A stretch of 64,000 nt of DNA from assembly GCF_001613545.1 (NCBI RefSeq), contig NZ_BDCO01000003.1:124001-188000 (forward strand), in the 5' to 3' direction. The notes below the pieces were generated by a model. The model searched no databases. It worked only from the letters and a program-made list of their open reading frames with translations, and had not been told where the DNA came from. The position numbers were made by a program, and so were the translations under genes. The DNA is from Terrimicrobium sacchariphilum (lineage in GTDB: Bacteria; Verrucomicrobiota; Verrucomicrobiia; Chthoniobacterales; Terrimicrobiaceae). Shown piece by piece: positions 1 to 64,000 of the stretch. The number at the start of each line of letters is the position of its first letter. The first letter of the stretch is position 1.

Positions 1-926
1 AGGCGCGGGACAATGGGACGACGCTCACCTGGGACGTCGCGCCGACTCTGCCCACTACTGCGGTAGGCGATTCCATGCGCCTGAGGCAGGTGATTTCGAA
101 CCTGGTGTCGAATGCCGTGAAGTTTACCCGCTCGGGCAATATTCAGATCATTGCCTCCCTTGGTGATCCTCGCGAGATCACCAAAGCGACCGACCGGTTT
201 TTTACCGGGCCGGGGGATGCGGCTTTCTTCCTGCGCGTGAGCGTGTCTGATAGCGGCATAGGCATTCCATCTGAGAAGATACCGTTGCTCTTCAAGAGCT
301 TTGATCAACTGGACCCTTCGACGGCGCGCAAGTTCGGAGGCAGCGGTCTGGGGCTGACCATCTGTCGGCGGTTGTGCCAGCTCATGGGAGGCGACATCTG
401 GGTTAATCCGGAGCGCGCCTCCGGGTCGGAATTTGTTTTCATGGTCAAGCTCGCCGCTGGTGGAGAGCTACCGCAGCGATCGGGTGGCAAGGTCACCGTG
501 TCCTGCACGCCCGGAGTGGATGAGATCCTGGCCGGATCGCGGGTGCTCGTGGCGGAGGATAACAAGGTCAATGCCGCGCTCATCGCCACGCTGCTGCGCA
601 AGTTTGGCATCGATGCCCGGTGCGTTTCCAATGGCGTCATGGCGTATGAGGCGGTTACCGAGACCGACGTCGATCTCGTGTTCATGGATATCCAGATGCC
701 TGAGCTCGATGGTCTCGAGGCGACGGCTCGAATCCGCGAAAGTGAGAGAGAAAACAAGCGTAAACCCTGCTACATCATCGCGCTGACAGCCGAGGCTCTG
801 CAAGGGGATGCCGAAAAGTGCATCCGGGCCGGGATGAATGATTATCTCGCCAAACCCATCCGCACGACGGACCTCGCTGCCGCGTTGGCGAAATATTGCA
901 GCGCGCGCTCCCCGATGGCATCCTGA
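1..926 (+). CDS. Hybrid sensor histidine kinase/response regulator, C-terminal part (start outside window)
   Basis: The reading frame is open from base 3, so the true start lies upstream of the window. The visible part holds the ATPase half of a histidine kinase: N-box (NLVSNAVKFT), G1 box (DSGIGIP), F box (FKSFDQ) and G2 box (GGSGLGLTI). A receiver domain follows (roughly 520-900), with the acidic pocket in VAEDN, the phospho-acceptor Asp in MDIQMPELDG, and the conserved Lys in AKPI. No DNA-binding output domain follows the receiver, so it probably passes phosphate to an unseen Hpt protein or regulates its own kinase. The sensed signal cannot be judged because the N-terminus is missing. The next gene begins 4 bases after the stop. 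Confidence 0.93.
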   Translation, partial: ARDNGTTLTWDVAPTLPTTAVGDSMRLRQVISNLVSNAVKFTRSGNIQIIASLGDPREITKATDRFFTGPGDAAFFLRVSVSDSGIGIPSEKIPLLFKSFDQLDPSTARKFGGSGLGLTICRRLCQLMGGDIWVNPERASGSEFVFMVKLAAGGELPQRSGGKVTVSCTPGVDEILAGSRVLVAEDNKVNAALIATLLRKFGIDARCVSNGVMAYEAVTETDVDLVFMDIQMPELDGLEATARIRESERENKRKPCYIIALTAEALQGDAEKCIRAGMNDYLAKPIRTTDLAAALAKYCSARSPMAS

Positions 927-930
927 CGAC

Positions 931-1422
931 ATGCCCTCATTTGACGTAGTTTCCGAAGTTGACCGCATGGAGGTCAAAAACGCGGTTGATCAATCGCTGC
1001 GCGAGCTTTCCTCGCGGTTTGATTTCAAAGGCCTCACCACCTCGATCGAGATCGACGCCAAGACCGGCTCGATCCTGCTCAGTGTCGACGATGGAGCCCA
1101 GATGAAGGCTCTGCGCGAGATCGTGATCGGCAAGCTGGCCAAGCGCAATATCGACCTGCGCAACATCGAGCAGAAAGACCCCGACATCTCGCCGCTCGGC
1201 CACTCCCGGCAGGAGCTCGTGATCAAGCAGGGTCTCGACGGCGACAAGGCCAAGGAGATCAACAAGGCGATCAAGGCTCTCAATCTCAAGGTGCAAGCCT
1301 CATTGCAGGATCGCCAGATCCGCGTGACGGGCGGCAAGCGCGACGATCTCCAGAAGGTCATCGCCGCCTTGCGCGCTGGCGACTATGGCGTCGCCCTCGC
1401 CTTCAAGAATTTCCGCGATTGA
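931..1422 (+). CDS. yajQ: YajQ family nucleotide-binding protein (UPF0234)
   Basis: The 163-residue product has the usual length of the YajQ family, starting MPSFDVVSEVDRMEV as family members do. That match decides the ATG at 931 over longer in-frame starts inside the kinase gene. Characteristic stretches are the FDFKG segment near residue 30, the SPLGHSRQE segment near 90, and the C-terminal ALAFKNFRD. YajQ-type proteins have a duplicated ferredoxin-like fold. Some members are reported to bind cyclic di-GMP, but that cannot be read from this sequence. It lies directly behind the hybrid kinase and its stop codon abuts that of the convergent pyrF with no spacer. Confidence 0.93.
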   Translation: MPSFDVVSEVDRMEVKNAVDQSLRELSSRFDFKGLTTSIEIDAKTGSILLSVDDGAQMKALREIVIGKLAKRNIDLRNIEQKDPDISPLGHSRQELVIKQGLDGDKAKEINKAIKALNLKVQASLQDRQIRVTGGKRDDLQKVIAALRAGDYGVALAFKNFRD

Positions 1423-2124
1423 TTACGCCGAGGCGATTTCCTCGGTGATAGCCAGGGCCGCGGCCCGGGGATCGGCTGCTCCCGTGATAGGACGGCCGAT
1501 CACGAGATAACTCGCTCCGGCGCGAATTGCCTCCGCCGGGGTCATCACGCGCTGCTGGTCGCCCTTGTCCCCGCCTGCGGGGCGTACGCCGGGCGTCACG
1601 ATGGTGAGTTCATCGCCATAGGTGGCGCGCAGGACAGGCAGCTCCAGCGGGCTGCACACGATGCCGCGTGCTCCGTTGTCGTAGCCGAGGCGCACGAGGC
1701 GGCTGACCTGAGATTCCACGGGATCGTGTACTCCGACGCCCTCGAGTTGGGCCTGGTCAAAGCTGGTCAGCACCGTCACGCCCAGGATGAGCATGCCGGA
1801 GTCGCCGACGGCCGATTGTGCAGCGGCGATCATCTTGGCTCCGCCTCCGAGGTGGATGGTGGTCATATCGACGCCCAGTTTGGCGGCGGAAGCGACGGCT
1901 TCCTTGGCGGTGTTGGGAATATCGTGAAACTTCAGGTCGAGGAACACGCGGTAGCCTCGTGCCTTGAGTTCCCGCACGATGGACGGTCCTTCGGCGGTGA
2001 AAAGCTGGAGGCCGACCTTGATCCAGGAGACCGAATCGCCCAGGCGGTCGAGGAGTTGGTACGTGGAGGAGGCGTCTGGGGCGTCCAGAGCGACGATGAA
2101 TTTTTCTTTAGCGGAAGCAGACAT
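1423..2124 (-). CDS. pyrF: Orotidine 5'-phosphate decarboxylase
   Basis: It catalyses the last step of UMP synthesis, decarboxylation of OMP. The 233-residue product has the family active-site segment FLDLKFHDIPNT (Asp-x-Lys-x-x-Asp) near residues 55-70, the substrate-binding VTPGVRP near 180 and VIGRPIT near the C-terminus. The ATG at 2124 (MSASAKEKFIVALD) fits the family N-terminus better than the upstream in-frame start at 2160. The start lies only 20 bases from the divergent ispE start, so the promoters of the two genes must overlap the neighbour's coding sequence or be shared. The gene is not next to other pyr genes; pyrD is about 12 kb away. Confidence 0.96.
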   Translation of the reverse strand: MSASAKEKFIVALDAPDASSTYQLLDRLGDSVSWIKVGLQLFTAEGPSIVRELKARGYRVFLDLKFHDIPNTAKEAVASAAKLGVDMTTIHLGGGAKMIAAAQSAVGDSGMLILGVTVLTSFDQAQLEGVGVHDPVESQVSRLVRLGYDNGARGIVCSPLELPVLRATYGDELTIVTPGVRPAGGDKGDQQRVMTPAEAIRAGASYLVIGRPITGAADPRAAALAITEEIASA

Positions 2125-2144
2125 TGGCACAGGATGCGCGCGCC

Positions 2145-2981
2145 ATGAAGCTGCGAGCACCGGCGAAAGTCAACCTGCAACTCCGTATCCTCGGTCGCCG
2201 CGAGGACGGGTTCCATGATATCGAGACTCTCATGGTCCCGATTTCCCTCGCGGATGAGATTACCATAGAGACCGCCATCGGGCGCACAGTGAAGGTTCGG
2301 AGCAATGATCCGGCGCTGCCGACGGGGGATTCCAATCTTGCGGTCAAGGCGGCCCAGATTTTCTCCGAGGCCACGGGGCTGAAATTCGCCGCCCATATCG
2401 AGATCGAGAAGCGCGTCCCGATGGGCGCTGGTCTTGGTGGAGGTAGCAGTGATGCCGCCGCCGTGCTGGTCGCACTGGATACCCTTTTTGAGACCCACAT
2501 GAGCGCTCCCGATCTGGAGCAGCTCGCCAGCCGCATCGGGTCGGACATTCCGTTTTTTGTCCGTACCTTGCCGGCCTGGTGCCGGGGACGGGGCGAGATC
2601 ATCGAGCCGACGGAGATTCCCGAGACGCTCCCGCTTTTGCTGATCAAGCCGCCCTTTGGCGTGCCCACTCCATGGGCTTATAAAAACTGGCGCGACTCGC
2701 AATCGCTGCCAGGAGAATGGGAGACGGAAGCCGACCTGGGGTGGGTTCGCATCGTGAATTCACTCGAGCGGCCGGTGTTTGAGAAGTTCCTCTTCCTCCC
2801 CATCCTGCGCCGCTGGCTCACGGAGCAGCCGGAGGTGCGCGCGGCGGCGATGTCGGGATCGGGTTCGACCGTTTTCGCCATCCTCAAGGACGCCGCCGAC
2901 GGCCCGGCGCTCGATGCGCGGGTGAGGGAATACTTTGGCGGGAACCTCTGGACCGCCCTTTGCCACACCGGGGCGGAATAG
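2145..2981 (+). CDS. ispE: 4-diphosphocytidyl-2-C-methyl-D-erythritol kinase
   Basis: GHMP-family kinase that phosphorylates CDP-methylerythritol in the MEP isoprenoid pathway. Seen in the sequence: the N-terminal KLRAPAKVNLQL motif, the ATP-binding loop PMGAGLGGGSSDAAA near residues 92-106, the SDIPFF segment near 135, and the C-terminal glycine motif MSGSGSTVF near 240. The 278-residue length is normal for the family. The ATG at 2145 is chosen because it places the APAKVN motif at the N-terminus. The gene converges on the FtsX-type permease with 3 bases between stops, leaving no room for an intergenic terminator. Confidence 0.96.
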   Translation: MKLRAPAKVNLQLRILGRREDGFHDIETLMVPISLADEITIETAIGRTVKVRSNDPALPTGDSNLAVKAAQIFSEATGLKFAAHIEIEKRVPMGAGLGGGSSDAAAVLVALDTLFETHMSAPDLEQLASRIGSDIPFFVRTLPAWCRGRGEIIEPTEIPETLPLLLIKPPFGVPTPWAYKNWRDSQSLPGEWETEADLGWVRIVNSLERPVFEKFLFLPILRRWLTEQPEVRAAAMSGSGSTVFAILKDAADGPALDARVREYFGGNLWTALCHTGAE

Positions 2982-2984
2982 GAG

Positions 2985-5522
2985 TTACTCGAAACGCACT
3001 GCGATAGCCGGGCGGATATTCGCCGCACGCCAGGCGGGAAAGAGCGCCGCAATGAGCGCGGCGGGAATCAGCCACAATGGCGTGGTGATGATGGGACCGA
3101 GCGGATAGGTCAGCTCGATCGACCAGCCGAAGAAAGCCTTGTTCACCACCCAGGTCAGCACCATGGCGAGCGCCATTCCCGAGATGATGCCTGAGATCGT
3201 GGCCGCGATGCCGATCAAGCCCGCCTCGCCGAGGAATATCCCCAGCACCTGCGGGCGGGACGCGCCGATGGCGCGGAGTACGCCGACCTCGCGTTCGCGC
3301 TCCATCACGAGGACGCTGAGGGAGAAGAGCACGCCGATGATAGCCACAATCACCGCGATGCCGCGCAGCACTGAGGTCACGGCAAAGGTCTGGTCAAAAA
3401 TCTCGAAGACGCGCTGGCGGAGGGACTGGTTGTTGTAAACAACGAACTGACCCTCGTCCCCAAATGTGGCGCGGAACCGCTGGGCGACTGCGTCGCGGTT
3501 TTCTTTCACGCGAATACCCATCGAGTGCCAGCGCGCATCGTGCCAGTATTTCTGAAAGAGCGAGCTTTGCATCATGATGACGCCACGTTCGTTGGTGAAA
3601 TCTCGGAACACGCCGCAGACGGTGAACTGCTGGTCGCCGGAGGGCGTGGGCAGAGTGATGGTGTCGCCCGTGCTGATGCGGTAGCGCGTGTACAGGCTTT
3701 CCGAGACGGCGACGGCCTGACCGGTGAGAAATTTTTCCTTCGCGTCCGGCCACGAGCCGGGGAGGAACTCCAGGTCGCCGCGTCCTTTGCCATCGAGAAC
3801 GGTCAAGCCGATCTGGTGGCCCTGCCAGCGCACGGTCATTTCGCGGAAGGCGGAGATTTCCACCGTCTCAGGTTGCGAGCGGGCCCAGGCGAGGGCATTG
3901 GCAGGCAGGTAGGACTCGAAGCCGCCGACATCGTTGGCTGCCGGAGAAATGTAGAGGTCGGCCTGGAGCGTGTGGCTGATCCACTTGGCCACGCTGGCGC
4001 GGAAGGAGTGGATCATCACCGAAACGCTGATGGTCAGCGCCACCGCCGAGGCCAGCGAGGCGATCGTCACGGCGTTGCGATGCATCGTGCGCACGAGGTG
4101 ATCGGAGGCGAGGCGCAGGTACACGCCGCGACCGCGGAAAGTGGCGGCCACGCCTGCCGCGAGCCACGGAACGACCAGGGCAAAGCCGGTGAGCACCGCA
4201 CCCGCGCTGACGAAGGGTAGCCAGCGCGAACCCAGGGCGAGGGAGAGAGCGCCGGAAAGGAAGGCGACGAGCAGGATGACCGCGGCGGCCACGAGATGCC
4301 ACGGGCGCCGGGGCGCAAGCTGCTCAACGGCTGCGCCGGGATGGAGCACCTTGGCGGGATCGCAGGTCGCGGCCTCGGAGGCAGGACGCCACGCGGCCAC
4401 GAGGGACGCGCCAATACCGACGGCAAAACCGAGTACGACCTGGCTGGGAGCGAGGGAGTTCGTGCCGAGGCGGACGACCTCGTAAAGGCTGGAGACGCTT
4501 TGCTCGATGGGAGAGGCGACAAGGCTGGCGAGCACCGGGCCGAGCACGATGCCAAGAGCCGAGCCGAGTAGTGCCTCGTAGGCCGCCTCGCCGAGGAAAA
4601 GCAGGCGTACCTCCGCGCGGGTGGCTCCGCAGGCGCGCAGGATGGCTATCTCCGGGCGGCGGCGCACGACGGATGCGCTCACGCTGTTGTAGATCAGGAG
4701 CATGCCGACGAAGAGCGAGACGAGGCTCATCGCCGTGAGATTGAGCTGAAAGGAACCCAGGAGCGACTCGACCTCGCGAGTACGCGTGACTGGCGGGGCC
4801 ACGATCACATCGGCAGGTACGAGCGCCTTGAGCGCTGCCGTGACGGGGGCCTCGTCCTTCGGTGACTCGAGGAGTATCTGGATCGAGGAAAGGTGCCCGG
4901 ATTTGCCGAGGAGTTCCTGCGCCCAGCCGATGTCCATCGCCGCCACGCGGGGATCGGCTCCGGCAAGATTATGGCCCGTAGTGAAGAGGAACGCGGGCTG
5001 GAGTTTGCGCCGTGCACTGCCTGCCAGCACGGGAAGCTTTCCATCGCGAATGGCAGGTGCGAGCACGGCGAGTTGATCCTGCTGGAGGGCAATGGCCTCG
5101 GGATCAGCCAGCCATTTGCCAAAATCCAGCGGTTCACGATTTGCTCCCTGGAGATCGAAGGCAAACAGGTCGCGGCCAGTGAAAGGATCGACCCCCAGGA
5201 TGCGGAGATACTCTCCCGGCAGGTCGGGAACGACGACCAGCCCTTCCACGATCGGCGTGGCGCTGAGAACCCCGGGAACAGTCTGCACCTTGGGAAAGAT
5301 TTCCTCTGGGATGTTCCCGCGAATCTCCAGGTCGGCCTTGCCTGTGGTCAGCTCGGCCGCACTGCGAAAACTCTGGAGCGCATTGCGATTCGCCGCCTGG
5401 ATGGCCAGGAAGACCGCGACGCCGAGAGCGATGCTGAAGACATTCAGCAGCGTCAGCGCCGGGCGTCGCCAGGACGGGCGCACGATCTGTCTCCAGAACA
5501 GCGCTCCGAAACGGGATGTCAT
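2985..5522 (-). CDS. ABC transporter permease with two FtsX/MacB modules
   Basis: The 845-residue integral membrane protein repeats a MacB-type periplasmic core followed by an FtsX transmembrane block. A first transmembrane segment lies near residues 24-42. A first helix cluster spans roughly 265-470, including a MVLASPIEQ-like loop and the ExExxxxLRAxGA-like segment RRPEIAILRACGA. A second soluble core follows, then a C-terminal FtsX block containing EREREVGVLRAIGAS near 735. This architecture occurs in lipoprotein-release or export-type ABC systems with a separately encoded ATPase. No ATPase gene lies nearby. The start overlaps the glnD stop by four bases (ATGA), so the two are coupled. Substrate unknown. 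Confidence 0.88.
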   Translation of the reverse strand: MTSRFGALFWRQIVRPSWRRPALTLLNVFSIALGVAVFLAIQAANRNALQSFRSAAELTTGKADLEIRGNIPEEIFPKVQTVPGVLSATPIVEGLVVVPDLPGEYLRILGVDPFTGRDLFAFDLQGANREPLDFGKWLADPEAIALQQDQLAVLAPAIRDGKLPVLAGSARRKLQPAFLFTTGHNLAGADPRVAAMDIGWAQELLGKSGHLSSIQILLESPKDEAPVTAALKALVPADVIVAPPVTRTREVESLLGSFQLNLTAMSLVSLFVGMLLIYNSVSASVVRRRPEIAILRACGATRAEVRLLFLGEAAYEALLGSALGIVLGPVLASLVASPIEQSVSSLYEVVRLGTNSLAPSQVVLGFAVGIGASLVAAWRPASEAATCDPAKVLHPGAAVEQLAPRRPWHLVAAAVILLVAFLSGALSLALGSRWLPFVSAGAVLTGFALVVPWLAAGVAATFRGRGVYLRLASDHLVRTMHRNAVTIASLASAVALTISVSVMIHSFRASVAKWISHTLQADLYISPAANDVGGFESYLPANALAWARSQPETVEISAFREMTVRWQGHQIGLTVLDGKGRGDLEFLPGSWPDAKEKFLTGQAVAVSESLYTRYRISTGDTITLPTPSGDQQFTVCGVFRDFTNERGVIMMQSSLFQKYWHDARWHSMGIRVKENRDAVAQRFRATFGDEGQFVVYNNQSLRQRVFEIFDQTFAVTSVLRGIAVIVAIIGVLFSLSVLVMEREREVGVLRAIGASRPQVLGIFLGEAGLIGIAATISGIISGMALAMVLTWVVNKAFFGWSIELTYPLGPIITTPLWLIPAALIAALFPAWRAANIRPAIAVRFE

Positions 5523-8251
5523 CCGATGGGCCGGATCGCCGCGCGACGCAGCAGCTTCATGATGCGCTTCAGGGCGTTTTCATCGGTCAGCTTCAGACCA
5601 TCCTTCACCGTCACGTAAAAGCTGTCGATGGCGACCTCCATCTCCGTGGTGACCCGGGAGAGCTCGATGTTAACCCCGGCTTCGCCAAAGGCACGGAGTA
5701 GATCATAAAGGAGACCGAGTCGGTCGGGCGTCTGGATGTCGATGAGCGTGTAGTTAGGATGCGAGATATTATCGATGTTGATCTTGCTCGGGAGCTCGGC
5801 CTCCTGCGACATCCGGTAACTGCGCATGCGCGTATCCTTGCGGATCAGCGAGGAGAAATCGTAGTCCTCCACCGCGAGCGAATCCTGCAGGCAACTTTCC
5901 ACCCGGGCGTAATCCTTGGGGTTCGTCACCGGCGTGAGCTGGGTTGTGCAGACGCGGAAGATGTCGATGGCGAGGTTGTCTCCTCGCGTGAAGATGTCAG
6001 CGCTCAGGATGTTCAACTGCGCCGAGAGAAACGCACCCGCGATGCGCTCGAGCAGTCGCGGGCGGTCCCATCCGCACACCCATACCTCGCTATGGCCGAG
6101 ATCGGGTTTGGGAATCCACTTGAAGCATGGGGCGAGGGCGTCAACGCCATCCTTCTTGAGATGCGTCTCGATGAATGAGCGGAAAATCTTGAGGTGTTGC
6201 GCGATCTGGTCCGCGTCGAACATCTGCAAATACCGGTCGGGCATGTGGGCGAAGTGCGCGAGGATTTCCTCGCCATAGTCCTTCGGCAGCTTGGCTTTCA
6301 CCGCGATCTGCAACTCGCCGCGATCCTTCTTCAGGCGCTCCAGCGCCTCATGGCCGCCCTCGAGGTAATCGCTCGTCCGGCGGTAGAGAATCCACACGAG
6401 GCCTTCTTTCCAGTCGGACCAGTTTTGGTCGCTCGTGCCCATGCCGTCGGCAAGGGTGAGGAGCATGAGGGCGTCGAGATTGGCACGGTTGCCGACGATG
6501 CGGGCAAATTCCTCGATCGTCGCCGGGTCGTCCAGGTTGCGATTTTGCGCGGTGGACGAGAGCTCGTAGTGCGAGTTCACCAAGGTGATGAGCATGCGGC
6601 GGCGCTCGGAGGAGAGCTGGAGGCGGCGGGCCACCTTCTGGGCCAGGATCGCGCTAGCATCCTCGTGGTGGCGCTGGTTGGCGGCCTTGCCTACGTCATG
6701 CAGCAGGATTGCGAGGTAAAGCATGCCGGGATCTTCCAGCTTCTGGAAAAGCGAGCGATAGCCTCGGAATTTTTCCTCCTCGGCGAAGAGTACGCCATCG
6801 AGCTTCTCGATGCATACGAGCGTGTGCTCGTCCGCCGTGTATCGATGGTAAAACTCGTGCTGTACCAGACAGGTGAGGGGAGCGAACTCCGGAACCAGCC
6901 GCGCAAGGAATCCGAGATCGTGCATCTCGCGCAGGATGCGGCCCACCTCACCCTTGCGGGAGAGGATGGCGAGGAAGGTTTCGCGTGCCGCCCGCGAGTA
7001 CTGGAATGTCCGATCGACCAGGCGCAGTCTCCGGCGAAGCGAATCGCTCAACTCGGGACTCAGGTCGAGTTTGCGAACCTGCATGTGCAGAAAGGCGCGG
7101 ATGATGCGAAACACATCCTCGGCAAAGGTCTCGCGATTTTCCGCGTACAACTTGCCATTGCGGGAAATGAAACCATCGAATCTCTCGACCTTTGGCTTGA
7201 GCAGACCGAGCAGGGCGGGTCCCTTTTCCGGCACGAGCTTCATTCGCTCGATGGCCGAGTCGGTGATCAGATGGATGTCGCGGGTCTTGGTATAATACTC
7301 GCGCATGAACGCCTCCACGCGGCGGAGGATGTGGCGCTGCGGGTAGTTGAAGTCCGACGCGACGCGGCCCTGGAGCTGGAGCGTAAGGCTGTCCTGCGGG
7401 CGGCCCGTCACATAGTGCATTTCCGTACGGACGCGGAGCAGGAAGTCGTAGGCCTTTTCCAGCGCGCGGCGTTCGGGCTCGCGCAGGTACTTGTGCTCGA
7501 CGAGCTTGGCCGTCGTCATCACGCGCTCCTTGAAGTATCCGATCCAGAGGATGTTCTGGTAATCGCGCAGACCGCCGATGCCGTTTTTCACGTTGGGCTC
7601 CTGCATGAAGACGCTGTTGCCGTTCTTATCGTGGACTTCCGTCTGGTTGGCCAGGCGCCAGGCGAAGTACTCGGCCTCCTTACCCTCTACGCATTCGGCG
7701 ACGAAACGCTCCTTGAACTCGTTGAAAAGCTCGCGGTTGCCCGTGAGGTAGCGGCACTCGAGCATTGAGGTCTTGGTTACGAGATCGGAGTTGGCCTGCT
7801 TGATGGCCTGCGGGATCGAGCGCGTCGAGTGCCCGACCTTGTAGCCGATGTCCCACAGCGCCGTGAGCGTCATTCGTATTGCCTCCTCCGTCACCTTGGA
7901 GACTTGGGCGCGAGGCAGCAGAAACATGATGTCGATGTCGCTGCTCGGGGTCAGCTCGCGACGACCGTAGCCGCCGAAGGCCGCGACGACGACGCTGTCG
8001 GGAAGTCCCTTGGGGGCAACAGAGCGCACGATGCCGTCGAAGAGCTCGCGGAAGAGGATGTCGACGAGGTCGGAGCGCTGGCGGGCCACCTCGCGGCCGC
8101 CGCCGCCGGACTTGTGCCAGATGCGCAGCCGGTGTTCCTCGATCTTGCGGAATCCGCGGAAGATTTCGATGGAGTCGTCCTTCTTCTTTCGGGCCTTCTC
8201 CTGGAGAGACTTTGCGGCCTGCTCCAAGGCCCGTTCCTTCGGGGTGATCAT
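5519..8251 (-). CDS. glnD: [Protein-PII] uridylyltransferase/uridylyl-removing enzyme
   Basis: Bifunctional nitrogen sensor that uridylylates and deuridylylates PII proteins. The nucleotidyltransferase motif GGYGRREL...SDID sits at residues 93-107, the HD phosphohydrolase motif LLHDVGKA near 490, and two ACT domains occupy the last 200 residues (starting around VWVCGWDRPRLLERI and TLIDIQTPDRLGLL). The 910-residue length matches the family. The ATG at 8251 (MITPKERALEQ) is chosen over a longer frame because it overlaps the stop of the upstream OmpA-type gene by four bases; the extra 46 codons upstream only shadow that gene. No glnB, glnK or amtB lies in the window. Confidence 0.94.
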   Translation of the reverse strand: MITPKERALEQAAKSLQEKARKKKDDSIEIFRGFRKIEEHRLRIWHKSGGGGREVARQRSDLVDILFRELFDGIVRSVAPKGLPDSVVVAAFGGYGRRELTPSSDIDIMFLLPRAQVSKVTEEAIRMTLTALWDIGYKVGHSTRSIPQAIKQANSDLVTKTSMLECRYLTGNRELFNEFKERFVAECVEGKEAEYFAWRLANQTEVHDKNGNSVFMQEPNVKNGIGGLRDYQNILWIGYFKERVMTTAKLVEHKYLREPERRALEKAYDFLLRVRTEMHYVTGRPQDSLTLQLQGRVASDFNYPQRHILRRVEAFMREYYTKTRDIHLITDSAIERMKLVPEKGPALLGLLKPKVERFDGFISRNGKLYAENRETFAEDVFRIIRAFLHMQVRKLDLSPELSDSLRRRLRLVDRTFQYSRAARETFLAILSRKGEVGRILREMHDLGFLARLVPEFAPLTCLVQHEFYHRYTADEHTLVCIEKLDGVLFAEEEKFRGYRSLFQKLEDPGMLYLAILLHDVGKAANQRHHEDASAILAQKVARRLQLSSERRRMLITLVNSHYELSSTAQNRNLDDPATIEEFARIVGNRANLDALMLLTLADGMGTSDQNWSDWKEGLVWILYRRTSDYLEGGHEALERLKKDRGELQIAVKAKLPKDYGEEILAHFAHMPDRYLQMFDADQIAQHLKIFRSFIETHLKKDGVDALAPCFKWIPKPDLGHSEVWVCGWDRPRLLERIAGAFLSAQLNILSADIFTRGDNLAIDIFRVCTTQLTPVTNPKDYARVESCLQDSLAVEDYDFSSLIRKDTRMRSYRMSQEAELPSKINIDNISHPNYTLIDIQTPDRLGLLYDLLRAFGEAGVNIELSRVTTEMEVAIDSFYVTVKDGLKLTDENALKRIMKLLRRAAIRPIG

Positions 8252-9228
8252 TTCGTTCGGATTACGATTTCCACTCGGCGGTTGATCTGCTGTTCCTCGA
8301 TCGAGCCACCGGGCACGATGAGCCTCGTTTTCCCAAATCCCTGCGCCGTCACGCGGTCGGCCGGGATGTTCATCCTCGCGATGAGCCACGCCTTCACGCT
8401 ATCCGCGCGGCGTTGGCTGAGATCCATGTTGTAGGAGTCGGACCCGAAGGTGTCCGAGTGCCCCTCGATTTGAAAGACGGCCTGGGGGTTGCGGCGGATG
8501 AGTTCGCCGAGTTTCTCCAGGCTGGCCAGCGACTCGGGCCGGAGGTCGGACTCGTTGTAGCCAAAGAGCAGGTCCGTCGGCATGAGGATCGGGGCGGTCT
8601 CCGCCGTGAGCGGACCGGTCTGGGCCAGGAGGGAATCGAGATTGCTGAAACCCGGTGCGTTGCGCCCGGCTTCGGCGCCTGTTTTGGCAATGGATCGGCC
8701 CGTCAGGGTATCGGGAGCAAGCAGGTCGCTCACTGCCGCGCCGCCCGCGGGCTTTTCATTAAGGAGGGCCTGCTGGAGAGCTTTCGGGTCTTCCAGTGCG
8801 CTCTGGGTGCCGTTCTTTTGCGCCTCGGCCAGGGTGCGCTCCATCGTGGTTGCGGCGGCGGTGGGCTTCTCGGAGAGAATCTGCTGGTCGATCTTCGGCG
8901 CAGCAGGCTGCCCGGGATTTTGCGACATCATCTTTTCAAAGGCCGGGGCCTCGTCGGGCAGCTTCACGGCATCCGGAGCCATGGCGACCTGCTTTTTCTC
9001 GGCGGGCTCGGGTTTGAGGAGTTCCTCGTCGATCTGCGCCCGCTCGATACGGAAGGTGCGCGGTACCACTTTTTCGTAAACTTCCTTCTCGGATTTTACC
9101 ACGGGAGTGAGGCGCGCCCAGTAGAGCAAACCGGCATGCAGAAGGATCGACAGGATCAACGCCGGAATGATCCACCGCTGGAAACTGGAAGGCGAATCTT
9201 CCTCCCGATAATCCTCCGCCATGGTCAT
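8248..9228 (-). CDS. Inner-membrane-anchored OmpA-domain protein with TonB-like N-terminus
   Basis: The 326-residue product begins with a short cytoplasmic segment and one hydrophobic segment near residues 20-41 (SILLHAGLLYWA), which resembles the N-terminal anchor of TonB/TolA. A low-complexity Pro/Ala/Glu/Lys linker of about 170 residues follows, then a C-terminal OmpA/MotB peptidoglycan-binding domain (about 218-326). That domain has the GHSDTFGSD loop and the NMDLSQRRADSVKAWL helix, including the Asp and Arg that bind diaminopimelate. By architecture it would span from inner membrane to peptidoglycan. It is the first gene of the glnD operon. There is no TolQR or ExbBD nearby, and its role is unknown. 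Confidence 0.85.
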   Translation of the reverse strand: MTMAEDYREEDSPSSFQRWIIPALILSILLHAGLLYWARLTPVVKSEKEVYEKVVPRTFRIERAQIDEELLKPEPAEKKQVAMAPDAVKLPDEAPAFEKMMSQNPGQPAAPKIDQQILSEKPTAAATTMERTLAEAQKNGTQSALEDPKALQQALLNEKPAGGAAVSDLLAPDTLTGRSIAKTGAEAGRNAPGFSNLDSLLAQTGPLTAETAPILMPTDLLFGYNESDLRPESLASLEKLGELIRRNPQAVFQIEGHSDTFGSDSYNMDLSQRRADSVKAWLIARMNIPADRVTAQGFGKTRLIVPGGSIEEQQINRRVEIVIRTK

Positions 9229-9304
9229 AGCCCTTCAGGATAGATTCGCCCCGTGGCGAATTCAATCTGGAACGAAGGCTCCAGGTCATTTAGGACTTCG
9301 GCCA

Positions 9305-9865
9305 ATGAAGTTGTCCGATTGGGGTAGGAAAGTGCTGGGCGAATTCAAGGCGATGCCCGGCAAGATCATCGCCCTGAAGGACAAGCCGCATGCCATCGCC
9401 GGTGGTGTGGCGATCGGGATGTTCATGGGATTCACTCCGCTCTTTGGGTTGAAGACTGTGCTCAGCCTGGGGCTGGCCTATGTCCTTCGCGTCAATCCCA
9501 TTGCCGCCGTCATTGCGGTTTCGCTTCACGATATCGTGACGCCACTCTGGCCTGTGTTGCTGAAAGTGGAATACGACATTGGCGTCTTCGTCCTCAGTCA
9601 CTTCGGTAATTTTCACAACATTCCGACCAAGACCCATGGATTGCATTTGAAGCTGGGACAGATGCTGGAGTGGACGACCTTTCTCAACGTGGGCCTGCCG
9701 CTTCTGGTGGGGTCGCTCTTTCTGGCCGCTCCGGCGGCTGCGATCAGCTACGGCATCACCCTCGGTTTGCTCGAACGTCGCGTACGCCGGGAGAGGGAGC
9801 GCGAGGCGCAGAAAAAGCTCGAAACCGAGTCCGACAAAGACCCGGAAGTCTTTCGCGAGGACTGA
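9305..9865 (+). CDS. DUF2062 family membrane protein
   Basis: The 186-residue product fits the DUF2062 family. An amphipathic N-terminus with a Lys-rich KDKPHAIAGGVAIGMFMGFTP segment (about residues 23-43) is followed by two or three hydrophobic segments, a long polar loop (about 80-115), a further membrane segment near 130-155 and a charged C-terminal tail rich in Glu, Arg and Lys. The ATG at 9305 is preferred because the upstream in-frame codons translate to a non-hydrophobic, family-unlike stretch. It is transcribed divergently from the OmpA/glnD operon and lies 71 bases before hisG. Function is not established for the family. Confidence 0.85.
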   Translation: MKLSDWGRKVLGEFKAMPGKIIALKDKPHAIAGGVAIGMFMGFTPLFGLKTVLSLGLAYVLRVNPIAAVIAVSLHDIVTPLWPVLLKVEYDIGVFVLSHFGNFHNIPTKTHGLHLKLGQMLEWTTFLNVGLPLLVGSLFLAAPAAAISYGITLGLLERRVRREREREAQKKLETESDKDPEVFRED

Positions 9866-9936
9866 CGTCGCTTCCCCGGCTTGCTCCTTTTCCCTTGCCG
9901 TGAGGGGGGCGCTTGGCCCTAATTATCGCCCCTTTC

Positions 9937-10812
9937 ATGTCACAGATCCTTACACTTGGCCTGCCGTCTGGCAGCCTGATGGAGTCGACGATCGACCTTT
10001 TCGACAAGGCCGGTTTCTCGATTTCCACTTCCAAGCGGTCTTACCGACCGTCCGTCGACGACCCTGAGCTCGGGCTACGCCTGCTCCGCGCGCAGGAAAT
10101 CAGCCGCTACGTCGAGCATGGGTATCTGGACGCGGGTCTCACCGGCCGCGACTGGGTGGCCGAAAACGCCTCCGACGTCCACGAGATCATCGAACTGCCT
10201 TTCAGCAAAGCCACCGCCCGCCCGACCCGCTGGGTCCTCGTCGTGCCGGAAGCCTCCGAGATTCATTCCGTGAAGGACCTCGAGGGCAAGCGCGTCGCCA
10301 CCGAGGCCGTCGGTCTCACTCGCCGGTTCTTTGAAAAGGCCGGGGTGAATGTCGAGATCGAGTTCTCCTGGGGCGCCACCGAGGTGAAGGTACCCGACCT
10401 CGTCGACGCCATCGTCGACATCACCGAGACCGGTTCCTCGCTCCGCGCCAACAAGCTCCGCATCGTCGAGACGCTCATGGAGTCCTTCCCTGTCCTCATC
10501 GTCAACAAGCAGGCATGGGCGGACCCGGTGAAGCGTGCGAAGCTCGAAAATATCGCGCTTCTCCTCAAGGGCGCCCTCAATGCGCGCGACCTCGTCGGGC
10601 TCAAGATGAATTTACCCGAAGCAAATTTGAAGAATTTGCTTGAGGCGCTGCCTGCGTTGCGAAATCCTACAGTTTCGCCCTTGGCCCAGTCTGGATGGGT
10701 TGCTGTCGAAACGATCATTGAAGAAAAGGTCGTTCGCGAGATCATTCCCAGACTCAAAGCCCTTGGTGCGGAGGGGATTATCGAATATCCGCTCAACAAG
10801 GTAGTCTACTAG
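9937..10812 (+). CDS. hisG: ATP phosphoribosyltransferase, long (HisZ-independent) form
   Basis: First enzyme of histidine biosynthesis, joining ATP and PRPP. Seen: the substrate-binding segment [10 protein letters not shown] near residues 65-74, the PRPP-binding region with [17 protein letters not shown] near 155-171, and a C-terminal HisG_C regulatory domain of about 75 residues (from about 215). This makes it the 291-residue long form, which is feedback-inhibited by histidine and does not need HisZ. The ATG at 9937 ([14 protein letters not shown]) places the family N-terminus correctly; an in-frame ATG 24 bases upstream is less likely. The histidine gene hisC lies separately at about 17 kb. 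Confidence 0.95.
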
Positions 10813-10833
10813 TTTAGAAGTACATCACTGTTC

Positions 10834-10938
10834 ATGGGTTCACTTAAAAAGAAAAGAAAGGCGAAGATCGCGAAGCACAAGCGTCGCAAGCGCATGCGCG
10901 AAAATCGTCACAAGAAGCGGTTGCGCTACAAGTCCTAG
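10834..10938 (+). CDS. 34-residue AURKAIP1/COX24-type (bS22-like) ribosomal protein
   Basis: A 35-codon frame, ATG at 10834 to TAG at 10938, encodes a 34-residue protein with about 20 Lys or Arg residues. It starts MGSLKKKRKAKIAKHKRRKR and ends in a second basic run. The pattern KKRKxKxxKHKRRKRxRxNRHKKR is that of the AURKAIP1/COX24 family, which includes the mycobacterial small-subunit protein bS22 and mitochondrial mS38. Family membership is my reading; a ribosomal role is inferred from those relatives. It lies 21 bases after hisG and 17 before the TPR gene on the same strand. No clear Shine-Dalgarno sequence precedes it. Confidence 0.8.
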   Translation: MGSLKKKRKAKIAKHKRRKRMRENRHKKRLRYKS

Positions 10939-10955
10939 CGGATAAAGTCTCCGCC

Positions 10956-12701
10956 ATGAACAGGTGTGGATGTCCCAAGGCCTCACAAAGAGTGCTTTGG
11001 CTGGCATCCTCCCTTGTTTTAGGAGGCTTTATTCTCGTCGCGGGCCCGGTTCGGGCTGCCGATGCCGATCTCGTTCCGACGGATGTGCCTCATACGGCGC
11101 CCGATCTGAACGAGAAGGGCAAGCGGCAGGCCGACGCGCTTGCGTATTTCATGTCCGGCATCTTCGAAGAGGAGAGCGCCGGTCCTGAAAAGGCTCTCGA
11201 AAGCAAACGGAAGGTCCTCGACCTCGATCCCGGCTGTTCGGAACTCGCCATTGAGGTGGCTTATGAGTATCTGCGTCGCGGGGAAACGGCCGAGGCCACC
11301 AACGTGCTCAAGGATGCCATCGCCGCGAAGCGCAAGGTCGTCGCCCCGTACCTTGCCCTGTCGACGATTTATCTGCGTCATTTGCAAAAGCCGGAGCTTG
11401 CCGCGCGCTACGCGCAGCAAGCCATCGACATTGCGCCCGATAACGCCGACGGCTACGAGCTCCTGTGGGAGACGTACCAGAGCCAGGGCATGTCCGCGAA
11501 GGCTCAGCTTGTCCTCGATCGCGCGGCGAAGTCCAAAAGCACCGATCCCGATTTCTGGCTCTCCCTTGCGGAGATGACGGCCCGCGGAGCCGTGCGTGAC
11601 AACGTGCCACCGGATGGCGCGACAGTAGCGCAAATGAACCGCTTTCTCGATCAGGCGGCCTCTCTCGGAGGGGAAAAGTTCGATGTCGCTGCCAAGCTGG
11701 GCGACCTTTACGCCGTATCCCGCCAGACGGAAAAGGCGATCCCGTATTATAAGAGGGTGATCGAGCTGCGCTCGGAATCTCTCGCTACCCGCGAAAAGCT
11801 AGCCCGTTGCTATCTCGATGTGGGTCAAGTGGATCCAGCCATCGAGCAGTTTGAGGCAATCGTCGCCGCCAATCCGCTCAGCCTCGATACCTATGTGACA
11901 CTGTCGGAGCTTTACGTTAAAAATGGGGACCTCTCCAAGGCCCTTGTCAATGCCCGCCAGGCGGTGGTGATCGAACCGGGTAACATCGATCGCTATTCCA
12001 TCGTCGTAGATCTGCTCTATCGCATGAAGCGGTATGACGAAATGGCTGCCACTCTCGCAGAGGCTCGTCGGAATTTCCCACGTGTCGCACGCATCACCCA
12101 TCTGTATGCGGTTTCTCTCAGCCAGGCGGGGAAGCATGATCAGGCGGTGAAAGCCTTTGCCGACGCGGAGAAGGAGGCGGAAAACAGCCAGCCCGATCTG
12201 CTCGATGCGCGGTTTTATTTTGACTACGGCGGAGCCGCTGAACGTGCCGGCCAGCATGATCTGGCTGCCGCGATGCTCAAGAAGAGCATCGATCTGGATC
12301 CAGCCAATGCCGGCGAAGCGTACAATTATCTCGGTTACATGTGGGCTGATCAGGGTAAGAATCTCGATGAGGCCGAGCTTTTGATTCGTCGCGCCCTCGC
12401 CATGGAGCCGTCCAATGGAGCCTACATCGATAGCCTTGGCTGGCTTTACTACCACCAGGGCAAATACCAGGAAGCTCTCACTGAACTCCTCCGCGCGGCT
12501 GAGGCGTTGCCTGAGCCGGACCCGACCGTTTACGGTCACGTGGCCGACGCCTATCACAAGCTCGGCAAGACCGCCGAGGCCGTCCTGTATTGGCAGAAGG
12601 CGCTGGCGCTCGACCCGGAGAACAAGGAGTTCATCGCCAAGCTCGACGAAGCCTCCAAAAAGGTCGCCGAGCAGCCCGAAAAAAAACCAGTCGGCCACTA
12701 G
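10956..12701 (+). CDS. Exported tetratricopeptide-repeat protein
   Basis: The 581-residue product starts with a signal peptide: a basic N-terminus, a hydrophobic core near residues 14-30, and an Ala-rich cleavage region ending near AGPVRAA. Most of the rest is TPR units, recognisable by recurring 34-residue blocks with the pattern of Gly/Ala at position 8 and Ala at 20 (for example around residues 90-190, 245-345 and 440-560, the last containing YIDSLGWLYYHQGKYQEAL). TPR solenoids mediate protein contacts, here probably in the periplasm. No catalytic domain was found. Its last codons form half of a terminator for the convergent gene. Confidence 0.88.
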   Translation: MNRCGCPKASQRVLWLASSLVLGGFILVAGPVRAADADLVPTDVPHTAPDLNEKGKRQADALAYFMSGIFEEESAGPEKALESKRKVLDLDPGCSELAIEVAYEYLRRGETAEATNVLKDAIAAKRKVVAPYLALSTIYLRHLQKPELAARYAQQAIDIAPDNADGYELLWETYQSQGMSAKAQLVLDRAAKSKSTDPDFWLSLAEMTARGAVRDNVPPDGATVAQMNRFLDQAASLGGEKFDVAAKLGDLYAVSRQTEKAIPYYKRVIELRSESLATREKLARCYLDVGQVDPAIEQFEAIVAANPLSLDTYVTLSELYVKNGDLSKALVNARQAVVIEPGNIDRYSIVVDLLYRMKRYDEMAATLAEARRNFPRVARITHLYAVSLSQAGKHDQAVKAFADAEKEAENSQPDLLDARFYFDYGGAAERAGQHDLAAAMLKKSIDLDPANAGEAYNYLGYMWADQGKNLDEAELLIRRALAMEPSNGAYIDSLGWLYYHQGKYQEALTELLRAAEALPEPDPTVYGHVADAYHKLGKTAEAVLYWQKALALDPENKEFIAKLDEASKKVAEQPEKKPVGH

Positions 12702-12717
12702 GTCAGCAGCCGACTGG
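12679..12717 (-). terminator. Rho-independent terminator of the mqnD operon, embedded in the TPR gene end
   Basis: A perfect 9-base inverted repeat (CCAGTCGGC at 12687-12695 and GCCGACTGG at 12709-12717) is flanked on the left by eight A residues at 12679-12686. Read on the minus strand this is a stem followed by eight U, a standard intrinsic terminator about 30 bases beyond the mqnD stop. Its left arm and A-run encode the last residues of the plus-strand TPR protein (EKKPVGH). Confidence 0.85.
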
Positions 12718-12746
12718 TCGGTAAGGAGTCTTTCGTTCGGCTTCGC

Positions 12747-13631
12747 CTACTCGACAAACTCGAGGTGCTCGATCGTCGGGATCAATCCCGCATCAGCAGC
12801 TTCCTTGAGGAACTGGTGCACGGCCTTGCGGCCGAGGTCGCCGTAATCGAGCGTGAAGTCGTTGACGTACATGCCGATGAACTTGTCCGCGAGCGGGACG
12901 TCCATGCCGCGGGCGTGCTCCATACTGTGAACGACCGCCGGGTGGCGATGCTTCAGGCCGTAGGCAATGCTTTCGCGCAGGATGTCGCTCAGCTCGTGGC
13001 GAACTTCCGGCGGGAAATCCTTGCGGACGACGTTGCCGCCGAGCGGGAGCGGGATGCCGCCGCGCGTGCGTTTCCACCATTCGCCGAGGTCGAGAACAAG
13101 CTTGAGCCCCTCGTTGGCAAAGGTGAGCTGGCCCTCGTGGATGATGAGACCCACGTCGGCCTTGCCGGATTTCACGGCGTCAAAGATTTCATCAAAGGGA
13201 ACCACGACGTAATCGAAGCCCTTGCCGAGATACAGCTGAGCGGCAAGGAAGGCGCTCGTCATCAGGCCGGGGATGGCGATCTTCTTGCCGAGGAGCCACT
13301 GCTTGCGGGCCTCGTCATCGGCGTCGTCAGCCAGTCCCTCGGTCGAGGGCGTGACAAACATCGGGCCGTAGCCGTCGCCCATGCTCGCGCCGCTGGGCAG
13401 GAGAGCGTATTTGTCGAGCACGTAGGCCAGCGCGTGGATGGAGACGGCGGTGATGTTCAGTTCGCCGCGGGTCGCGCGTTCGTTGAGCGTCTGGATGTCC
13501 TGCAGGATGTGCTCAAACTTGTAGCCATGCTGGTCGATTTTGTTCTCCTTCATCGCGTAGAACATGAAGGCGTCGTCCGGGTCGGGGGAGTGGCCCAGCG
13601 TGAGGGTGATCGATTTCCAGTCTGTCGTCAT
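12747..13631 (-). CDS. mqnD: 1,4-dihydroxy-6-naphthoate synthase (futalosine menaquinone pathway)
   Basis: The 294-residue product matches MqnD. It has the N-terminal GHSPDPDDAFMF motif (family SPCPNDTFIF), DIQTLNERA near residue 46, GLIIHEGQLTF near 168 and the DLGEWWKRT...IPLPLGG stretch near 184-200. MqnD converts cyclic dehypoxanthinyl futalosine to 1,4-dihydroxy-6-naphthoate, so the organism probably makes menaquinone by the futalosine route. The ATG at 13631 removes 13 family-unlike codons. It is the last gene of the hisC-mnmE-pyrD-mqnD run, 20 bases after pyrD, and is followed by a terminator. No mqnA, mqnB or mqnC is in the window. Confidence 0.9.
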   Translation of the reverse strand: MTTDWKSITLTLGHSPDPDDAFMFYAMKENKIDQHGYKFEHILQDIQTLNERATRGELNITAVSIHALAYVLDKYALLPSGASMGDGYGPMFVTPSTEGLADDADDEARKQWLLGKKIAIPGLMTSAFLAAQLYLGKGFDYVVVPFDEIFDAVKSGKADVGLIIHEGQLTFANEGLKLVLDLGEWWKRTRGGIPLPLGGNVVRKDFPPEVRHELSDILRESIAYGLKHRHPAVVHSMEHARGMDVPLADKFIGMYVNDFTLDYGDLGRKAVHQFLKEAADAGLIPTIEHLEFVE

Positions 13632-13651
13632 AAAGTGATGTGGTGGAGACG

Positions 13652-14647
13652 TTACGCAGCCGCGCGGCAAATGGCGCGGATCAATTGCGGCCCGCGGTAA
13701 ATAAAGCCGGTGTAGATTTGAACGAGGCTGGCCCCAGCGTCAAACTTCTCCTTGCCGGATTCTCCGTCCATCACGCCGCCGGAGGCGATGATCGGGAGCC
13801 GGGTTTTCTTCTTCAGGTCCCGCAGGAGCTGGCTGGCACGGGTGCGCAATGGCTTGCCGCTCAGTCCGCCGGTTTCGTCGCGGAGGCCAGCGAGAGCGCT
13901 GTGGTCGATGGTCGTGTTAGTCGCGATGAGGCCGGAGACATTTTCTTCCTCGGCCATGGCGGCGATTTCAAAGGCCTGCTCGTCCGCGAGGTCGGGGGCG
14001 ATTTTTACCAGCAGCGGAATTTTTGCGTCCTCGGAGCGAATGGCCCGCACGATGTCGCGCAGCAGGCCGGTCTCCTGGAGATTGCGCAGGCCGGGCGTGT
14101 TGGGTGAGCTGACGTTGATGACGAAATAATCGCCGAAGGCGCGCAGCCGCCGGAAGCTCGTCAGATAGTCCTCGGGCGCTCCCTCGAGCGGGGTGATCTT
14201 TGACTTGCCGATGTTCACGCCGACCGGAATGCGCGGCCACTCGCCCGCTTCCTTCAGGCGGGTGAGACGGCGGGCGACCTCCTCGGAGCCATCGTTGTTG
14301 AACCCCATCCGGTTCACCAGAGCGCCGAGCGGCGGATAGCGGAAAATGCGCGGCTTTGGGTTGCCGGGCTGGGCGTGTGCGGTGATCGTTCCGATCTCGA
14401 CGAAGCCAAACCCGAGTGCCTCCCAGCCTGCGAGCGAGGTGGCGTTTTTGTCCATGCCAGCGGCGAGGCCGACGGGATTCGGGAAGGTGATGCCGAAGAC
14501 CTCGCGCGGCTGGGCCGGGGCGGGACCAAAGATGAGCCGCAGGACCTGCGGCGGGATGGTGGCGAGCTGGTCGAGGGCGAAATGGTGCGCCGTTTCCGGG
14601 TCCATCCGGAACATGACGGGGCGCAGGACCGATTCGTAGATATTCAT
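13652..14647 (-). CDS. pyrD: Dihydroorotate dehydrogenase (quinone), class 2
   Basis: It oxidises dihydroorotate to orotate in pyrimidine synthesis, passing electrons to the quinone pool at the inner membrane. The class 2 features are present: an N-terminal helical extension (residues 1-40, MNIYESVLRPVMF), FMN-binding VGLAAGMDKNA near 54-64, GTITAHAQPGNPKPR near 79-93, and the catalytic Ser in NVSSPNTPGLR near 165-175. The 331-residue length is normal. The ATG at 14647 overlaps the mnmE stop by four bases. The 60 in-frame codons upstream only shadow mnmE. Its neighbour mqnD makes a quinone precursor, which fits a quinone-linked enzyme. Confidence 0.96.
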   Translation of the reverse strand: MNIYESVLRPVMFRMDPETAHHFALDQLATIPPQVLRLIFGPAPAQPREVFGITFPNPVGLAAGMDKNATSLAGWEALGFGFVEIGTITAHAQPGNPKPRIFRYPPLGALVNRMGFNNDGSEEVARRLTRLKEAGEWPRIPVGVNIGKSKITPLEGAPEDYLTSFRRLRAFGDYFVINVSSPNTPGLRNLQETGLLRDIVRAIRSEDAKIPLLVKIAPDLADEQAFEIAAMAEEENVSGLIATNTTIDHSALAGLRDETGGLSGKPLRTRASQLLRDLKKKTRLPIIASGGVMDGESGKEKFDAGASLVQIYTGFIYRGPQLIRAICRAAA

Positions 14648-15969
14648 TTTCCGATGCAAAAGGTGCTGAAAATTTCGCCGAGGATTTCCTCGGTATCGGC
14701 GAGTCCGACGACCTCGCCCACGGCCTGCAGGGCCTCGCGGAGCGGGAGCGCGACCAGCTCGGGATCGCGTCCGGCGGCGAGATCTTCCGTGGCCTGGGCC
14801 AGCGCCTTCTGGGCGCGAACGAGGCAACTCTGGTGCCGGGCGTTGATGGCGGCGAGGGTGGGGGATTCGATGTTCGCGCCGCGCGTTCGCGCCACGATCG
14901 CGTCGACGAGGGAACGTATGCCCTCGCCCGTGGTGCAGGAAACTGGCAGCGCCTGGGCGGGAAGGCTGTCGCGGCTGGCGAGGAGGTCGACTTTGTTGAG
15001 GACGATCAGTTCGTTTTCCGTTCTGGCGAGGTCGTAGGTTTCTGTCGCATCGATCACGCGCACGATTACGTCGGCGTTTTCGATGGCGCGGCGGGCGCGT
15101 TCGACGCCCTCGCGCTCGATCACATCGTCCGTCTCGCGCAGGCCCGCCGTGTCGGTGATACGGAAGGGCAGGCCGTGCAGGCTGGCGAATTCCTCGATGG
15201 TGTCGCGCGTCGTGCCCGGAATCGCGCTCACGATGGCCCGTTCAAAGCCGAGCAGGCGGTTGAGCAGGCTGGATTTGCCGGCATTCGGCGCGCCGCAGAG
15301 CACGAGGCGCACGCCTTCGCGCAGGATGCGGCCTTCCTCCGCCGTGTCGAGCAGCGCGGTGATGCGTTCCTGGATCGCTGCGATATCGCGCAGCAGGTCG
15401 GCCCCGACATGCGGGTTGATGCCTTCCTCGGGAAAGTCAATATACGCCTCGAGATGCGCCACCACGGCGAGCACCCGGGCGCGAATGGCCTCGATCTCAT
15501 CGCCGAGCCGGCCTCGAAGCTGTTCCTGAGCCGCCTTCAGCGCGCGGGGCGTGCTGGCGCGGATCACGTCCATCACGGCCTCGGCCTGGGTGAGGTCCAT
15601 CTTGCCGTTGATAAAGGCGCGCTGGGTGAACTCCCCGGGCTCCGCCGCGCGCGCACCGGCCTCCAGCACCGCCTCGTAGAGACGGGAACTGACCAGTGCG
15701 CCGCCATGGCCGTGAATCTCGGCCATGTTTTCCCCCGTGTAACTGCGGGGCGCGGCAAAAACGGCGAGCAGGCCCTCGTCGAGCTTTTCGCTATCGCGAT
15801 GAAACGAGCCGAAATGCAGCACACGCTCGCTGAGCACGGCTCCGGCCTTGCGCGGGCGGAAGATGCGCTCCGCCACGCGAATGGCGTCCGGTCCCGAGAC
15901 ACGGATCACCGCGATGGCTCCCTCTCCGGGAGGCGTCGAGATCGCGGCGATGGTGTCGTCGGCCAGCAC
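14644..15969 (-). CDS. mnmE: tRNA modification GTPase MnmE
   Basis: With MnmG it installs carboxymethylaminomethyl groups on the wobble uridine of certain tRNAs. The order of domains is the N-terminal folate-binding domain (starting DDTIAAISTPPGEGAIAVIR), a helical domain, the inserted G domain (P-loop GAPNAGKSS near residue 222, switch GTTRDTIEE near 247, DTAG near 266, NKVD near 325) and the C-terminal FCIGK with the conserved Cys. The start is GTG at 15969, one base from the hisC stop. Its stop overlaps pyrD. The 441-residue length is slightly below the E. coli protein but no motif is missing. Confidence 0.96.
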   Translation of the reverse strand: MLADDTIAAISTPPGEGAIAVIRVSGPDAIRVAERIFRPRKAGAVLSERVLHFGSFHRDSEKLDEGLLAVFAAPRSYTGENMAEIHGHGGALVSSRLYEAVLEAGARAAEPGEFTQRAFINGKMDLTQAEAVMDVIRASTPRALKAAQEQLRGRLGDEIEAIRARVLAVVAHLEAYIDFPEEGINPHVGADLLRDIAAIQERITALLDTAEEGRILREGVRLVLCGAPNAGKSSLLNRLLGFERAIVSAIPGTTRDTIEEFASLHGLPFRITDTAGLRETDDVIEREGVERARRAIENADVIVRVIDATETYDLARTENELIVLNKVDLLASRDSLPAQALPVSCTTGEGIRSLVDAIVARTRGANIESPTLAAINARHQSCLVRAQKALAQATEDLAAGRDPELVALPLREALQAVGEVVGLADTEEILGEIFSTFCIGK

Positions 15970-15970
15970 G

Positions 15971-17092
15971 TTACGCGGTCGCCGGCTGCTTCTGCGCGAG
16001 CTGTCCCTGAGCGGCGAGGTTTTTCAACTCCGCGATGAACCGCTCGTTCTGCTCCTTTGTTCCGACGGAAACGCGTACCCACTCGGGCAGCTTGTAGCTG
16101 CGCATGGCGCGCACGATGATGCCCTTGCGCAGGAGCGACTGGAAAACGGCGTCGCCATCGCCCACGCGCACGAGGACGAAATTCGCAAAGCTCGGCACGT
16201 ACTCCAGCCCGAGTTTTTCAAACTCCTCCTGGAAATACGCCCGTCCCTCGTGGGTCAGCTCGCGGGTGCGGCGCATGTGGTCGTCGTCGCGCAACCCGGC
16301 CTCGGCTCCCGCCTGGGCGATGCCATTGGCGTTGAACGGCTGACGGGTCTTTTGCAGCACCTCCGCGACTTCCTTCGGCGCGAGGCCGTAGCCGATGCGG
16401 AGATTGGCGAGACCCTGGATCTTGGAAAACGTGCGCATCACCACGACGTTACGGCCCTCGCGGACGTACTTCAGAACATCCGGAGGATTATCGACGAACT
16501 CGTAGTACGCCTCGTCAAAGATCACCAGCACGTGATCCGGCACCTTCGCCATGAAGCGGTCGATCTCCTCCTGGCCGACCATCGTGCCGGTCGGGTTGTT
16601 CGGGTTCGTGATGAAAATCTGGCGCGTGCGCGGCGTGATCGCTGCCGCCATGGCCTCGAGGTCGTGGGTGTAGCCCGGGTCCGGCACCTCGACGGAACGA
16701 GCGCCGAAGAGCTGCGACATCAGGCTGTAAACCGCAAAGGCGTGGCGAGCCGTGATCACCTCGTCGCCGGGACGCAGGAAGGCGTGGCCGATGAATTCGA
16801 TGATCTCGTTCGAGCCATTGCCGAGAATGACATTGGAGCGATCCAGGCCGAGCTTGTCGGCGATCGCCCCGCGTAGCGCCCAGCCGCCGCCATCCGGGTA
16901 AAAATGGGCGCGCTCCAGCGCGTCGCGCATGGCGCCGAGCGCCTTGGGCGAGGGGCCGAGCGGATTTTCGTTCGAGGCGAGTTTGATGATGTCGGAGGGC
17001 TGCAGGCCCATCTCGCGCGCCAATTCCTCCACCGGCTTGCCGGGTTCGTAGGCGACGAGCTTCAACACATGCTCATGGGCAGTATTCCACAT
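15971..17092 (-). CDS. hisC: Histidinol-phosphate aminotransferase
   Basis: PLP-dependent class I/II aminotransferase that makes histidinol phosphate from imidazole acetol phosphate. Seen: KLASNENPLGPSPKA near residues 37-51, the DEAYYEF segment that contacts PLP near 200, and the Schiff-base Lys in RTFSKIQGLANLRIGYG near 230. The product is 373 residues from the ATG at 17092; a GTG four codons upstream (17104) is also possible. It heads the hisC-mnmE-pyrD-mqnD run and is divergent from the phosphodiesterase gene. Because HisC paralogues accept tyrosine or phenylalanine, the exact substrate is inferred from the family, not proven. Confidence 0.9.
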   Translation of the reverse strand: MWNTAHEHVLKLVAYEPGKPVEELAREMGLQPSDIIKLASNENPLGPSPKALGAMRDALERAHFYPDGGGWALRGAIADKLGLDRSNVILGNGSNEIIEFIGHAFLRPGDEVITARHAFAVYSLMSQLFGARSVEVPDPGYTHDLEAMAAAITPRTRQIFITNPNNPTGTMVGQEEIDRFMAKVPDHVLVIFDEAYYEFVDNPPDVLKYVREGRNVVVMRTFSKIQGLANLRIGYGLAPKEVAEVLQKTRQPFNANGIAQAGAEAGLRDDDHMRRTRELTHEGRAYFQEEFEKLGLEYVPSFANFVLVRVGDGDAVFQSLLRKGIIVRAMRSYKLPEWVRVSVGTKEQNERFIAELKNLAAQGQLAQKQPATA

Positions 17093-17137
17093 ACAAAACT
17101 TCACATTACGGGGCGGCGGGGTAATTTACCAGCGCTG

Positions 17138-17578
17138 ATGAAAATCGCCGTCATCGCCGATACCCACGGAAAATTCCCCGCCCACGTCGCCGAGGCCATC
17201 TCCACCGCCGACGAAATCTGGCACCTGGGGGATTTTTGCGACCTCAATGCCCTCAACGCCGTCAAGGACCTCGGCCGCCCCTTTTACGGCGTGCTAGGCA
17301 ACAACGACTACACACTGGACCTGCCGGAGAAACTCCTCCTTGAGCGCCATGGCCGCACCTTTCTGCTCATCCACATCCCGCCCGCTCCCACGCGCATTGG
17401 CGGAGCGGATTTCCTTCTCCACGGCCACACCCACGTCCCGCGCGACGAAATGGTGAACACCACCCGCGTCCTCAACCCCGGCACCATCGGCAAGCCCAAC
17501 CACGGAGCCCCCTGCTCCTGGGCCTGGCTGACCGTCCACGACGACGGGTCGATCGAGTGGGAGGTTCTGCTGGTTTAG
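17138..17578 (+). CDS. YfcE/MJ0936-type metallophosphoesterase
   Basis: The compact 146-residue calcineurin-like phosphodiesterase carries the metal-binding set in order: ADTHG (residues 7-11), HLGDFCD near 30, GNND near 50, HIPPAP in place of the usual GH motif near 79, and HGHTHVPR near 95. It ends with the LNPGTIGKP segment typical of the YfcE family. Such enzymes hydrolyse model phosphodiesters, and the natural substrate is usually unknown. The ATG at 17138 is chosen because the MKIAVIADTHG start is universal in the family. It is divergent from hisC with 45 bases between starts and is followed directly by a REPIN-like repeat. Confidence 0.92.
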   Translation: MKIAVIADTHGKFPAHVAEAISTADEIWHLGDFCDLNALNAVKDLGRPFYGVLGNNDYTLDLPEKLLLERHGRTFLLIHIPPAPTRIGGADFLLHGHTHVPRDEMVNTTRVLNPGTIGKPNHGAPCSWAWLTVHDDGSIEWEVLLV

Positions 17579-17588
17579 CCAGAAAGCC

Positions 17589-17699
17589 GGAGGGGTGGCG
17601 TTCCGCCGCCCCGCTCGCAGGGCTAGTCGAAAAACAGATAGGCGGCGAATCCAGAAACTTGCTGCCCGACCGCGTCGGCCAGCGAGCCGCTGGCCCTAC
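17589..17699. repeat. REPIN-like element (inverted pair of short palindromes)
   Basis: Two 8-base-pair stems with 3-base loops lie about 65 bases apart. The left is GGGTGGCG-TTC-CGCCGCCC (17593-17611, one G-T pair), preceded by GGAG (17589-17592). The right is GGCCAGCG-AGC-CGCTGGCC (17677-17695), followed by CTAC (17696-17699). CTAC is the reverse complement of the GTAG tetranucleotide that marks REP sequences, so the two face each other as in a REPIN. A second element of the same plan and nearly equal length lies at 43297-43404. No RAYT transposase gene is in the window. Confidence 0.7.
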
Positions 17700-17711
17700 G
17701 TTCTTGCGGAA

Positions 17712-18023
17712 TTACGCGGGCATTTTGTCCCGGTCGATGCAGATCCAATTCTCGTCTTCGTACATGTTTGAGACGGCGGAGTAATCTTCGATGATCACGT
17801 GGATGCGCTGGAGATGGTCGATGTCCACCGCGAGCGAATTATTCGCATCCGTCAGCGCGCCGGATTTATCCAGCACCGCCACCGCCGCCTGAAAGAATCC
17901 CGCCGTGCCCGAGGCAGGTAACTGCTTGGCCGCCACGATGAAATTCCGCACCGCATGCGCCGGAATGCCCGGAGCCGAGCGGAATTTGACCTGAAAAAGG
18001 ACGCCGTCGAGTTGCTGAGCCAT
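17712..18023 (-). CDS. Small protein of unknown function
   Basis: A 103-residue frame begins MAQQLDGVLFQVKF and ends WICIDRDKMPA. I do not recognise the family. It has no signal peptide, membrane segment or obvious metal motif. The composition is that of a soluble mixed alpha/beta protein, with a hydrophobic strand (IHVIIEDYS) near residues 75-83 and acidic residues near the end. The first codon is a normal ATG. It stands alone between a REPIN-like repeat and a tRNA gene, on the same strand as the tRNA. I treat it as real because the frame fills the gap and shows normal high-GC third positions, but this is not certain. Confidence 0.55.
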   Translation of the reverse strand: MAQQLDGVLFQVKFRSAPGIPAHAVRNFIVAAKQLPASGTAGFFQAAVAVLDKSGALTDANNSLAVDIDHLQRIHVIIEDYSAVSNMYEDENWICIDRDKMPA

Positions 18024-18180
18024 AAGAGAGAAACTTTCTCAAAATCCCACATCATGGGGGGAAATGCGAACAAAGACGATATCCCGGCACGGTGGGGAGC
18101 AGGTGTGAAAACTGGCGATTATTTCGTTGGTCTTGGTCGCCCGACTCCCTCGAAGGAGGAGAGTCATAAAAGGAAAAAAG

Positions 18181-18261
18181 TGCTCGGGGGGGGACTTGAA
18201 CCCCCATGCCTTGCGGCATACGCCCCTCAAACGTACGTGTCTGCCATTTCACCACCCGAGC
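18181..18261 (-). tRNA. tRNA-Leu (anticodon GAG)
   Basis: The minus strand folds as a class II tRNA. The 7-base acceptor stem is GCTCGGG (complement of 18255-18261) with CCCGAGC (18182-18188). The D arm has GTG/CAC and a GGC-containing loop. The anticodon stem TACGT/GCGTA encloses loop TTGAGGG with anticodon GAG at 18228-18226, and a long variable arm (TGCC-GCAA-GGCA) follows. The T arm is GGGGG-TTCAAGT-CCCCC, and the discriminator is A at 18181. CCA is not encoded. Six T follow on the minus strand (18179-18174), which could end transcription. Confidence 0.95.
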
Positions 18262-18360
18262 GGGAAAGGGGTGGCAATGTTGCGTTTTGGGAAACTTTTC
18301 GCAAGGTAAAAATTTCGCTTGCTGCAAAAAGTTCGGTATGAGACTTTCGCCAGTTCCTAC

Positions 18361-18368
18361 AGAGGAGG
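18361..18368 (+). promoter_or_regulatory. Strong Shine-Dalgarno site of rplU
   Basis: AGAGGAGG lies eight bases before the rplU ATG at 18376. It is one of the few clear ribosome-binding sites in the window and decides this start over an in-frame ATG at 18319. Confidence 0.8.
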
Positions 18369-18375
18369 TTATTTC

Positions 18376-18690
18376 ATGGCATACGCAGTCATTCAAACAG
18401 GTGGCAAACAATACCGCGTCGCGGAAGGTGACGTGATCGAAGTCGAGAAGCTCGATTTCGACGCGGGCGCGGAGGCGAAGTTCGAGGAAGTGCTTTTGGT
18501 TTCCAACGGCTCGAACCTCTCCATTGGCACACCGCTCGTCCAGGGCGCAGCCGTAGTCGCTGAAGTGGTCGAACAGATCAAAGACGACAAGGTCATCGCA
18601 TTCAAATACAAGCGCCGCAAAGGCTACCACCGCACCGTGGGCCATCGCCGGCAGCTTACGAAACTCAAAATCAAAACCATCACCGCTTAA
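18376..18690 (+). CDS. rplU: 50S ribosomal protein bL21
   Basis: The 104-residue product is a full-length bL21, from [15 protein letters not shown] through [16 protein letters not shown], the conserved basic segment that contacts 23S rRNA, to LKIKTI at the C-terminus. It is followed after 9 bases by rpmA, the usual bL21-bL27 pairing. The start is fixed by the MAYAVI family N-terminus and by a strong Shine-Dalgarno sequence. Confidence 0.98.
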
Positions 18691-18699
18691 TCCAGGCTT

Positions 18700-18951
18700 A
18701 TGGCCCATAAAAAAGGACAAGGCTCCGTCAAGAACGGACGCGACAGCATCAGCAAGCGTCTTGGCGTGAAGAAGTTCGGTGGTCAGGCTGTGACCGCTGG
18801 CAACATCATTCTCCGTCAGCGCGGCACGAAGTTCATCCCCGGCCGCAACGTCGGTCTCGGACGTGACTACACGATCTGGGCGCTCGTCGACGGCCGCGTT
18901 TCCTTCGACCGTGAAGGTCGTCGCGTGAACGTCGAGCCCGTCGCCGCCTAA
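18700..18951 (+). CDS. rpmA: 50S ribosomal protein bL27
   Basis: The 83-residue product is a full-length bL27. It begins [16 protein letters not shown], so it has no N-terminal extension of the kind cleaved by Prp proteases in Firmicutes. It contains [24 protein letters not shown] and the C-terminal [11 protein letters not shown]. The N-terminal tail reaches the peptidyl-transferase centre in known ribosomes. It is the second gene of the rplU-rpmA operon and is followed by an intrinsic terminator. The obgE gene that often follows is absent here. Confidence 0.98.
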
Positions 18952-18977
18952 GACGACTCAGTTACCTCACTTTAAAT

Positions 18978-19013
18978 CCCCAAAGCGGTTTCGGCCGCCT
19001 TGGGGATTTTTTT
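18978..19013 (+). terminator. Rho-independent terminator of rplU-rpmA
   Basis: An 11-base stem (CCCCAAAGCGG at 18978-18988 with CCGCCTTGGGG at 18995-19005, one mismatch) and a TTTCGG loop are followed by ATTTTTTT. It lies 27 bases after the rpmA stop. Confidence 0.93.
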
Positions 19014-19175
19014 ATTTCCGACGAAGCAGGAAATTCTAAGCGACTGGTAGAGAGGGTTTTGCGTGGTATCCTTGCTTTGCCGTGGCGCCGTGCTTAACTA
19101 AACGGCATCCTCCCGTCAAGCGAGCTGCGACTAGTAATCAAGTCCCGGCACTTACCGGGAGGAATGGGGAGAACG

Positions 19176-20393
19176 ATGAGATTTGCTCGCTGGATCATCG
19201 CAGGATTTGCCGCCGTCAGCACGACGACGCTTTTCGCCTGCCTGGATATTCAGACCTCTGGAGCCCCCGGAGAGCGGCGCTATTACATCATCGATAACGG
19301 AAGCCCCCATCGTGCCATCGGGCTTCTTTGGGACGAAAAGGCTCGTGAGAGTGAATATGGGTATTTCGCCGAGAACGACGTTGCTCCGGAGTTTTTCTGG
19401 TCGCCGGATCACGCTTATCTGGCGGTTAATGGCGGATCCGCCCATGACCGGCAGCTTTTTATTTACCGGGCGTCGAAGCGCGATATTGATGCGGTAACCA
19501 TTCAGCCAATGACAAAGAGGCAGATGGCGGCCATTGAAAAATTGCGTGGTAACATCGTTGCGGATGGCATTGAGGCGGTGGGATGGACTGCGGACCGTTC
19601 TTTGGAGTTACGCGTGTGGGCGTCCAGCCTGGATCCGCTGCATTCAGATTCCGCCCCGGTGGATCTCTCTGCCAATCTCGAGGTGGACGCCCTTCTGGCC
19701 AAGGTAACCAGCGTCTCCGAGCGCAAGCCTGAGGCAGGAGACGAGAATGGTGAAAGTCGAAGCGTTCCTATCGATGCCACTTCGCTTGAGGGAGAGTATC
19801 CCTGCTGGGGGGTGGATCCTGCCGATGGCGGAAGTTATCAGGGGACGGCCCGCATCACTGCAACTGGCAGCACGGTGACGATGGAGTGGAATCGCGGCGG
19901 CCAGATTTCCCAAGGGCGGGGGTTGCTCGTTGGAACCGCGCTGGGGGTGTCCCGCGATGGGGGCCTGGCATTGTACCAGATCATCCCTCAGGCCGAAGGA
20001 AAGATGCTCGTTGGCGTCTGGTCGTCAGAACACTCTGAGCGCGCCGGGGCGGAAACCATCCGCATCGGGTCTCCAGATCAATCTGGCTCCCGCCTTCCTG
20101 CCGCCGGGATCAATGGGAACTACGTTGGCACGTTGCAGGGCCAACCGGGTGTCAAGATCGCGGTCAGGGTGGCCGTGACGGGCGACGACTCCTTGAAATC
20201 GGTCAGGGTCACCACCGACGGTACGGTGGTTCAGGGCCGGGGTCTGCTGTTGGCGGACAGTTTTGCCACAGCCGTCTCGGGTGGCGTGGGTGTCTTCCAC
20301 GTGGAAGGTGAGGGCCGGGACCTCCGCCTCGACGGGCGTTTCATTGATAGAGCAGGCAATACGCGTCCTGCCTCGCTCGCTCGGGAGGAGTAG
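19176..20393 (+). CDS. Exported protein with a duplicated C-terminal domain, function unknown
   Basis: The 405-residue product starts with a signal peptide (RFARW, then a hydrophobic core to about residue 22, ending near LFAC; a lipoprotein cleavage is possible but the -2 Phe is atypical). The N-terminal part (about 30-170) looks like a beta-rich domain. The last half contains two related units of about 75 residues, near 195-270 and 315-385. Each has a Gly-Thr/Gly-Arg rich core with a shared QGRGLL (SQGRGLLVG and VQGRGLLLA) and a following Gly-Gly-Leu/Val-aromatic strand. I do not recognise a family. ATG 19176 is chosen because GGGGAG precedes it; ATG 19164 is in frame. A terminator follows at 20555. 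Confidence 0.8.
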   Translation: MRFARWIIAGFAAVSTTTLFACLDIQTSGAPGERRYYIIDNGSPHRAIGLLWDEKARESEYGYFAENDVAPEFFWSPDHAYLAVNGGSAHDRQLFIYRASKRDIDAVTIQPMTKRQMAAIEKLRGNIVADGIEAVGWTADRSLELRVWASSLDPLHSDSAPVDLSANLEVDALLAKVTSVSERKPEAGDENGESRSVPIDATSLEGEYPCWGVDPADGGSYQGTARITATGSTVTMEWNRGGQISQGRGLLVGTALGVSRDGGLALYQIIPQAEGKMLVGVWSSEHSERAGAETIRIGSPDQSGSRLPAAGINGNYVGTLQGQPGVKIAVRVAVTGDDSLKSVRVTTDGTVVQGRGLLLADSFATAVSGGVGVFHVEGEGRDLRLDGRFIDRAGNTRPASLAREE

Positions 20394-20554
20394 GCATTTT
20401 CTAGACCGGGTTTCCGGCGGGGCGGTGGGTTTGGTCGGAGGATCAGGTGTTACCATGGGGCGGCAAGGGGCACTGATTCCCCATTCAGGGCCTCTCCCGA
20501 TAGACGAAAATGACGGATTGGGCCACGCTACGTCCTCACTCTTCATGCACGGCA

Positions 20555-20599
20555 GCGTCTCGTCGGGATCCGGTGGATCGGACGAGACGCTTCTTTTTT
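20555..20599 (+). terminator. Rho-independent terminator
   Basis: A perfect 10-base inverted repeat (GCGTCTCGTC at 20555-20564 with GACGAGACGC at 20581-20590) is followed by TTCTTTTTT. It lies about 160 bases after the stop of the secreted protein gene and ends plus-strand transcription before the convergent histidine kinase. Confidence 0.88.
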
Positions 20600-20621
20600 A
20601 CCCCGGTGTGAAAGCGGGGAA

Positions 20622-23312
20622 TTACTTCACCCACTTCGACAGCGTCGAGGCGAGGGTCTCGTATTGCAATGGCTTGCTGAGGAAATCATCCATGCCGGCA
20701 TCGAGGCAGCGCTTTCGGTCCTCGGGCATGGCATTGGCAGTCAGGGCGATAATGCTGAGGCGGTCACCTCCGAGGATTTCGCGGCGGATGCGCCGGGTGG
20801 TGCCGCAGCCGTCGAGGTCGGGAAGCTGCATGTCCATGAGCACGGCGTCGTAGCTGGAGTGACGTACTTTCTCCAGCGCCTCGAGGCCGGTCTCCGCGAA
20901 TTCCACGTCGCAGCCGAGGCGCTTGAGTTGAAGAGCGCACAGCTTGCGGTTTACCGGGTTGTCCTCGACGACGAGGATGCGTTTGCCCGCGATGTTGGTC
21001 GCCCTGACGGGTTCGCGAATCTTGGCCGGAGGGGCGAGAACCTCGAGGGCATTGGTGCTGGCACCGCGTGGGGCAGTCAGCACGATGGTAAACTCCGAGC
21101 CGTAGCCCAACTCGCTGCGCACCTCGATGTCGCCGCCGAGGAGCTTGACGAGACGCTGCGAGATGGCGAGTCCCAAGCCGGTTCCGCCGTGGCGGCGGGT
21201 GGCCGAGCTATCGACCTGGTAGAAAAGCTTAAAGAGATTATTCAGGCCCTCCTGCGGGATGCCTGGGCCGGTGTCGCGGATGGTAAAGCGCCACTCCCAG
21301 TTCTTTTGAAAGACGCCCAGGGGCTTGGCGGTGACGGAGAGGTCGACGGAGCCTTCCTCGGTGAATTTCAGTGCATTGCCGAGGATATTCGTAAGGATCT
21401 GGCCGAGTCGCATCTGGTCCGTGTGGATGTTTTTCGGTACCGCATATTCGACGAAGTAGTCGTATTTCAGCCCGCGCTGCATGGCCTGAGCCTGCAACTG
21501 CTGATGGATGCGGCGAATAAACGGGCGAATCTCGAAGGTCGAGCTCTCAACGTGAATCTCCTTCGACTCGATCTTGGAGAGGTCGAGGATGTCATTCACG
21601 AGGGAAAGAAGGCCCTGGCCACTGGATTCCATCGTTTCGACATAGCTCTGCTGTTCGCTGTCGAGCGGAGTGTTTTTCAGCATCGAGACAAATCCGAGTA
21701 CACCGTTGAGCGGGGTGCGGATTTCATGGCTCATCACGGCAAGGAATTCACTCTTGGCCTTGTCCGCGGCCATGGCCGCTTCCTTGGCGCGGATGAGCTC
21801 CTCGGATTCTTCCTTCTCATCGGTGATGTCGATGGCTGTACCGACGGCGCGGATGGCGCGCCCTTCGTTGTCCCGGAAGATCACGGCATGCTCTCGGAGG
21901 TGGCGGACCTTGTCCTTTACCATGATACGAAACTCCTGCCGGTAGGGTTCGCCGGAGTTCAGACAGTGCAGGAACCGGGCTTCGACCGCATTGCGGTCCT
22001 CGGGATGTACGTAAAGCAGGAATTTGTCGAACGTCGGCGGCTTTTCGGCTGCGTCGGTCCGGTAGATCTCGTGCATCACTGCATTCCAGACAAAGGTGCG
22101 TTTGCGCGGATCGTAGTCCCACGTGCCAACGCTGCCTGCTTCCGTGGCGAGGAGCAGGCGTTCCTCGCTCAGGCGCAGGATTTCCTCGGCTTCAATGCGC
22201 TCGGAGATGTCGACCACCTGGGCCATGTAGTGGGAGATATTCAGGTCGCTGTCGCGCACGATCGCCACGCTCGCAAGACCCCAGACACAACTGCCATCCT
22301 TGCGAACATAGCGACGCTCGATCTGGTATTGGGAGATCTGGTGCGTCTCCATGTCGAGGAGCTTCATGGCTTCCTTTTTCAGATCCTCCTTGGGAAGGAG
22401 CTTGGCGAGGTCGAGGTCTGTCAATTCCTCCTCGGTGTAGCCCGTGAGCTGGCAAAAGGCCGCATTGGCGCGGATGATCCTGCCGTCCTTTTGAGTGAGA
22501 TACATCGCCACTGGGGAAAGCTCGTAGGTGCTGCGGAAGAGCTCCTCGTTTTCGCGCAGGCCCGCAGTGGCCAGCGCCTGACGGTAAAAAGACTGGGACC
22601 GCCAGCAGAAAGCCGCTGTGCCGGCGATTGAGGCCAGCACCGCTGCGAGAAGGATCGCAATGTCCCGCTGTTTGCGGGCGGCGGCCACCTGTGTGTCGAT
22701 GTCGGCCATATTGACATCGAGATACACAAAGTCGCGGCTTCCGGTTTCCGGATTTTGCAAGGGGATGATCACCGTGAGCCAGTGGGAGCCGGCGTGGAGA
22801 GTTGGGGTCGCTGTCGTATAGACCTGCTTGTCGGCGATCGCCTGATACTCCGGGCTGTCGGATGAGAGTGAGGGTTCCAGTGGTTTCCCGACAACGTGCT
22901 CGCGATCCGGCCCGCTGGAGGGATCGTAGGTTTTCAGGATCACATGCACCTGGCCGTTTTCCAGACGACCTGTGAAGAGATTCCCGATGCCCGGATAAAA
23001 GTCGCGAATGCGTTGCAGTCTTTCGGTTAGCGCGGTGAAAGGCTGGGATGTTGTCTGGCTGGCTTCCCGCAGCCACGAGTGTGCCCGCAGATCGATGAGC
23101 GAGGAGGCATACTGCCCTTGGGCGCGAAGCTGCTCGAGCCGCTCCGTGATCCGGGAGTCGCTCTGCCGGGCGAAGACCATGAAGGTGATTCCGCCCACCA
23201 ACAGAAACAGGACCAGGCTCCAGACAACGGAATCCCTAACGAAACTCGGGATTTGTTCGCGCAGGGAGGCCCGGGCCGCGGTTTCGCGTCGGTGCTTTAA
23301 CGCTTTATCCAT
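20622..23312 (-). CDS. Membrane hybrid sensor histidine kinase with two PAS domains and a receiver
   Basis: The 896-residue kinase has two transmembrane segments (near residues 30-50 and 198-218) that enclose an extracytoplasmic sensor domain of about 150 residues. Two PAS/PAC units follow (about 240-365, with SPVAMYLTQKDGRI, and about 380-500), then the HisKA domain with MSHEIRTPLNG near 525, the ATPase boxes (NILGNALKFT, DTGPGIP, GGTGLGLAIS) and a C-terminal receiver with VVEDN, MDMQLPDLDG and SKPLQ. There is no DNA-binding domain. The ATG at 23312 is used; a GTG two codons upstream (23318) is possible. It is a separate gene from the kinase at the window start, although the receiver plan is the same. 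Confidence 0.93.
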   Translation of the reverse strand: MDKALKHRRETAARASLREQIPSFVRDSVVWSLVLFLLVGGITFMVFARQSDSRITERLEQLRAQGQYASSLIDLRAHSWLREASQTTSQPFTALTERLQRIRDFYPGIGNLFTGRLENGQVHVILKTYDPSSGPDREHVVGKPLEPSLSSDSPEYQAIADKQVYTTATPTLHAGSHWLTVIIPLQNPETGSRDFVYLDVNMADIDTQVAAARKQRDIAILLAAVLASIAGTAAFCWRSQSFYRQALATAGLRENEELFRSTYELSPVAMYLTQKDGRIIRANAAFCQLTGYTEEELTDLDLAKLLPKEDLKKEAMKLLDMETHQISQYQIERRYVRKDGSCVWGLASVAIVRDSDLNISHYMAQVVDISERIEAEEILRLSEERLLLATEAGSVGTWDYDPRKRTFVWNAVMHEIYRTDAAEKPPTFDKFLLYVHPEDRNAVEARFLHCLNSGEPYRQEFRIMVKDKVRHLREHAVIFRDNEGRAIRAVGTAIDITDEKEESEELIRAKEAAMAADKAKSEFLAVMSHEIRTPLNGVLGFVSMLKNTPLDSEQQSYVETMESSGQGLLSLVNDILDLSKIESKEIHVESSTFEIRPFIRRIHQQLQAQAMQRGLKYDYFVEYAVPKNIHTDQMRLGQILTNILGNALKFTEEGSVDLSVTAKPLGVFQKNWEWRFTIRDTGPGIPQEGLNNLFKLFYQVDSSATRRHGGTGLGLAISQRLVKLLGGDIEVRSELGYGSEFTIVLTAPRGASTNALEVLAPPAKIREPVRATNIAGKRILVVEDNPVNRKLCALQLKRLGCDVEFAETGLEALEKVRHSSYDAVLMDMQLPDLDGCGTTRRIRREILGGDRLSIIALTANAMPEDRKRCLDAGMDDFLSKPLQYETLASTLSKWVK

Positions 23313-23388
23313 GCCCACTCTTCACTCTGCCGCTTAAAGCGACCAGTTGCAACAGTTTTTGTAACTGGTTGCATGAGGGCGAGCGGAG

Positions 23389-24285
23389 CTATTTGTGCTT
23401 CAGGGCTTTGGGATCGGTGGAATCCCTGAGGGCATCGCCGAGGAGATTCAGCGAGAGCAAGGTGAGGGCCATCATTCCTGCGGGAAATACGATGAGCCAC
23501 CATCGGATGCGGAGCGGATTGAGCGCGCCCGCGCCATCCGCAAGGAGGGAACCCCAGCTCGCCTGCGGAGACTGGACTCCGAGACCGAGGAAGCTCAGGA
23601 ATGACTCGTCAATGATGACGGCGGGAATGGTGAGCGTGAGATAAACCAGCACCACGCCGATGAGGTTGGGCAGGATGTGCCGCCACATGATGACTGGCGT
23701 CGTCTGTCCGAGAGCCACGGCGGCGGTGACAAATGCGCGGTTTTTCAGAGCCAGCGTCTGCCCCCGCACGATGCGGGCCAGGGTGAGCCACTCGATCACG
23801 CCAAGCGAAAGGACGAGGATTACGATGCGCGAGGAGCCGACGATCCAGTCCAAACCCAGCGTCTCGGCCAGGCCCTGGAGCTTGGCATTGAAGGCATTGA
23901 TGCAGACGAGGATGAAGATCAGGCGAGGCACCGAATAGAGCACGTCGACGATGCGCATCATCATGTTGTCGATGCGCCCGCCCATATATCCGGCGACGAG
24001 TCCGTAGGCTGTGCCGATGACGAGCGAAACGAGCGCCCCCGCCATGCCCACGATGAGCGAGATCTGTCCGCCTGAGAGCACGCGGTAAAACATGTCGCGC
24101 CCGAGCAGGTCGGTGCCAAAGGGATGCCGCCAGCTTGGTGAAGCAAACGACTCCGGACTGGTCATGGCGTACGACGGCGGGAGCAGCCAGGGCCCAAGGA
24201 AGGACGCCAGGGCGATCACGACCAGCACGCCAGTGGCGACGGCGGCGAGGGGCTTTTGGCGGAAAAAGCGAATCGCGTCAGCCAT
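23389..24285 (-). CDS. Oligopeptide/dipeptide-type ABC transporter permease (OppC/DppC family)
   Basis: The 298-residue inner-membrane permease starts with a membrane segment near residues 15-35. The extracytoplasmic segment has PFGTDLLGRDMFYRVLSG near 55-72, diagnostic of the OppC/DppC branch. It has four or five more membrane segments and an EAA-type loop (LALKNRAFVTAAVALGQ near 178). The C-terminus contains SFLGLGVQSPQASWG. It overlaps the end of the OppB-type gene by eight bases. No ATPase or substrate-binding protein gene lies beside it, so the substrate cannot be judged from context. Confidence 0.92.
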   Translation of the reverse strand: MADAIRFFRQKPLAAVATGVLVVIALASFLGPWLLPPSYAMTSPESFASPSWRHPFGTDLLGRDMFYRVLSGGQISLIVGMAGALVSLVIGTAYGLVAGYMGGRIDNMMMRIVDVLYSVPRLIFILVCINAFNAKLQGLAETLGLDWIVGSSRIVILVLSLGVIEWLTLARIVRGQTLALKNRAFVTAAVALGQTTPVIMWRHILPNLIGVVLVYLTLTIPAVIIDESFLSFLGLGVQSPQASWGSLLADGAGALNPLRIRWWLIVFPAGMMALTLLSLNLLGDALRDSTDPKALKHK

Positions 24286-25198
24286 CGAGACGAATCCTCC
24301 GATCCAGTAGGGAATACAGGCAGTCGACGATCAGGTTGAACGCCACGAGCAGCGCGCAATACACGATCACCACGCCGCCCAGCAGGAAGCCGTCACGGTT
24401 CAGGATCGAGTTTACGAAAAATCCCCCCGCACCCGGGATGTTGAAGATGGTTTCCACCACGATCGAGCCCGTGAGCAGATGCGCGGCGAGCGGCCCGAGG
24501 TACGAGACGACGGGCAGGATGGCCACGCGCAGGGCGTGCTTGTAGAGCACCACGTACTCGCGCAGACCCTTGGCCCGGGCGGTGCGGACAAAATCCTGCC
24601 CCAGCGTTTCGATCATGCTGCCGCGCAGGAGCCGTGCAACATAGGCGATGTAGGGAATGGCGAGCGTCACTGCTGGCAGGATCAACGCCGCCAGCGAACC
24701 CCAGCCGCCCACGGGCAGCCATTTCAGCCACAGGCCGAAGATCAGCACGAGGATCGGCCCGATGATAAAGGTCGGCAGGGAAATTCCCCCCAGCGCGATG
24801 AGCATCGCCACGGCATCCCTCCACGTGTGCTGTCCTGCAGCAGCCGTCACGCCGAGGACCACGCCGCCCGTCACCGCAATGACGAGAGCCACGCTGCCGA
24901 GAATCATGGTGGCCGGGAGTGTCTGCCCGAGGATTTCCGCCACGGTGCGGTTGCGGTATTTGAGCGAATCCCCCAGATCACCGCTCAGGAGTTTGCCGAG
25001 ATAGCTGCGGTATTGATCCCAGAGCGAGCCGTCGAGGTTGTACTTGGCCATCAACTGCTTCTCGACGGCGGGCGACAGCTTGCGCTCCGCATCGAAGGGG
25101 CTGCCGGGAGCGATGCGGATGAGCAGAAACGTGATGGTCACCACGCAGAAGAGCACCGCCACGGCGGAGACCAGTCTGCGCAGGAAAAAAGCAATCAT
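24278..25198 (-). CDS. Oligopeptide/dipeptide-type ABC transporter permease (OppB/DppB family)
   Basis: The 306-residue permease has the OppB/DppB hallmarks: an N-terminal membrane segment near residues 8-30 followed by RIAPGSPFD, LDGSLWDQYRSYLGKLLSGDLGDSLKY near 54-80, five further membrane segments, and the EAA loop with DFVRTARAKGL near 205. It is the partner of the OppC-type gene downstream, with an overlap of eight bases. It lies 84 bases after glpD on the same strand, separated by a 16-base palindrome, so co-transcription with the glycerol genes is possible but uncertain. Confidence 0.92.
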   Translation of the reverse strand: MIAFFLRRLVSAVAVLFCVVTITFLLIRIAPGSPFDAERKLSPAVEKQLMAKYNLDGSLWDQYRSYLGKLLSGDLGDSLKYRNRTVAEILGQTLPATMILGSVALVIAVTGGVVLGVTAAAGQHTWRDAVAMLIALGGISLPTFIIGPILVLIFGLWLKWLPVGGWGSLAALILPAVTLAIPYIAYVARLLRGSMIETLGQDFVRTARAKGLREYVVLYKHALRVAILPVVSYLGPLAAHLLTGSIVVETIFNIPGAGGFFVNSILNRDGFLLGGVVIVYCALLVAFNLIVDCLYSLLDRRIRLDG

Positions 25199-25263
25199 CC
25201 GCCCCTCGTGTAAAGGCCGGGACGCTTTCGCACAAGCCCAAGCGGGAGGCGGGTTTGCGGCCC

Positions 25264-25279
25264 GCTCTCCCGGGAGAGC
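25264..25279. other. Perfect 16-base palindrome between glpD and the oppB-type gene
   Basis: GCTCTCCCGGGAGAGC is fully self-complementary. It lies 3 bases beyond the glpD stop codon on the side of the oppB-type gene. No U-run follows, so it could be a weak termination or processing hairpin, or a dimeric protein-binding site. Confidence 0.45.
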
Positions 25280-25282
25280 AAA

Positions 25283-26857
25283 TCAGGCCGCCTTGGGAAG
25301 GTAATCCGCCGCCAGCTTTTGGAAGATCGCCACCTGCTCCGCAGCCCAGGCATCGTCCTTGCCGAGTTCGGCGGCGAGGAGCTTCGCCACGGCGGGCGCG
25401 GCTTCGCTGGACGCCTGCGCATCGAGCAGCAATGCTCGGGTGCGGCGGGAAAGCACGTCTTCCAGCGTGCGGGCCGACTCATTGCGAGCTGCCCAAGCGA
25501 CATTGGCGAGGATGTACGGGAGTCTTGGGTGGATCTTTTCACCCAGCGCGGGTTCGGCGGCCACGAGTTGTTCGATTTTGGTAGCGTCGGAACCGTAGAC
25601 CTCGAGGTGCATCGGGAGCGCCTCGGCGTGCGGGCTGCGCCAGCCGTGGAGGTGCAGGTTTTCCGTCACGCACGGGCGATTGTCGAAGCCGCCGATCAGC
25701 GACGCGTGGTTCAGCGTGTCCTCCGCCATCTTGCGATAGGTCGTCCATTTGCCGCCCACGATGGTGACGAGGCCGGAATCCGAGACCAGCACCTCGTGGT
25801 TGCGCGAAATGGCCTTGGTGGCCGAGCCGTCCTTGCCGGGAGGCCGCACCAGCGGGCGCTGCCCCGCGAAGACGCTCAGGATGTCGGAACGTTGGGGATC
25901 GCGGGCGAGGTAGCGAGCGGCATTGCGCAGGATGAAGCCGATTTCCTCGTCAAGCGCCTTGGGCTCCAGCTCGGGTGTCTGCATGGCCGTATCGGTCGTG
26001 CCGACGAGCACCTTGCCATGCCAGGGGATGACGAAGAGCACGCGACCGTCGTCCGTGTGCGGCACCATGATGGCCGAGTCGCCCTGGAGGAAATCTCGTT
26101 CAAAGACAAGATGCACGCCCTGGCTGGGCTGGATGGCGGGAATGGCGGCAGAGTCGTCCATCTTGCGAATGGAATCGGCAAAGATGCCGGTCGCGTTGAT
26201 CACGACCTTCGCCCGGATTTCATAGCGCGAGCGTGTTTCCTGATCCTCGCAGACGAGGCCGCTGACCATGTCCTTCTCCTTGAGGAGGCCGGTGACGCGG
26301 AAATAATTCAGCACGCATGCGCCATGATCCACTGCCGACTGGGCTAGGCTCACGGCGAGACGCGAATCATCGAACTGTCCGTCGAAATACTCGACGCCAC
26401 CGAGCAGGTGATCGGGCTCGATGTTGGGGATGCGTGACAGAGTTTCCTCGCGGGAAAGGAGCTTCGAGGGCGCGAGATTCAGCCGTCCAGCGAGGGCGTC
26501 ATAGACCTTCAGCCCGATGCCGAAGAACGGCCCTTCCCACCACTGGTAGCGGGGAACGATGAAGGACAGGTGATGAACGAGTTGCGGAGCATTGCGGTGC
26601 AGCAGGCCGCGCTCGCGCAGGGCCTCCAGCACGAGCGGGATGTCGCCCTGCTCCAGATAGCGCACGCCGCCGTGGACGAGTTTGGTGCTGCGGCTGGATG
26701 TACCCTTGGCAAAATCGTCCGCTTCCAGCAGCAGGGTACGTAGACCTCGGGTTGCTGCATCGACGGCCACGCCCAGGCCCGTCGCGCCACCGCCGACGAT
26801 GGCTACATCCCATTCGGGTTCCGCCGAGAGGCGGCTGATCAGGTGATTCCGGTTCAT
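25283..26857 (-). CDS. glpD: Aerobic glycerol-3-phosphate dehydrogenase
   Basis: FAD enzyme at the membrane that oxidises sn-glycerol 3-phosphate to dihydroxyacetone phosphate and reduces quinone. Seen: the FAD-binding GGGATGLGVAVDAATRG near residues 21-37, the GlpD signature TSSRSTKLVHGGVRYLEQG near 52-70, GTTDT near 295, and a C-terminal GlpD-type domain. The 524-residue length is normal. The ATG at 26857 overlaps the glpK stop by four bases, so glpK and glpD are translationally coupled. The in-frame codons upstream shadow glpK. Confidence 0.96.
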   Translation of the reverse strand: MNRNHLISRLSAEPEWDVAIVGGGATGLGVAVDAATRGLRTLLLEADDFAKGTSSRSTKLVHGGVRYLEQGDIPLVLEALRERGLLHRNAPQLVHHLSFIVPRYQWWEGPFFGIGLKVYDALAGRLNLAPSKLLSREETLSRIPNIEPDHLLGGVEYFDGQFDDSRLAVSLAQSAVDHGACVLNYFRVTGLLKEKDMVSGLVCEDQETRSRYEIRAKVVINATGIFADSIRKMDDSAAIPAIQPSQGVHLVFERDFLQGDSAIMVPHTDDGRVLFVIPWHGKVLVGTTDTAMQTPELEPKALDEEIGFILRNAARYLARDPQRSDILSVFAGQRPLVRPPGKDGSATKAISRNHEVLVSDSGLVTIVGGKWTTYRKMAEDTLNHASLIGGFDNRPCVTENLHLHGWRSPHAEALPMHLEVYGSDATKIEQLVAAEPALGEKIHPRLPYILANVAWAARNESARTLEDVLSRRTRALLLDAQASSEAAPAVAKLLAAELGKDDAWAAEQVAIFQKLAADYLPKAA

Positions 26858-28356
26858 AAAGTATGTGAGGTTTCCCAGCCGCGCGCGCGTTTCACGGCCT
26901 TGCGCCATGTGGACAGCCTGGCTTTGCGCTGGCGTGCATCGGTCATGGGGGTGAAGAGACGATCGACCTCGCGGATGGCGTTGAGTTCGTCGACGTCCTT
27001 CCAGAGCTTGCAGCCGAGGCCCGCCATCATGGCCGCACCGAGGGCGGTGGTTTCGACATTTTTCGGGCGCTCGACTTTCACGCCGATCGAGTCGGCCTGC
27101 ATTTGCATAAGGAGGTTGCTTGCGCTCGCTCCGCCGTCCACGCGCAGAGTCGTGATCTTCCGGCCGGAATCCTTCTCCATGGCGGAAAGGAGGTCTGTCA
27201 CTTCAAAGGCGATGCCCTCGAGTGTAGCGCGGGCGAGATGCGCCGCCGTCGTGCCGCGTGTGATGCCAAGCAAGGCTCCTCGAGCGGTGGAATCCCAATA
27301 GGGCGCGCCGAGGCCGGTGAAGGCTGGCACGAGATACACGCCTCCGGTATCCGCGACCTGCTCAGCGAGTTCATTCACCTCGGGCGCAGTGCGGATGATT
27401 TTCAATCCATCACGGAGCCACTGGATCGCCGCACCGCCGACGAAGACGCTGCCCTCAAGGGCATACTCCAGCGGGCCGTCGCCAATCTTCCAGGCCACGG
27501 TGGTCAGGAGCCGGTTGTGGCTGGCCATAGGGTCGGTGCCGGTGAATTGCAGCATGAAGCAGCCCGTGCCGTACGTGCATTTCACGAGGCCGGGTTTTGC
27601 GCAGAGCTGGCCAAAGAGCGCCGCCTGCTGGTCGCCCGCCACGCCGGTGATGGGAATTTCATGCCCATACAGGCTTGCGTCGCACACGCCGAAAAGACCG
27701 CTGCTCGGAAGGATCTTCGGAAGTAGCGAGGGGTTGACGGCAAAGAGCTGCATGAGTTCGGGATCCCACTCGCCCGTGCGGATGTTCATCAGCATCGTGC
27801 GGCAGGCGTTTGTTACATCAGTGACGTGCGTTTTGCCGCCAGTGAGCTTGTAGATCAGCCAGGAGTCGATCGTGCCGGCGGCGAGCTCCCCGGCGTCGGC
27901 ACGGGCGTGGCCGTTGGGCACCTGACGGAGCAGCCAATGCAGCTTGCTGGCGGAAAAGTACGAGTCGAGCAGCAGGCCGCTCTTTTGCTGAATGAGCGGC
28001 TCCTTGCCTGCCTCGCGCAGGGCGGACATGTAGTCGCTCGTGCGCCGATCCTGCCACACGATGGCGCGGGCCACTGGTTCGCCTGTCTTGCGATCCCACA
28101 GGACGACGGTCTCGCGCTGATTCGTGATGCCGAGGCCCGCGATGTCCTTCGCTTCGATACCCGCCTTCTTGATGGCCTCGCGCGAGGTTTTGACTACGGA
28201 GTCCCAGATTTCATTGGCATCATGCTCGACCCAGCCAGATTGGGGGAAATGCTGGGTGAACTCCTGTTGCGCGACTGCCACGGCCTTGCAGTTCTGGTCG
28301 TACACAATGGCTCGCGAGCTGGTCGTGCCCTGGTCGAGGGAGAGGATGTATTTCAT
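26854..28356 (-). CDS. glpK: Glycerol kinase
   Basis: FGGY-family kinase that phosphorylates glycerol to sn-glycerol 3-phosphate with ATP. Visible motifs are the N-terminal phosphate loop LDQGTTSSRAIVYD (residues 6-19), TNQRETVVLWD near 82, the active-site VTDVTNACRTM segment near 180, GDQQAALFGQ near 242, and the C-terminal DGGASASNLLMQMQAD near 403. The 500-residue length is normal. It lies 18 bases downstream of glpF and overlaps glpD, giving the order uptake, kinase, dehydrogenase. Confidence 0.97.
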   Translation of the reverse strand: MKYILSLDQGTTSSRAIVYDQNCKAVAVAQQEFTQHFPQSGWVEHDANEIWDSVVKTSREAIKKAGIEAKDIAGLGITNQRETVVLWDRKTGEPVARAIVWQDRRTSDYMSALREAGKEPLIQQKSGLLLDSYFSASKLHWLLRQVPNGHARADAGELAAGTIDSWLIYKLTGGKTHVTDVTNACRTMLMNIRTGEWDPELMQLFAVNPSLLPKILPSSGLFGVCDASLYGHEIPITGVAGDQQAALFGQLCAKPGLVKCTYGTGCFMLQFTGTDPMASHNRLLTTVAWKIGDGPLEYALEGSVFVGGAAIQWLRDGLKIIRTAPEVNELAEQVADTGGVYLVPAFTGLGAPYWDSTARGALLGITRGTTAAHLARATLEGIAFEVTDLLSAMEKDSGRKITTLRVDGGASASNLLMQMQADSIGVKVERPKNVETTALGAAMMAGLGCKLWKDVDELNAIREVDRLFTPMTDARQRKARLSTWRKAVKRARGWETSHTL

Positions 28357-28374
28357 GGGGGAGAGTTGGAGAGG

Positions 28375-29121
28375 TTAGTATTTACCCAGGGCCATGTAGA
28401 GGACTGCTGCCAGCACGCCGCCAACGATGGGACCGATGACAGGTATCCAGGCATAGCCCCAGTCGCTGTCGGTCTTGCCTGGAATAGGCAATAAGGCATG
28501 CGCCAGGCGGGGGCCGAGGTCGCGGGCGGGATTGATGGCGCACCCTGTGGGTCCGCCGAGCGAAAGGCCGATCACCCAGACGAGGAGGGCGACGGGCAGA
28601 GCGCCGAGAGCGCCGAGGTCGACAATCATCACCGACCCGCTAGGAGGTGTGACGAAGGCGTTTTTGGGAAAGGCGAGTACGCCGAAGAGCAGGACGAACG
28701 TGCCGATCACCTCAGCCGTGAAATTTGCCGGAGTATTGCGGATGGCGGGAGCCGTGCAGAAGATCGCCCGTTTCAGTTCGCCGGAAGGGGTGCCTGCCCA
28801 ATGTGGGTAGTACATGATCCAGACGAGCGCAGCGCCGACGAAAGCACCTGCCATCTGGGCCACGATATAGGCGAGCACACTGCTCCATGGAAATGCCCCA
28901 GCGGTGGCGAGCGCGATGGTCACGGCGGGATTCAGGTGGCCGCCGCTGATACGGCCGACCACACCCACTGCCACAAACACAGCGAAAGCCCAGCCTGCTG
29001 TGATCACGATCCAGCCGGAGTTCTGGCCTTTGGATTTCTCGAGTAATACGTTCGCAACGACGCCGTCGCCCAGGAGGACGAGCAGCATTGTGCCCAGGAA
29101 TTCTGCGAGGGGAGGGGACAC
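28375..29121 (-). CDS. glpF: Glycerol uptake facilitator (aquaglyceroporin)
   Basis: The 248-residue MIP-family channel has six membrane helices and both pore loops: GGHLNPAVT near residue 62 and NPARDLGPR near 198. The Asp after the second NPAR is the glycerol-facilitator signature, unlike water-only aquaporins. The start is GTG at 29121 (MSPPLAEFLGTM), and no better ATG exists upstream. It is the first gene of glpFKD. The 110 bases up to the divergent oxidoreductase gene must hold promoters for both. I saw no obvious operator repeat there. Confidence 0.93.
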   Translation of the reverse strand: MSPPLAEFLGTMLLVLLGDGVVANVLLEKSKGQNSGWIVITAGWAFAVFVAVGVVGRISGGHLNPAVTIALATAGAFPWSSVLAYIVAQMAGAFVGAALVWIMYYPHWAGTPSGELKRAIFCTAPAIRNTPANFTAEVIGTFVLLFGVLAFPKNAFVTPPSGSVMIVDLGALGALPVALLVWVIGLSLGGPTGCAINPARDLGPRLAHALLPIPGKTDSDWGYAWIPVIGPIVGGVLAAVLYMALGKY

Positions 29122-29231
29122 TGCAATTCTTAGCTTAGCGCGTTTGGAGAATTTGTCGAGCCTGTCATCAAAATACGCTCGCCACGGCCGAGGGAATTTA
29201 TTTAGCCCTGAGACAAACTTTTGGCGACTTC

Positions 29232-30335
29232 ATGAGCAGGCTACCGGTTGGCATCGTCGGGTGTGGGAATATCAGCAAGATCTACGCACAGGCAGGGGCG
29301 AAATTTGACAATATCGCCATCGTTGCCTGTGCCGATCTCGATCGGTCACGAGCCGAGGCGCTTGCGCAGGAGTACGGCATTCCGAAGGTTCTGGAGGTCG
29401 ACGAGTTGCTGGCTTCGCCGGATGTCGCCCTCGTCATCAATCTCACCGTGCCCGCCGCCCACGCCGAGGTCGCCTGGGCGGCACTGAAGAAGGGCAAGCA
29501 TGTCTACAACGAGAAGCCGCTGGCTCTCCGCCGCCGGGAGGCCCGCAATCTCATGGGATTGGCGCGTGACAAGGAACTCCGCGTTGGCTGCGCGCCAGAT
29601 ACGTTTCTCGGCGCGGGGCTGCAAACCTGCCGGCATTTGATTGACGAAGGCGCGATAGGAGTCCCGGTCGCAGGTTCCGCCTTCATGTTGAGCAGCGGGC
29701 CGGAATCCTGGCACCCAAATCCAGCCTTTTTCTATCAGAAGGGTGCGGGTCCGCTTTTCGACATGGGGCCGTATTATCTTACGGCGCTCACGACGCTGCT
29801 CGGTCCCGTGCGGCGCGTCACGGCGTCGGCTCGGGTGAGTTTCCAAAGGCGCGAGATCACCAGCCAGCCGCTTGCTGGACAAATGATCGATGTCGAAGTG
29901 CCCACCCATGTCTCGGCGGTGATGGATTTTGAATCCGGGCCGGTCGTTACCCTCACGACGAGCTTTGATGTGGAGGCTTCACGTCTCCCGCGGATCGAAA
30001 TTTATGGATCCGAAGGAACGTTGAGTGTGCCGGACCCGAATACCTTCGGCGGCGAGGTCTGGCTGCGTCGGCGGGGTGACACGGACTGGCGCTCCGTGCC
30101 GCTTGAGTTTGGATACGCGGAAAACAGCCGCGGTCTGGGCGTGGCTGACATGGCCGCTGCGCTTGTTTCGGGCCGTGAGCATCGAGCCAATGAACGCGTG
30201 GCCTATCACGTGCTCGATCTCATGCATTCCATCATCGACGCATCCGAAAGCGGTCGCCATGTGGATATGAAGAGCGCCATGGTGCGACCTGCTCCTCTGC
30301 CGCTCGGGCTGGCCCCCGGGCAGATCGACGCCTAG
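29232..30335 (+). CDS. Gfo/Idh/MocA family NAD(P)-dependent oxidoreductase
   Basis: The 367-residue product has an N-terminal Rossmann fold starting PVGIVGCGNISKIYA (residues 5-19), the EKPLA segment near 96 with the conserved Lys, and a C-terminal Gfo/Idh/MocA alpha/beta domain with the DMGPYYLTALTTLLG segment near 180. Family members oxidise or reduce sugars, inositols and related polyols. The substrate cannot be fixed from sequence. It is divergent from glpF. Its last four bases overlap the convergent RsbW-like gene. Confidence 0.92.
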   Translation: MSRLPVGIVGCGNISKIYAQAGAKFDNIAIVACADLDRSRAEALAQEYGIPKVLEVDELLASPDVALVINLTVPAAHAEVAWAALKKGKHVYNEKPLALRRREARNLMGLARDKELRVGCAPDTFLGAGLQTCRHLIDEGAIGVPVAGSAFMLSSGPESWHPNPAFFYQKGAGPLFDMGPYYLTALTTLLGPVRRVTASARVSFQRREITSQPLAGQMIDVEVPTHVSAVMDFESGPVVTLTTSFDVEASRLPRIEIYGSEGTLSVPDPNTFGGEVWLRRRGDTDWRSVPLEFGYAENSRGLGVADMAAALVSGREHRANERVAYHVLDLMHSIIDASESGRHVDMKSAMVRPAPLPLGLAPGQIDA

Positions 30336-30751
30336 CAGCAGTTGCCGTCCTCTGGCTGGGGGAGATGCTTCTCCATGACGAGTCGCGTGCCCTTGGCGCA
30401 GGGCTGATATTCCACAAAATCGAAGACGTTTTTGATGATGTGGACTCCGAGGCCCCCAGGGCGCACGTCCTCGAGCTCACGACCGCGGATCAACTTTGGG
30501 TCGCATTGCTGCCCGTAATCGCGCAGCGTAAATCGGACCCGGTCATTGAGGCATTCCATCTCGAGGCGCACTGGGCGACATTGGTTGGCGTAGGCGTAGC
30601 GAATGACGTTGGTGCATGCCTCGTCAATGGCCAGTACGAGCAATTCTGTGGCGCATTCCTCAAATCCGCACTTTTCGAGGAAGGCCCGGGCGGAGTGACG
30701 CACCTCCGCCAGTCGGCAGGTATCGCTCTCAAACGCCATCGTGTTTTTCAT
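30332..30751 (-). CDS. RsbW-like serine/threonine kinase (GHKL ATPase) of a partner-switch type
   Basis: The 139-residue single-domain GHKL ATPase resembles anti-sigma kinases. The N-box is ELLVLAIDEACTNVIRYAY near residues 37-55, the G1-type box DYGQQCD near 88 and the G2-type GGLGVHIIKNVFD near 104. There is no sensor or histidine domain. In known systems such kinases bind and phosphorylate a STAS antagonist or a sigma factor. It overlaps the upstream PP2C phosphatase gene by four bases (ATGA), which makes a functional pairing likely. No STAS gene lies nearby. The tail ends in two Cys residues of unknown meaning. Confidence 0.88.
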   Translation of the reverse strand: MKNTMAFESDTCRLAEVRHSARAFLEKCGFEECATELLVLAIDEACTNVIRYAYANQCRPVRLEMECLNDRVRFTLRDYGQQCDPKLIRGRELEDVRPGGLGVHIIKNVFDFVEYQPCAKGTRLVMEKHLPQPEDGNCC

Positions 30752-32031
30752 GCAATTCCTCCGGCAATGATCGTCAGGTCATCAAGGCGCCCTCCATCTC
30801 CGCGATGGGTTGCCTCGAGGTCGACCAGGCGATCCACGATTTGCTGCGGGTTGAAATAGGACGCGGCGCTGAGGCGCTCCACGATCGTGTCTCCGAAAAA
30901 CTGGCCATTCTGTTCATCACGGGACTCCGATAGACCATCCGTATAACAAACCAACCAATCGCCTTTGTGCAAATCCAACGTGAGTTGGCGATAGTTCACC
31001 GAGGGGAGAATCCCCATCGGCAGGGCGGGTTCCACGGCGATTTCCTCCGCTTTACCATTGCCGTGGATGAGGATCGGTTTGCAATGTCCTGCGCTGGCGA
31101 GTTCCAGTCGCTGCTCGGCAGGGGTGAGGCGTCCGATCAGCGTGGTGATAAACATGCCGCGAACGATTTGGTCGTGAAGGGTGGAGTTGAGGGTGGAGAG
31201 GGCTTCGTTGGGCGACGTGGCGGCGGCGAAAACAAACTGCATCGCACTCAGCGTCTGGGCCATCAGGAGGGAGGCCGGAATGCCTTTTCCGGAAACATCT
31301 CCGATGGCAAAATAGATGTCTTCGCCCTTGCGTACGAAGAAGTTATAGAAATCTCCTCCCACATTTGAAGCGGGCGTGGCGTGGGCGGCAAAGAGCGCCC
31401 CGGGCAGCTTGCTTGGCAACGCCCGAGAGAGGAGTTCATGCTGGATTTCCGCAGCGATCGAGAGGTCGCGCTCCATGCGCTCCTGGGTACGGGAACGCTC
31501 GAGGGTTCGCAGCTTTTCGATCGCCGTGGCGGTGAGGTCGGAGTAGGCGGTGAAGCCCTCCAGATCGTGCTCGTCAAAGCTCTCCTTGTCCGTGGGATTG
31601 AGCACCTGGAGGACCCCGATGATCTTGGAGTCTTGCTTGAGTGGAGCGCACAGGATGGACCGGGTGCGGAATCCTGTCTGCTTGTCGGCCTCTTTGTAAA
31701 AACGGTCGTCCGCGTAGGCGTCGGGAATGAGCAGGCTTTGGCCATGCTCTACCACCCAGCCTGCAATGCCTCGTCCACGAGGTACGCGGATCTTTGGCGC
31801 TACGTACTCACCGTCAGCGGAGGAGGAAATGGCAAGTTCCATGCAATCCTCGTTCTCCTCGCAGAAGAACAGTGACGCGGCCTCGGCGCGCATGACACGA
31901 CGCGCGACATTCAGCACGGCGCGCAGCAGTTCGTCGTAGTCGGTGATGGAATTGATCAGTCCGCTCACTTCGACCAGCCCCTTGTAGATTTGGACAGAGC
32001 GGCGGAGAGAATCGACCTCAGACGTCGGCAT
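30748..32031 (-). CDS. GAF-domain SpoIIE/RsbU-type PP2C protein phosphatase
   Basis: The 427-residue product joins an N-terminal GAF domain (about residues 28-175) with GRGIAGWV near 93, a short coiled-coil linker (about 176-205) and a SpoIIE-type PP2C phosphatase domain (about 210-427). Metal-binding motifs are visible: VGGDFYNFF near 233, GDVSGKGIPASLLM near 252, and CYTDGLSESRD near 366. The family dephosphorylates STAS antagonists in partner-switch signalling. The ATG at 32031 is used; the first in-frame start is a GTG at 32046. It is coupled to the RsbW-like kinase gene. The GAF ligand is unknown. Confidence 0.92.
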   Translation of the reverse strand: MPTSEVDSLRRSVQIYKGLVEVSGLINSITDYDELLRAVLNVARRVMRAEAASLFFCEENEDCMELAISSSADGEYVAPKIRVPRGRGIAGWVVEHGQSLLIPDAYADDRFYKEADKQTGFRTRSILCAPLKQDSKIIGVLQVLNPTDKESFDEHDLEGFTAYSDLTATAIEKLRTLERSRTQERMERDLSIAAEIQHELLSRALPSKLPGALFAAHATPASNVGGDFYNFFVRKGEDIYFAIGDVSGKGIPASLLMAQTLSAMQFVFAAATSPNEALSTLNSTLHDQIVRGMFITTLIGRLTPAEQRLELASAGHCKPILIHGNGKAEEIAVEPALPMGILPSVNYRQLTLDLHKGDWLVCYTDGLSESRDEQNGQFFGDTIVERLSAASYFNPQQIVDRLVDLEATHRGDGGRLDDLTIIAGGIA

Positions 32032-32114
32032 GCGGCACCTTGGCACTTCGAGCGTCCGCTTTCCAGTGTCGAATTTCCATTGGAAAACTTCCGTGCCTGC
32101 GGGATATTCGCCGC

Positions 32115-32843
32115 ATGCTGCGCAGTCTTGTCATCCTGTCGGTCTTCGCAATGTCCCTCGTTTCCCTTTCCGCTGCAGATGGCGGTAATGCCTTCACGGC
32201 GCTGCGTACGGCGCAGAAGGTGGCTCCCTCGGGTTCGCTGGTGCAGATGACAGGTACACGCGGCGAGCCGCGCCCATCGGAGTGGACAGTCCTTTTCAGC
32301 GACTCACAGGCCCGGGGCGGTATACGCGAGGTCGTAGTCTCGGGCGATGTCGTTGTCTCCCAGCGCACGCCTCTACGCGGCGTCAGCGGTGTGTCGTCCC
32401 TGCCGCCTGTCAAACTCACCCAGCTGAATACCGACTCCGACGCGGCATTCAATATCGCGAATCAGCAGGCGCGCAACCAGGGTATTGGGTTCAACTGGAT
32501 CGACTACAGCCTTCAGTCGGAAAACGTCTCCGGCGCTCCGGTCTGGACGCTGAAGCTGTTTGATCACATGGGCGCTCCGGTCGGCACTCTCAAGGTCTCC
32601 GCCCAGGATGGCTCGGTGATTCAGCCGCTGGAGGGAACCCCTGTCGTGCGGCATTCTTCGCAGGATGGTGATTCGAACGGACCAACTCGCCGTCTCGGCG
32701 GCGTCCTCGGCACGGCGACCGGTATCGTCGAGCGGACAGCCAACAATGTGAAAAACGTCACTCTGCGCACCGTAGGGACCGTGCAGGAGGTATTGACTGG
32801 AGAACGCACCATCGGTCCGAAGGACGATGACGACAATAACTAG
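32115..32843 (+). CDS. Exported PepSY-like protein, unknown role
   Basis: The 242-residue product begins with a signal peptide (MLRSLVILSVFAMSLVSLSAAD). After about 95 residues of beta-rich sequence comes a PepSY-like stretch (about 107-175): Ala-rich helix AAFNIANQQAR, then SGAPVWTLKLFDHMGAPVG and a VSAQDGSVI strand. The C-terminus is polar and ends in Asp/Asn runs (DDDDNN). PepSY assignment is from pattern only. The start at ATG 32115 puts the hydrophobic signal at the N-terminus. It precedes the NfeD gene by 2 bases, so it is the first gene of the NfeD/FloA run. Confidence 0.75.
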   Translation: MLRSLVILSVFAMSLVSLSAADGGNAFTALRTAQKVAPSGSLVQMTGTRGEPRPSEWTVLFSDSQARGGIREVVVSGDVVVSQRTPLRGVSGVSSLPPVKLTQLNTDSDAAFNIANQQARNQGIGFNWIDYSLQSENVSGAPVWTLKLFDHMGAPVGTLKVSAQDGSVIQPLEGTPVVRHSSQDGDSNGPTRRLGGVLGTATGIVERTANNVKNVTLRTVGTVQEVLTGERTIGPKDDDDNN

Positions 32844-32845
32844 TC

Positions 32846-33337
32846 ATGGCAGGCATTGAGTGGATCATCGTACTCGGGGTCGCGGGGTTTTTGCTCCTCG
32901 CGGCCGAGGTCTTCATCCCCGGTATGGTGCTGGGCATCCTCGGCACGCTCAGCCTCGTGGCGTCAATAGTCATCGCTTTTCTCAAACATGGCACTTTTGT
33001 GGGTTCGATTACTCTGGTGATTGTGATCGTCGGTTCCATCGCGGGTTTTTTTATCTGGATGGCACTCTTCCCTCGCACATCCATCGGGAGGAAAATGATC
33101 CTATCCACAGACTCTGGCTCATCCTCGGAACTTAAGGCCGACTGCCTGCTCGGGCAGATCGGTGAGGCGCTCACGCCGCTTCGTCCCGCCGGAACCATCC
33201 TGCTCGACGGACGCAAGCTGGACGTGATTTCCGAGGGGGAATTGGTTGAGGCCGGGGATGCCGTAGAGATCATCCGGCACGAGGGGTTGAGGACGATTGT
33301 GAGAAAAACCGCTGGCGCAGTTGGCGAATCTGCATAA
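32846..33337 (+). CDS. NfeD family membrane protein
   Basis: The 163-residue product has an N-terminal pair or trio of membrane segments (about residues 5-70, with an AAEVFIPGMVLGILG turn) and a C-terminal OB-fold-like NfeD domain (about 95-160) ending with LDVISEGELVEAGDAVEII. It is the short NfeD form without the N-terminal ClpP-type protease domain. Short NfeD genes commonly sit next to flotillin genes, as here, where floA follows after 30 bases. Both proteins act at the membrane. Confidence 0.9.
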   Translation: MAGIEWIIVLGVAGFLLLAAEVFIPGMVLGILGTLSLVASIVIAFLKHGTFVGSITLVIVIVGSIAGFFIWMALFPRTSIGRKMILSTDSGSSSELKADCLLGQIGEALTPLRPAGTILLDGRKLDVISEGELVEAGDAVEIIRHEGLRTIVRKTAGAVGESA

Positions 33338-33367
33338 GCTGCCGCCCGAACTTAGCCAACCACGCTT

Positions 33368-34390
33368 ATGTTACCCCTCGTCACCTATCTCATCGCCGGA
33401 GCCGCCGTAGTTGTCTTCCTCGTTTTGGTGCTCATACTCGCCAACTTCTTCGGAGTGTGGCTGCGCGCCAAGATCGCCGGGTCGCCGGTGCCATTCTCAA
33501 AGCTCATCGGCATGCGGCTGCGCCGCGTCCCGGTTGCGCTCATCGTTGACAACCGTATTACCTCGGTCCAGGCGGGCATTCCGCTCCAGACGGATGCACT
33601 GGAGGCTCACTATCTCTCGGGCGGCAACGTCACCAACGTGGTTCTCGCCCTCATCGCGGCGCACAAGGCGGGCATCGTGCTCGACTTTGACCGCGCCTGC
33701 GCGATCGATCTCGCCATCAAAGGCACCAGCAAGACCGTGCTTGAAGCCGTGCGTACCAGTATCAATCCCAAGGTGATCGATTGCCCGAATCCGCAGCAGA
33801 GCGGCGGCCGCACAACCATCGACGCCGTGGCGCGCGACGGTATCGGTGTGAAAGTCCGAGCCCGAGTGACGGTGCGTTCGAACCTTGACCGCTTCGTCGG
33901 TGGTGCGACGGAGGAAACGATCATCGCCCGTGTCGGCGAGGGTATCGTGACCTCGATCGGCTCTGCGGTTTCGTACAAGGACGTGTTGGAGAATCCTGAC
34001 CGCATTTCCAAGGTCGTGCTCCAGAAGGGCCTCGATAGCGGCACCGCCTTCGAAATCCTTTCCGTCGACATCGCGGATGTCGATATCGGCGACAACGTAG
34101 GCGCCAAGCTCCAGGCCGAGCAGGCGGAGGCCGACAAGGTTGTCGCCCAGGCGAAAGCGGAGATGCGCCGTGCCGCCGCCGTCGCCAGCGAGCAGGAAAT
34201 GAAGGCCCGCACGCAGGAAATGCGTGCCAAGGTCGTTGAGTCCGAGGCGCAGGTCCCCATGGCCATGGCCGAGGCCTTCCGCAGTGGCAATCTTGGCATC
34301 ATGGATTACCTGAAGATGAAGAATCTCCAGTCCGACACCAGCATGCGAGAGTCCATTGCCGGTCCTGAGAAATCCCAGCCCGGCGCATAA
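33368..34390 (+). CDS. floA: Flotillin-like protein FloA
   Basis: The 340-residue product is a bacterial flotillin of the FloA/YqfA type. A membrane-inserted hydrophobic N-terminus (about residues 3-30) leads into a PHB/SPFH domain (about 50-230, with [16 protein letters not shown] and [18 protein letters not shown]). A Glu/Ala-rich coiled coil follows (about 235-300, EAE repeats), then a short tail. Length and order match FloA, which organises membrane microdomains. It follows the NfeD gene and is followed after 12 bases by an anchored unknown protein. All four genes from 32115 onward are probably one operon. Confidence 0.93.
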
Positions 34391-34402
34391 GCCGCCCGAG
34401 CC

Positions 34403-35008
34403 ATGGAACAAGTCATCCTCCTTTTGGTGATCGGGCTTATCAGTCTGGTCAACTGGATGATTCAAAAATCTGCCGAGGCTCGGAAAAAGCGGCAGATCCA
34501 GGAACGTGTCGATCGCGGCGAGGTGGAACCCTCGCAGCCTGTGACAGCGCGTAGTTACGACAGTGATGACGCGGCGTCGGAAACCGATGGCGATCCCGCA
34601 GAGAACATGCGGCGTCTCATGGAGGCTCTCGGCCTGCCATTGGAGGATGCGCCGCCGCAGCGCGTGCAGCGGCAGCAAGCCGAGCCGCCGCCGCTGCCGG
34701 CCCAGCCGCGCGAGATGATGCAACCGCCGCCGCTCGTGCGCACTGTGCGCGAAATGGAGGAGCGCGGCGAGATGCCGGGGCATCGTCAGCCGACCCCTCC
34801 GCCTGTCGTAACGGCTCAACCCCAGCGGGCAAAGCTTCATGACTGGCAGCGCAAGGCTGCGAAAGCTCTCGAGGCGTCAGCCGCGGCAGAGGCAGCACGG
34901 ACGGTAAAGCCCTCGCGAGCACGTCAGATGCTCCGACAGCCGGAATCCGTTCGCGATGCCATCATTCTGAGCGAAATCCTGGGCAAACCAAAGTCGCTCC
35001 AAGGATAG
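34403..35008 (+). CDS. Membrane-anchored Pro/Gln-rich protein of unknown function
   Basis: The 201-residue product has one hydrophobic segment at the N-terminus (about residues 4-20) followed by a basic KSAEARKKRQIQ stretch. The long middle part is low in complexity and rich in Pro, Gln, Arg and Glu (about 40-150). The C-terminal helix-like region ends RDAIILSEILGKPKSLQG. Such RDAIILSEILGxPK tails are common in small proteins I associate with Verrucomicrobia and Planctomycetes, but no domain function is known to me. Position directly after floA suggests a role at the same membrane site. No recognisable catalytic residues. Confidence 0.75.
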   Translation: MEQVILLLVIGLISLVNWMIQKSAEARKKRQIQERVDRGEVEPSQPVTARSYDSDDAASETDGDPAENMRRLMEALGLPLEDAPPQRVQRQQAEPPPLPAQPREMMQPPPLVRTVREMEERGEMPGHRQPTPPPVVTAQPQRAKLHDWQRKAAKALEASAAAEAARTVKPSRARQMLRQPESVRDAIILSEILGKPKSLQG

Positions 35009-35125
35009 AGACAAGGGAGAGTCGGGAGACTTGTGCCCAACTCGGCTCATCGCGCAGGGCTAAACTCCAACGAACCTGGCTCTCCTCTGTCTGTGTGTCT
35101 TTTGGAGTGCGAGTTCAGGAAAAAC

Positions 35126-35153
35126 AAAAGGCGAACCGACAGGTCCGCCTTTT
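35126..35153. terminator. Bidirectional terminator between the floA operon and the gene at 35185
   Basis: AAAAGGCGAACC (35126-35137) pairs with GGTCCGCCTTTT (35142-35153) with one mismatch and a 4-base loop. The A/T ends give short U-runs in both directions, so it can serve both convergent transcripts. Confidence 0.8.
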
Positions 35154-35184
35154 GCTGTGTTGGAAAACGAAATTCCGGAAGCGA

Positions 35185-35511
35185 CTACTTCGCGGTCGCT
35201 GCGGCGGCCGGAGCCGCTGCAGGAGCAGCATCGGGAGGCGTGAGCGCTTTGGCGAGCGAAGCCAGACCGCGGTACTTCTTGCCGGTCTTTTTCACCATGC
35301 CGCGCGAGACGAGATTTTGAAGTTTTTCATAAGCGCGCAGGCGAAGCATTTCTTCACCTCCACTGGCGGCATTGCGGGCACGCAGGCGCTCATGAACGAC
35401 GTCAAAGAGTTGCTTGAATTCGAAGGAAGCTCCCTTCTTTGATAGAGCGGCTACCAACTCTTCAGTCACCAGATCCGGAAGACGACGAGAGAACGCACTT
35501 TTTCTTTGCAT
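35185..35511 (-). CDS. Small basic protein with Ala/Pro tail, unknown function
   Basis: The 108-residue product has a predicted helical N-terminal domain of about 85 residues (RRLPDLVTEELVAALSKKG, then LRAYEKLQNLVSRGMVKKTGKKYRGL, which reads like a helix-turn-helix or small winged-helix unit). The tail of about 22 residues is nearly all Ala and Pro, ending in Lys. I do not recognise a named family. DNA binding is possible from the basic winged-helix look, but that is a guess. It is transcribed alone, with a terminator directly after it. Confidence 0.65.
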   Translation of the reverse strand: MQRKSAFSRRLPDLVTEELVAALSKKGASFEFKQLFDVVHERLRARNAASGGEEMLRLRAYEKLQNLVSRGMVKKTGKKYRGLASLAKALTPPDAAPAAAPAAAATAK

Positions 35512-35790
35512 AAATACGAGTTTTTAGTCTAGCACACGCTTGGCGGCGTGTCATGGGAAATTTCAAATGCCTCATTTCGAGGCATTAGGGTGGCTTGTCG
35601 CGAGTCTTGGGCTGGATTTCCCCTGTTTTTCGAGGGGAATACCGGAAATCGGTAGATTGAAGCCACTTTCGAGGCAGGCGACTGGTTTGCCCAATATCGG
35701 TCGCTCTGGGGAATTTTCAAGTGCCGTTCGCTTATTGCTGAGAGTTCTGGCCTATTCCGGTCGTCGCGTCATCAATCAGTCTATCAACGG
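35512..35790. other. Intergenic stretch without a supported gene
   Basis: This 279-base stretch, together with the following terminator and spacer, makes a 336-base gene-free interval between the small basic protein gene and ilvC. It is clearly richer in A and T than its surroundings. It contains short hairpins (ACACGC/GCGTGT near 35533-35550 and ATGCCTC/GAGGCAT near 35567-35587). The part nearest 35511 must hold the promoter of the small basic gene. No RNA family was recognised. Confidence 0.6.
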
Positions 35791-35828
35791 AAAAACCCCG
35801 CGACAGAGGGACTCCATCGCGGGGTTTT
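35791..35828 (-). terminator. Rho-independent terminator of ilvNC
   Basis: AAAACCCCGCGA (35792-35803) and TCGCGGGGTTTT (35817-35828) form a perfect 12-base stem. On the minus strand it ends in UUUUU, 19 bases after the ilvC stop. Confidence 0.93.
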
Positions 35829-35847
35829 GAAGGGTTTTACGAAACGC

Positions 35848-36873
<1,026 letters not shown>

Positions 36874-36897
36874 GGAATGGATTGATTGGAGGGGAAA

Positions 36898-37377
36898 TTA
36901 GTCGTTGGAGCGCGGCAGGGCGACCTTGCCGGTGCGGGTGAGTTCCTTGATGCCGAAGCGATCCATCAGCGCGAGGAACTTGCGGATCTTGTTGTCGCTG
37001 CCAGTGAGCTCGATGGCGAGCGTTTCGGCCTGCACGTCGATGATCTTTGCGCGGAAGATGTCGCAGATTTGCATGACCTCGGGGCGGGTCTTTGAGGTCG
37101 CCGTCACACGCAGGAGCACGAGCTCGCGATCGACGTATTCCTCATCCTGGAAATCCTGGACGTCGATGACATCCACCAGTTTGTTGAGCTGCTTGGTGAC
37201 CTGCTCGAGAACCTTGTCATCGCCACGCACGACGATCGTCATGCGGGAGGCGGAGGAGTCGAGGGTGGGGCCGACGTTCAACGTGTCGATGTTGAAGCCG
37301 CGGCCGCTGAACATGCCGGCGATGCGCGCCAGAGCGCCGGTCTTGTTCTCAACGAGGATGGATATGGTATGACGCAT
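36898..37377 (-). CDS. ilvN: Acetolactate synthase small (regulatory) subunit
   Basis: The 159-residue product has the N-terminal ACT domain (MRHTISILVENKTGALARIAGMFSGRGFNI... reaching about residue 75), with the Gly and Asn that bind valine in known enzymes, and the C-terminal ALS_ss domain. The ATG at 37377 is chosen because MRHTISILVEN is the standard family start; the longer frame upstream is not. It is co-directional with ilvC. The catalytic subunit gene ilvB, normally just upstream, is missing: the upstream gene is accC. An inverted repeat lies in the 91-base leader. Confidence 0.94.
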   Translation of the reverse strand: MRHTISILVENKTGALARIAGMFSGRGFNIDTLNVGPTLDSSASRMTIVVRGDDKVLEQVTKQLNKLVDVIDVQDFQDEEYVDRELVLLRVTATSKTRPEVMQICDIFRAKIIDVQAETLAIELTGSDNKIRKFLALMDRFGIKELTRTGKVALPRSND

Positions 37378-37402
37378 GAAAAGAGGAAACGGTGATAGTG
37401 GA

Positions 37403-37442
37403 GAGTTGCCCGTTTCTGTCAAACCGAAACAGGCGGCAACTC
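37403..37442 (-). promoter_or_regulatory. Inverted repeat in the leader of ilvN-ilvC
   Basis: Nested complementary arms, GAGTTGCC (37403-37410) with GGCAACTC (37435-37442) outside and GTTTC (37412-37416) with GAAAC (37426-37430) inside, can form a strong hairpin in the RNA between accC and ilvN. It begins about 25 bases upstream of the ilvN start. There is no U-run, so it may be a terminator remnant for accC, an RNA-processing stem, or a leader regulating ilvNC. Confidence 0.5.
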
Positions 37443-37468
37443 CCCTCGAAATGGCGGGTTTTGACCCC

Positions 37469-38818
<1,350 letters not shown>

Positions 38819-38848
38819 GGGCGGACGGCGACGTGGCCGGACGGGAGG

Positions 38849-39301
38849 TTATTTGACGCGGAAGAGCGCCTGTCCAAACTGCACCGGCTTGCCGTTCTCG
38901 GCCGCGATCTCGGCGATGACGCCGGAGACTTCAGCCTTGATCTCATTCATCACCTTCATCGCCTCGACGATGCAGACGACGGTATCGGGGGTGACGGCCT
39001 GGCCGACGGAAACGTAGGCGGGGGAGTCGGGCGAGGGCGAGGCGTAAAACGTGCCGACCATCGGGCTCTTGATCTCCGTGAGATTCGACGGGTTTTCCGC
39101 AGCGGCCGCAGCCGGGGCGGCGGGAGCTGTCGCAGCGACTGCCATGGGAGCGGGCGCGACGCCGCTCGTGATGATCTGCGTGGGACCTTCGGCGCCAGCG
39201 GTCTTCAGGGTGATTTTGAATCCTTCACGCTCCATTTTGAAGACGGCGAGGCCGTTCTTCTTCATGAGGTCGATCAATGTGCGAATCTCTTTAAGGTCCA
39301 C
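38849..39301 (-). CDS. accB: Biotin carboxyl carrier protein of acetyl-CoA carboxylase
   Basis: The 150-residue product has an N-terminal helix (DLKEIRTLIDLMKKNGL), an Ala/Pro-rich linker (about residues 55-75), and a C-terminal biotinyl domain with the biotin-attachment Lys in VEAMKVMNEI near 115. The GTG at 39301 is chosen because it yields the standard MDLKEIRxLIDLMKKN N-terminus of the family. The first ATG, 33 codons upstream at 39400, would add an unlikely extension, so the start is a judgement. It is divergent from secG. Confidence 0.9.
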   Translation of the reverse strand: MDLKEIRTLIDLMKKNGLAVFKMEREGFKITLKTAGAEGPTQIITSGVAPAPMAVAATAPAAPAAAAAENPSNLTEIKSPMVGTFYASPSPDSPAYVSVGQAVTPDTVVCIVEAMKVMNEIKAEVSGVIAEIAAENGKPVQFGQALFRVK

Positions 39302-39417
39302 GTTTGGTAAGATTTGAGGAACGGGGAGGTTCTCATGCGGATTTCCTGGGGTCAAGAGTTTCGAGGGAAGGGCCTTTACAAACAGGCGAACTTCCCTCAT
39401 TTTTCGCTACTCTAGTT

Positions 39418-39873
39418 ATGTCGTTGCTCATTTCTTTCCTGCTCACCGTGCACGTGATCGTGTGCCTGCTCCTCGTGCTGGCGGTGCTCATGCAACTCCC
39501 CCGTAGCGAAGGTCTCGGCGCCGCATTCGGCGGGTCTGTGACTCAGGATATCTTTGGCGCCCAGACGACCAACGTCCTGGCAAAGTTCACCGTCTGGCTA
39601 GGAATCGCCTTTTTTGTTCTGACCTTGATCCTGGCCATGGCCTACGCCCGCAAGGATGCTGGTGATACCGCCGTTCAGCGTCAGCTCAAAGCTGCCGCGG
39701 CTGCTCCGGCTGTCACGGCTCCCGCTGTGGCTGGTACGCCTGCCGCAGAGCCCTCGGCTTCACCGGTTCCTGCCGCCCCAGTGGTTGAGACTGTCGCCAC
39801 GCCTGCTCCTGAGGCTTCGGCTTCCCCGGCTGCCAGCGCAGCTCCTGCCGCTTCGCCGGTGGCGACCCCGTAG
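39418..39873 (+). CDS. secG: Preprotein translocase subunit SecG with long Ala/Pro tail
   Basis: The N-terminal 80 residues are a normal SecG: two membrane segments (about residues 2-24 and 54-76) linked by MQLPRSEGLGAAFGG, the conserved cytoplasmic loop. The remaining 70 residues are a low-complexity Ala/Pro/Val/Thr tail with no charge clusters. SecG usually stops near residue 75-110, so the tail is long. The ATG at 39418 is the only sensible start. It is followed by panC (15 bases), nadB and aroE on the same strand. Confidence 0.92.
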   Translation: MSLLISFLLTVHVIVCLLLVLAVLMQLPRSEGLGAAFGGSVTQDIFGAQTTNVLAKFTVWLGIAFFVLTLILAMAYARKDAGDTAVQRQLKAAAAAPAVTAPAVAGTPAAEPSASPVPAAPVVETVATPAPEASASPAASAAPAASPVATP

Positions 39874-39888
39874 TTTCCTGCGGTTTCC

Positions 39889-40728
39889 GTGAAAATCGCC
39901 AAGACTGTAGCCGTGGCCCGTCGCTCCCTGCGAGCGACGCGTAACGCTCCGGTCGTCCTCGTGCCCACCATGGGCGCTCTCCATCACGGTCACGCCGCTC
40001 TCATTCGCAAGGCTCGCCAGCTTGCGGGCCGCAAGGGCACGGTCGTCGTCTCGATTTTCGTCAATCCGATCCAGTTCGGCCCCAAGGAGGACTTCGCCTC
40101 CTATCCGCGTCCCTTTGCTCGTGACGTGAAGGTCTGCCGGGAAAGCGGGGCGGATCTCGTTTTCGCTCCCGCCCCGGAGGAAATGTACGTCGAGGATCGC
40201 TCCATCATCGTCGACGAAGGCAGCCTGTCCGCCCACCTCTGCGGCGCATCGCGCCCGGGGCACTTCCGTGGTGTCTGCACGGTCGTGGCGAAGCTCTTCC
40301 TCATCGTTCAGCCCGACATCGCGATCTTTGGCGAAAAGGACTACCAGCAACTCGCCATCCTCCGGCGCATGGTGCGTGATCTGAATTTTCCTATCGAGAT
40401 CGTAGGCCATCCCACTATACGGGAGGCCGATGGCCTGGCTACGAGCTCGCGCAATGCCTACCTCACGCCGGACGAGCGCGCCGTAGCGCCCGGCATTCAA
40501 GCTGCACTCCAGGAGGCGGCGCAGCGCAAGACGCCCGTAGCCATCCTCAACACGGGGCTGAAGCTCATTTCCCGTATCCCGGGCGCCCGCGTCGACTATC
40601 TCAAGCTCGTCGACGCCGAGACGTTGCAGGATGCAAAATCCCTCAGCCGACCAGCCCGTCTCGCAGCGGCTGTCTTCCTCGGCAAGGCCCGTCTCATCGA
40701 CAATATCGCGGTGCTTCCGCGTCCATGA
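39889..40728 (+). CDS. panC: Pantothenate synthetase
   Basis: It joins pantoate and beta-alanine with ATP. Motifs visible in the 279-residue product: VPTMGALHHGH near residues 25-35 (HIGH-like), FVNPIQFGPKEDF near 56-68, FGEKDYQQL near 145-153, and the second ATP motif SSRNAYL near 184. The start is GTG at 39889. Its stop overlaps the nadB start by four bases. panB and panD are not in the window; a PanE-like gene is at 54 kb. Confidence 0.96.
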   Translation: MKIAKTVAVARRSLRATRNAPVVLVPTMGALHHGHAALIRKARQLAGRKGTVVVSIFVNPIQFGPKEDFASYPRPFARDVKVCRESGADLVFAPAPEEMYVEDRSIIVDEGSLSAHLCGASRPGHFRGVCTVVAKLFLIVQPDIAIFGEKDYQQLAILRRMVRDLNFPIEIVGHPTIREADGLATSSRNAYLTPDERAVAPGIQAALQEAAQRKTPVAILNTGLKLISRIPGARVDYLKLVDAETLQDAKSLSRPARLAAAVFLGKARLIDNIAVLPRP

Positions 40729-42317
40729 AGGAATTCGACTATATCGTCATCGGCAGCGGCATCGCGGGCATATCTTTTGCCCTCAAGGCCGCGCAGAAGG
40801 GAACCGTCGCGCTGATCACCAAGCGCGAACTGTTTGATTCCAATACTGCCTGGGCGCAGGGCGGGGTGGCCTGTGTCATCAGCAACGAGGATTCCTTTGA
40901 TCTCCATATCCAGGACACGCTCGTGGCCGGAGCTGGTCTGTGCGACGAGGATGCCGTGCGCGTCGTCGTGACGGAAGGTCCCGCTCGCATCAAGGAACTC
41001 ATCGATCTCGGCATGCATTTTGATGAGCGTGAGCTGGAGAACGGCGAGCGCGAACTCGACCTCGGACGCGAGGGTGGCCACTCCAAGCGCCGCGTGCTCC
41101 ATTTCCAGGATTCCACCGGCTGGCAGATCGAGAACACGCTCGTCGCCCGCATCCACGATCATCCGAATATCACCGTCTTCGAGCACCACATGGCGGTGGA
41201 TTTCATCACCACCGGCAAGCTCGGCTACGCCATGCAGAATGCCTGCGTGGGCGTCTATGTCCTCGATGAAAAGACCGGGCAGGTGCATACATTCCGTAGC
41301 GACGTGACGGTGCTCGCCACCGGAGGATGCGGAAAGGTCTACCTCTACACGACGAATCCTGATGTCGCCACTGGCGACGGCGTGGCCATGGCCTGGCGCG
41401 CGGGCGCGATGATCGCGAACATGGAGTTCGTCCAGTTTCACCCCACCTGCCTGTATCATCCTGAGGCGAAGTCCTTCCTGATTTCCGAGGCCGTGCGTGG
41501 CGAGGGCGCGATCCTGCGCGATGAAAAGGGCCGCCGGTTCATGGAGCGCCACCATGCCCGCAAGGAGCTCGCTCCCCGCGACATCGTGGCTCGCGCCATC
41601 GACGCCGAGATGAAGCGCACGGGCAGCAAATGCGTATACCTCGATATCACGCACAAGCCCGCGGATTTCATCCAGCACCGTTTCCCCAAGATTTACGAGA
41701 CCTGCCTGAAGTTCGGCATCGACATTACCAAACAGCCGATCCCGGTCGTCCCGGCGGCGCATTACCAATGCGGCGGAGTGAAGACGGACCTCTACGGCGA
41801 GACCTCCGTGCGCGGACTTTATGCCATTGGGGAGGTTGCCTGCACTGGACTCCATGGAGCCAATCGCCTCGCAAGCAATTCGCTCCTCGAGGGACTCGTT
41901 CTCGCTCATCGCGCCTACGAAAAGACCAAACGGCCCCGCCCGAAGCGCGTCGATTTCAATCTCCCTGAGTGGCGGCCCGGCCAGGTGCAGGATGTCGACG
42001 AGATGGTCGTCGTCTATCACAATTGGGATGAGATTCGCCGCCTCATGTGGGATTACGTCGGCATCGTGCGCACGACGAAGCGCCTTCAGCGAGCTGCCGC
42101 CCGCCTGCGCAATCTCCACGCGGAAATTCAGGAGTTTTACTGGAACTTCACCATCACCGAGGAGGTATTGGAGCTCCGCAACCTCGTCGATGTGGCCTCG
42201 CTCATCGTGGATTGTGCGATGAAGCGCCGCGAGAGCCGCGGTCTCCATTACACTCTCGACTACCTCGATCCCGACGAAAAGCGTTTCCAGAAGGAGACGA
42301 CGATTCGGCGTATTTGA
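40725..42317 (+). CDS. nadB: L-aspartate oxidase
   Basis: FAD enzyme that oxidises aspartate to iminoaspartate, the first step of de novo NAD synthesis. Seen: GSGIAGISFALKAAQKG near residues 9-25, the NTAWAQGGVA segment near 42, HPTCLYHP near 240, the GEGAILRDEKGRRFM segment near 257, and CTGLHGANRLASNSLLEGLV near 370. A C-terminal helical domain is complete. The 530-residue length is normal. It is coupled to panC by a four-base overlap. nadA and nadC are not in the window. Confidence 0.96.
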   Translation: MKEFDYIVIGSGIAGISFALKAAQKGTVALITKRELFDSNTAWAQGGVACVISNEDSFDLHIQDTLVAGAGLCDEDAVRVVVTEGPARIKELIDLGMHFDERELENGERELDLGREGGHSKRRVLHFQDSTGWQIENTLVARIHDHPNITVFEHHMAVDFITTGKLGYAMQNACVGVYVLDEKTGQVHTFRSDVTVLATGGCGKVYLYTTNPDVATGDGVAMAWRAGAMIANMEFVQFHPTCLYHPEAKSFLISEAVRGEGAILRDEKGRRFMERHHARKELAPRDIVARAIDAEMKRTGSKCVYLDITHKPADFIQHRFPKIYETCLKFGIDITKQPIPVVPAAHYQCGGVKTDLYGETSVRGLYAIGEVACTGLHGANRLASNSLLEGLVLAHRAYEKTKRPRPKRVDFNLPEWRPGQVQDVDEMVVVYHNWDEIRRLMWDYVGIVRTTKRLQRAAARLRNLHAEIQEFYWNFTITEEVLELRNLVDVASLIVDCAMKRRESRGLHYTLDYLDPDEKRFQKETTIRRI

Positions 42318-42379
42318 AACGGGGGTTGTCGACCGTTCCCCGGTAGGGAATACTACCCGCTCTCCTTGGGAATCCTACC

Positions 42380-43300
42380 GTGACGCAAGACATTTACACC
42401 CTTTCCGATCTCCAGTCCGGCGCATTGCAAAAGCTGGAACCGCCAGCGCGCCTGTCCGTCTTTGGCGATCCCGTCGCTCACTCGAAGTCACCCGGCTTTC
42501 ACAATGCAGCCCTCAAGGCCTGCGGCATCGCCGCGCAATATGTGAAGATCCATGTCACGCCCGACCAGGCAGCCGAGGCCTTCCGCGCCCTTCCGGCTGC
42601 CGGATTCCTCGGAACCAATGTCACCATTCCGCACAAGGCCATCGCGCTCGCCACAGTGGACGAGGCGGATGAGTACGCCCGCCAGTCGGGCGCGGTCAAT
42701 ACGGTAGTCGTCGATGGTGGAAAGCTGCTGGGTTTCAACACCGACGGCCCGGGTCTGGTGCGTGCGCTGCGCGAGGAGTTTTTTGTCGACCTGCGCGACC
42801 TGCGCGTGCTCCTGCTCGGAGCGGGCGGGGGAGCGGGCCGTGCCATCGCGGTGCAATGCGCTCGCGAGGGCTGCGAGCGTCTTGTGCTCGCCAACCGCAC
42901 GGTCGAAAAAGCGCGCGAACTCGCCACGGAGCTTTCCCCGTATTTTCGCTCGGACCGACTCATCGGCCCCGCCGAGCGCATCCAGGCCATTTCTTTGGAC
43001 GAGTCCGCGCTGCGTTCGCAAATCGAACAGGTCGATCTCGTGATCAACGCCACCTCCGTCGGCATGAAGCGCAGCGACCCGCCGGTCATTCCTGCGCACC
43101 TGCTCACGGCCAACCTGCTTGTTTACGATACTGTCTACGCCGCAGGCCGCAGCCGTCTGCTTGAGGATGCGCAGGCCGCCGGAGCCCGCACGGCCAATGG
43201 CATGTCGATGCTCCTGCATCAAGGTGCACTATCGTTCGAGATCTGGTTCAATCGTCCCGCACCGATCGAGGCGATGCGCGCCGCGCTGCTTTCCCCGTAG
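42380..43300 (+). CDS. aroE: Shikimate dehydrogenase
   Basis: NADPH enzyme of aromatic amino acid synthesis. Motifs in the 306-residue product: FGDPVAHSKSP near residues 30-40, GTNVTIPHK near 76-84 with the catalytic Lys, the Asp of NTDGPG near 121, the NADP-binding GAGGGAGRAIAV near 147, and the C-terminal ANGMSMLLHQGALSFEIW. The start is GTG at 42380. The N-terminal 25 residues precede the usual AroE start. The TAG stop is part of the GTAG that opens a REPIN-like repeat. Confidence 0.95.
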   Translation: MTQDIYTLSDLQSGALQKLEPPARLSVFGDPVAHSKSPGFHNAALKACGIAAQYVKIHVTPDQAAEAFRALPAAGFLGTNVTIPHKAIALATVDEADEYARQSGAVNTVVVDGGKLLGFNTDGPGLVRALREEFFVDLRDLRVLLLGAGGGAGRAIAVQCAREGCERLVLANRTVEKARELATELSPYFRSDRLIGPAERIQAISLDESALRSQIEQVDLVINATSVGMKRSDPPVIPAHLLTANLLVYDTVYAAGRSRLLEDAQAAGARTANGMSMLLHQGALSFEIWFNRPAPIEAMRAALLSP

Positions 43301-43404
43301 GGCCGGCGTCACGCTGGCCTGCGAGTTAGGAACTAATACCCCGGAATCGCGTCCGATCTGGTTGAGTTTGCTCTGCGCGCAGATCGGCGGGACGCCGATC
43401 CTAC
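43297..43404. repeat. REPIN-like element filling the aroE-ribF gap
   Basis: GTAG (43297-43300) is followed by the stem-loop GGCCGGCG-TCA-CGCTGGCC (43301-43319, one G-T pair). After about 60 bases comes the mirror-image unit, stem-loop GATCGGCG-GGA-CGCCGATC (43382-43400) and CTAC (43401-43404). This inverted pair of GTAG-palindromes is the REPIN plan. The two tetranucleotides also supply the TAG stop codons of aroE (plus strand) and ribF (minus strand), so the element occupies the full gap between convergent genes. Confidence 0.78.
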
Positions 43405-44327
43405 GGATGGCAGGCAAGCAACTCGCGAGCCCGGGCAGAATCGCTTCGGATTTGCGCCACGAGTTCGTCCAGGGAATCGAATTTCTTCTCCGGTCGCAGG
43501 AAGTGCTCGAAGCGCACCTCCACGTCCTCGCCGTAGCAGTCCTCCGTGAAGTCAAAGATGTGCACCTCCAGCTTGCGCTGGCCTGCCTGATCCACCGTGG
43601 GGCGCACGCCGATATTGGCCACGCCGTCGAGCCACCGGCCCTGCCGCAGGATGCGCACGGCATAGACGCCATTGGGCGGGAACTGCTCGTTGTGAGCCGA
43701 GAGATTGGCGGTGGGAAAGCCGATGCGCTCTCCGAGGTTTGCCCCGTGCTCGACCGTGCCAAGGATGGTATAGTCACGTCCGAGCAGGAGCTTGGCCGTA
43801 TCGAAGTCCCCCTCCTCCACGGCGCGGCGGATGCGCGTGCTGCTCACCATTTCCGTACCGACGGAGACTGGCGGGATTTCCACTGTCTCAAACCCGAGTT
43901 TCGCACCCAGCTGACGCAACAGAGCGACATTGCCCGAGCGGTTGCGGCCAAAAGCCCAGTCGCGCCCCACGCAGACGAGCGCGAGTCCATGACGGGCAAG
44001 GTCATCCACGAAAACCTCCGGGTCCTGCGCAGCGAAGGCGGAGTTGAAGGGGATGAGCAGGATATTCGGGCAGCCCAGCGACTCGATGAGGCGCAGCTTG
44101 TGCGGCGTCGAGGTGAGCAGGCGAGGGGCGTGGTCCGGGCGCAGAATGCGGCTCGGGTGGGGGTCGAAAGTCAATACCACCGGAGTCGCGCGCAACGTTC
44201 GTGCGCGGCTGAGCATCTGTCCGATCAGGGCCTGATGGCCGAGATGGATGCCGTCAAACGCGCCGATCGCGATGCAATGCGGCCCCGGCACTCCGCTCAG
44301 TTCGTCGACGGAATGCAGGAGGCGCAT
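43401..44327 (-). CDS. ribF: Bifunctional riboflavin kinase/FAD synthetase
   Basis: It makes FMN and FAD from riboflavin. The N-terminal adenylyltransferase domain shows AIGAFDGIHLGHQ near residues 22-34 and RDWAFGRNRSG near 120; the C-terminal flavokinase domain shows GFPTANL near 205 and an EVHIFDF segment near 260. The 308-residue length is normal. It is the last gene of rbfA-nrnA-truB-ribF, 25 bases after truB. Its TAG stop comes from the GTAG of the adjacent REPIN-like repeat, so the last residues (ELLACHP) may have been set by insertion of that repeat. Confidence 0.96.
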   Translation of the reverse strand: MRLLHSVDELSGVPGPHCIAIGAFDGIHLGHQALIGQMLSRARTLRATPVVLTFDPHPSRILRPDHAPRLLTSTPHKLRLIESLGCPNILLIPFNSAFAAQDPEVFVDDLARHGLALVCVGRDWAFGRNRSGNVALLRQLGAKLGFETVEIPPVSVGTEMVSSTRIRRAVEEGDFDTAKLLLGRDYTILGTVEHGANLGERIGFPTANLSAHNEQFPPNGVYAVRILRQGRWLDGVANIGVRPTVDQAGQRKLEVHIFDFTEDCYGEDVEVRFEHFLRPEKKFDSLDELVAQIRSDSARARELLACHP

Positions 44328-44352
44328 GGTCTAGATCAGGTGGGTTTCTCGA

Positions 44353-45075
44353 TCAGGCCCCGCGCAGACGCGAGACCTGGGGCAGCGTGAGGATGCGGGA
44401 ATACAGCTCCTCGCGCGGCAGCGTCTTGAGTTCGTCGACCGTCACCGCTCCGTCGACCACGAAGCGGCCCGACTTGGTGCGGCGCAGACCTGAGAGGTGC
44501 GCTCCGCAGCCGAGGCTTTCGCCGATGTCGTGAGCGTAGGTGCGGACATAAAAACCCTTGCTGCACACGACGCGGAAGTCGATCTCCGGCAGGCGCACTT
44601 CATTGACCGCATAGGCGTAGACGCGCACGAACCGCGGCTCGCGCTCGACCTCCTTGCCCTGGCGGGCGAGCTTGTAGAGCGGCACGCCGTCCTTCTTGAT
44701 CGCGCTCACCATGGGCGGCGTCTGGTAGAAATCGCCGCGGAACTTGGCAAACGCCTCGTCGATGTCGAAACGCGAAAGATCCGGCACCGGGCGCGTTTCG
44801 ATCGTTTCGCCCTCGGCGTCCTGGCTGTTCGTGGTCTCGCCCAGCTTGAGTGTGCCGTAGTATTCCTTGTCCTCGCTCATGAGGAGGTCCTGGATCTTGG
44901 TGCCTCGGCCCACCGTGATGATGAGCAGGCCGGTGGCCATCGGGTCGAGCGTGCCGCAGTGGCCCACCTTCTTTGTGTTCAGGACACGGCGGGCGATGGC
45001 AACAACGTCGTGCGACGTCATTCCCTGGGCCTTGTCGACCAGGAGAACGCCGTCAATTTCGGTTGCGGATTTCAT
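44353..45075 (-). CDS. truB: tRNA pseudouridine(55) synthase
   Basis: It converts U55 of the tRNA T-loop to pseudouridine. The 240-residue product has LLVDKAQGMTSHDVV near residues 10-24, the catalytic Asp in HCGTLDPMATGLL near 38-50, YYGTLKLG near 73, and SKGFYVRTYAHDIG near 176. It lacks the longer C-terminal PUA region, which is common. Its start lies inside the 3' end of nrnA (23-base overlap). Confidence 0.95.
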   Translation of the reverse strand: MKSATEIDGVLLVDKAQGMTSHDVVAIARRVLNTKKVGHCGTLDPMATGLLIITVGRGTKIQDLLMSEDKEYYGTLKLGETTNSQDAEGETIETRPVPDLSRFDIDEAFAKFRGDFYQTPPMVSAIKKDGVPLYKLARQGKEVEREPRFVRVYAYAVNEVRLPEIDFRVVCSKGFYVRTYAHDIGESLGCGAHLSGLRRTKSGRFVVDGAVTVDELKTLPREELYSRILTLPQVSRLRGA

Positions 45076-46030
45076 GACAAACAGCTTCTAAAAAACGTTC
45101 TTTGACTTCCTCGAGTCCGCCGCGCACGCGCGCGCCAGCGGCGAGAGGGTGACCGCCCCCCTTGAAAAGGGCGCAGATTTTGCACACGTCGACGCTCGGG
45201 TCCTTGGACCTTGCGCTCACGCGTACCTTGGCCTCGGGCAGTTCCTCGAAGAAAACTGCCGCGATCACGCCCTCGACGGAGCGCAGGTGATCGATGATGC
45301 CCTCGTTGTCCTCGGGCAATACGCCGAGGCGGTCGACATCGGCCAGGGTGAGGGAAAAACAGGCGACGCGCCCCTCGCAGGAAAACTCCGCGCCGTTCAG
45401 CGCGTGGCGCAGCAGCTCCAGACGGCGGCGGGGCTGGTTCTCATACATGTCACGCGAGATTTGCGCGACGTTCACTCCGGCGGCGACGAGCTCCATTGCG
45501 GCCTGGAAGGTGCGCGGGCCCGTGCCTGCGTATTGAAAGGAACCGGTATCCGTAGAGATCGCCGCATAAAGATTGGCGGCCTGGTCGGGCGTGATCGCAA
45601 TCTGGCGGTCACGGAAGAACTCGCAAAGGATCTGTCCCGTAGCCGGGGCAGAGGGGTCGATATAGTTCAGATCGCCGTACCGGTCGTTGCTCACATGGTG
45701 GTCGATGTTGATCCACAATGCGCCGTCCTTGATGGCGGGAATGACCGTGCCGAGGCGTTTCTTGACTGAATTATCCAGCGCCACCACGGCGTCGAAGGCC
45801 TGCGGCTCCTCGGGAGGAGTCGTTACCATTTCGTGGCCGGGGAGATAGCGAAACTTGTCGAGCATGCCGTCCTCATTCCAGGTGACGACCTCCTTGCCGA
45901 GGCTCTTGAGCCAGAGGGCAAAGGCGATGGTGCAGCCGAGGGCGTCGCCGTCGGGGCGCAGGTGGCTGACGACGAGGATGCGCTGCTTGTCGGAGAGGGC
46001 TGCGGAGATTTCCGCGAACGTGGCGTTCAT
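45053..46030 (-). CDS. nrnA: DHH-family phosphoesterase, NrnA type (nanoRNase/pAp phosphatase)
   Basis: The 325-residue product has the DHH metal-binding motifs: SHLRPDGDALG near residues 23-33, VVALDNS near 87, and NIDHHVSNDRYG near 112-123. The DHHA1 domain carries GGGHPLAAGARVRGG near 288. In characterised relatives it degrades short oligoribonucleotides and 3'-phosphoadenosine 5'-phosphate. It lies between rbfA and truB, a common order. Its start overlaps the rbfA stop by four bases. Confidence 0.93.
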   Translation of the reverse strand: MNATFAEISAALSDKQRILVVSHLRPDGDALGCTIAFALWLKSLGKEVVTWNEDGMLDKFRYLPGHEMVTTPPEEPQAFDAVVALDNSVKKRLGTVIPAIKDGALWINIDHHVSNDRYGDLNYIDPSAPATGQILCEFFRDRQIAITPDQAANLYAAISTDTGSFQYAGTGPRTFQAAMELVAAGVNVAQISRDMYENQPRRRLELLRHALNGAEFSCEGRVACFSLTLADVDRLGVLPEDNEGIIDHLRSVEGVIAAVFFEELPEAKVRVSARSKDPSVDVCKICALFKGGGHPLAAGARVRGGLEEVKERFLEAVCHEIRNRN

Positions 46031-46377
46031 TTCTCCGGTTCGTTCAGGTCCAGTTCCTCAAGGATATTCAGGACCCGCGAACCACGCTCGATGGATTCGT
46101 CGAACTTGAAGTACAAATGCGGCGTGTTTTTCAGGATCACGCGCTTCGAGAGCTCGTTCTGCATCAGCACACGGTTGCTCTCCAGGACGCTCAGGGCGTT
46201 CTTCCGGTCGGATGCCGTGCCCATTGCGCTCACAAAGATGTGTGCCTGTTTCAGGTCCGGCGTGATGTCGACGGCACTGATGGTGACCAATGGCGAGGAA
46301 AACGTGAGTTCCCGGACCATGATAAGGCCCAGCTCACGCTTGATCACTTCGCACACTCTTTGGAGACGATGTTTCAT
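46027..46377 (-). CDS. rbfA: Ribosome-binding factor A
   Basis: The 116-residue KH-like protein helps mature the 30S subunit. Family features are the N-terminal RLQRVCEVIKRELGLIM, the SPLVTISAVDITPDLKQAHIFVSAMG core near residues 28-53, and the RVILKNTPHLYFKFDESIERGSRV segment near 79-102. It starts the run rbfA-nrnA-truB-ribF. The infB and nusA genes, which often precede rbfA, are not present upstream here. Confidence 0.96.
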   Translation of the reverse strand: MKHRLQRVCEVIKRELGLIMVRELTFSSPLVTISAVDITPDLKQAHIFVSAMGTASDRKNALSVLESNRVLMQNELSKRVILKNTPHLYFKFDESIERGSRVLNILEELDLNEPEK

Positions 46378-46500
46378 GGAAAATGGGTCGGCGACCCTAG
46401 CGGGCTTCTATGCCGAGTCGAGTCATTTTCGCCCCGGAGGGCCCCCTGTTGCAAGCTCGGGGTCAGGGAAAATCGCCTTATCGTATGCTAGGACGTTACC

Positions 46501-47196
46501 CTAACGCGGCGTGGGAGCAGGAGTTGTGACGATTGGGGTGCCTGATTCGGTAGCCTTGTGGATGAGATCACGAATACGGATTTCCCCCTCGCGGGTGGCA
46601 TCGGCGACCAGATCGGACTCTGCGAATTGTTTCCGTGCGGCTTCCTCCAGCTCTCGAAATGCCTGCTCCCGGTCCTGCTGGGTGAGCTTGTTCCAGTATC
46701 CATCCTCGTCGCGAGGAATGCTCACGTCGGTCATGCCAAGGGAGAGGATGCGGGCCGGGGGCAGTTGCGTAATGACCGAGCCGGTCGCGGGATCGATGGT
46801 GATGCGAAAGGGCTCGTGCAGGTCAAATCCCGCGCGGGCCGTGAAGGTGGCCTCGACCTCGATGGCCTTCGTGCTGTGCATCCACGTCTGGCTCCAGGCG
46901 TGGCGCACGCGGGCCTGTTTCTGCATCGTCACCAGTTCGGCGACCGGCGTATTGGCGGCCACCACGACGAGGGAGTTGATGCGCACCTCGGGAGTCAGCT
47001 GAAACGCTTGGCGGAATTCCTCCGCGATGGCCCGGGCGACGCTGCGCGCCTCGGTGGTCACCCGATACGTCATCCACCAGGTCGTCGCCGCCGCGATGAG
47101 CACGACCAGCGCGAGCGCGGCGCTGATGATCGCCAGCGTGGTGCGCCAGACTTTTCGCGGTGGACGCGGTGCTTCTAGTGGATGTGCGTCGGGCAT
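46501..47196 (-). CDS. Membrane-anchored DUF4230-like protein
   Basis: The 231-residue product has one N-terminal membrane segment (about residues 18-42), a helical stretch, and a beta-rich region around LVTMQKQARVRHAW...ATFTARAGFDLHEPFRI, followed by RILSLGMTDVSIPRDEDG. The C-terminal helix is charged and ends in a Pro/Thr tail. The layout resembles DUF4230 proteins, but I give that as tentative. Function unknown. Its start lies inside the last 22 bases of the dinG-type gene, so the two are coupled. Confidence 0.7.
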   Translation of the reverse strand: MPDAHPLEAPRPPRKVWRTTLAIISAALALVVLIAAATTWWMTYRVTTEARSVARAIAEEFRQAFQLTPEVRINSLVVVAANTPVAELVTMQKQARVRHAWSQTWMHSTKAIEVEATFTARAGFDLHEPFRITIDPATGSVITQLPPARILSLGMTDVSIPRDEDGYWNKLTQQDREQAFRELEEAARKQFAESDLVADATREGEIRIRDLIHKATESGTPIVTTPAPTPR

Positions 47197-49172
47197 TCGG
47201 GCAGGGCGCGGAGGAAGGAGCGCCCGTAGGGCTTGCTGAGGATGCGGCTGTCGAGAATGACGATCATCCCGGTATCCGACTTGGTCCGGATCAGTCGGCC
47301 AACGCCCTGGCGGAGCTTCAGGATGGCCTCGGGGAGCGAGTACTGCTCAAAGGCCCGTCCGCCCTGCGACTCGATGACCTCCAGCCGGGCCTCCGTGAGT
47401 GGATGGTCCGGGGTGGCAAACGGGAGGCGGGTGATGATGACATTGGACAATGCTTCGCCCGGCACGTCGACTCCGGCCCAGAAGCTGTCCACACCGAAGA
47501 GCACGCTGTGCGGGTTTTCGCGGAATTCCTTCACCATGCGCACGGCAGGCATTCCCGTACCCTGGACGAGGAGCGTCCAGCCCTTGTCGGCGAAGTGCCC
47601 TTCCAGCGCCTCGGCGGCGTGGCGCATCGTCTGGTAGCTGGTGAAAAGGACAAAGGCGCGCGCTTTGCTCTGGTCGGCGAAGTGCGCGATCCATTTCTCC
47701 AGCGCCTTGTGGTAGCCCGGATCTTTCGGTTCCGGCATCTGCTTCACGAGATGCAGCGACATCTGCTTCTGGTAATCGAAGGGGCTGCCGATCTGGACGG
47801 CGTGAGCATCCTGCGCTCCGACGCGATTGCGGAAATACCCGAGATTCCCTGCGCCGACGGAGAGCGTGGCGCTGGTCATGATGGTGCAGGCGTTGTCCCG
47901 GAAAAGCAGCCGCCGCAGGGTATCGGCCAGGTCGACCGGCGCGGCTCGCAGGTTGCAATAGGTCTCCCGGCGGCCGGATTGCTCGACCCAGTAGACGTAA
48001 TCCTCGTGGCCCACCTCGAGGAAATCCACGATGCCCTGGCGGGCTTCGCGAATCTTGCGCGCGGCGTCCTGCAGTTCGGATTTCCGCACGTCATCCTCGG
48101 TCTTGCCGGCCTGGACTTTCAGGTACTCGCTCATGCGCACGAGCCCGTCGCTGAGCTCCGAGGCATCGGCGAGGCCGGGTTCGCGCACGCGAAACTCGCG
48201 CCCTTTGCGAAACTCGCAATGCTCCGAGACCGACTCAAAGAAGGCGTCCGATTTTGGCAGCAACTCTGCCACGACGCTGCACGCGGAGCCATCTTTCATG
48301 GCTTGGAAGAGCCCCTTGCGGGTGCGCGGGTTGTAGAGCCTCTGCAGCGAGCGCTTCAGACCGAGCTGCGAAATCTCGATGCCGATGTGCCGCGAGGCCA
48401 CGTCCTCCAGGGTGTGCGCCTCGTCGAAGATCACGAAATCATTGGAAAAAAGGATGCCACTCGCCCGGTCCTCACCCTCGTCGACTCCTCCCAGCAGGGT
48501 GAAAAGCAGCGCGTGGTTGAGCACCACCATGTCGGCGGAGAGAATGCGGCGGCGCAGGGCCTGGTAGAAGCACCGGGGGTTGCGCCCGCAGATCTTGGCC
48601 GAGCACAGGTGCTGCTCGCTGCGGATTTCCTCCCAGATCGCCGGGTCGGGCTGCTCGATGAAGTCGCTCAGCGAGCCATCCTTCGTCGTCAGGCTCCACT
48701 CGTGGATGCGCTCCAGTTCCTTGCGCTGCTCGGGGGAGAACAGGTCGCCGGATTGCGTCATGGCCCGGTCGAGCCGGGTTCCGCAGACGTAATTGTGCCG
48801 GCCTTTCAGGAGCGCAGCCTCGAATTCGATAGGTAACAGCTTCTGGACCAGTGGGATATCTTTGTAGATGAGCTGTTCCTGCAAGGCAATGGTGTGGGTC
48901 GAGATGACCGCTTTTCGCTTGGTCGCCGCCGCATGGAGGGCGGCGGGAATGAGGTAGGCGAGTGATTTTCCGACACCCGTGCCCGCCTCAACGACGAGAT
49001 GGCCCCCTTGTTCCAGCACGCGGGCGACTTCCGTGGCCATTTGCTGCTGCTCGGCGCGATATTCGTAGTTGGAGGCGGCGGCCAAGAGGCCGCTCGGGGA
49101 GAAAATTTCGCGGACTTCCCGTTCGAAAACTCCCTCGCCGGCGCGTCCTTCGTCGGTGTGCAGGGAGATCAT
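47175..49172 (-). CDS. DinG-type ATP-dependent helicase (XPD-like, Fe-S)
   Basis: The 665-residue superfamily 2 helicase has Walker A EAGTGVGKS near residues 63-71, the Fe-S cluster cysteines in VCGTR near 130 and CSAKICGRNPRC near 192-203, DEAH box FDEAHTLED near 249, and C-terminal motifs FTSYQT near 525, VDSFWAGVDVPG near 576-587 and QGVGRLIR near 634. No exonuclease domain is fused. DinG-like proteins unwind DNA with 5' overhangs, D-loops or R-loops. It is divergent from the LptF/G-type gene, and its 3' end overlaps the DUF4230-like gene. Confidence 0.94.
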   Translation of the reverse strand: MISLHTDEGRAGEGVFEREVREIFSPSGLLAAASNYEYRAEQQQMATEVARVLEQGGHLVVEAGTGVGKSLAYLIPAALHAAATKRKAVISTHTIALQEQLIYKDIPLVQKLLPIEFEAALLKGRHNYVCGTRLDRAMTQSGDLFSPEQRKELERIHEWSLTTKDGSLSDFIEQPDPAIWEEIRSEQHLCSAKICGRNPRCFYQALRRRILSADMVVLNHALLFTLLGGVDEGEDRASGILFSNDFVIFDEAHTLEDVASRHIGIEISQLGLKRSLQRLYNPRTRKGLFQAMKDGSACSVVAELLPKSDAFFESVSEHCEFRKGREFRVREPGLADASELSDGLVRMSEYLKVQAGKTEDDVRKSELQDAARKIREARQGIVDFLEVGHEDYVYWVEQSGRRETYCNLRAAPVDLADTLRRLLFRDNACTIMTSATLSVGAGNLGYFRNRVGAQDAHAVQIGSPFDYQKQMSLHLVKQMPEPKDPGYHKALEKWIAHFADQSKARAFVLFTSYQTMRHAAEALEGHFADKGWTLLVQGTGMPAVRMVKEFRENPHSVLFGVDSFWAGVDVPGEALSNVIITRLPFATPDHPLTEARLEVIESQGGRAFEQYSLPEAILKLRQGVGRLIRTKSDTGMIVILDSRILSKPYGRSFLRALPECPTHIH

Positions 49173-49244
49173 GGGATGAAAGGCATGGGGTGCGGGAAGT
49201 TGACGGGGCTAACGGCGGACATTAAAGGTGGGAGTTCGTACTTG

Positions 49245-50375
49245 ATGAAAATACTCGACCGATACGTGCTGCAGAAATTTTTGCTGCCGTTCATCTACTG
49301 CTTTTTCGGCTTCATCGCCATCTGGTTTATTTTTGACCTCAGCGACAATCTCCAGGATTTCATGCAGGGCAAGGCCGGCTTTGACATCCTCCTGGCCTAC
49401 TACATGTCTCAGATCCCGCAGATCGTCGTGATCTGTCTGCCGATCGGTTTGTTGCTTGCGCTTCTGTATTCGCTCACCTCGATGTCCCGCACGAATGAGA
49501 TTATCTCGATGCTCGGAGCGGGTTTGAGTGTGGTGCGCATCCTGATTCCGCTTTTCGCCGTGGGGCTCGTGCTCACTGCCATCACCGCCTATTTCAACTA
49601 CGAGTCCGCGCCGCATGCCGAGCAGATCAAAAAGCAGATGCTGCGCGAGATCAAGCGAGGCAAGAAGCTCATCGGCGGCATCAATGCCCATCTGTTCCGC
49701 AATCGCGACGATAACCGGACATGGTTCATCCGCCGCGTTTACGTGAATGACAACCGTCTCGACGATCTCGAGATCGTTCAGCAGAACGCGGACGGGAAGA
49801 TCGTTCAGGTCTGGTATGCGAACAAGGGGACATTCGATCCCATTACGAAAAACTGGATTCTCAACCGTGCCCGCCACGTCGAGATGACGCCCTCAGGTGA
49901 TATCATCAAGTCGGAGTTCAAGGACGAGATCATACTCTCCGGCTGGAGTGAAACGCCCCCGCGTATTGCCAGTTCGGTGATGAAGCCCGAGTATCTGTCC
50001 GTTCCGGAGCTTAAAGAGTATCTCTTTTTCAACAGCGACTTCCCCGAGCGTCGTCTCGCCCCATTTACGACACACCTGCAGTATCGCTGGGCGTTGCCGT
50101 GGGTCTGTCTTGTGGTGGTGCTGATTGCGGCGCCGATGGGCATTGTTTATTCCCGTCGAGGCATCCTCGGGGGAGTAGCCCTGGCTATAGGCTTGTTTTT
50201 CGGTCTGGTCTTCGTCAGCAGCCTCTTTGTGGCGCTCGGCAAGGGCGATCGCATGAACCCGTATTTTGCCACCTGGGGACCCCTTGCCATCTTCGGAGCG
50301 ATCGGTCTCTATCTGCTCTGGCTCCGGTCGACGAACCGTGACCTGCCAAAGCTTAAAATGCCCTGGATGTCGTAA
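49245..50375 (+). CDS. LptF/LptG family lipopolysaccharide-export permease
   Basis: The 376-residue product is a YjgP/YjgQ-type inner-membrane protein. Six membrane segments are arranged three plus three (about residues 12-35, 60-80, 98-118 and about 290-310, 318-340, 348-365) around a large periplasmic beta-jellyroll domain (about 130-275). The first loop has DLSDNLQDF, as in the family. With LptB it extracts LPS for transport to the outer membrane, so an outer membrane is implied. Only one of the two paralogues is here, so F or G cannot be assigned. The ATG at 49245 (MKILDRYVLQKF) is the family start. Confidence 0.92.
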   Translation: MKILDRYVLQKFLLPFIYCFFGFIAIWFIFDLSDNLQDFMQGKAGFDILLAYYMSQIPQIVVICLPIGLLLALLYSLTSMSRTNEIISMLGAGLSVVRILIPLFAVGLVLTAITAYFNYESAPHAEQIKKQMLREIKRGKKLIGGINAHLFRNRDDNRTWFIRRVYVNDNRLDDLEIVQQNADGKIVQVWYANKGTFDPITKNWILNRARHVEMTPSGDIIKSEFKDEIILSGWSETPPRIASSVMKPEYLSVPELKEYLFFNSDFPERRLAPFTTHLQYRWALPWVCLVVVLIAAPMGIVYSRRGILGGVALAIGLFFGLVFVSSLFVALGKGDRMNPYFATWGPLAIFGAIGLYLLWLRSTNRDLPKLKMPWMS

Positions 50376-50861
50376 ATGCAAGCTGACTGGGATATCAAAT
50401 CACGCGCCCATACGTGCGCGCAGACTGGCAAGGAATTTGCCGAAGGTGATTTCTTCTATACTCTGCTGTACCGCGATGGTGACGGCTTCCGTCGAGAAGA
50501 CCTTTCGGAGGAAGCGTGGCAGTCACGCAACGACAATATCCAGCCGTTTTCCTTCTGGCGTTCTCGCTACGAGCCGCCCACCCCGCCGCCGCCGGAGCCC
50601 ATTCCCAAGGACGATGCCGAGAGCTTGCTGCGACGCATGCTGGCCGAGCAAAATCCCGAGCGGGCCAATGTCTGCTACATCCTCGCCCTCATGCTGGAGC
50701 GCAAGCGCGTGCTGCGTCCCGTGGAGTCGTCCGACGAGGATATGCTTGTCTATGAGCGCGCGGGGACAGGGGAAACCTTCGTCCTGCGCAATCCGCATCT
50801 TTCCATCGAGCAGATTCCCGCGATCCAGCAAGAGGTTGGCGAGTTGCTGATGGCGGGCTAA
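50376..50861 (+). CDS. Conserved-looking cytoplasmic protein of unknown function
   Basis: The 161-residue product starts immediately after the LptF/G-type stop codon, with no spacer. The N-terminal half contains CAQTGKEFAEGDFFYTLLYRDG and RREDLSEEAW. The middle has a Pro-rich stretch (PTPPPPEPIP near residues 67-76), and the rest looks helical, with AESLLRRMLAEQNP and ILALMLERKRVLRP. No signal, membrane segment or known catalytic motif is present. I have no family name for it. Its position between an envelope permease and dusB gives little functional help. Confidence 0.75.
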   Translation: MQADWDIKSRAHTCAQTGKEFAEGDFFYTLLYRDGDGFRREDLSEEAWQSRNDNIQPFSFWRSRYEPPTPPPPEPIPKDDAESLLRRMLAEQNPERANVCYILALMLERKRVLRPVESSDEDMLVYERAGTGETFVLRNPHLSIEQIPAIQQEVGELLMAG

Positions 50862-50869
50862 ACTGCCGC

Positions 50870-51841
50870 ATGTCGGCGGATTTTCCCATTTTCCTCGCGC
50901 CCATGGCGGGCGTGACCAACACCGTGTTCCGGCGCATCTGCCGGGCCAAGGGAGCCGACGTGTTGACGACGGAGTTCGTCTCCGCCGAGGGCATCCTGCA
51001 TCGCAATGATCGCACGAAGTATTATCTCGAGTTCGTCGAGGAGGAGCGTCCGCTTGGCGTCCAGCTCTTCGGTGCGGAACCCGAGCGTCTCGCCGAGGCG
51101 GCGCGGGCCGTCATCGACTGGGTGCAGCCGGACTTTCTCGATCTGAATTTCGGGTGTCCGGTGAACAAGGTTGTTTGCAAAAATGGTGGATCAGCTCTTT
51201 TGCGCGACTGTCCGCTTCTTTCTCGCGTGGCCGAGGCGGTGGTGAAGGCCTCGGCTCCGGTTCCTGTGACGGCGAAAATCCGTATCGGGTGGGATAGGAA
51301 TTCCGTCAACGCGACGCAGACCGCTGCGGTGCTTGAGCAGTGCGGCATTCAGCGCATCGCGGTGCATGGACGTACCAAGGAACAGGGATATTCCGGTGAA
51401 GCTGACTGGAATGTCATCGCTGAGGTGGTGGCGGCCGTGAAGGTGCCGGTGATCGGCAATGGGGATATCACCTGCGCGGCGGATGTTTTGCGCCGCAGAC
51501 GGGAAACCGGTGTGTCCGGGGTGATGATCGGCCGGGCAGCCATGGCGTCCCCGTGGATATTTGAAGAAATCCGGGCTGCTCTTGCCAGCGTGGAATCTCC
51601 CGTGCCTCCGACCATGGAGGAGCGCTGGAAGATGATTCGCGAGCACTGCGCAGGCGAGATCGTCTGGCGTCGCGACGAGAAGATCGCGATGAAAGCGATG
51701 CGCGCCCGGCTGATGGCCTACACCAAGGGAGTACCTGAGGGTGCTCGCTTGCGCGAACGCCTTTCCCACGTCGAGAGCCTTGCTCAATTGGACGATATCG
51801 CTGCCACCCACCTCTTGCATATCGCGCAAATCGAGGCCTGA
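50870..51841 (+). CDS. dusB: tRNA-dihydrouridine synthase, DusB type
   Basis: FMN enzyme that reduces uridines in tRNA D-loops using NADPH. The 323-residue product has the N-terminal PIFLAPMAGVTNTVFRRI near residues 5-22, VQLFGAEP near 63-70, the active-site DLNFGCPVNKVVCKNGGSALL near 90-110, KIRIGWD near 136, and the FMN-binding VIGNGDI and GVMIGRAAMASPW near 194-227. It is the third gene of the LptF/G-type, unknown, dusB run, 8 bases after its neighbour. Confidence 0.94.
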   Translation: MSADFPIFLAPMAGVTNTVFRRICRAKGADVLTTEFVSAEGILHRNDRTKYYLEFVEEERPLGVQLFGAEPERLAEAARAVIDWVQPDFLDLNFGCPVNKVVCKNGGSALLRDCPLLSRVAEAVVKASAPVPVTAKIRIGWDRNSVNATQTAAVLEQCGIQRIAVHGRTKEQGYSGEADWNVIAEVVAAVKVPVIGNGDITCAADVLRRRRETGVSGVMIGRAAMASPWIFEEIRAALASVESPVPPTMEERWKMIREHCAGEIVWRRDEKIAMKAMRARLMAYTKGVPEGARLRERLSHVESLAQLDDIAATHLLHIAQIEA

Positions 51842-52029
51842 GCAGGTAAAGGCATTTGTGGCGCCGGATCTGTGAAACAGCCCGGGCTACATCGTGACGA
51901 GATGATCTTCGTGAAGTCGCAATAATGGGTTTGCGAGTGGAGAATACCCGATGATGCGATATGGGGGCCGCCCATTAGCCTCGGCTGGAGGAATGTTCCT
52001 CCTGCCGTCGCCGCCTTTTCTCGAAAGGC

Positions 52030-53067
52030 CTACTGGAAGATAAACATCGGCACCTGTCCGACGAGTTCATTCGGGGACGACGGAACGCCGGTGGCCGGGT
52101 GGCGCGCGGACTCGACCTCGATGGTCTTCTTTTGTCCATCGCGAACGATTTCCACCGCGACCTTGTCTCCAGCGGTGAGGAAGTAGCTGGCGTCGATGAT
52201 GTCTTCCGGCTCAGTGATTTTTACGGAACCGATCTGAAGAAGAATGTCGCCGGGTTTCAATCCCGCCTGGGCGGCTGGAGTATCGGAACCCACTTCGGAG
52301 ACGCGCACATTGGAGCCGTCGATTTTTTCATCCTGCTCCTCGGCCTTCACGCCCAGCCAGCCATGGCGAGGCTCACCAAAGCGGGCGTAGTCCATGCGGA
52401 TCTTTTCCGCTGCTTCGATCGGTACCGCATAGCAGGAAGCTCCACCGCCGACTCCGGCAATGATGATCCCAACCACTTCGCCGTTGAGATTCAAGAGAGG
52501 CGCGCCACCAAAACCTGCCTGAACGGGCAGATTGGCGCGAATGTGGGTGGTGGTGAAATATTTCCCGAGAAATTTGCGATCAAACCCGCCGACGATGCCG
52601 AAGCTCGGGGTATCGGAAAATCCAGGGGTATAGCCGATTGTGAGGACCGGCGTGGACAGAGCGAGCTTGTGCGAGTTGCCCTGAGGGATGAACGGCGAGG
52701 ATATATCTGCTTTCAGCAGGGCGATGCCGCTGCGGGGATCAGCCACCAGCACCTTGGCGGGAATCTTTTCGTCTCCATACATGACCGTCACCTCCTGGGC
52801 ATTGGCCACGATGTAGGAAAGGGTGTAAATCGTACCCGAGGGGTCGGTGAAGAATCCGGTACCGGTCAGGCGACCATGATGATCGAGAGCCTCGACGCGA
52901 ACGACGGCATTGCGGCGCTCCTGAAAGACACGGTTGACCTCGCAGGTGATCTTGTTGCCGAGGTCGTCCTGACAGTAGGCGCCGAGGCTGGACAGCAGGA
53001 CGACTGCCGCAGCGGCCCAAAGCGGGGTGCCGGGGAGCGTGAGTTTAGAAACTGAGCGGTTGCTCAT
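52030..53067 (-). CDS. HtrA/DegP-like PDZ protein with degenerate catalytic triad (pseudoprotease)
   Basis: The 345-residue product has a signal peptide (hydrophobic core about residues 16-30), a trypsin-like domain (about 45-225) and one PDZ domain (about 236-318, with AGLKPGDILLQIG). The fold is recognisable (GTGFFTD, TVMYGDEKI, LNLNGEVVGI, AVPIEAAEKI), but the catalytic positions are changed. Family TNxHVV reads TLSYIV (His to Tyr85), TDLAVLK reads SGIALLK (Asp to Gly114), and GNSGG reads AGFGG (Ser to Phe186). Loss of all three suggests a binding rather than cleaving role. Its start overlaps the upstream gene by 23 bases. It is the last gene of a sigma factor operon. Confidence 0.9.
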   Translation of the reverse strand: MSNRSVSKLTLPGTPLWAAAAVVLLSSLGAYCQDDLGNKITCEVNRVFQERRNAVVRVEALDHHGRLTGTGFFTDPSGTIYTLSYIVANAQEVTVMYGDEKIPAKVLVADPRSGIALLKADISSPFIPQGNSHKLALSTPVLTIGYTPGFSDTPSFGIVGGFDRKFLGKYFTTTHIRANLPVQAGFGGAPLLNLNGEVVGIIIAGVGGGASCYAVPIEAAEKIRMDYARFGEPRHGWLGVKAEEQDEKIDGSNVRVSEVGSDTPAAQAGLKPGDILLQIGSVKITEPEDIIDASYFLTAGDKVAVEIVRDGQKKTIEVESARHPATGVPSSPNELVGQVPMFIFQ

Positions 53068-53479
53068 TACTCACGGGGCGGGCCTGAAGCACGTAATGCG
53101 GAGGGAGCGACCCATCAGCTCGTGCCGAGACCGGTAGGGTGTCGCCGATGGTTACAGGCCGCGAGGTGAGGGAAATCGCAGGAGCGCCCGACTCCGCCTT
53201 GGCCAACGTGGTGGCCGGCGTGACGGATCTGGGAGACATGATGACGACGGACGCGCAAACAGCCAGCGCGGCAATCGTCGCGTAGGCGTATTGCGGAACG
53301 TGGAACCCCGGAGCGATGGCCGAGATCCGATCCCAGATGATTTTCCACGTCGGGCGACGCAGAAGCTCCGCCCTCTGGCGGCGGTGAAATTCCTGAACAA
53401 AGTCCTCGAAATATCCCGGAGGAGGTTGCTCGTACCGCTTCATTCGCAGTAACTTCGAAATGTCAGGATTCTCTCCCAT
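53045..53479 (-). CDS. Single-span membrane protein, candidate anti-sigma factor
   Basis: The 144-residue product has a cytoplasmic-type N-terminal part (about residues 1-60, with ISKLLRMKRYEQPPPGYFEDF and a basic RRQRAELLRRP helix), one hydrophobic segment (about 64-81), and a C-terminal part of about 60 residues, presumably periplasmic. The topology and position directly after an ECF sigma gene (8-base gap) match RseA or MucA-type anti-sigma factors, but no named anti-sigma domain or zinc motif (HxxxCxxC) is seen. Role inferred from context only. Confidence 0.75.
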   Translation of the reverse strand: MGENPDISKLLRMKRYEQPPPGYFEDFVQEFHRRQRAELLRRPTWKIIWDRISAIAPGFHVPQYAYATIAALAVCASVVIMSPRSVTPATTLAKAESGAPAISLTSRPVTIGDTLPVSARADGSLPPHYVLQARPVSNEQPLSF

Positions 53480-53487
53480 GGCAGTGG

Positions 53488-54075
53488 TCAGCGTTTGATA
53501 AACTCTTCCAGGTAATTTTGCAACTGGCGGTGTGCGTAAAACAGCCGCGATCGTACGGTCCCTTCCGATATCCCGAGCACCTTGGCGATTTCCGCGTGCG
53601 GCATCCCCTGAATATCGAACATCGTAACGACCGCTCTATGTTCATGAGACAGCTTCTGCATGGCCTCGTTCAATCTTTGTTGAAGTTCGCTCAGGTTTGC
53701 CTCGTGGCGCGGGTCGTTCCCTGAGGTGACTTCGATGAATTCCCGGTCATTCTGAATATTCGAGTCAATGTCATCGAGGCTCATTCCCTGGCGGCGGCCC
53801 CGTTTCTTGAGGAAGTTGATCGTCATGTTCACGGCGATCGAATGCATCCACGTGTAGAAGGAGGAATTTCCCCGGAATCCGGTGATCGAACGGTAGGCTT
53901 TGGCGAAAATTTCCTGCAGCAGATCGTTTGTGTCCTCGTGATTGGAGGTCATGTTATACACGAGGCCGTAAAGGCGCGGACTGTAGCGCACGACCAGATC
54001 CGAGAATGCGTCGGGGTCCCCCGCACGCGTGCGGGCGACAAGCTCTTCATCAGGAATCTCGGGTTCGTCTGGCAT
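53488..54075 (-). CDS. RNA polymerase ECF-type sigma factor
   Basis: The 195-residue product has sigma region 2 (about residues 20-90, with DTNDLLQEIFAKAYRSI and FYTWMHSIAVNMTINFLKKR) and region 4 (about 130-185, with MPHAEIAKVLGISEGTVRSRLFYAHRQL forming the promoter-binding helix-turn-helix). There is no region 1.1 or 3. This is the RpoE-like ECF plan. The ATG at 54075 (MPDEPEIPDEELVART) is preferred over 54090. It is the first gene of the three-gene operon and is probably autoregulated, as is usual for the family. I could not identify its promoter. Confidence 0.94.
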   Translation of the reverse strand: MPDEPEIPDEELVARTRAGDPDAFSDLVVRYSPRLYGLVYNMTSNHEDTNDLLQEIFAKAYRSITGFRGNSSFYTWMHSIAVNMTINFLKKRGRRQGMSLDDIDSNIQNDREFIEVTSGNDPRHEANLSELQQRLNEAMQKLSHEHRAVVTMFDIQGMPHAEIAKVLGISEGTVRSRLFYAHRQLQNYLEEFIKR

Positions 54076-54178
54076 GAAGCGAGCCCGCACGCTTAACAGA
54101 TTTTTTTCGCGAAGCGCACCGGAAATTGCGTCTGCCCCTCACAAATCGCACTCCGCGAGGGAATAACGCGGGTATTTG

Positions 54179-55105
54179 TTACGGCAATGCAGCGTTGAGG
54201 GCAACCAACTGGGCGTAAAGCGCCTCGAGGAGCGGGGTGGTCACCCCGGCGGTACGAGCCCGACGGAGCGGCTCGCCCCAGATCGGCTCGACCTCGAGCT
54301 TTTGCCCCGCCCGCCAATCGATGAGTGTCGAGGGCGCGTATGGCCCCATCGGGTAGGTGCGATCGATCTGGAAGTCGGCGTATTTTTCCTCGATGGGAAA
54401 CCCGAGAGCATTGGCGGTGGCGATGGTCTCCTCCATCAACCCGCGGCAACGCTGGTGCAGAACCGGATCGGCCAGGATGGTATCGACCGTGACGCCGCCA
54501 GCGGCGACGGAAAGGCCGTTGAACGGGATGTTCCAGACCAGCTTGCGCCAGCGTTCCTCGGCGAGATTTTCCACCACGTCGGTGTGAACGCGGGCGGTAT
54601 TGAAGGCCTCGGCTATTTTACGGAGGCGGCTGGATACCGGGCGGCCAAACTCCCCGATGGAGAGCTTCCCCTTGCCGACATGATTGACGCTCGCCGGGGT
54701 CCTGCGGGTGAGACAGATGAAACACAGTCCTCCGAGCACGCGCTCCGCGCCAAACTGGCTGGCAAGCAGTTCATCGCCGCCCAGGCCGTTTTGCAGCGTC
54801 AGCAACGCCGTGTCGGGGCCAAGCAGGGGCGGAATTGCGTGTGCGAGGACATCATTGGACGTCGCCTTGAGCGAGTTGATCACAAGGCTGCAGGGGCCGA
54901 TTTCCTCCGCCGAAGCGAACACGGTGGGTTCTGCGAGGTGGACGTCCCCCGTCGTCTCTGAATATACCCGGATTCCATCGCGGCGAGCCTCCTCGAGTCC
55001 GCCCCGCATGAGAAAGGCGACATCGTGGCCTGTCGCCGCCAGCTTTGCGCCGTAATACAGCCCGATGGAACCCGAGCCGACGATACCGATACGCCCGGGA
55101 ATCAT
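54179..55105 (-). CDS. Ketopantoate reductase family protein (PanE/ApbA)
   Basis: The 308-residue NADP-dependent enzyme has the Rossmann GSGSIGLYYGAKLAATGHDV near residues 10-29, the QNGLGGDELLA segment near 97, the catalytic Lys in WRKLVWNIPFNGLSVAAGG near 175-193, and the C-terminal ...PSTLIDWRAGQKLEVEPIWGE with the family Ser/Asp. PanE makes pantoate from ketopantoate, and panC lies at 40 kb. Paralogues with other substrates exist, so the gene name is not assigned with certainty. The start at 55105 overlaps the ndh stop by four bases. Confidence 0.88.
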   Translation of the reverse strand: MIPGRIGIVGSGSIGLYYGAKLAATGHDVAFLMRGGLEEARRDGIRVYSETTGDVHLAEPTVFASAEEIGPCSLVINSLKATSNDVLAHAIPPLLGPDTALLTLQNGLGGDELLASQFGAERVLGGLCFICLTRRTPASVNHVGKGKLSIGEFGRPVSSRLRKIAEAFNTARVHTDVVENLAEERWRKLVWNIPFNGLSVAAGGVTVDTILADPVLHQRCRGLMEETIATANALGFPIEEKYADFQIDRTYPMGPYAPSTLIDWRAGQKLEVEPIWGEPLRRARTAGVTTPLLEALYAQLVALNAALP

Positions 55106-56406
55106 GAATCGTGCTTCGTGAGGGTGAGGATACCCCAGCGTCCCGTCGGACCAGAGATGAGACGAGCGCCCTTGCCGTAGGTGAAATACGCCCAGATCCA
55201 TTGGAGGAAGACCGCCGAGCGGTTGCGAAAGCCGATGAGAAAGAGCAGGTGGACGAAAACCCACGCCGCCCATGCCAGCAAGCCGCCGAACTTGAATGAT
55301 CCGATCTGCGCCACGGCCGCGTTGCGTCCGATGGTCGCCATGCTGCCCTTGTCAAAGTAGTTCCAAGGTTCCGTCGGCTCCCGCTGGATGAGGTGCAGGA
55401 TGTTCTTTGCCGCGTGTCGTCCGGCCTGCATCGCGGCCGGGCTGACTCCCGGGACCGGCTTGCCGCCGTCGTACGTCGCGGTGATCATGTCCCCGATGGC
55501 AAAGACGTGCGGATGGCCGGGAATGCTCAGGTCGGCATTGACCTTCACGCGCCCCTGGCGGTCGACTTCGGTACCCAGCATGGCGGCCAGCGGCGATGCC
55601 TTGTTGCCCGCCGCCCAGATGACGGTGCGCGTCGGGATCACGGTCTCGTTCACCTGCACCTCGCCCTCTGAGATGCGCTTCACCGCGCTGTTCACACGCA
55701 CGTCGACGTGCAGGTTTTTCAGCTGGTTCATGGCGCTCTCGGAGAGGGTCGGATCAAAGGTCGGGAGCACGCGCGGCCCGGCTTCGATGAGAATCACCTT
55801 GGCCTCCGCCGGGTTGATGCGGCGAAAGTCCTTGCGAAGAGTGAATCGCGCAAGTTCGGAGATCGCCCCGGCCATTTCCACGCCAGTAGGTCCTGCTCCC
55901 ACCACGACGAAGGTCATGGCGGCTTCGCGCAGCGCGGGGGTCGGTGCCTTCTCCGCCACCTCAAAGGCGAGGAGCACGCGCCGGCGGAGTTCCACCGCGT
56001 CCTCAAGGCTCTTCAAGCCCGGGGCCAGGGGTTCCCAGTCATTGTTGCCAAAATAGTGATGCCGTGCTCCGGCGGCGACGATGAGATAATCGTAGTGAAA
56101 AGTCAGGTCACCTGTGACCACCTCGCGGGTCTCAGGGTGGATTTCCTTCACTTCGTCGAGCACGACGGTGACATTCTCCTGATTCCGCAGGATGGCCCGG
56201 ATCGGCTGGGCAATGTCCGCCGGGGACAGCCCGGCAGTGGCCACCTGGTAGAGGAGGGGTTGAAAGAGATGGTGATTGCTCCGGTCGATGAGGATGATTT
56301 TGACCGGCTTGCCGTCCAGTTCCTTGACGGCCGACAGCCCCCCAAAACCTCCTCCTACGACGACGAGCACGGGGGGGCATGCTTTTTCAGTCGAAGTGAT
56401 ATTCAT
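55102..56406 (-). CDS. ndh: Type II (non-proton-pumping) NADH:quinone oxidoreductase
   Basis: The 434-residue flavoprotein has two dinucleotide-binding motifs: GGGFGGLSAVKEL near residues 17-29 for FAD and VVGAGPTGVEMAGAISELA near 167-185 for NADH. A VIWAAGNKASPLAAMLG stretch lies near 266 and the FAD-contact segment HVFAIGDMI near 301. The C-terminal region has a hydrophobic segment (about 380-400) that can attach it to the membrane. It passes electrons to quinone without pumping protons. It is coupled to the PanE-like gene and divergent from nuoD, 83 bases between starts. Confidence 0.92.
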   Translation of the reverse strand: MNITSTEKACPPVLVVVGGGFGGLSAVKELDGKPVKIILIDRSNHHLFQPLLYQVATAGLSPADIAQPIRAILRNQENVTVVLDEVKEIHPETREVVTGDLTFHYDYLIVAAGARHHYFGNNDWEPLAPGLKSLEDAVELRRRVLLAFEVAEKAPTPALREAAMTFVVVGAGPTGVEMAGAISELARFTLRKDFRRINPAEAKVILIEAGPRVLPTFDPTLSESAMNQLKNLHVDVRVNSAVKRISEGEVQVNETVIPTRTVIWAAGNKASPLAAMLGTEVDRQGRVKVNADLSIPGHPHVFAIGDMITATYDGGKPVPGVSPAAMQAGRHAAKNILHLIQREPTEPWNYFDKGSMATIGRNAAVAQIGSFKFGGLLAWAAWVFVHLLFLIGFRNRSAVFLQWIWAYFTYGKGARLISGPTGRWGILTLTKHDS

Positions 56407-56489
56407 TATTGCGGTATTTCTCTGGTAAGAGTTTCTTTGAATCTCTCACACAAAACGATACTCCGACACGGATAAGGACTTTTTAAAAA

Positions 56490-57737
56490 ATGGCGACGAC
56501 AATTGAACATCCCGATGCTCTTTCCAGGGGCCTTCAGAGTGTGCGTGACGCACAGGAAGTCGGAGAACTGCTCGGCGAGACGCTGACACTGAACATGGGG
56601 CCGTCGCACCCCTCGACTCATGGCGTGCTCCGTATCGTTCTCGACCTCGACGGCGAGGTGATCACCCGCGGCATGCCCGACGTCGGTTACCTGCATCGCG
56701 GCGACGAAAAAATCGCCGAGAACATGCAGTACAACCAGTTCGTTCCCTACACGGACCGTCTGGACTATCTCGCTCCCATCGCCAACAACGTCGCCTACGC
56801 GCTCGCGGTGGAAAAACTCATGGGCTGGGAACTCCCGCCCCGTGGCAAGGCCATCCGCGTGATCTGTTGCGAGCTGGCCCGCATTTCCTCCCACCTTCTC
56901 GGCGTGGGCTGCATGGCGATGGATATCGGCGCCATCACCGTCTTCCTCTACACCTTCACCGAGCGCGAAAAGATCTACAACCTCGTCGAGCTCCTCAGCG
57001 GCGCGCGCTTCACCACGAGCTACACCCGCGTCGGCGGCCAGACGCACGACCTGCCTGAGACTTTCCTTCCGCAGCTCAAGGAGTTCATCCGCACCTTCAA
57101 ACCCGCCCTCGAGGAAACCGACGGTCTGCTCACCCGCAACCGCATCTTCGTCGACCGATGCAAGGACGTCGGTGTGATCTCGAAGGAAGACGCCATCGCC
57201 TACGCGCTCTCCGGCCCGAACCTTCGTGGTTCCGGCATCGATCACGACCTGCGCCGCAAGAATCCCTACCTCGACTACGAGAAATACGACTTTGAAGTTC
57301 CCGTGGGAACCGTGGGCGACAGCTACGACCGCTATCTCGTCCGCATGGAGGAGATGCGCCAGAGCATTCGCATCCTCGAGCAGGTCATCGACAAGCTCCC
57401 GACCGGCCCGATCAACGTCATCGACCCGAAGCAGATGCTCCCGGTCAAGACGGACGTGCTGACGAAGATGGAAGAGCTCATCCACCACTTCATCCGCGTC
57501 ACCGAGGGCGTCGATGCCCCGGCGGGCGAGGTGTACTTCGGCGCGGAAAACCCGAAGGGCGAGCTCGGCTTCTTTATTCACTCCAAGGGCGGCGGCGTTC
57601 CGTACCGCCTCAAGATTCGCAGCCCAAGCTTCGTGAATCTCAGCATCCTTCCCAAGATCCTGCCCGGCCACCTCGTCAGCGACGTCGTGACCATTCTGGG
57701 ATCGTTTGACTTTGTGATGGGCGAGTGCGACCGCTAG
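56490..57737 (+). CDS. nuoD: NADH-quinone oxidoreductase subunit D (complex I)
   Basis: The 415-residue subunit of complex I lies at the membrane-arm junction near the quinone site. Seen: LNMGPSHPSTHGVLRIVL near residues 35-52 with quinone-site His residues, DVGYLHRG near 70, CCELARISSHLLG near 128, and the C-terminal region ending DFVMGECDR. It is full length and separate, not fused to NuoC. It stands alone: no nuoB, nuoC or nuoE neighbours, and a terminator follows directly. Upstream is the divergent ndh gene. Confidence 0.96.
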   Translation: MATTIEHPDALSRGLQSVRDAQEVGELLGETLTLNMGPSHPSTHGVLRIVLDLDGEVITRGMPDVGYLHRGDEKIAENMQYNQFVPYTDRLDYLAPIANNVAYALAVEKLMGWELPPRGKAIRVICCELARISSHLLGVGCMAMDIGAITVFLYTFTEREKIYNLVELLSGARFTTSYTRVGGQTHDLPETFLPQLKEFIRTFKPALEETDGLLTRNRIFVDRCKDVGVISKEDAIAYALSGPNLRGSGIDHDLRRKNPYLDYEKYDFEVPVGTVGDSYDRYLVRMEEMRQSIRILEQVIDKLPTGPINVIDPKQMLPVKTDVLTKMEELIHHFIRVTEGVDAPAGEVYFGAENPKGELGFFIHSKGGGVPYRLKIRSPSFVNLSILPKILPGHLVSDVVTILGSFDFVMGECDR

Positions 57738-57772
57738 CGGCGCGCGACACCTGTTACAACATTGGTGTGTGA

Positions 57773-57811
57773 GGGGCGGTGGACGACGAGTTCACCGCCC
57801 CTGCTCTTTTT
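57773..57811 (+). terminator. Rho-independent terminator of nuoD
   Basis: GGGGCGGTG (57773-57781) pairs perfectly with CACCGCCCC (57793-57801), followed by TGCTCTTTTT. It lies 35 bases after the nuoD stop, before the convergent DUF486 gene. Confidence 0.88.
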
Positions 57812-57841
57812 AACGAGCAGGGCGGAAAGTCCGCTTTTCGC

Positions 57842-58186
57842 CTAGGCGGAGCGGAAGATGAAAAACACCGCTCCGACCATGCAGAGGCCCGCCCAGAGAT
57901 AGTCGAGCTTGATCGGCTGGCCCATGTAGAAGACCGCAAATGGCACAAAGACCGAAAGCGTGATCACCTCCTGCATGATCTTCAACTGCGGCAGGGTGAG
58001 CATGCTGGACCCGATGCGATTGGCCGGGACCTGGAGCATGTACTCAAAGAACGCGATGCCCCAACTCACCAGGATGGCGTAGATGAGCGGCTGCGTCTTC
58101 ATCGTCTTCAGGTGGCCGTACCACGCGAAGGTCATGAAGAGATTCGACAGAATCAGCAGCAGGGTGGTCGTAACAATCGGCGGCAT
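57842..58186 (-). CDS. DUF486/DMT-type small membrane protein
   Basis: The 114-residue product has four hydrophobic segments (about residues 5-22, 33-50, 70-88 and 93-111) with TFAWYGHLK near 20 and the FFEYMLQVPANRIG segment near 46-59, which is the signature of the DUF486 family. The family belongs to the drug/metabolite transporter superfamily by fold. No substrate is known. It lies 45 bases downstream of the HIT gene on the same strand. Confidence 0.88.
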   Translation of the reverse strand: MPPIVTTTLLLILSNLFMTFAWYGHLKTMKTQPLIYAILVSWGIAFFEYMLQVPANRIGSSMLTLPQLKIMQEVITLSVFVPFAVFYMGQPIKLDYLWAGLCMVGAVFFIFRSA

Positions 58187-58231
58187 AAGGAAAGAGAGAC
58201 GCGCCGGGAGGAACAGGCAAGAGGATTTCGC

Positions 58232-58567
58232 CTAGCCTGGAGGCCAGCTGAGCGAATGACCGCCGAGCACATGCACGTGCATGTGCGGCACGGTCTCGCC
58301 GCCATCCACACCCTGGTTAATCGTGATGCGGAAACCATTTTCCAGCCCTTCCTGCTTTGCCACCTTGGCGGCGGTGAGCAGCAAATGACCAAGGAGAGCC
58401 TGATCTTCCGGCTGGGCCTCACCCACGCGTGCAATGGGCTTCTTGGGAATGACCAGCACGTGGACAGGCGCCTGCGGATTGATGTCGCGAATCGCGATGC
58501 TCAGGTCGTCCTCGTAAACGATCTGCGCGGGAATCTCCCGGGCGATGATCTTTTCGAAGAGCGTCAT
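58232..58567 (-). CDS. HIT family (HinT-like) nucleotide-binding protein
   Basis: The 111-residue product is a HinT-type purine nucleoside phosphoramidase. The N-terminus TLFEKIIAREIPAQIVYEDD, the middle HVLVIPKKPI near residues 36-45, and the histidine triad HMHVHVLGG near 95-103, which follows GGETVP, are all intact. It overlaps the preceding ATP-cone-like gene by four bases, so the order nrdR, ATP-cone-like, HIT is translationally coupled. Confidence 0.93.
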   Translation of the reverse strand: MTLFEKIIAREIPAQIVYEDDLSIAIRDINPQAPVHVLVIPKKPIARVGEAQPEDQALLGHLLLTAAKVAKQEGLENGFRITINQGVDGGETVPHMHVHVLGGHSLSWPPG

Positions 58568-59121
58568 GACAGCTGCAACTCCATCTCCTCCTTACGGGCG
58601 GAGACGACTTCCTCGCGGACGAAATTTACGATCTCCTCGAGCAGTCCCGAGCAGTCGCGTCGCCACACCTTGGCCGAGCGGAGCAGCTTCACGCCGCTGT
58701 GGGCGTCGCAGATCTCCAGACGCTGGGCCTTGGCGTCGAGCGCCTCGCGGACGCGGACGCGGAGCAGGTCAAAGAAGGCGAGTTCATACCCGTGGCCGGC
58801 ATTGCGGGCGAGTTCCTCGAGCGAAATGCGCGCAGGTGGCGGGCTGGCGGCGAATTCCCCGGCCACATCGCTGTAGCCGATGACCTGGAGCACGGACTGC
58901 ACCGCCTTTTCCAGGCCGGTGATCGTCACGGTATTTTCGCCGAAATCCTGCTCGAAGTAGCTGGTGACGCTCTCCGTCACATGCGAGGCGAGCCACCACT
59001 TCTTGTACCCGGCCCGCTCGGCCGCCTTGGCCAGCGAGGTGGCGAGCCAGGTGCGTTCGAAATTCATGATGCGGCCATCAGGGAAGCAAACGAGCGGGAG
59101 GTTGTTGCGAAGTGCGATCAT
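58564..59121 (-). CDS. ATP-cone-like protein coupled to nrdR, no zinc ribbon
   Basis: The 185-residue product starts at ATG 59121, overlapping the nrdR stop by four bases. Residues about 8-92 read like an ATP-cone: FPDGRIMNFERTWLATSLAK, then a helix (LASHVTESVTSYFEQ), the ITGLEKAVQSVL helix and IGYSDVAGEF. Over 21 positions beginning DGR, 12 are identical to the ATP-cone of the neighbouring NrdR. Residues about 98-185 form a further alpha/beta region (AFFDLLRVRVREAL, EICDA) of unknown type. I found no CxxC zinc motif. A nucleotide-binding role in ribonucleotide reductase control is inferred. Confidence 0.75.
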   Translation of the reverse strand: MIALRNNLPLVCFPDGRIMNFERTWLATSLAKAAERAGYKKWWLASHVTESVTSYFEQDFGENTVTITGLEKAVQSVLQVIGYSDVAGEFAASPPPARISLEELARNAGHGYELAFFDLLRVRVREALDAKAQRLEICDAHSGVKLLRSAKVWRRDCSGLLEEIVNFVREEVVSARKEEMELQLS

Positions 59122-59609
59122 GCCTTGAAAAGTTCGGGCTGTGCCTGGGTGCGAACGGCGCGTTTTTCGAAGCTCTGGATTTCCTCGATGAAATCCCCGA
59201 TCTCCTGAAACTGCCGGTAAACGGATGCGTATCGCACATAGGCGATGGGATCGAGGAGGTGCAGACGCTCCATCACCTTCGCGCCAATCTCGCGAGTGGG
59301 GATTTCTCGTTTCTGCTCGGCCTCCAGCTCCTGCATGATGTCCTCCACGGCCTTTTCGATGAGATCGAGTCCGATGGGCCGCTTTTCGCACGCTTTGACC
59401 AAGCTGGTTTTCAGCTTGTGACGGTCGAAAGGCTCGTGGCGGCCATCGCGCTTGATGGCGCGCAATTCAATGCGCTCGATTTCCTCGTACGTCGTGTAGC
59501 GTGTCTCGCAATCAAGGCACTCGCGACGGCGTCGAATGCTCGCACCGTCTTTCGACAGCCGGGAATCGATCACTTTATCTTCGAGTGAGCCGCATTTGGG
59601 ACAACGCAT
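59118..59609 (-). CDS. nrdR: Transcriptional repressor NrdR
   Basis: The 163-residue product has the N-terminal zinc ribbon (MRCPKCG ... CLDCETRYTTYE, residues 1-41) and a central ATP-cone (about 50-140, with IKRDGRHEPFDRHKLKTSL). In known systems it binds NrdR boxes upstream of ribonucleotide reductase genes when dATP is bound. No RNR gene is in this window. It is the first gene of a coupled run with the ATP-cone-like and HIT genes. The C-terminal tail of about 15 residues (KRAVRTQAQPELFKA) is longer than in many NrdR proteins. Confidence 0.96.
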   Translation of the reverse strand: MRCPKCGSLEDKVIDSRLSKDGASIRRRRECLDCETRYTTYEEIERIELRAIKRDGRHEPFDRHKLKTSLVKACEKRPIGLDLIEKAVEDIMQELEAEQKREIPTREIGAKVMERLHLLDPIAYVRYASVYRQFQEIGDFIEEIQSFEKRAVRTQAQPELFKA

Positions 59610-59735
59610 TGTGGTCCGTGGAGAATTAAATCTGAATTCACCACAACATCTAGGGATGTCAATCGCAGACTACCCTTCCGAACCCCTCATCGGCGCAAAA
59701 AAGTTCCACGATGGAGAAACGTGTGGAACAAATTT

Positions 59736-60425
59736 TCAGCGACCTTCTTCCATCGGCACTTGCAGGCGATATCCGATGCCGGTTTCCGTGCGCAAACCTT
59801 CCGCCGGGAAGCCGCGCTCCGTGAGCTTCTTGCGCAGGTGGCTCACGTAGACGCGCAGGTACTGGCTCTGCGAGGTTGCGTTGGGTCCCCATACCGTGGC
59901 GAGCAGATGCTTATGCGTGACGATTTTTCCCGCGTGTCGCGCGAGTTCGCGGAGCAGCGAGTATTCCGTGGCGGAGAGGGAAAGCTCCTCGCCATGCACC
60001 CACGCGAGGCGGGCGGCTGCGTCGATGCGCAGCGGACCGCATTCCAGCACGGGATCATTGGCGGGTGTCGCTCGGCGCAAGACCACGCGCAGACGGGCGA
60101 GCAGTTCCGCACTGCTGAAGGGCTTCGTCACATAATCATCCGCCCCGGCGTCGAGCGCCTGCACCTTGTCCTCTTCCGCATCGCGCACGGAGAGAATCAA
60201 TACGGGCAGCAGAGTCCACTCGCGCAGGCGGCGCAACACGGTGACGCCATCAAGGTCGGGCAGGCCAAGATCGAGAATGATCGCATCGGGCTGCCGCGAT
60301 GCAGCCTCCACCAGACCATCCTGCCCGGTCGTTGCTTCCCGGACCTTGTGGCCGACGCCTTCCAGCACGAGGCGAACGAGTCGCCGGATCTGCGGTTCGT
60401 CGTCGATGACGAGGATGTTGCTCAT
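59736..60425 (-). CDS. kdpE: KdpE response regulator
   Basis: The 229-residue OmpR-type regulator has an N-terminal receiver ([12 protein letters not shown] near residues 6-17, phospho-Asp in [10 protein letters not shown] near 51, TKPF near 100) and a C-terminal winged helix (about 130-225, with [22 protein letters not shown]). The KdpD histidine kinase gene precedes it with a four-base overlap. It activates kdp transcription in known systems. It is the last gene of the kdp operon as visible, and its stop leaves 126 bases to the nrdR start. Confidence 0.95.
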
Positions 60426-63058
60426 GGCGTGATGAGATTCTCCGCAGATCGCGTCTCGACGGGCAAGCGCAGGATGAAGCGCGCTCCGCCCTCCGCGCGA
60501 TTTTCCGCCGTCACCGTTCCTCCCAGCGCGGCGGCAAATCCGCGCACGATCGACAGGCCAAGCCCCAACCCTTTGGAGGCGGTCGAGGAGCCGCGTCGGA
60601 ATTTCTCAAACACCGCTTCCGGGTTGTCGCCGAGTCCCGGGCCGGAATCGCTCACCGTCAGCCGCAAACCATCGCCTTCCCGGTCCGCGGTGAGCGTGAT
60701 GGGTGCGCCGTTGCCGTGCTGCGCGGCGTTGCGAATGAGATTGGTCAAGATCTCCTCCATCAGTGCAGCGTCGACGCGCGCGAGGGCTGCCCCGGGCGCG
60801 ATGCCGACCGTGATCTCGCAACCGCGCACATCGTCGCTGCCGCGTAGTATCGACTCGTCCACGATCTCGGAAAGGTCGCACCATTCCAGCCGGGGTTGCA
60901 CTCCGCCGGTCTCGATGCGGGTGATGTCGAGGAGATTGCTTACGATGCGGTTGAGTCGGTTGGATGCGATCTGAATCTCTCCCACCAGCGCATGGCGGTC
61001 GCCGATGTCGTTCGAAAGCCCATCCGCCGCCGTCGAGATGGCGGCGAGGGGAGTGCGAAACTCGTGCGACACGCTGTCGAGGAGTGTCTTTTGCAATTCC
61101 CGTGACCGCGCCTCCACTGCGGCGGACTGCGCCTGGCGCAAGAGCTGGTCCCGTTCGCATACCAAGGCGAACTGGGTGGAGAAGGTCTCAACCAGCTGGC
61201 GCTCGGCCAGGGTGAGCGGACGAGTCAGCGGCAGCGAAAGCACGCCGGAGACGCGGTCGCCGTTCTTCAGCGGGAGATGGAAATGTGTGGCCTGCGGCAG
61301 GGTGTTGGTGAATTTGCCCGCGGCTTCGCCATGGCGGAGACACCAATCGGACACGGCGACTTCGTTGGCTTCCAGTTTCGGCCCGGCGGCCTCCGCGAGC
61401 GTGCCATCGTTTTCAAGCGTTACGGTGGCGGAGGTGTTGAGGAGGCTGGAGCAATGCGCGGCGAGGTGCTGGGCTGCGGCGATGGAGCTTTCCGCCGCTG
61501 CGATGTCGCGGCTGAATTCATACAGCGCGACGGCCTGCTGTTCGCGTCGGCGCTCGGCATTCTCCCGTTGGCGCAGGCGGGCATTCAGGTGCCCCATGAC
61601 CAGCGCGACGATGAAATACGTCGCAAAGAGGATCACGTCGTGCGGAGCACGGATGTAGAAGGTGTAGTACGGCTTGATGAAGAGGTAATTCCATGCCAGC
61701 GCCGTGAGTGCTGCCATCGCGATGGTCGGAACGCGCGAGAGCACGGTCGACCCGATGATGACAGAAAGCAGATAAATGAGACCGACCGTGATGTAGCCGA
61801 CGGAATCCCGGATGATCAGCCCGAGCACGGTCGTGGCCAGAACGATCAGTGCGCCGATGCCAAGCTCCCGGGCAAATTTCGGACGCCGGAAATCGGAAAG
61901 ATCAAACCGCCAGCCGCCCGCGCTTTTCTCCGCACGAACGACATAGATGTCGATGTCTCCGCTGCGGCGTATGAGCTTATCCACGAGCGAACCGCCGTGC
62001 AGGAGATCGAGGAGCGGATGATTGAGCGGTTTGCCCACGACGATCTGGGTGACATTGTGCTCGCGGGCGACGCGCAGAAGAGTCTCGGTGACGTCCTCGC
62101 CGCCATAGGTGACGACCTCCGCGCCGAGCGAACGTGCCAGCGCGAGATTGCGCTCCAGGCGCGTGCGTTCCTCATCGGAGAGCGTGCGACCGCTGTCGAT
62201 GAAGGCCGCCATCCAGGTCCCATGCGTGAGGCTGCAAATCCGCCGTGTCCACCGGATGAGGTGACCGGAGAACGGGCTTGGCCCCACGGCGACGAGATAG
62301 CGCTCGTGGGATTTCCATGGCCCGCTGATGCTTTGCGTCCGCAGGTAATCGCGCACGTCGCGATCCGCCCGTTCGGCGGAAATGCGCAGGGCGATTTCGC
62401 GCAGAGCCTTCAGGTTTCCCTCGCGGAAAAAATTGTCGGAGGCGGTGATGGCGCGTTCGCCGAGATAGACTTTTCCTTCGTTGAGCCGTTTGCGCAGTTC
62501 GGCGGGCGAGATGTCGATCAGCTCGAGCTCCGTCGCCTGGTCGAGGAGAGAATCCGGCACGGCCTCCCGCGCGGGCGCGCCAGTGATCTGCGCCACCACA
62601 TCGCGGTAGCTCTCGACATGCTGGACGTTGAGCGTGGTGTAGACGTCGATCCCGGCGGCGAGGATTTCCTCCACATCCTGCCAGCGCTTCGGGTGGCGGG
62701 AACCGGGGGCGTTGGTGTGGGCGAGTTCGTCGATGACGGCGAGCTGCGGGCGCGCGGCAAGCAGGGCGTCGAGGTCGAACTCCTCGATTTGCACGCCGCG
62801 ATGCGCGATCGTCCGGCGCGGGATATGCGGAAGCCCGGTGGTCAGTGCGATCGTCTCGATGCGGCCATGGGTTTCCACATAGCCGATCATCACCCGCACG
62901 CCCTCCTCCTGCCGCTGCTGGACGGCCAGCAGCATGGCGTAGGTCTTGCCCACGCCAGGGCACATGCCGAGGAAGACCTTGAGCCGTCCGCGCGTGCTTT
63001 CCGCCCGGGCGATGCCCGCCAGCAGGGCGTCGGGATCGGGCCGCCGTTCGTCGTTCAC
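60422..63058 (-). CDS. kdpD: KdpD osmosensitive potassium sensor histidine kinase
   Basis: The 878-residue kinase has the N-terminal KdpD domain with an ATP-binding loop [13 protein letters not shown] near residues 30-43 (family usually GAAPGVGKT), a universal-stress-like domain (about 245-375), a DUF4118 membrane block of three to four helices (about 400-490), a GAF-like region, HisKA with [10 protein letters not shown] near 665, and the ATPase domain ([27 protein letters not shown]). It starts at GTG 63058, four bases after the kdpC stop. Confidence 0.95.
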
Positions 63059-63062
63059 GCCG

Positions 63063-63614
63063 CTATCTTAGCGCATCCAGCGCGCGATTCAGCACCAAAA
63101 CATTCACCCGCGACTGACCGAGGAAGCCGAACTGCGGGCCTTCGGTGGCCGTCGCGACGACGCGCCGGATGGCCTCCGGCGGGAGCTGGCGGGCGGCAGC
63201 CACACGCGCAACCTGATACTCTGCCGCCTCGGGGGAAATGTGCGGGTCCAGCCCGCTGCCCGAGGCGTAGAGAAGGTCTGACGGCGCGTTGGGCCCGATG
63301 GCGGCGCGGCGCTCCTCCACGCCTGCCGCCAGCTTCGCGCTGGTGAACCCCTGGTTGCTGGCCCCGGAGGGCACGGTTCCGTAATCGGAGGCCGACGGAC
63401 GCGGCCAGAAGTATTTCGGCGCGGTGAATTTCTGCGCGAGCAGCGCCGACCCGGCTGGCTGCGTGGCGGGGCCGACGAGGCTGCCATTCGCTGCGTGCGG
63501 AAAGAGCGCCTGGGCAACGCCGGTCATGGCCAGCGGGTAGGCGAGGCCGGTGAGCACAGTGAAGACCACGATGGCCCGGAGCGAGACGAGATAATCAGTG
63601 AGGATGGTTTTCAT
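63063..63614 (-). CDS. kdpC: Potassium-transporting ATPase KdpC subunit
   Basis: The 183-residue product has one N-terminal membrane segment (about residues 10-32, with [18 protein letters not shown]) and an extracytoplasmic domain with the GSALLAQKF segment near 56, [11 protein letters not shown] near 69-79, and the C-terminal [21 protein letters not shown]. It stabilises the KdpA/KdpB complex. It sits between kdpB and kdpD in the usual order, 4 bases after the kdpB stop. Confidence 0.96.
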
Positions 63615-63618
63615 GGGA

Positions 63619-64000
63619 TCAGGCGAGGTGAAGGGTCACGAGCAGCATGTCGATTAGCTTGATGCCGATAAACGGGGCGATGACGCCGCCGAGGCCGTAG
63701 ATGATGATGTTGCGCAGGAGCACCTGCGACGCTCCCGTGGCTCGGTAGGCCACGCCGCGCAGGGCCAGCGGAATGAGCGCGATGATGATGAGAGCGTTGA
63801 AGATCACCGCACTCAGGATCGCGCTCTCAGGCGAATGCAGGCCCATGATGTTCAGGGCAGCGAGCGGACCGGGCGCGCCGGGTTTCAAGGCATACAGAGT
63901 CGCAAACATCGCAGGCAGGATGGCGAAATACTTCGCCACATCGTTCGCGATGCTGAAGGTGGTCAGCGCGCCGCGCGTCATGAGGAGCTGCTTGCCGATC
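63619..64000 (-). CDS. kdpB: Potassium-transporting ATPase ATP-binding subunit KdpB, C-terminal part
   Basis: The frame continues past the right edge of the window, so only about the last 127 residues are seen. They start [27 protein letters not shown], the highly conserved KdpB region, and include [34 protein letters not shown] and [18 protein letters not shown] with three membrane segments. The P-type ATPase phosphorylation site lies outside the window. It precedes kdpC, giving kdpB-C-D-E. Confidence 0.96.

Follow-up and report, generated by a model that had tools for sequence, protein, structure and literature searches.

An operon of an ECF sigma factor, a membrane protein of anti-sigma descent and a catalytically dead HtrA-like protein conserved among relatives of Terrimicrobium sacchariphilum

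The RpoE-RseA-RseB system of E. coli, which operates with the proteases DegS and RseP, brings together an ECF sigma factor, a single-span anti-sigma factor and a periplasmic regulator in one operon, and RseB must leave RseA before DegS cuts (PMC8103513). In Pseudomonas, the comparable AlgU-MucA-MucB system, with AlgW and MucD, has an HtrA-family gene in its operon and relies on a PDZ domain that reads aromatic C-termini. Non-protease use of an HtrA-family protein is represented by MamO, a magnetosome protein that differs from the one described here in domain make-up and role and is related to it through a weak profile match only. On the cytoplasmic side, the class I anti-sigma domains, to which the zf-HC2 zinc-finger factors belong, bind region 2 of their sigma factors through helix 4 (PMC7406223), while the class II factors of the CnrY type have a very short sigma-binding region. 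On the periplasmic side, the signalling domain of FoxA binds FoxR and shields it from proteolysis (PMC11637429). No HtrA pseudoprotease linked to an anti-sigma factor turned up in a search of the literature.

The locus described here was found in a stretch of 64,000 nucleotides of the T. sacchariphilum genome (the window). It shares with RpoE-RseA-RseB the combination of an ECF sigma factor, a single-span protein in the anti-sigma position with its N-terminus inside, and a periplasmic protein, and the same genome encodes DegS-like and RseP-like proteases. Unlike that system, it has a dead HtrA in place of RseB as the co-encoded periplasmic protein, and its anti-sigma protein ends in a Phe like that of outer-membrane proteins and carries a domain without helices 1-3. 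The presence of an HtrA-family gene recalls the AlgU operon, but here the HtrA lacks the catalytic triad and is encoded directly behind the anti-sigma gene. The membrane protein has a segment homologous to the post-finger part of the zf-HC2 factors, and homologues in the same operon keep the finger, whereas the window protein and its counterparts in the order have lost it. The predicted sigma-binding region is very short, as it is in CnrY, but no sequence relation to CnrY was shown and the window protein derives from a class I domain. Finally, the shielding role proposed below for the dead HtrA, as a periplasmic partner at the C-terminal domain of the anti-sigma factor, resembles that of FoxA toward FoxR, although folds and signal are unrelated.

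Layout and conservation of the three genes

A preliminary description of this DNA had reported three minus-strand genes, with a gap of 8 bases between the first two and an overlap of 23 bases between the last two, and had called the first of them an ECF sigma factor. The tandem arrangement and its coordinates were confirmed (Table 1), and so was the sigma factor, which has Pfam matches to Sigma70_r2 (2.1e-16) and Sigma70_r4_2 (7.7e-15), corresponding to regions 2 and 4 without region 3, and scores 119 bits against the sigma70-ECF superfamily model of NCBIfam (cut-off 42.9). A GTG at 54090 is likewise open as an alternative start of its reading frame. The genome holding the trio measures 4.75 Mb.

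Table 1. Features of the sigma, membrane protein and HtrA-like genes (positions in the window)
Feature	Coordinates	Strand	Basis
ECF sigma factor, 195 aa from ATG	53488..54075	minus	Sigma70_r2/r4 (Pfam), sigma70-ECF (NCBIfam)
Single-span membrane protein, 144 aa, predicted anti-sigma factor without zinc finger	53045..53479	minus	ORF, homology
Conserved cytoplasmic segment, residues 9-42 (KLLRMKRYEQPPPGYFEDFVQEFHRRQRAELLRR)	53354..53455	minus	mean column conservation 0.75
Transmembrane span, residues 64-82	53234..53290	minus	hydropathy 1.88 over 19 residues
Periplasmic C-terminal tail, residues 127-144 (PHYVLQARPVSNEQPLSF), candidate PDZ and groove ligand of the HtrA-like protein	53048..53101	minus	conservation, Phe144
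23-base overlap, HtrA start codon within the tail codons of the membrane protein	53045..53067	minus	equal length in most order relatives
HtrA-type protein with PDZ domain, 345 aa, catalytically dead	52030..53067	minus	Trypsin_2, PDZ_2
Signal peptide or N-terminal anchor, residues 14-32 of the HtrA-like protein	52972..53028	minus	hydropathy 1.5 over 19 residues
Tyr85, at the catalytic His position	52813..52815	minus	alignment with intact paralogues
Gly114, at the catalytic Asp position	52726..52728	minus	alignment; Gly in 47/47 of the order
Gly187, at the catalytic Ser position	52507..52509	minus	alignment with intact paralogues
PDZ carboxylate-binding loop R234-HGW-L-G-V240, retained	52348..52368	minus	order alignment
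PDZ domain, residues 237-319	52111..52359	minus	PDZ_2 1.1e-15

No ECF promoter motif of the GGAAC type was seen upstream of the sigma gene. Just upstream of it, members of genus g2 share a conserved TTTTTCTCCGC about 13 bases before TTTGATA (seen at 54076-54150 of the window and at L102, L109, L111 and L114-L120), and loci outside g2 have only a TGnTA-like box in common in this region. Many members of the order also carry a second, paralogous sigma factor on other contigs (G050:C12, G027:C12, G042:C4 and others), 32-44% identical.

The window and 46 of the 58 relatives sampled from its order carry the tandem trio in the same gene order; most of the sampled genomes without it were either incomplete or among two of 0.9 Mb. 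At the resulting 47 loci of the order, the three genes follow one another on one strand, in most cases with little space between the first two and a 23-base overlap of the last two. The membrane protein was found in 49 of the 58 genomes, with a close HtrA homologue directly behind it in nearly all. Within the order the sigma factor is 61-83% identical, and the membrane protein and the HtrA often only 30-50%, with the trio still recognizable where these two have fallen to 30-45%. Searches of the class and phylum recovered the trio from most families of the class, and one locus outside it (L225) has all three genes. The flanking genes dusB and panE accompany the trio in its closest relatives but not in more distant ones, except that dusB adjoins it at L171 too; what is conserved as a unit is therefore the trio alone. 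The coupling of the three genes in one operon, which the preliminary description had proposed, thus extends to most families of the class as a linkage beyond chance.

The same description had held that relatives carrying the sigma factor without the other two genes would count against such coupling. The survey bears this out by half: f24, f35 and most outgroups have the sigma factor without an HtrA, but the membrane protein is kept. Since some clades retain these two genes alone, the HtrA is a clade-specific component, not an obligatory one. The genome G049 likewise has a membrane protein without an HtrA neighbour. A different separation occurred in G034 (L265, G034:C11; L266, G034:C180), where the sigma gene lies alone on another contig and the membrane protein-HtrA pair is intact; the pair now stands behind a response-regulator gene.

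The membrane protein and its periplasmic tail

Pfam searches returned nothing for the 144-residue protein of the window and nothing convincing, including no anti-sigma family, for 44 homologues from the order, and a profile search of the PDB with the membrane protein was equally empty. Its single span is flanked by 11 Lys and Arg residues on the N-terminal side and by 5 on the C-terminal side, an excess that places the N-terminus inside. More informative were its distant relatives. Several outgroup membrane proteins start with C...HxxxCxxC followed by an 'LKRYEQPP' segment, their own zf-HC2 matches lying below the Pfam cut-off. In the full-length class members L216-L220, zf-HC2 scores 22.2-35.9 bits (Pfam cut-off 22.2), and these proteins also have a segment of the 'LKRYEQPPxYF' type, a span, a matching tail and a dead HtrA next door. 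An hhalign comparison of the order proteins with the finger-bearing outgroup proteins (98%, E 2.7e-13) covers the stretch between the end of the finger and the end of the span, with residues 9-42 of the window protein aligning directly behind the HxxxCxxC of the homologues. This segment is equivalent to the part that just follows the zinc finger, probably helix 4 of a class I anti-sigma domain. The window protein itself has neither the HxxxCxxC finger nor a zf-HC2 match.

Because L216-L220 combine zf-HC2 with the matching segment and tail, the window protein is by ancestry a zinc-finger anti-sigma factor minus its finger. Judged by these alignments, it is a descendant of a zf-HC2 anti-sigma factor that lost the finger and kept the helix 4 equivalent. 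The earlier statement that the protein matches no anti-sigma family stands for the window sequence when searched with HMMs, but not for its homologues in the same operon, which match zf-HC2. The mapped anti-sigma segment is without helices 1-3, a point against the reading proposed below, in which the finger-less protein would still bind sigma. Within one operon the zinc finger of an anti-sigma factor is seen to disappear in steps, which should be useful for asking what a minimal anti-sigma domain is. At one locus (L221) the membrane protein has a segment of the 'LKRYERPxPxYxDNFL' type twice in tandem, possibly a doubled sigma-binding region.

In the periplasmic half, conservation is confined to the C-terminal tail, with a mean of 0.63 vs 0.28 in the preceding linker. 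This conserved, Phe-ending tail is a new finding of the present analysis. Its motif is Y-V-L-x3-P-V-S-Y-x4-S-F-COOH, and the order consensus is [HR]-Y-V-L-x-x-R-P-V-S-Y-E-x-x-x-S-F. All 47 membrane proteins of the order with an HtrA neighbour end in Phe (Phe144 in the window protein). A pattern from YV to the terminus, defined after the alignments had been inspected, occurs in 45 of the 47, compared with a mean of 9.3 and a maximum of 17 in shuffles that kept the last residue, and 39 of those 45 have a Y/F-V/I/L pair 14 residues before the end. Position -2 is Arg, His or Ser, not hydrophobic, in 18 of the 47.

Taking all loci together, an aromatic end (Phe or Tyr) was found in 86 of 89 membrane proteins with an HtrA neighbour vs 25 of 53 without one, the three non-aromatic exceptions with HtrA belonging to one genus with a very degenerate HtrA. 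The YV...F pattern was seen in none of 19 class members and 2 of 33 outgroups that have no HtrA. On the sigma tree, HtrA was gained or lost about 3-4 times, and the link to the aromatic end is not significant there because there are only 3-4 independent contrasts. The overlapping HtrA start codon does not account for the conservation of the tail: the Phe is kept at 11 order loci where no such start is possible, and 10 of these have the YV motif as well. In genus g29 of family f15 (L173-L176), the membrane protein ends in Met at three of four loci.

PDZ pockets of HtrA proteins accept aromatic residues at positions 0 and -2 (PMC8545111), and one DegP substrate binds PDZ1 and the protease domain simultaneously (PMC11642142). 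The tail looks like such a two-point HtrA ligand. The suggestion in the preliminary description that the PDZ domain could grip the C-terminus of the membrane protein gains support from this Phe-ending tail, the contact itself being a predicted one. The HtrA-like neighbour would be only one of its partners. Genus g23 (L140) keeps the tail without a dead HtrA and has an intact, membrane-anchored, single-PDZ HtrA (L263, L264); together with the Lys-Phe ends of f24, also without HtrA, this means that the tail must serve another partner too. The f24 membrane proteins (L177-L183, L249-L254) are about 270-300 residues long and end in Lys-Phe, or Gln-Phe in one.

The dead HtrA-like protein and its intact paralogues

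The product of the third gene matches Trypsin_2 (3.4e-14) and PDZ_2 (1.1e-15) in Pfam, and its nearest solved structures are DegP, DegQ, MucD, AlgW and DegS. The genome encodes two intact HtrAs as well (L001 and L002), in which His, Asp and Ser are present; the window protein has Tyr, Gly and Gly at these positions. L002 is membrane-anchored with a single PDZ domain, like DegS. An M50 protease of the RseP type (L161/L269), with HELGH and PDZ domains, is also encoded in the genome.

Loss of the triad is common to the whole family. None of the 47 proteins from the order has kept His, and all of them have Gly in place of Asp; Ser is left in one. Nor was a complete triad found in another 41 class members or at four additional loci, Ser alone being left in four; the most diverged family, f15, is not alignable at all three triad positions. 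Altogether, about 92 HtrA-like neighbours were examined and none has an intact triad, which, with the Gly in 47 of 47, points to an old pseudoprotease family and not to a decaying gene. The replaced site is itself conserved in the order alignment (Gly114 in 45 of 45; Gly188, Pro190 and Gly196 invariant), which argues for selection and rules out decay of the HtrA gene. What had been noted for the window alone, that the triad is gone and that the protein could not work in signalling as a protease, is therefore true of the family, which is dead throughout. In genus g29 of f15 (L173-L176) the HtrA-PDZ protein encoded by the third gene is highly degenerate and about 290 residues long.

The ligand-binding side of the protein is well preserved. 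The carboxylate-binding loop of the PDZ domain keeps the pattern R-x-G-W-[VLI]-G-[VIA] in the order, with G239 in 45 of 45, W237 in 44 of 45 and R234 in 42 of 45, and is close to the HtrA PDZ loop motif (PMC11642142). An AlphaFold model of the HtrA-like protein, based on three near-identical alignment rows, had a mean pLDDT of 32.5.

A possible envelope-stress switch and its alternatives

The reading that we favor, tentatively and at slightly short of an even chance, is an envelope-stress switch of the RpoE-RseA type in which the co-encoded pseudoprotease acts as a periplasmic regulator by capping the tail of the anti-sigma factor. The predicted contacts and direction of regulation would be as follows. 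Homology and operon position suggest that the short cytoplasmic end of the anti-sigma factor, with the finger lost and the helix 4 equivalent kept, would bind sigma. Its tail would be a built-in HtrA ligand, comprising a cleavage-site-like Y-V-L strand, about 14 residues and a free terminal Phe. The dead HtrA would bind this tail via its intact PDZ carboxylate loop, perhaps also holding it uncut in the groove, and so cap it. Misfolded outer-membrane proteins with similar aromatic ends would compete for the dead HtrA and free the tail, which an intact HtrA (e.g., L002) could then cut; the RseP-like protease would finish the cleavage and sigma would be released. The dead HtrA would in this way do the job of RseB, but in the guise of a decoy of the very protease that makes the site-1 cut. 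Stated for the class as a whole, the proposal that the dead HtrA is a decoy protease that binds an HtrA-type degradation signal of the anti-sigma factor, with outer-membrane protein ends acting by competition and not by allosteric activation, is put forward with somewhat greater reserve.

Should the cap model be true, a pseudoprotease would read the signal for a sigma/anti-sigma switch, the bacterial equivalent of the decoy logic of other dead proteases, and a switch that turns cutting into a signal may here be run by a protein able only to grip. It would also offer a first concrete way into the study of envelope stress signalling in Verrucomicrobia, through a sigma factor that is highly conserved there. 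The model hinges on one terminal Phe, one PDZ loop and one gene, and is thus sharply testable.

The same parts could be connected differently. The tail might be a degradation signal for the intact DegS-like HtrAs, with the dead HtrA a co-transcribed periplasmic chaperone, an output of the sigma factor that makes no contact with the anti-sigma factor. Such a division of labor would account for the tail of g23, which persists beside an intact membrane-anchored HtrA, and for the Lys-Phe ends kept in f24, and inactive HtrA variants can indeed protect cells as chaperones (PMC11642142). It sits poorly with the absence of the YV...F pattern from the class members without HtrA, and with the pair in G034, undivided although its sigma gene has moved away; we consider it unlikely, yet deserving of attention. 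Alternatively, the dead HtrA could be an activating adaptor that promotes site-1 cleavage, either in mixed trimers with an intact HtrA or by handing over the tail. HtrA proteins do act as trimers in which a PDZ domain activates the neighboring subunit (PMC11642142), and intact paralogues are at hand in the genome, but the dead HtrA is only 27-29% identical to them, which makes mixed trimers doubtful, and an adaptor seems to us an improbable role.

Far less credible is a rewired active site that would leave the HtrA-like protein an active enzyme. The altered site is strongly conserved, as one would expect of such an enzyme, but the nucleophile position has no conserved Ser, Cys or Thr, and the His and Asp positions are occupied across the class by Gly, Ser, Tyr, Ala, Asp, Asn and other residues. 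As for chance neighbors that include a decaying protease gene, nothing was found in favor of this reading and the survey refutes it, given that across the class the genes keep their order and spacing, their frames stay open and the altered site is conserved; we assign it practically no weight. Among the other trypsin-like genes of the genome that holds the window, two further Trypsin_2 matches (L005 and L006) lie side by side at G000:C2:2705111-2706554.
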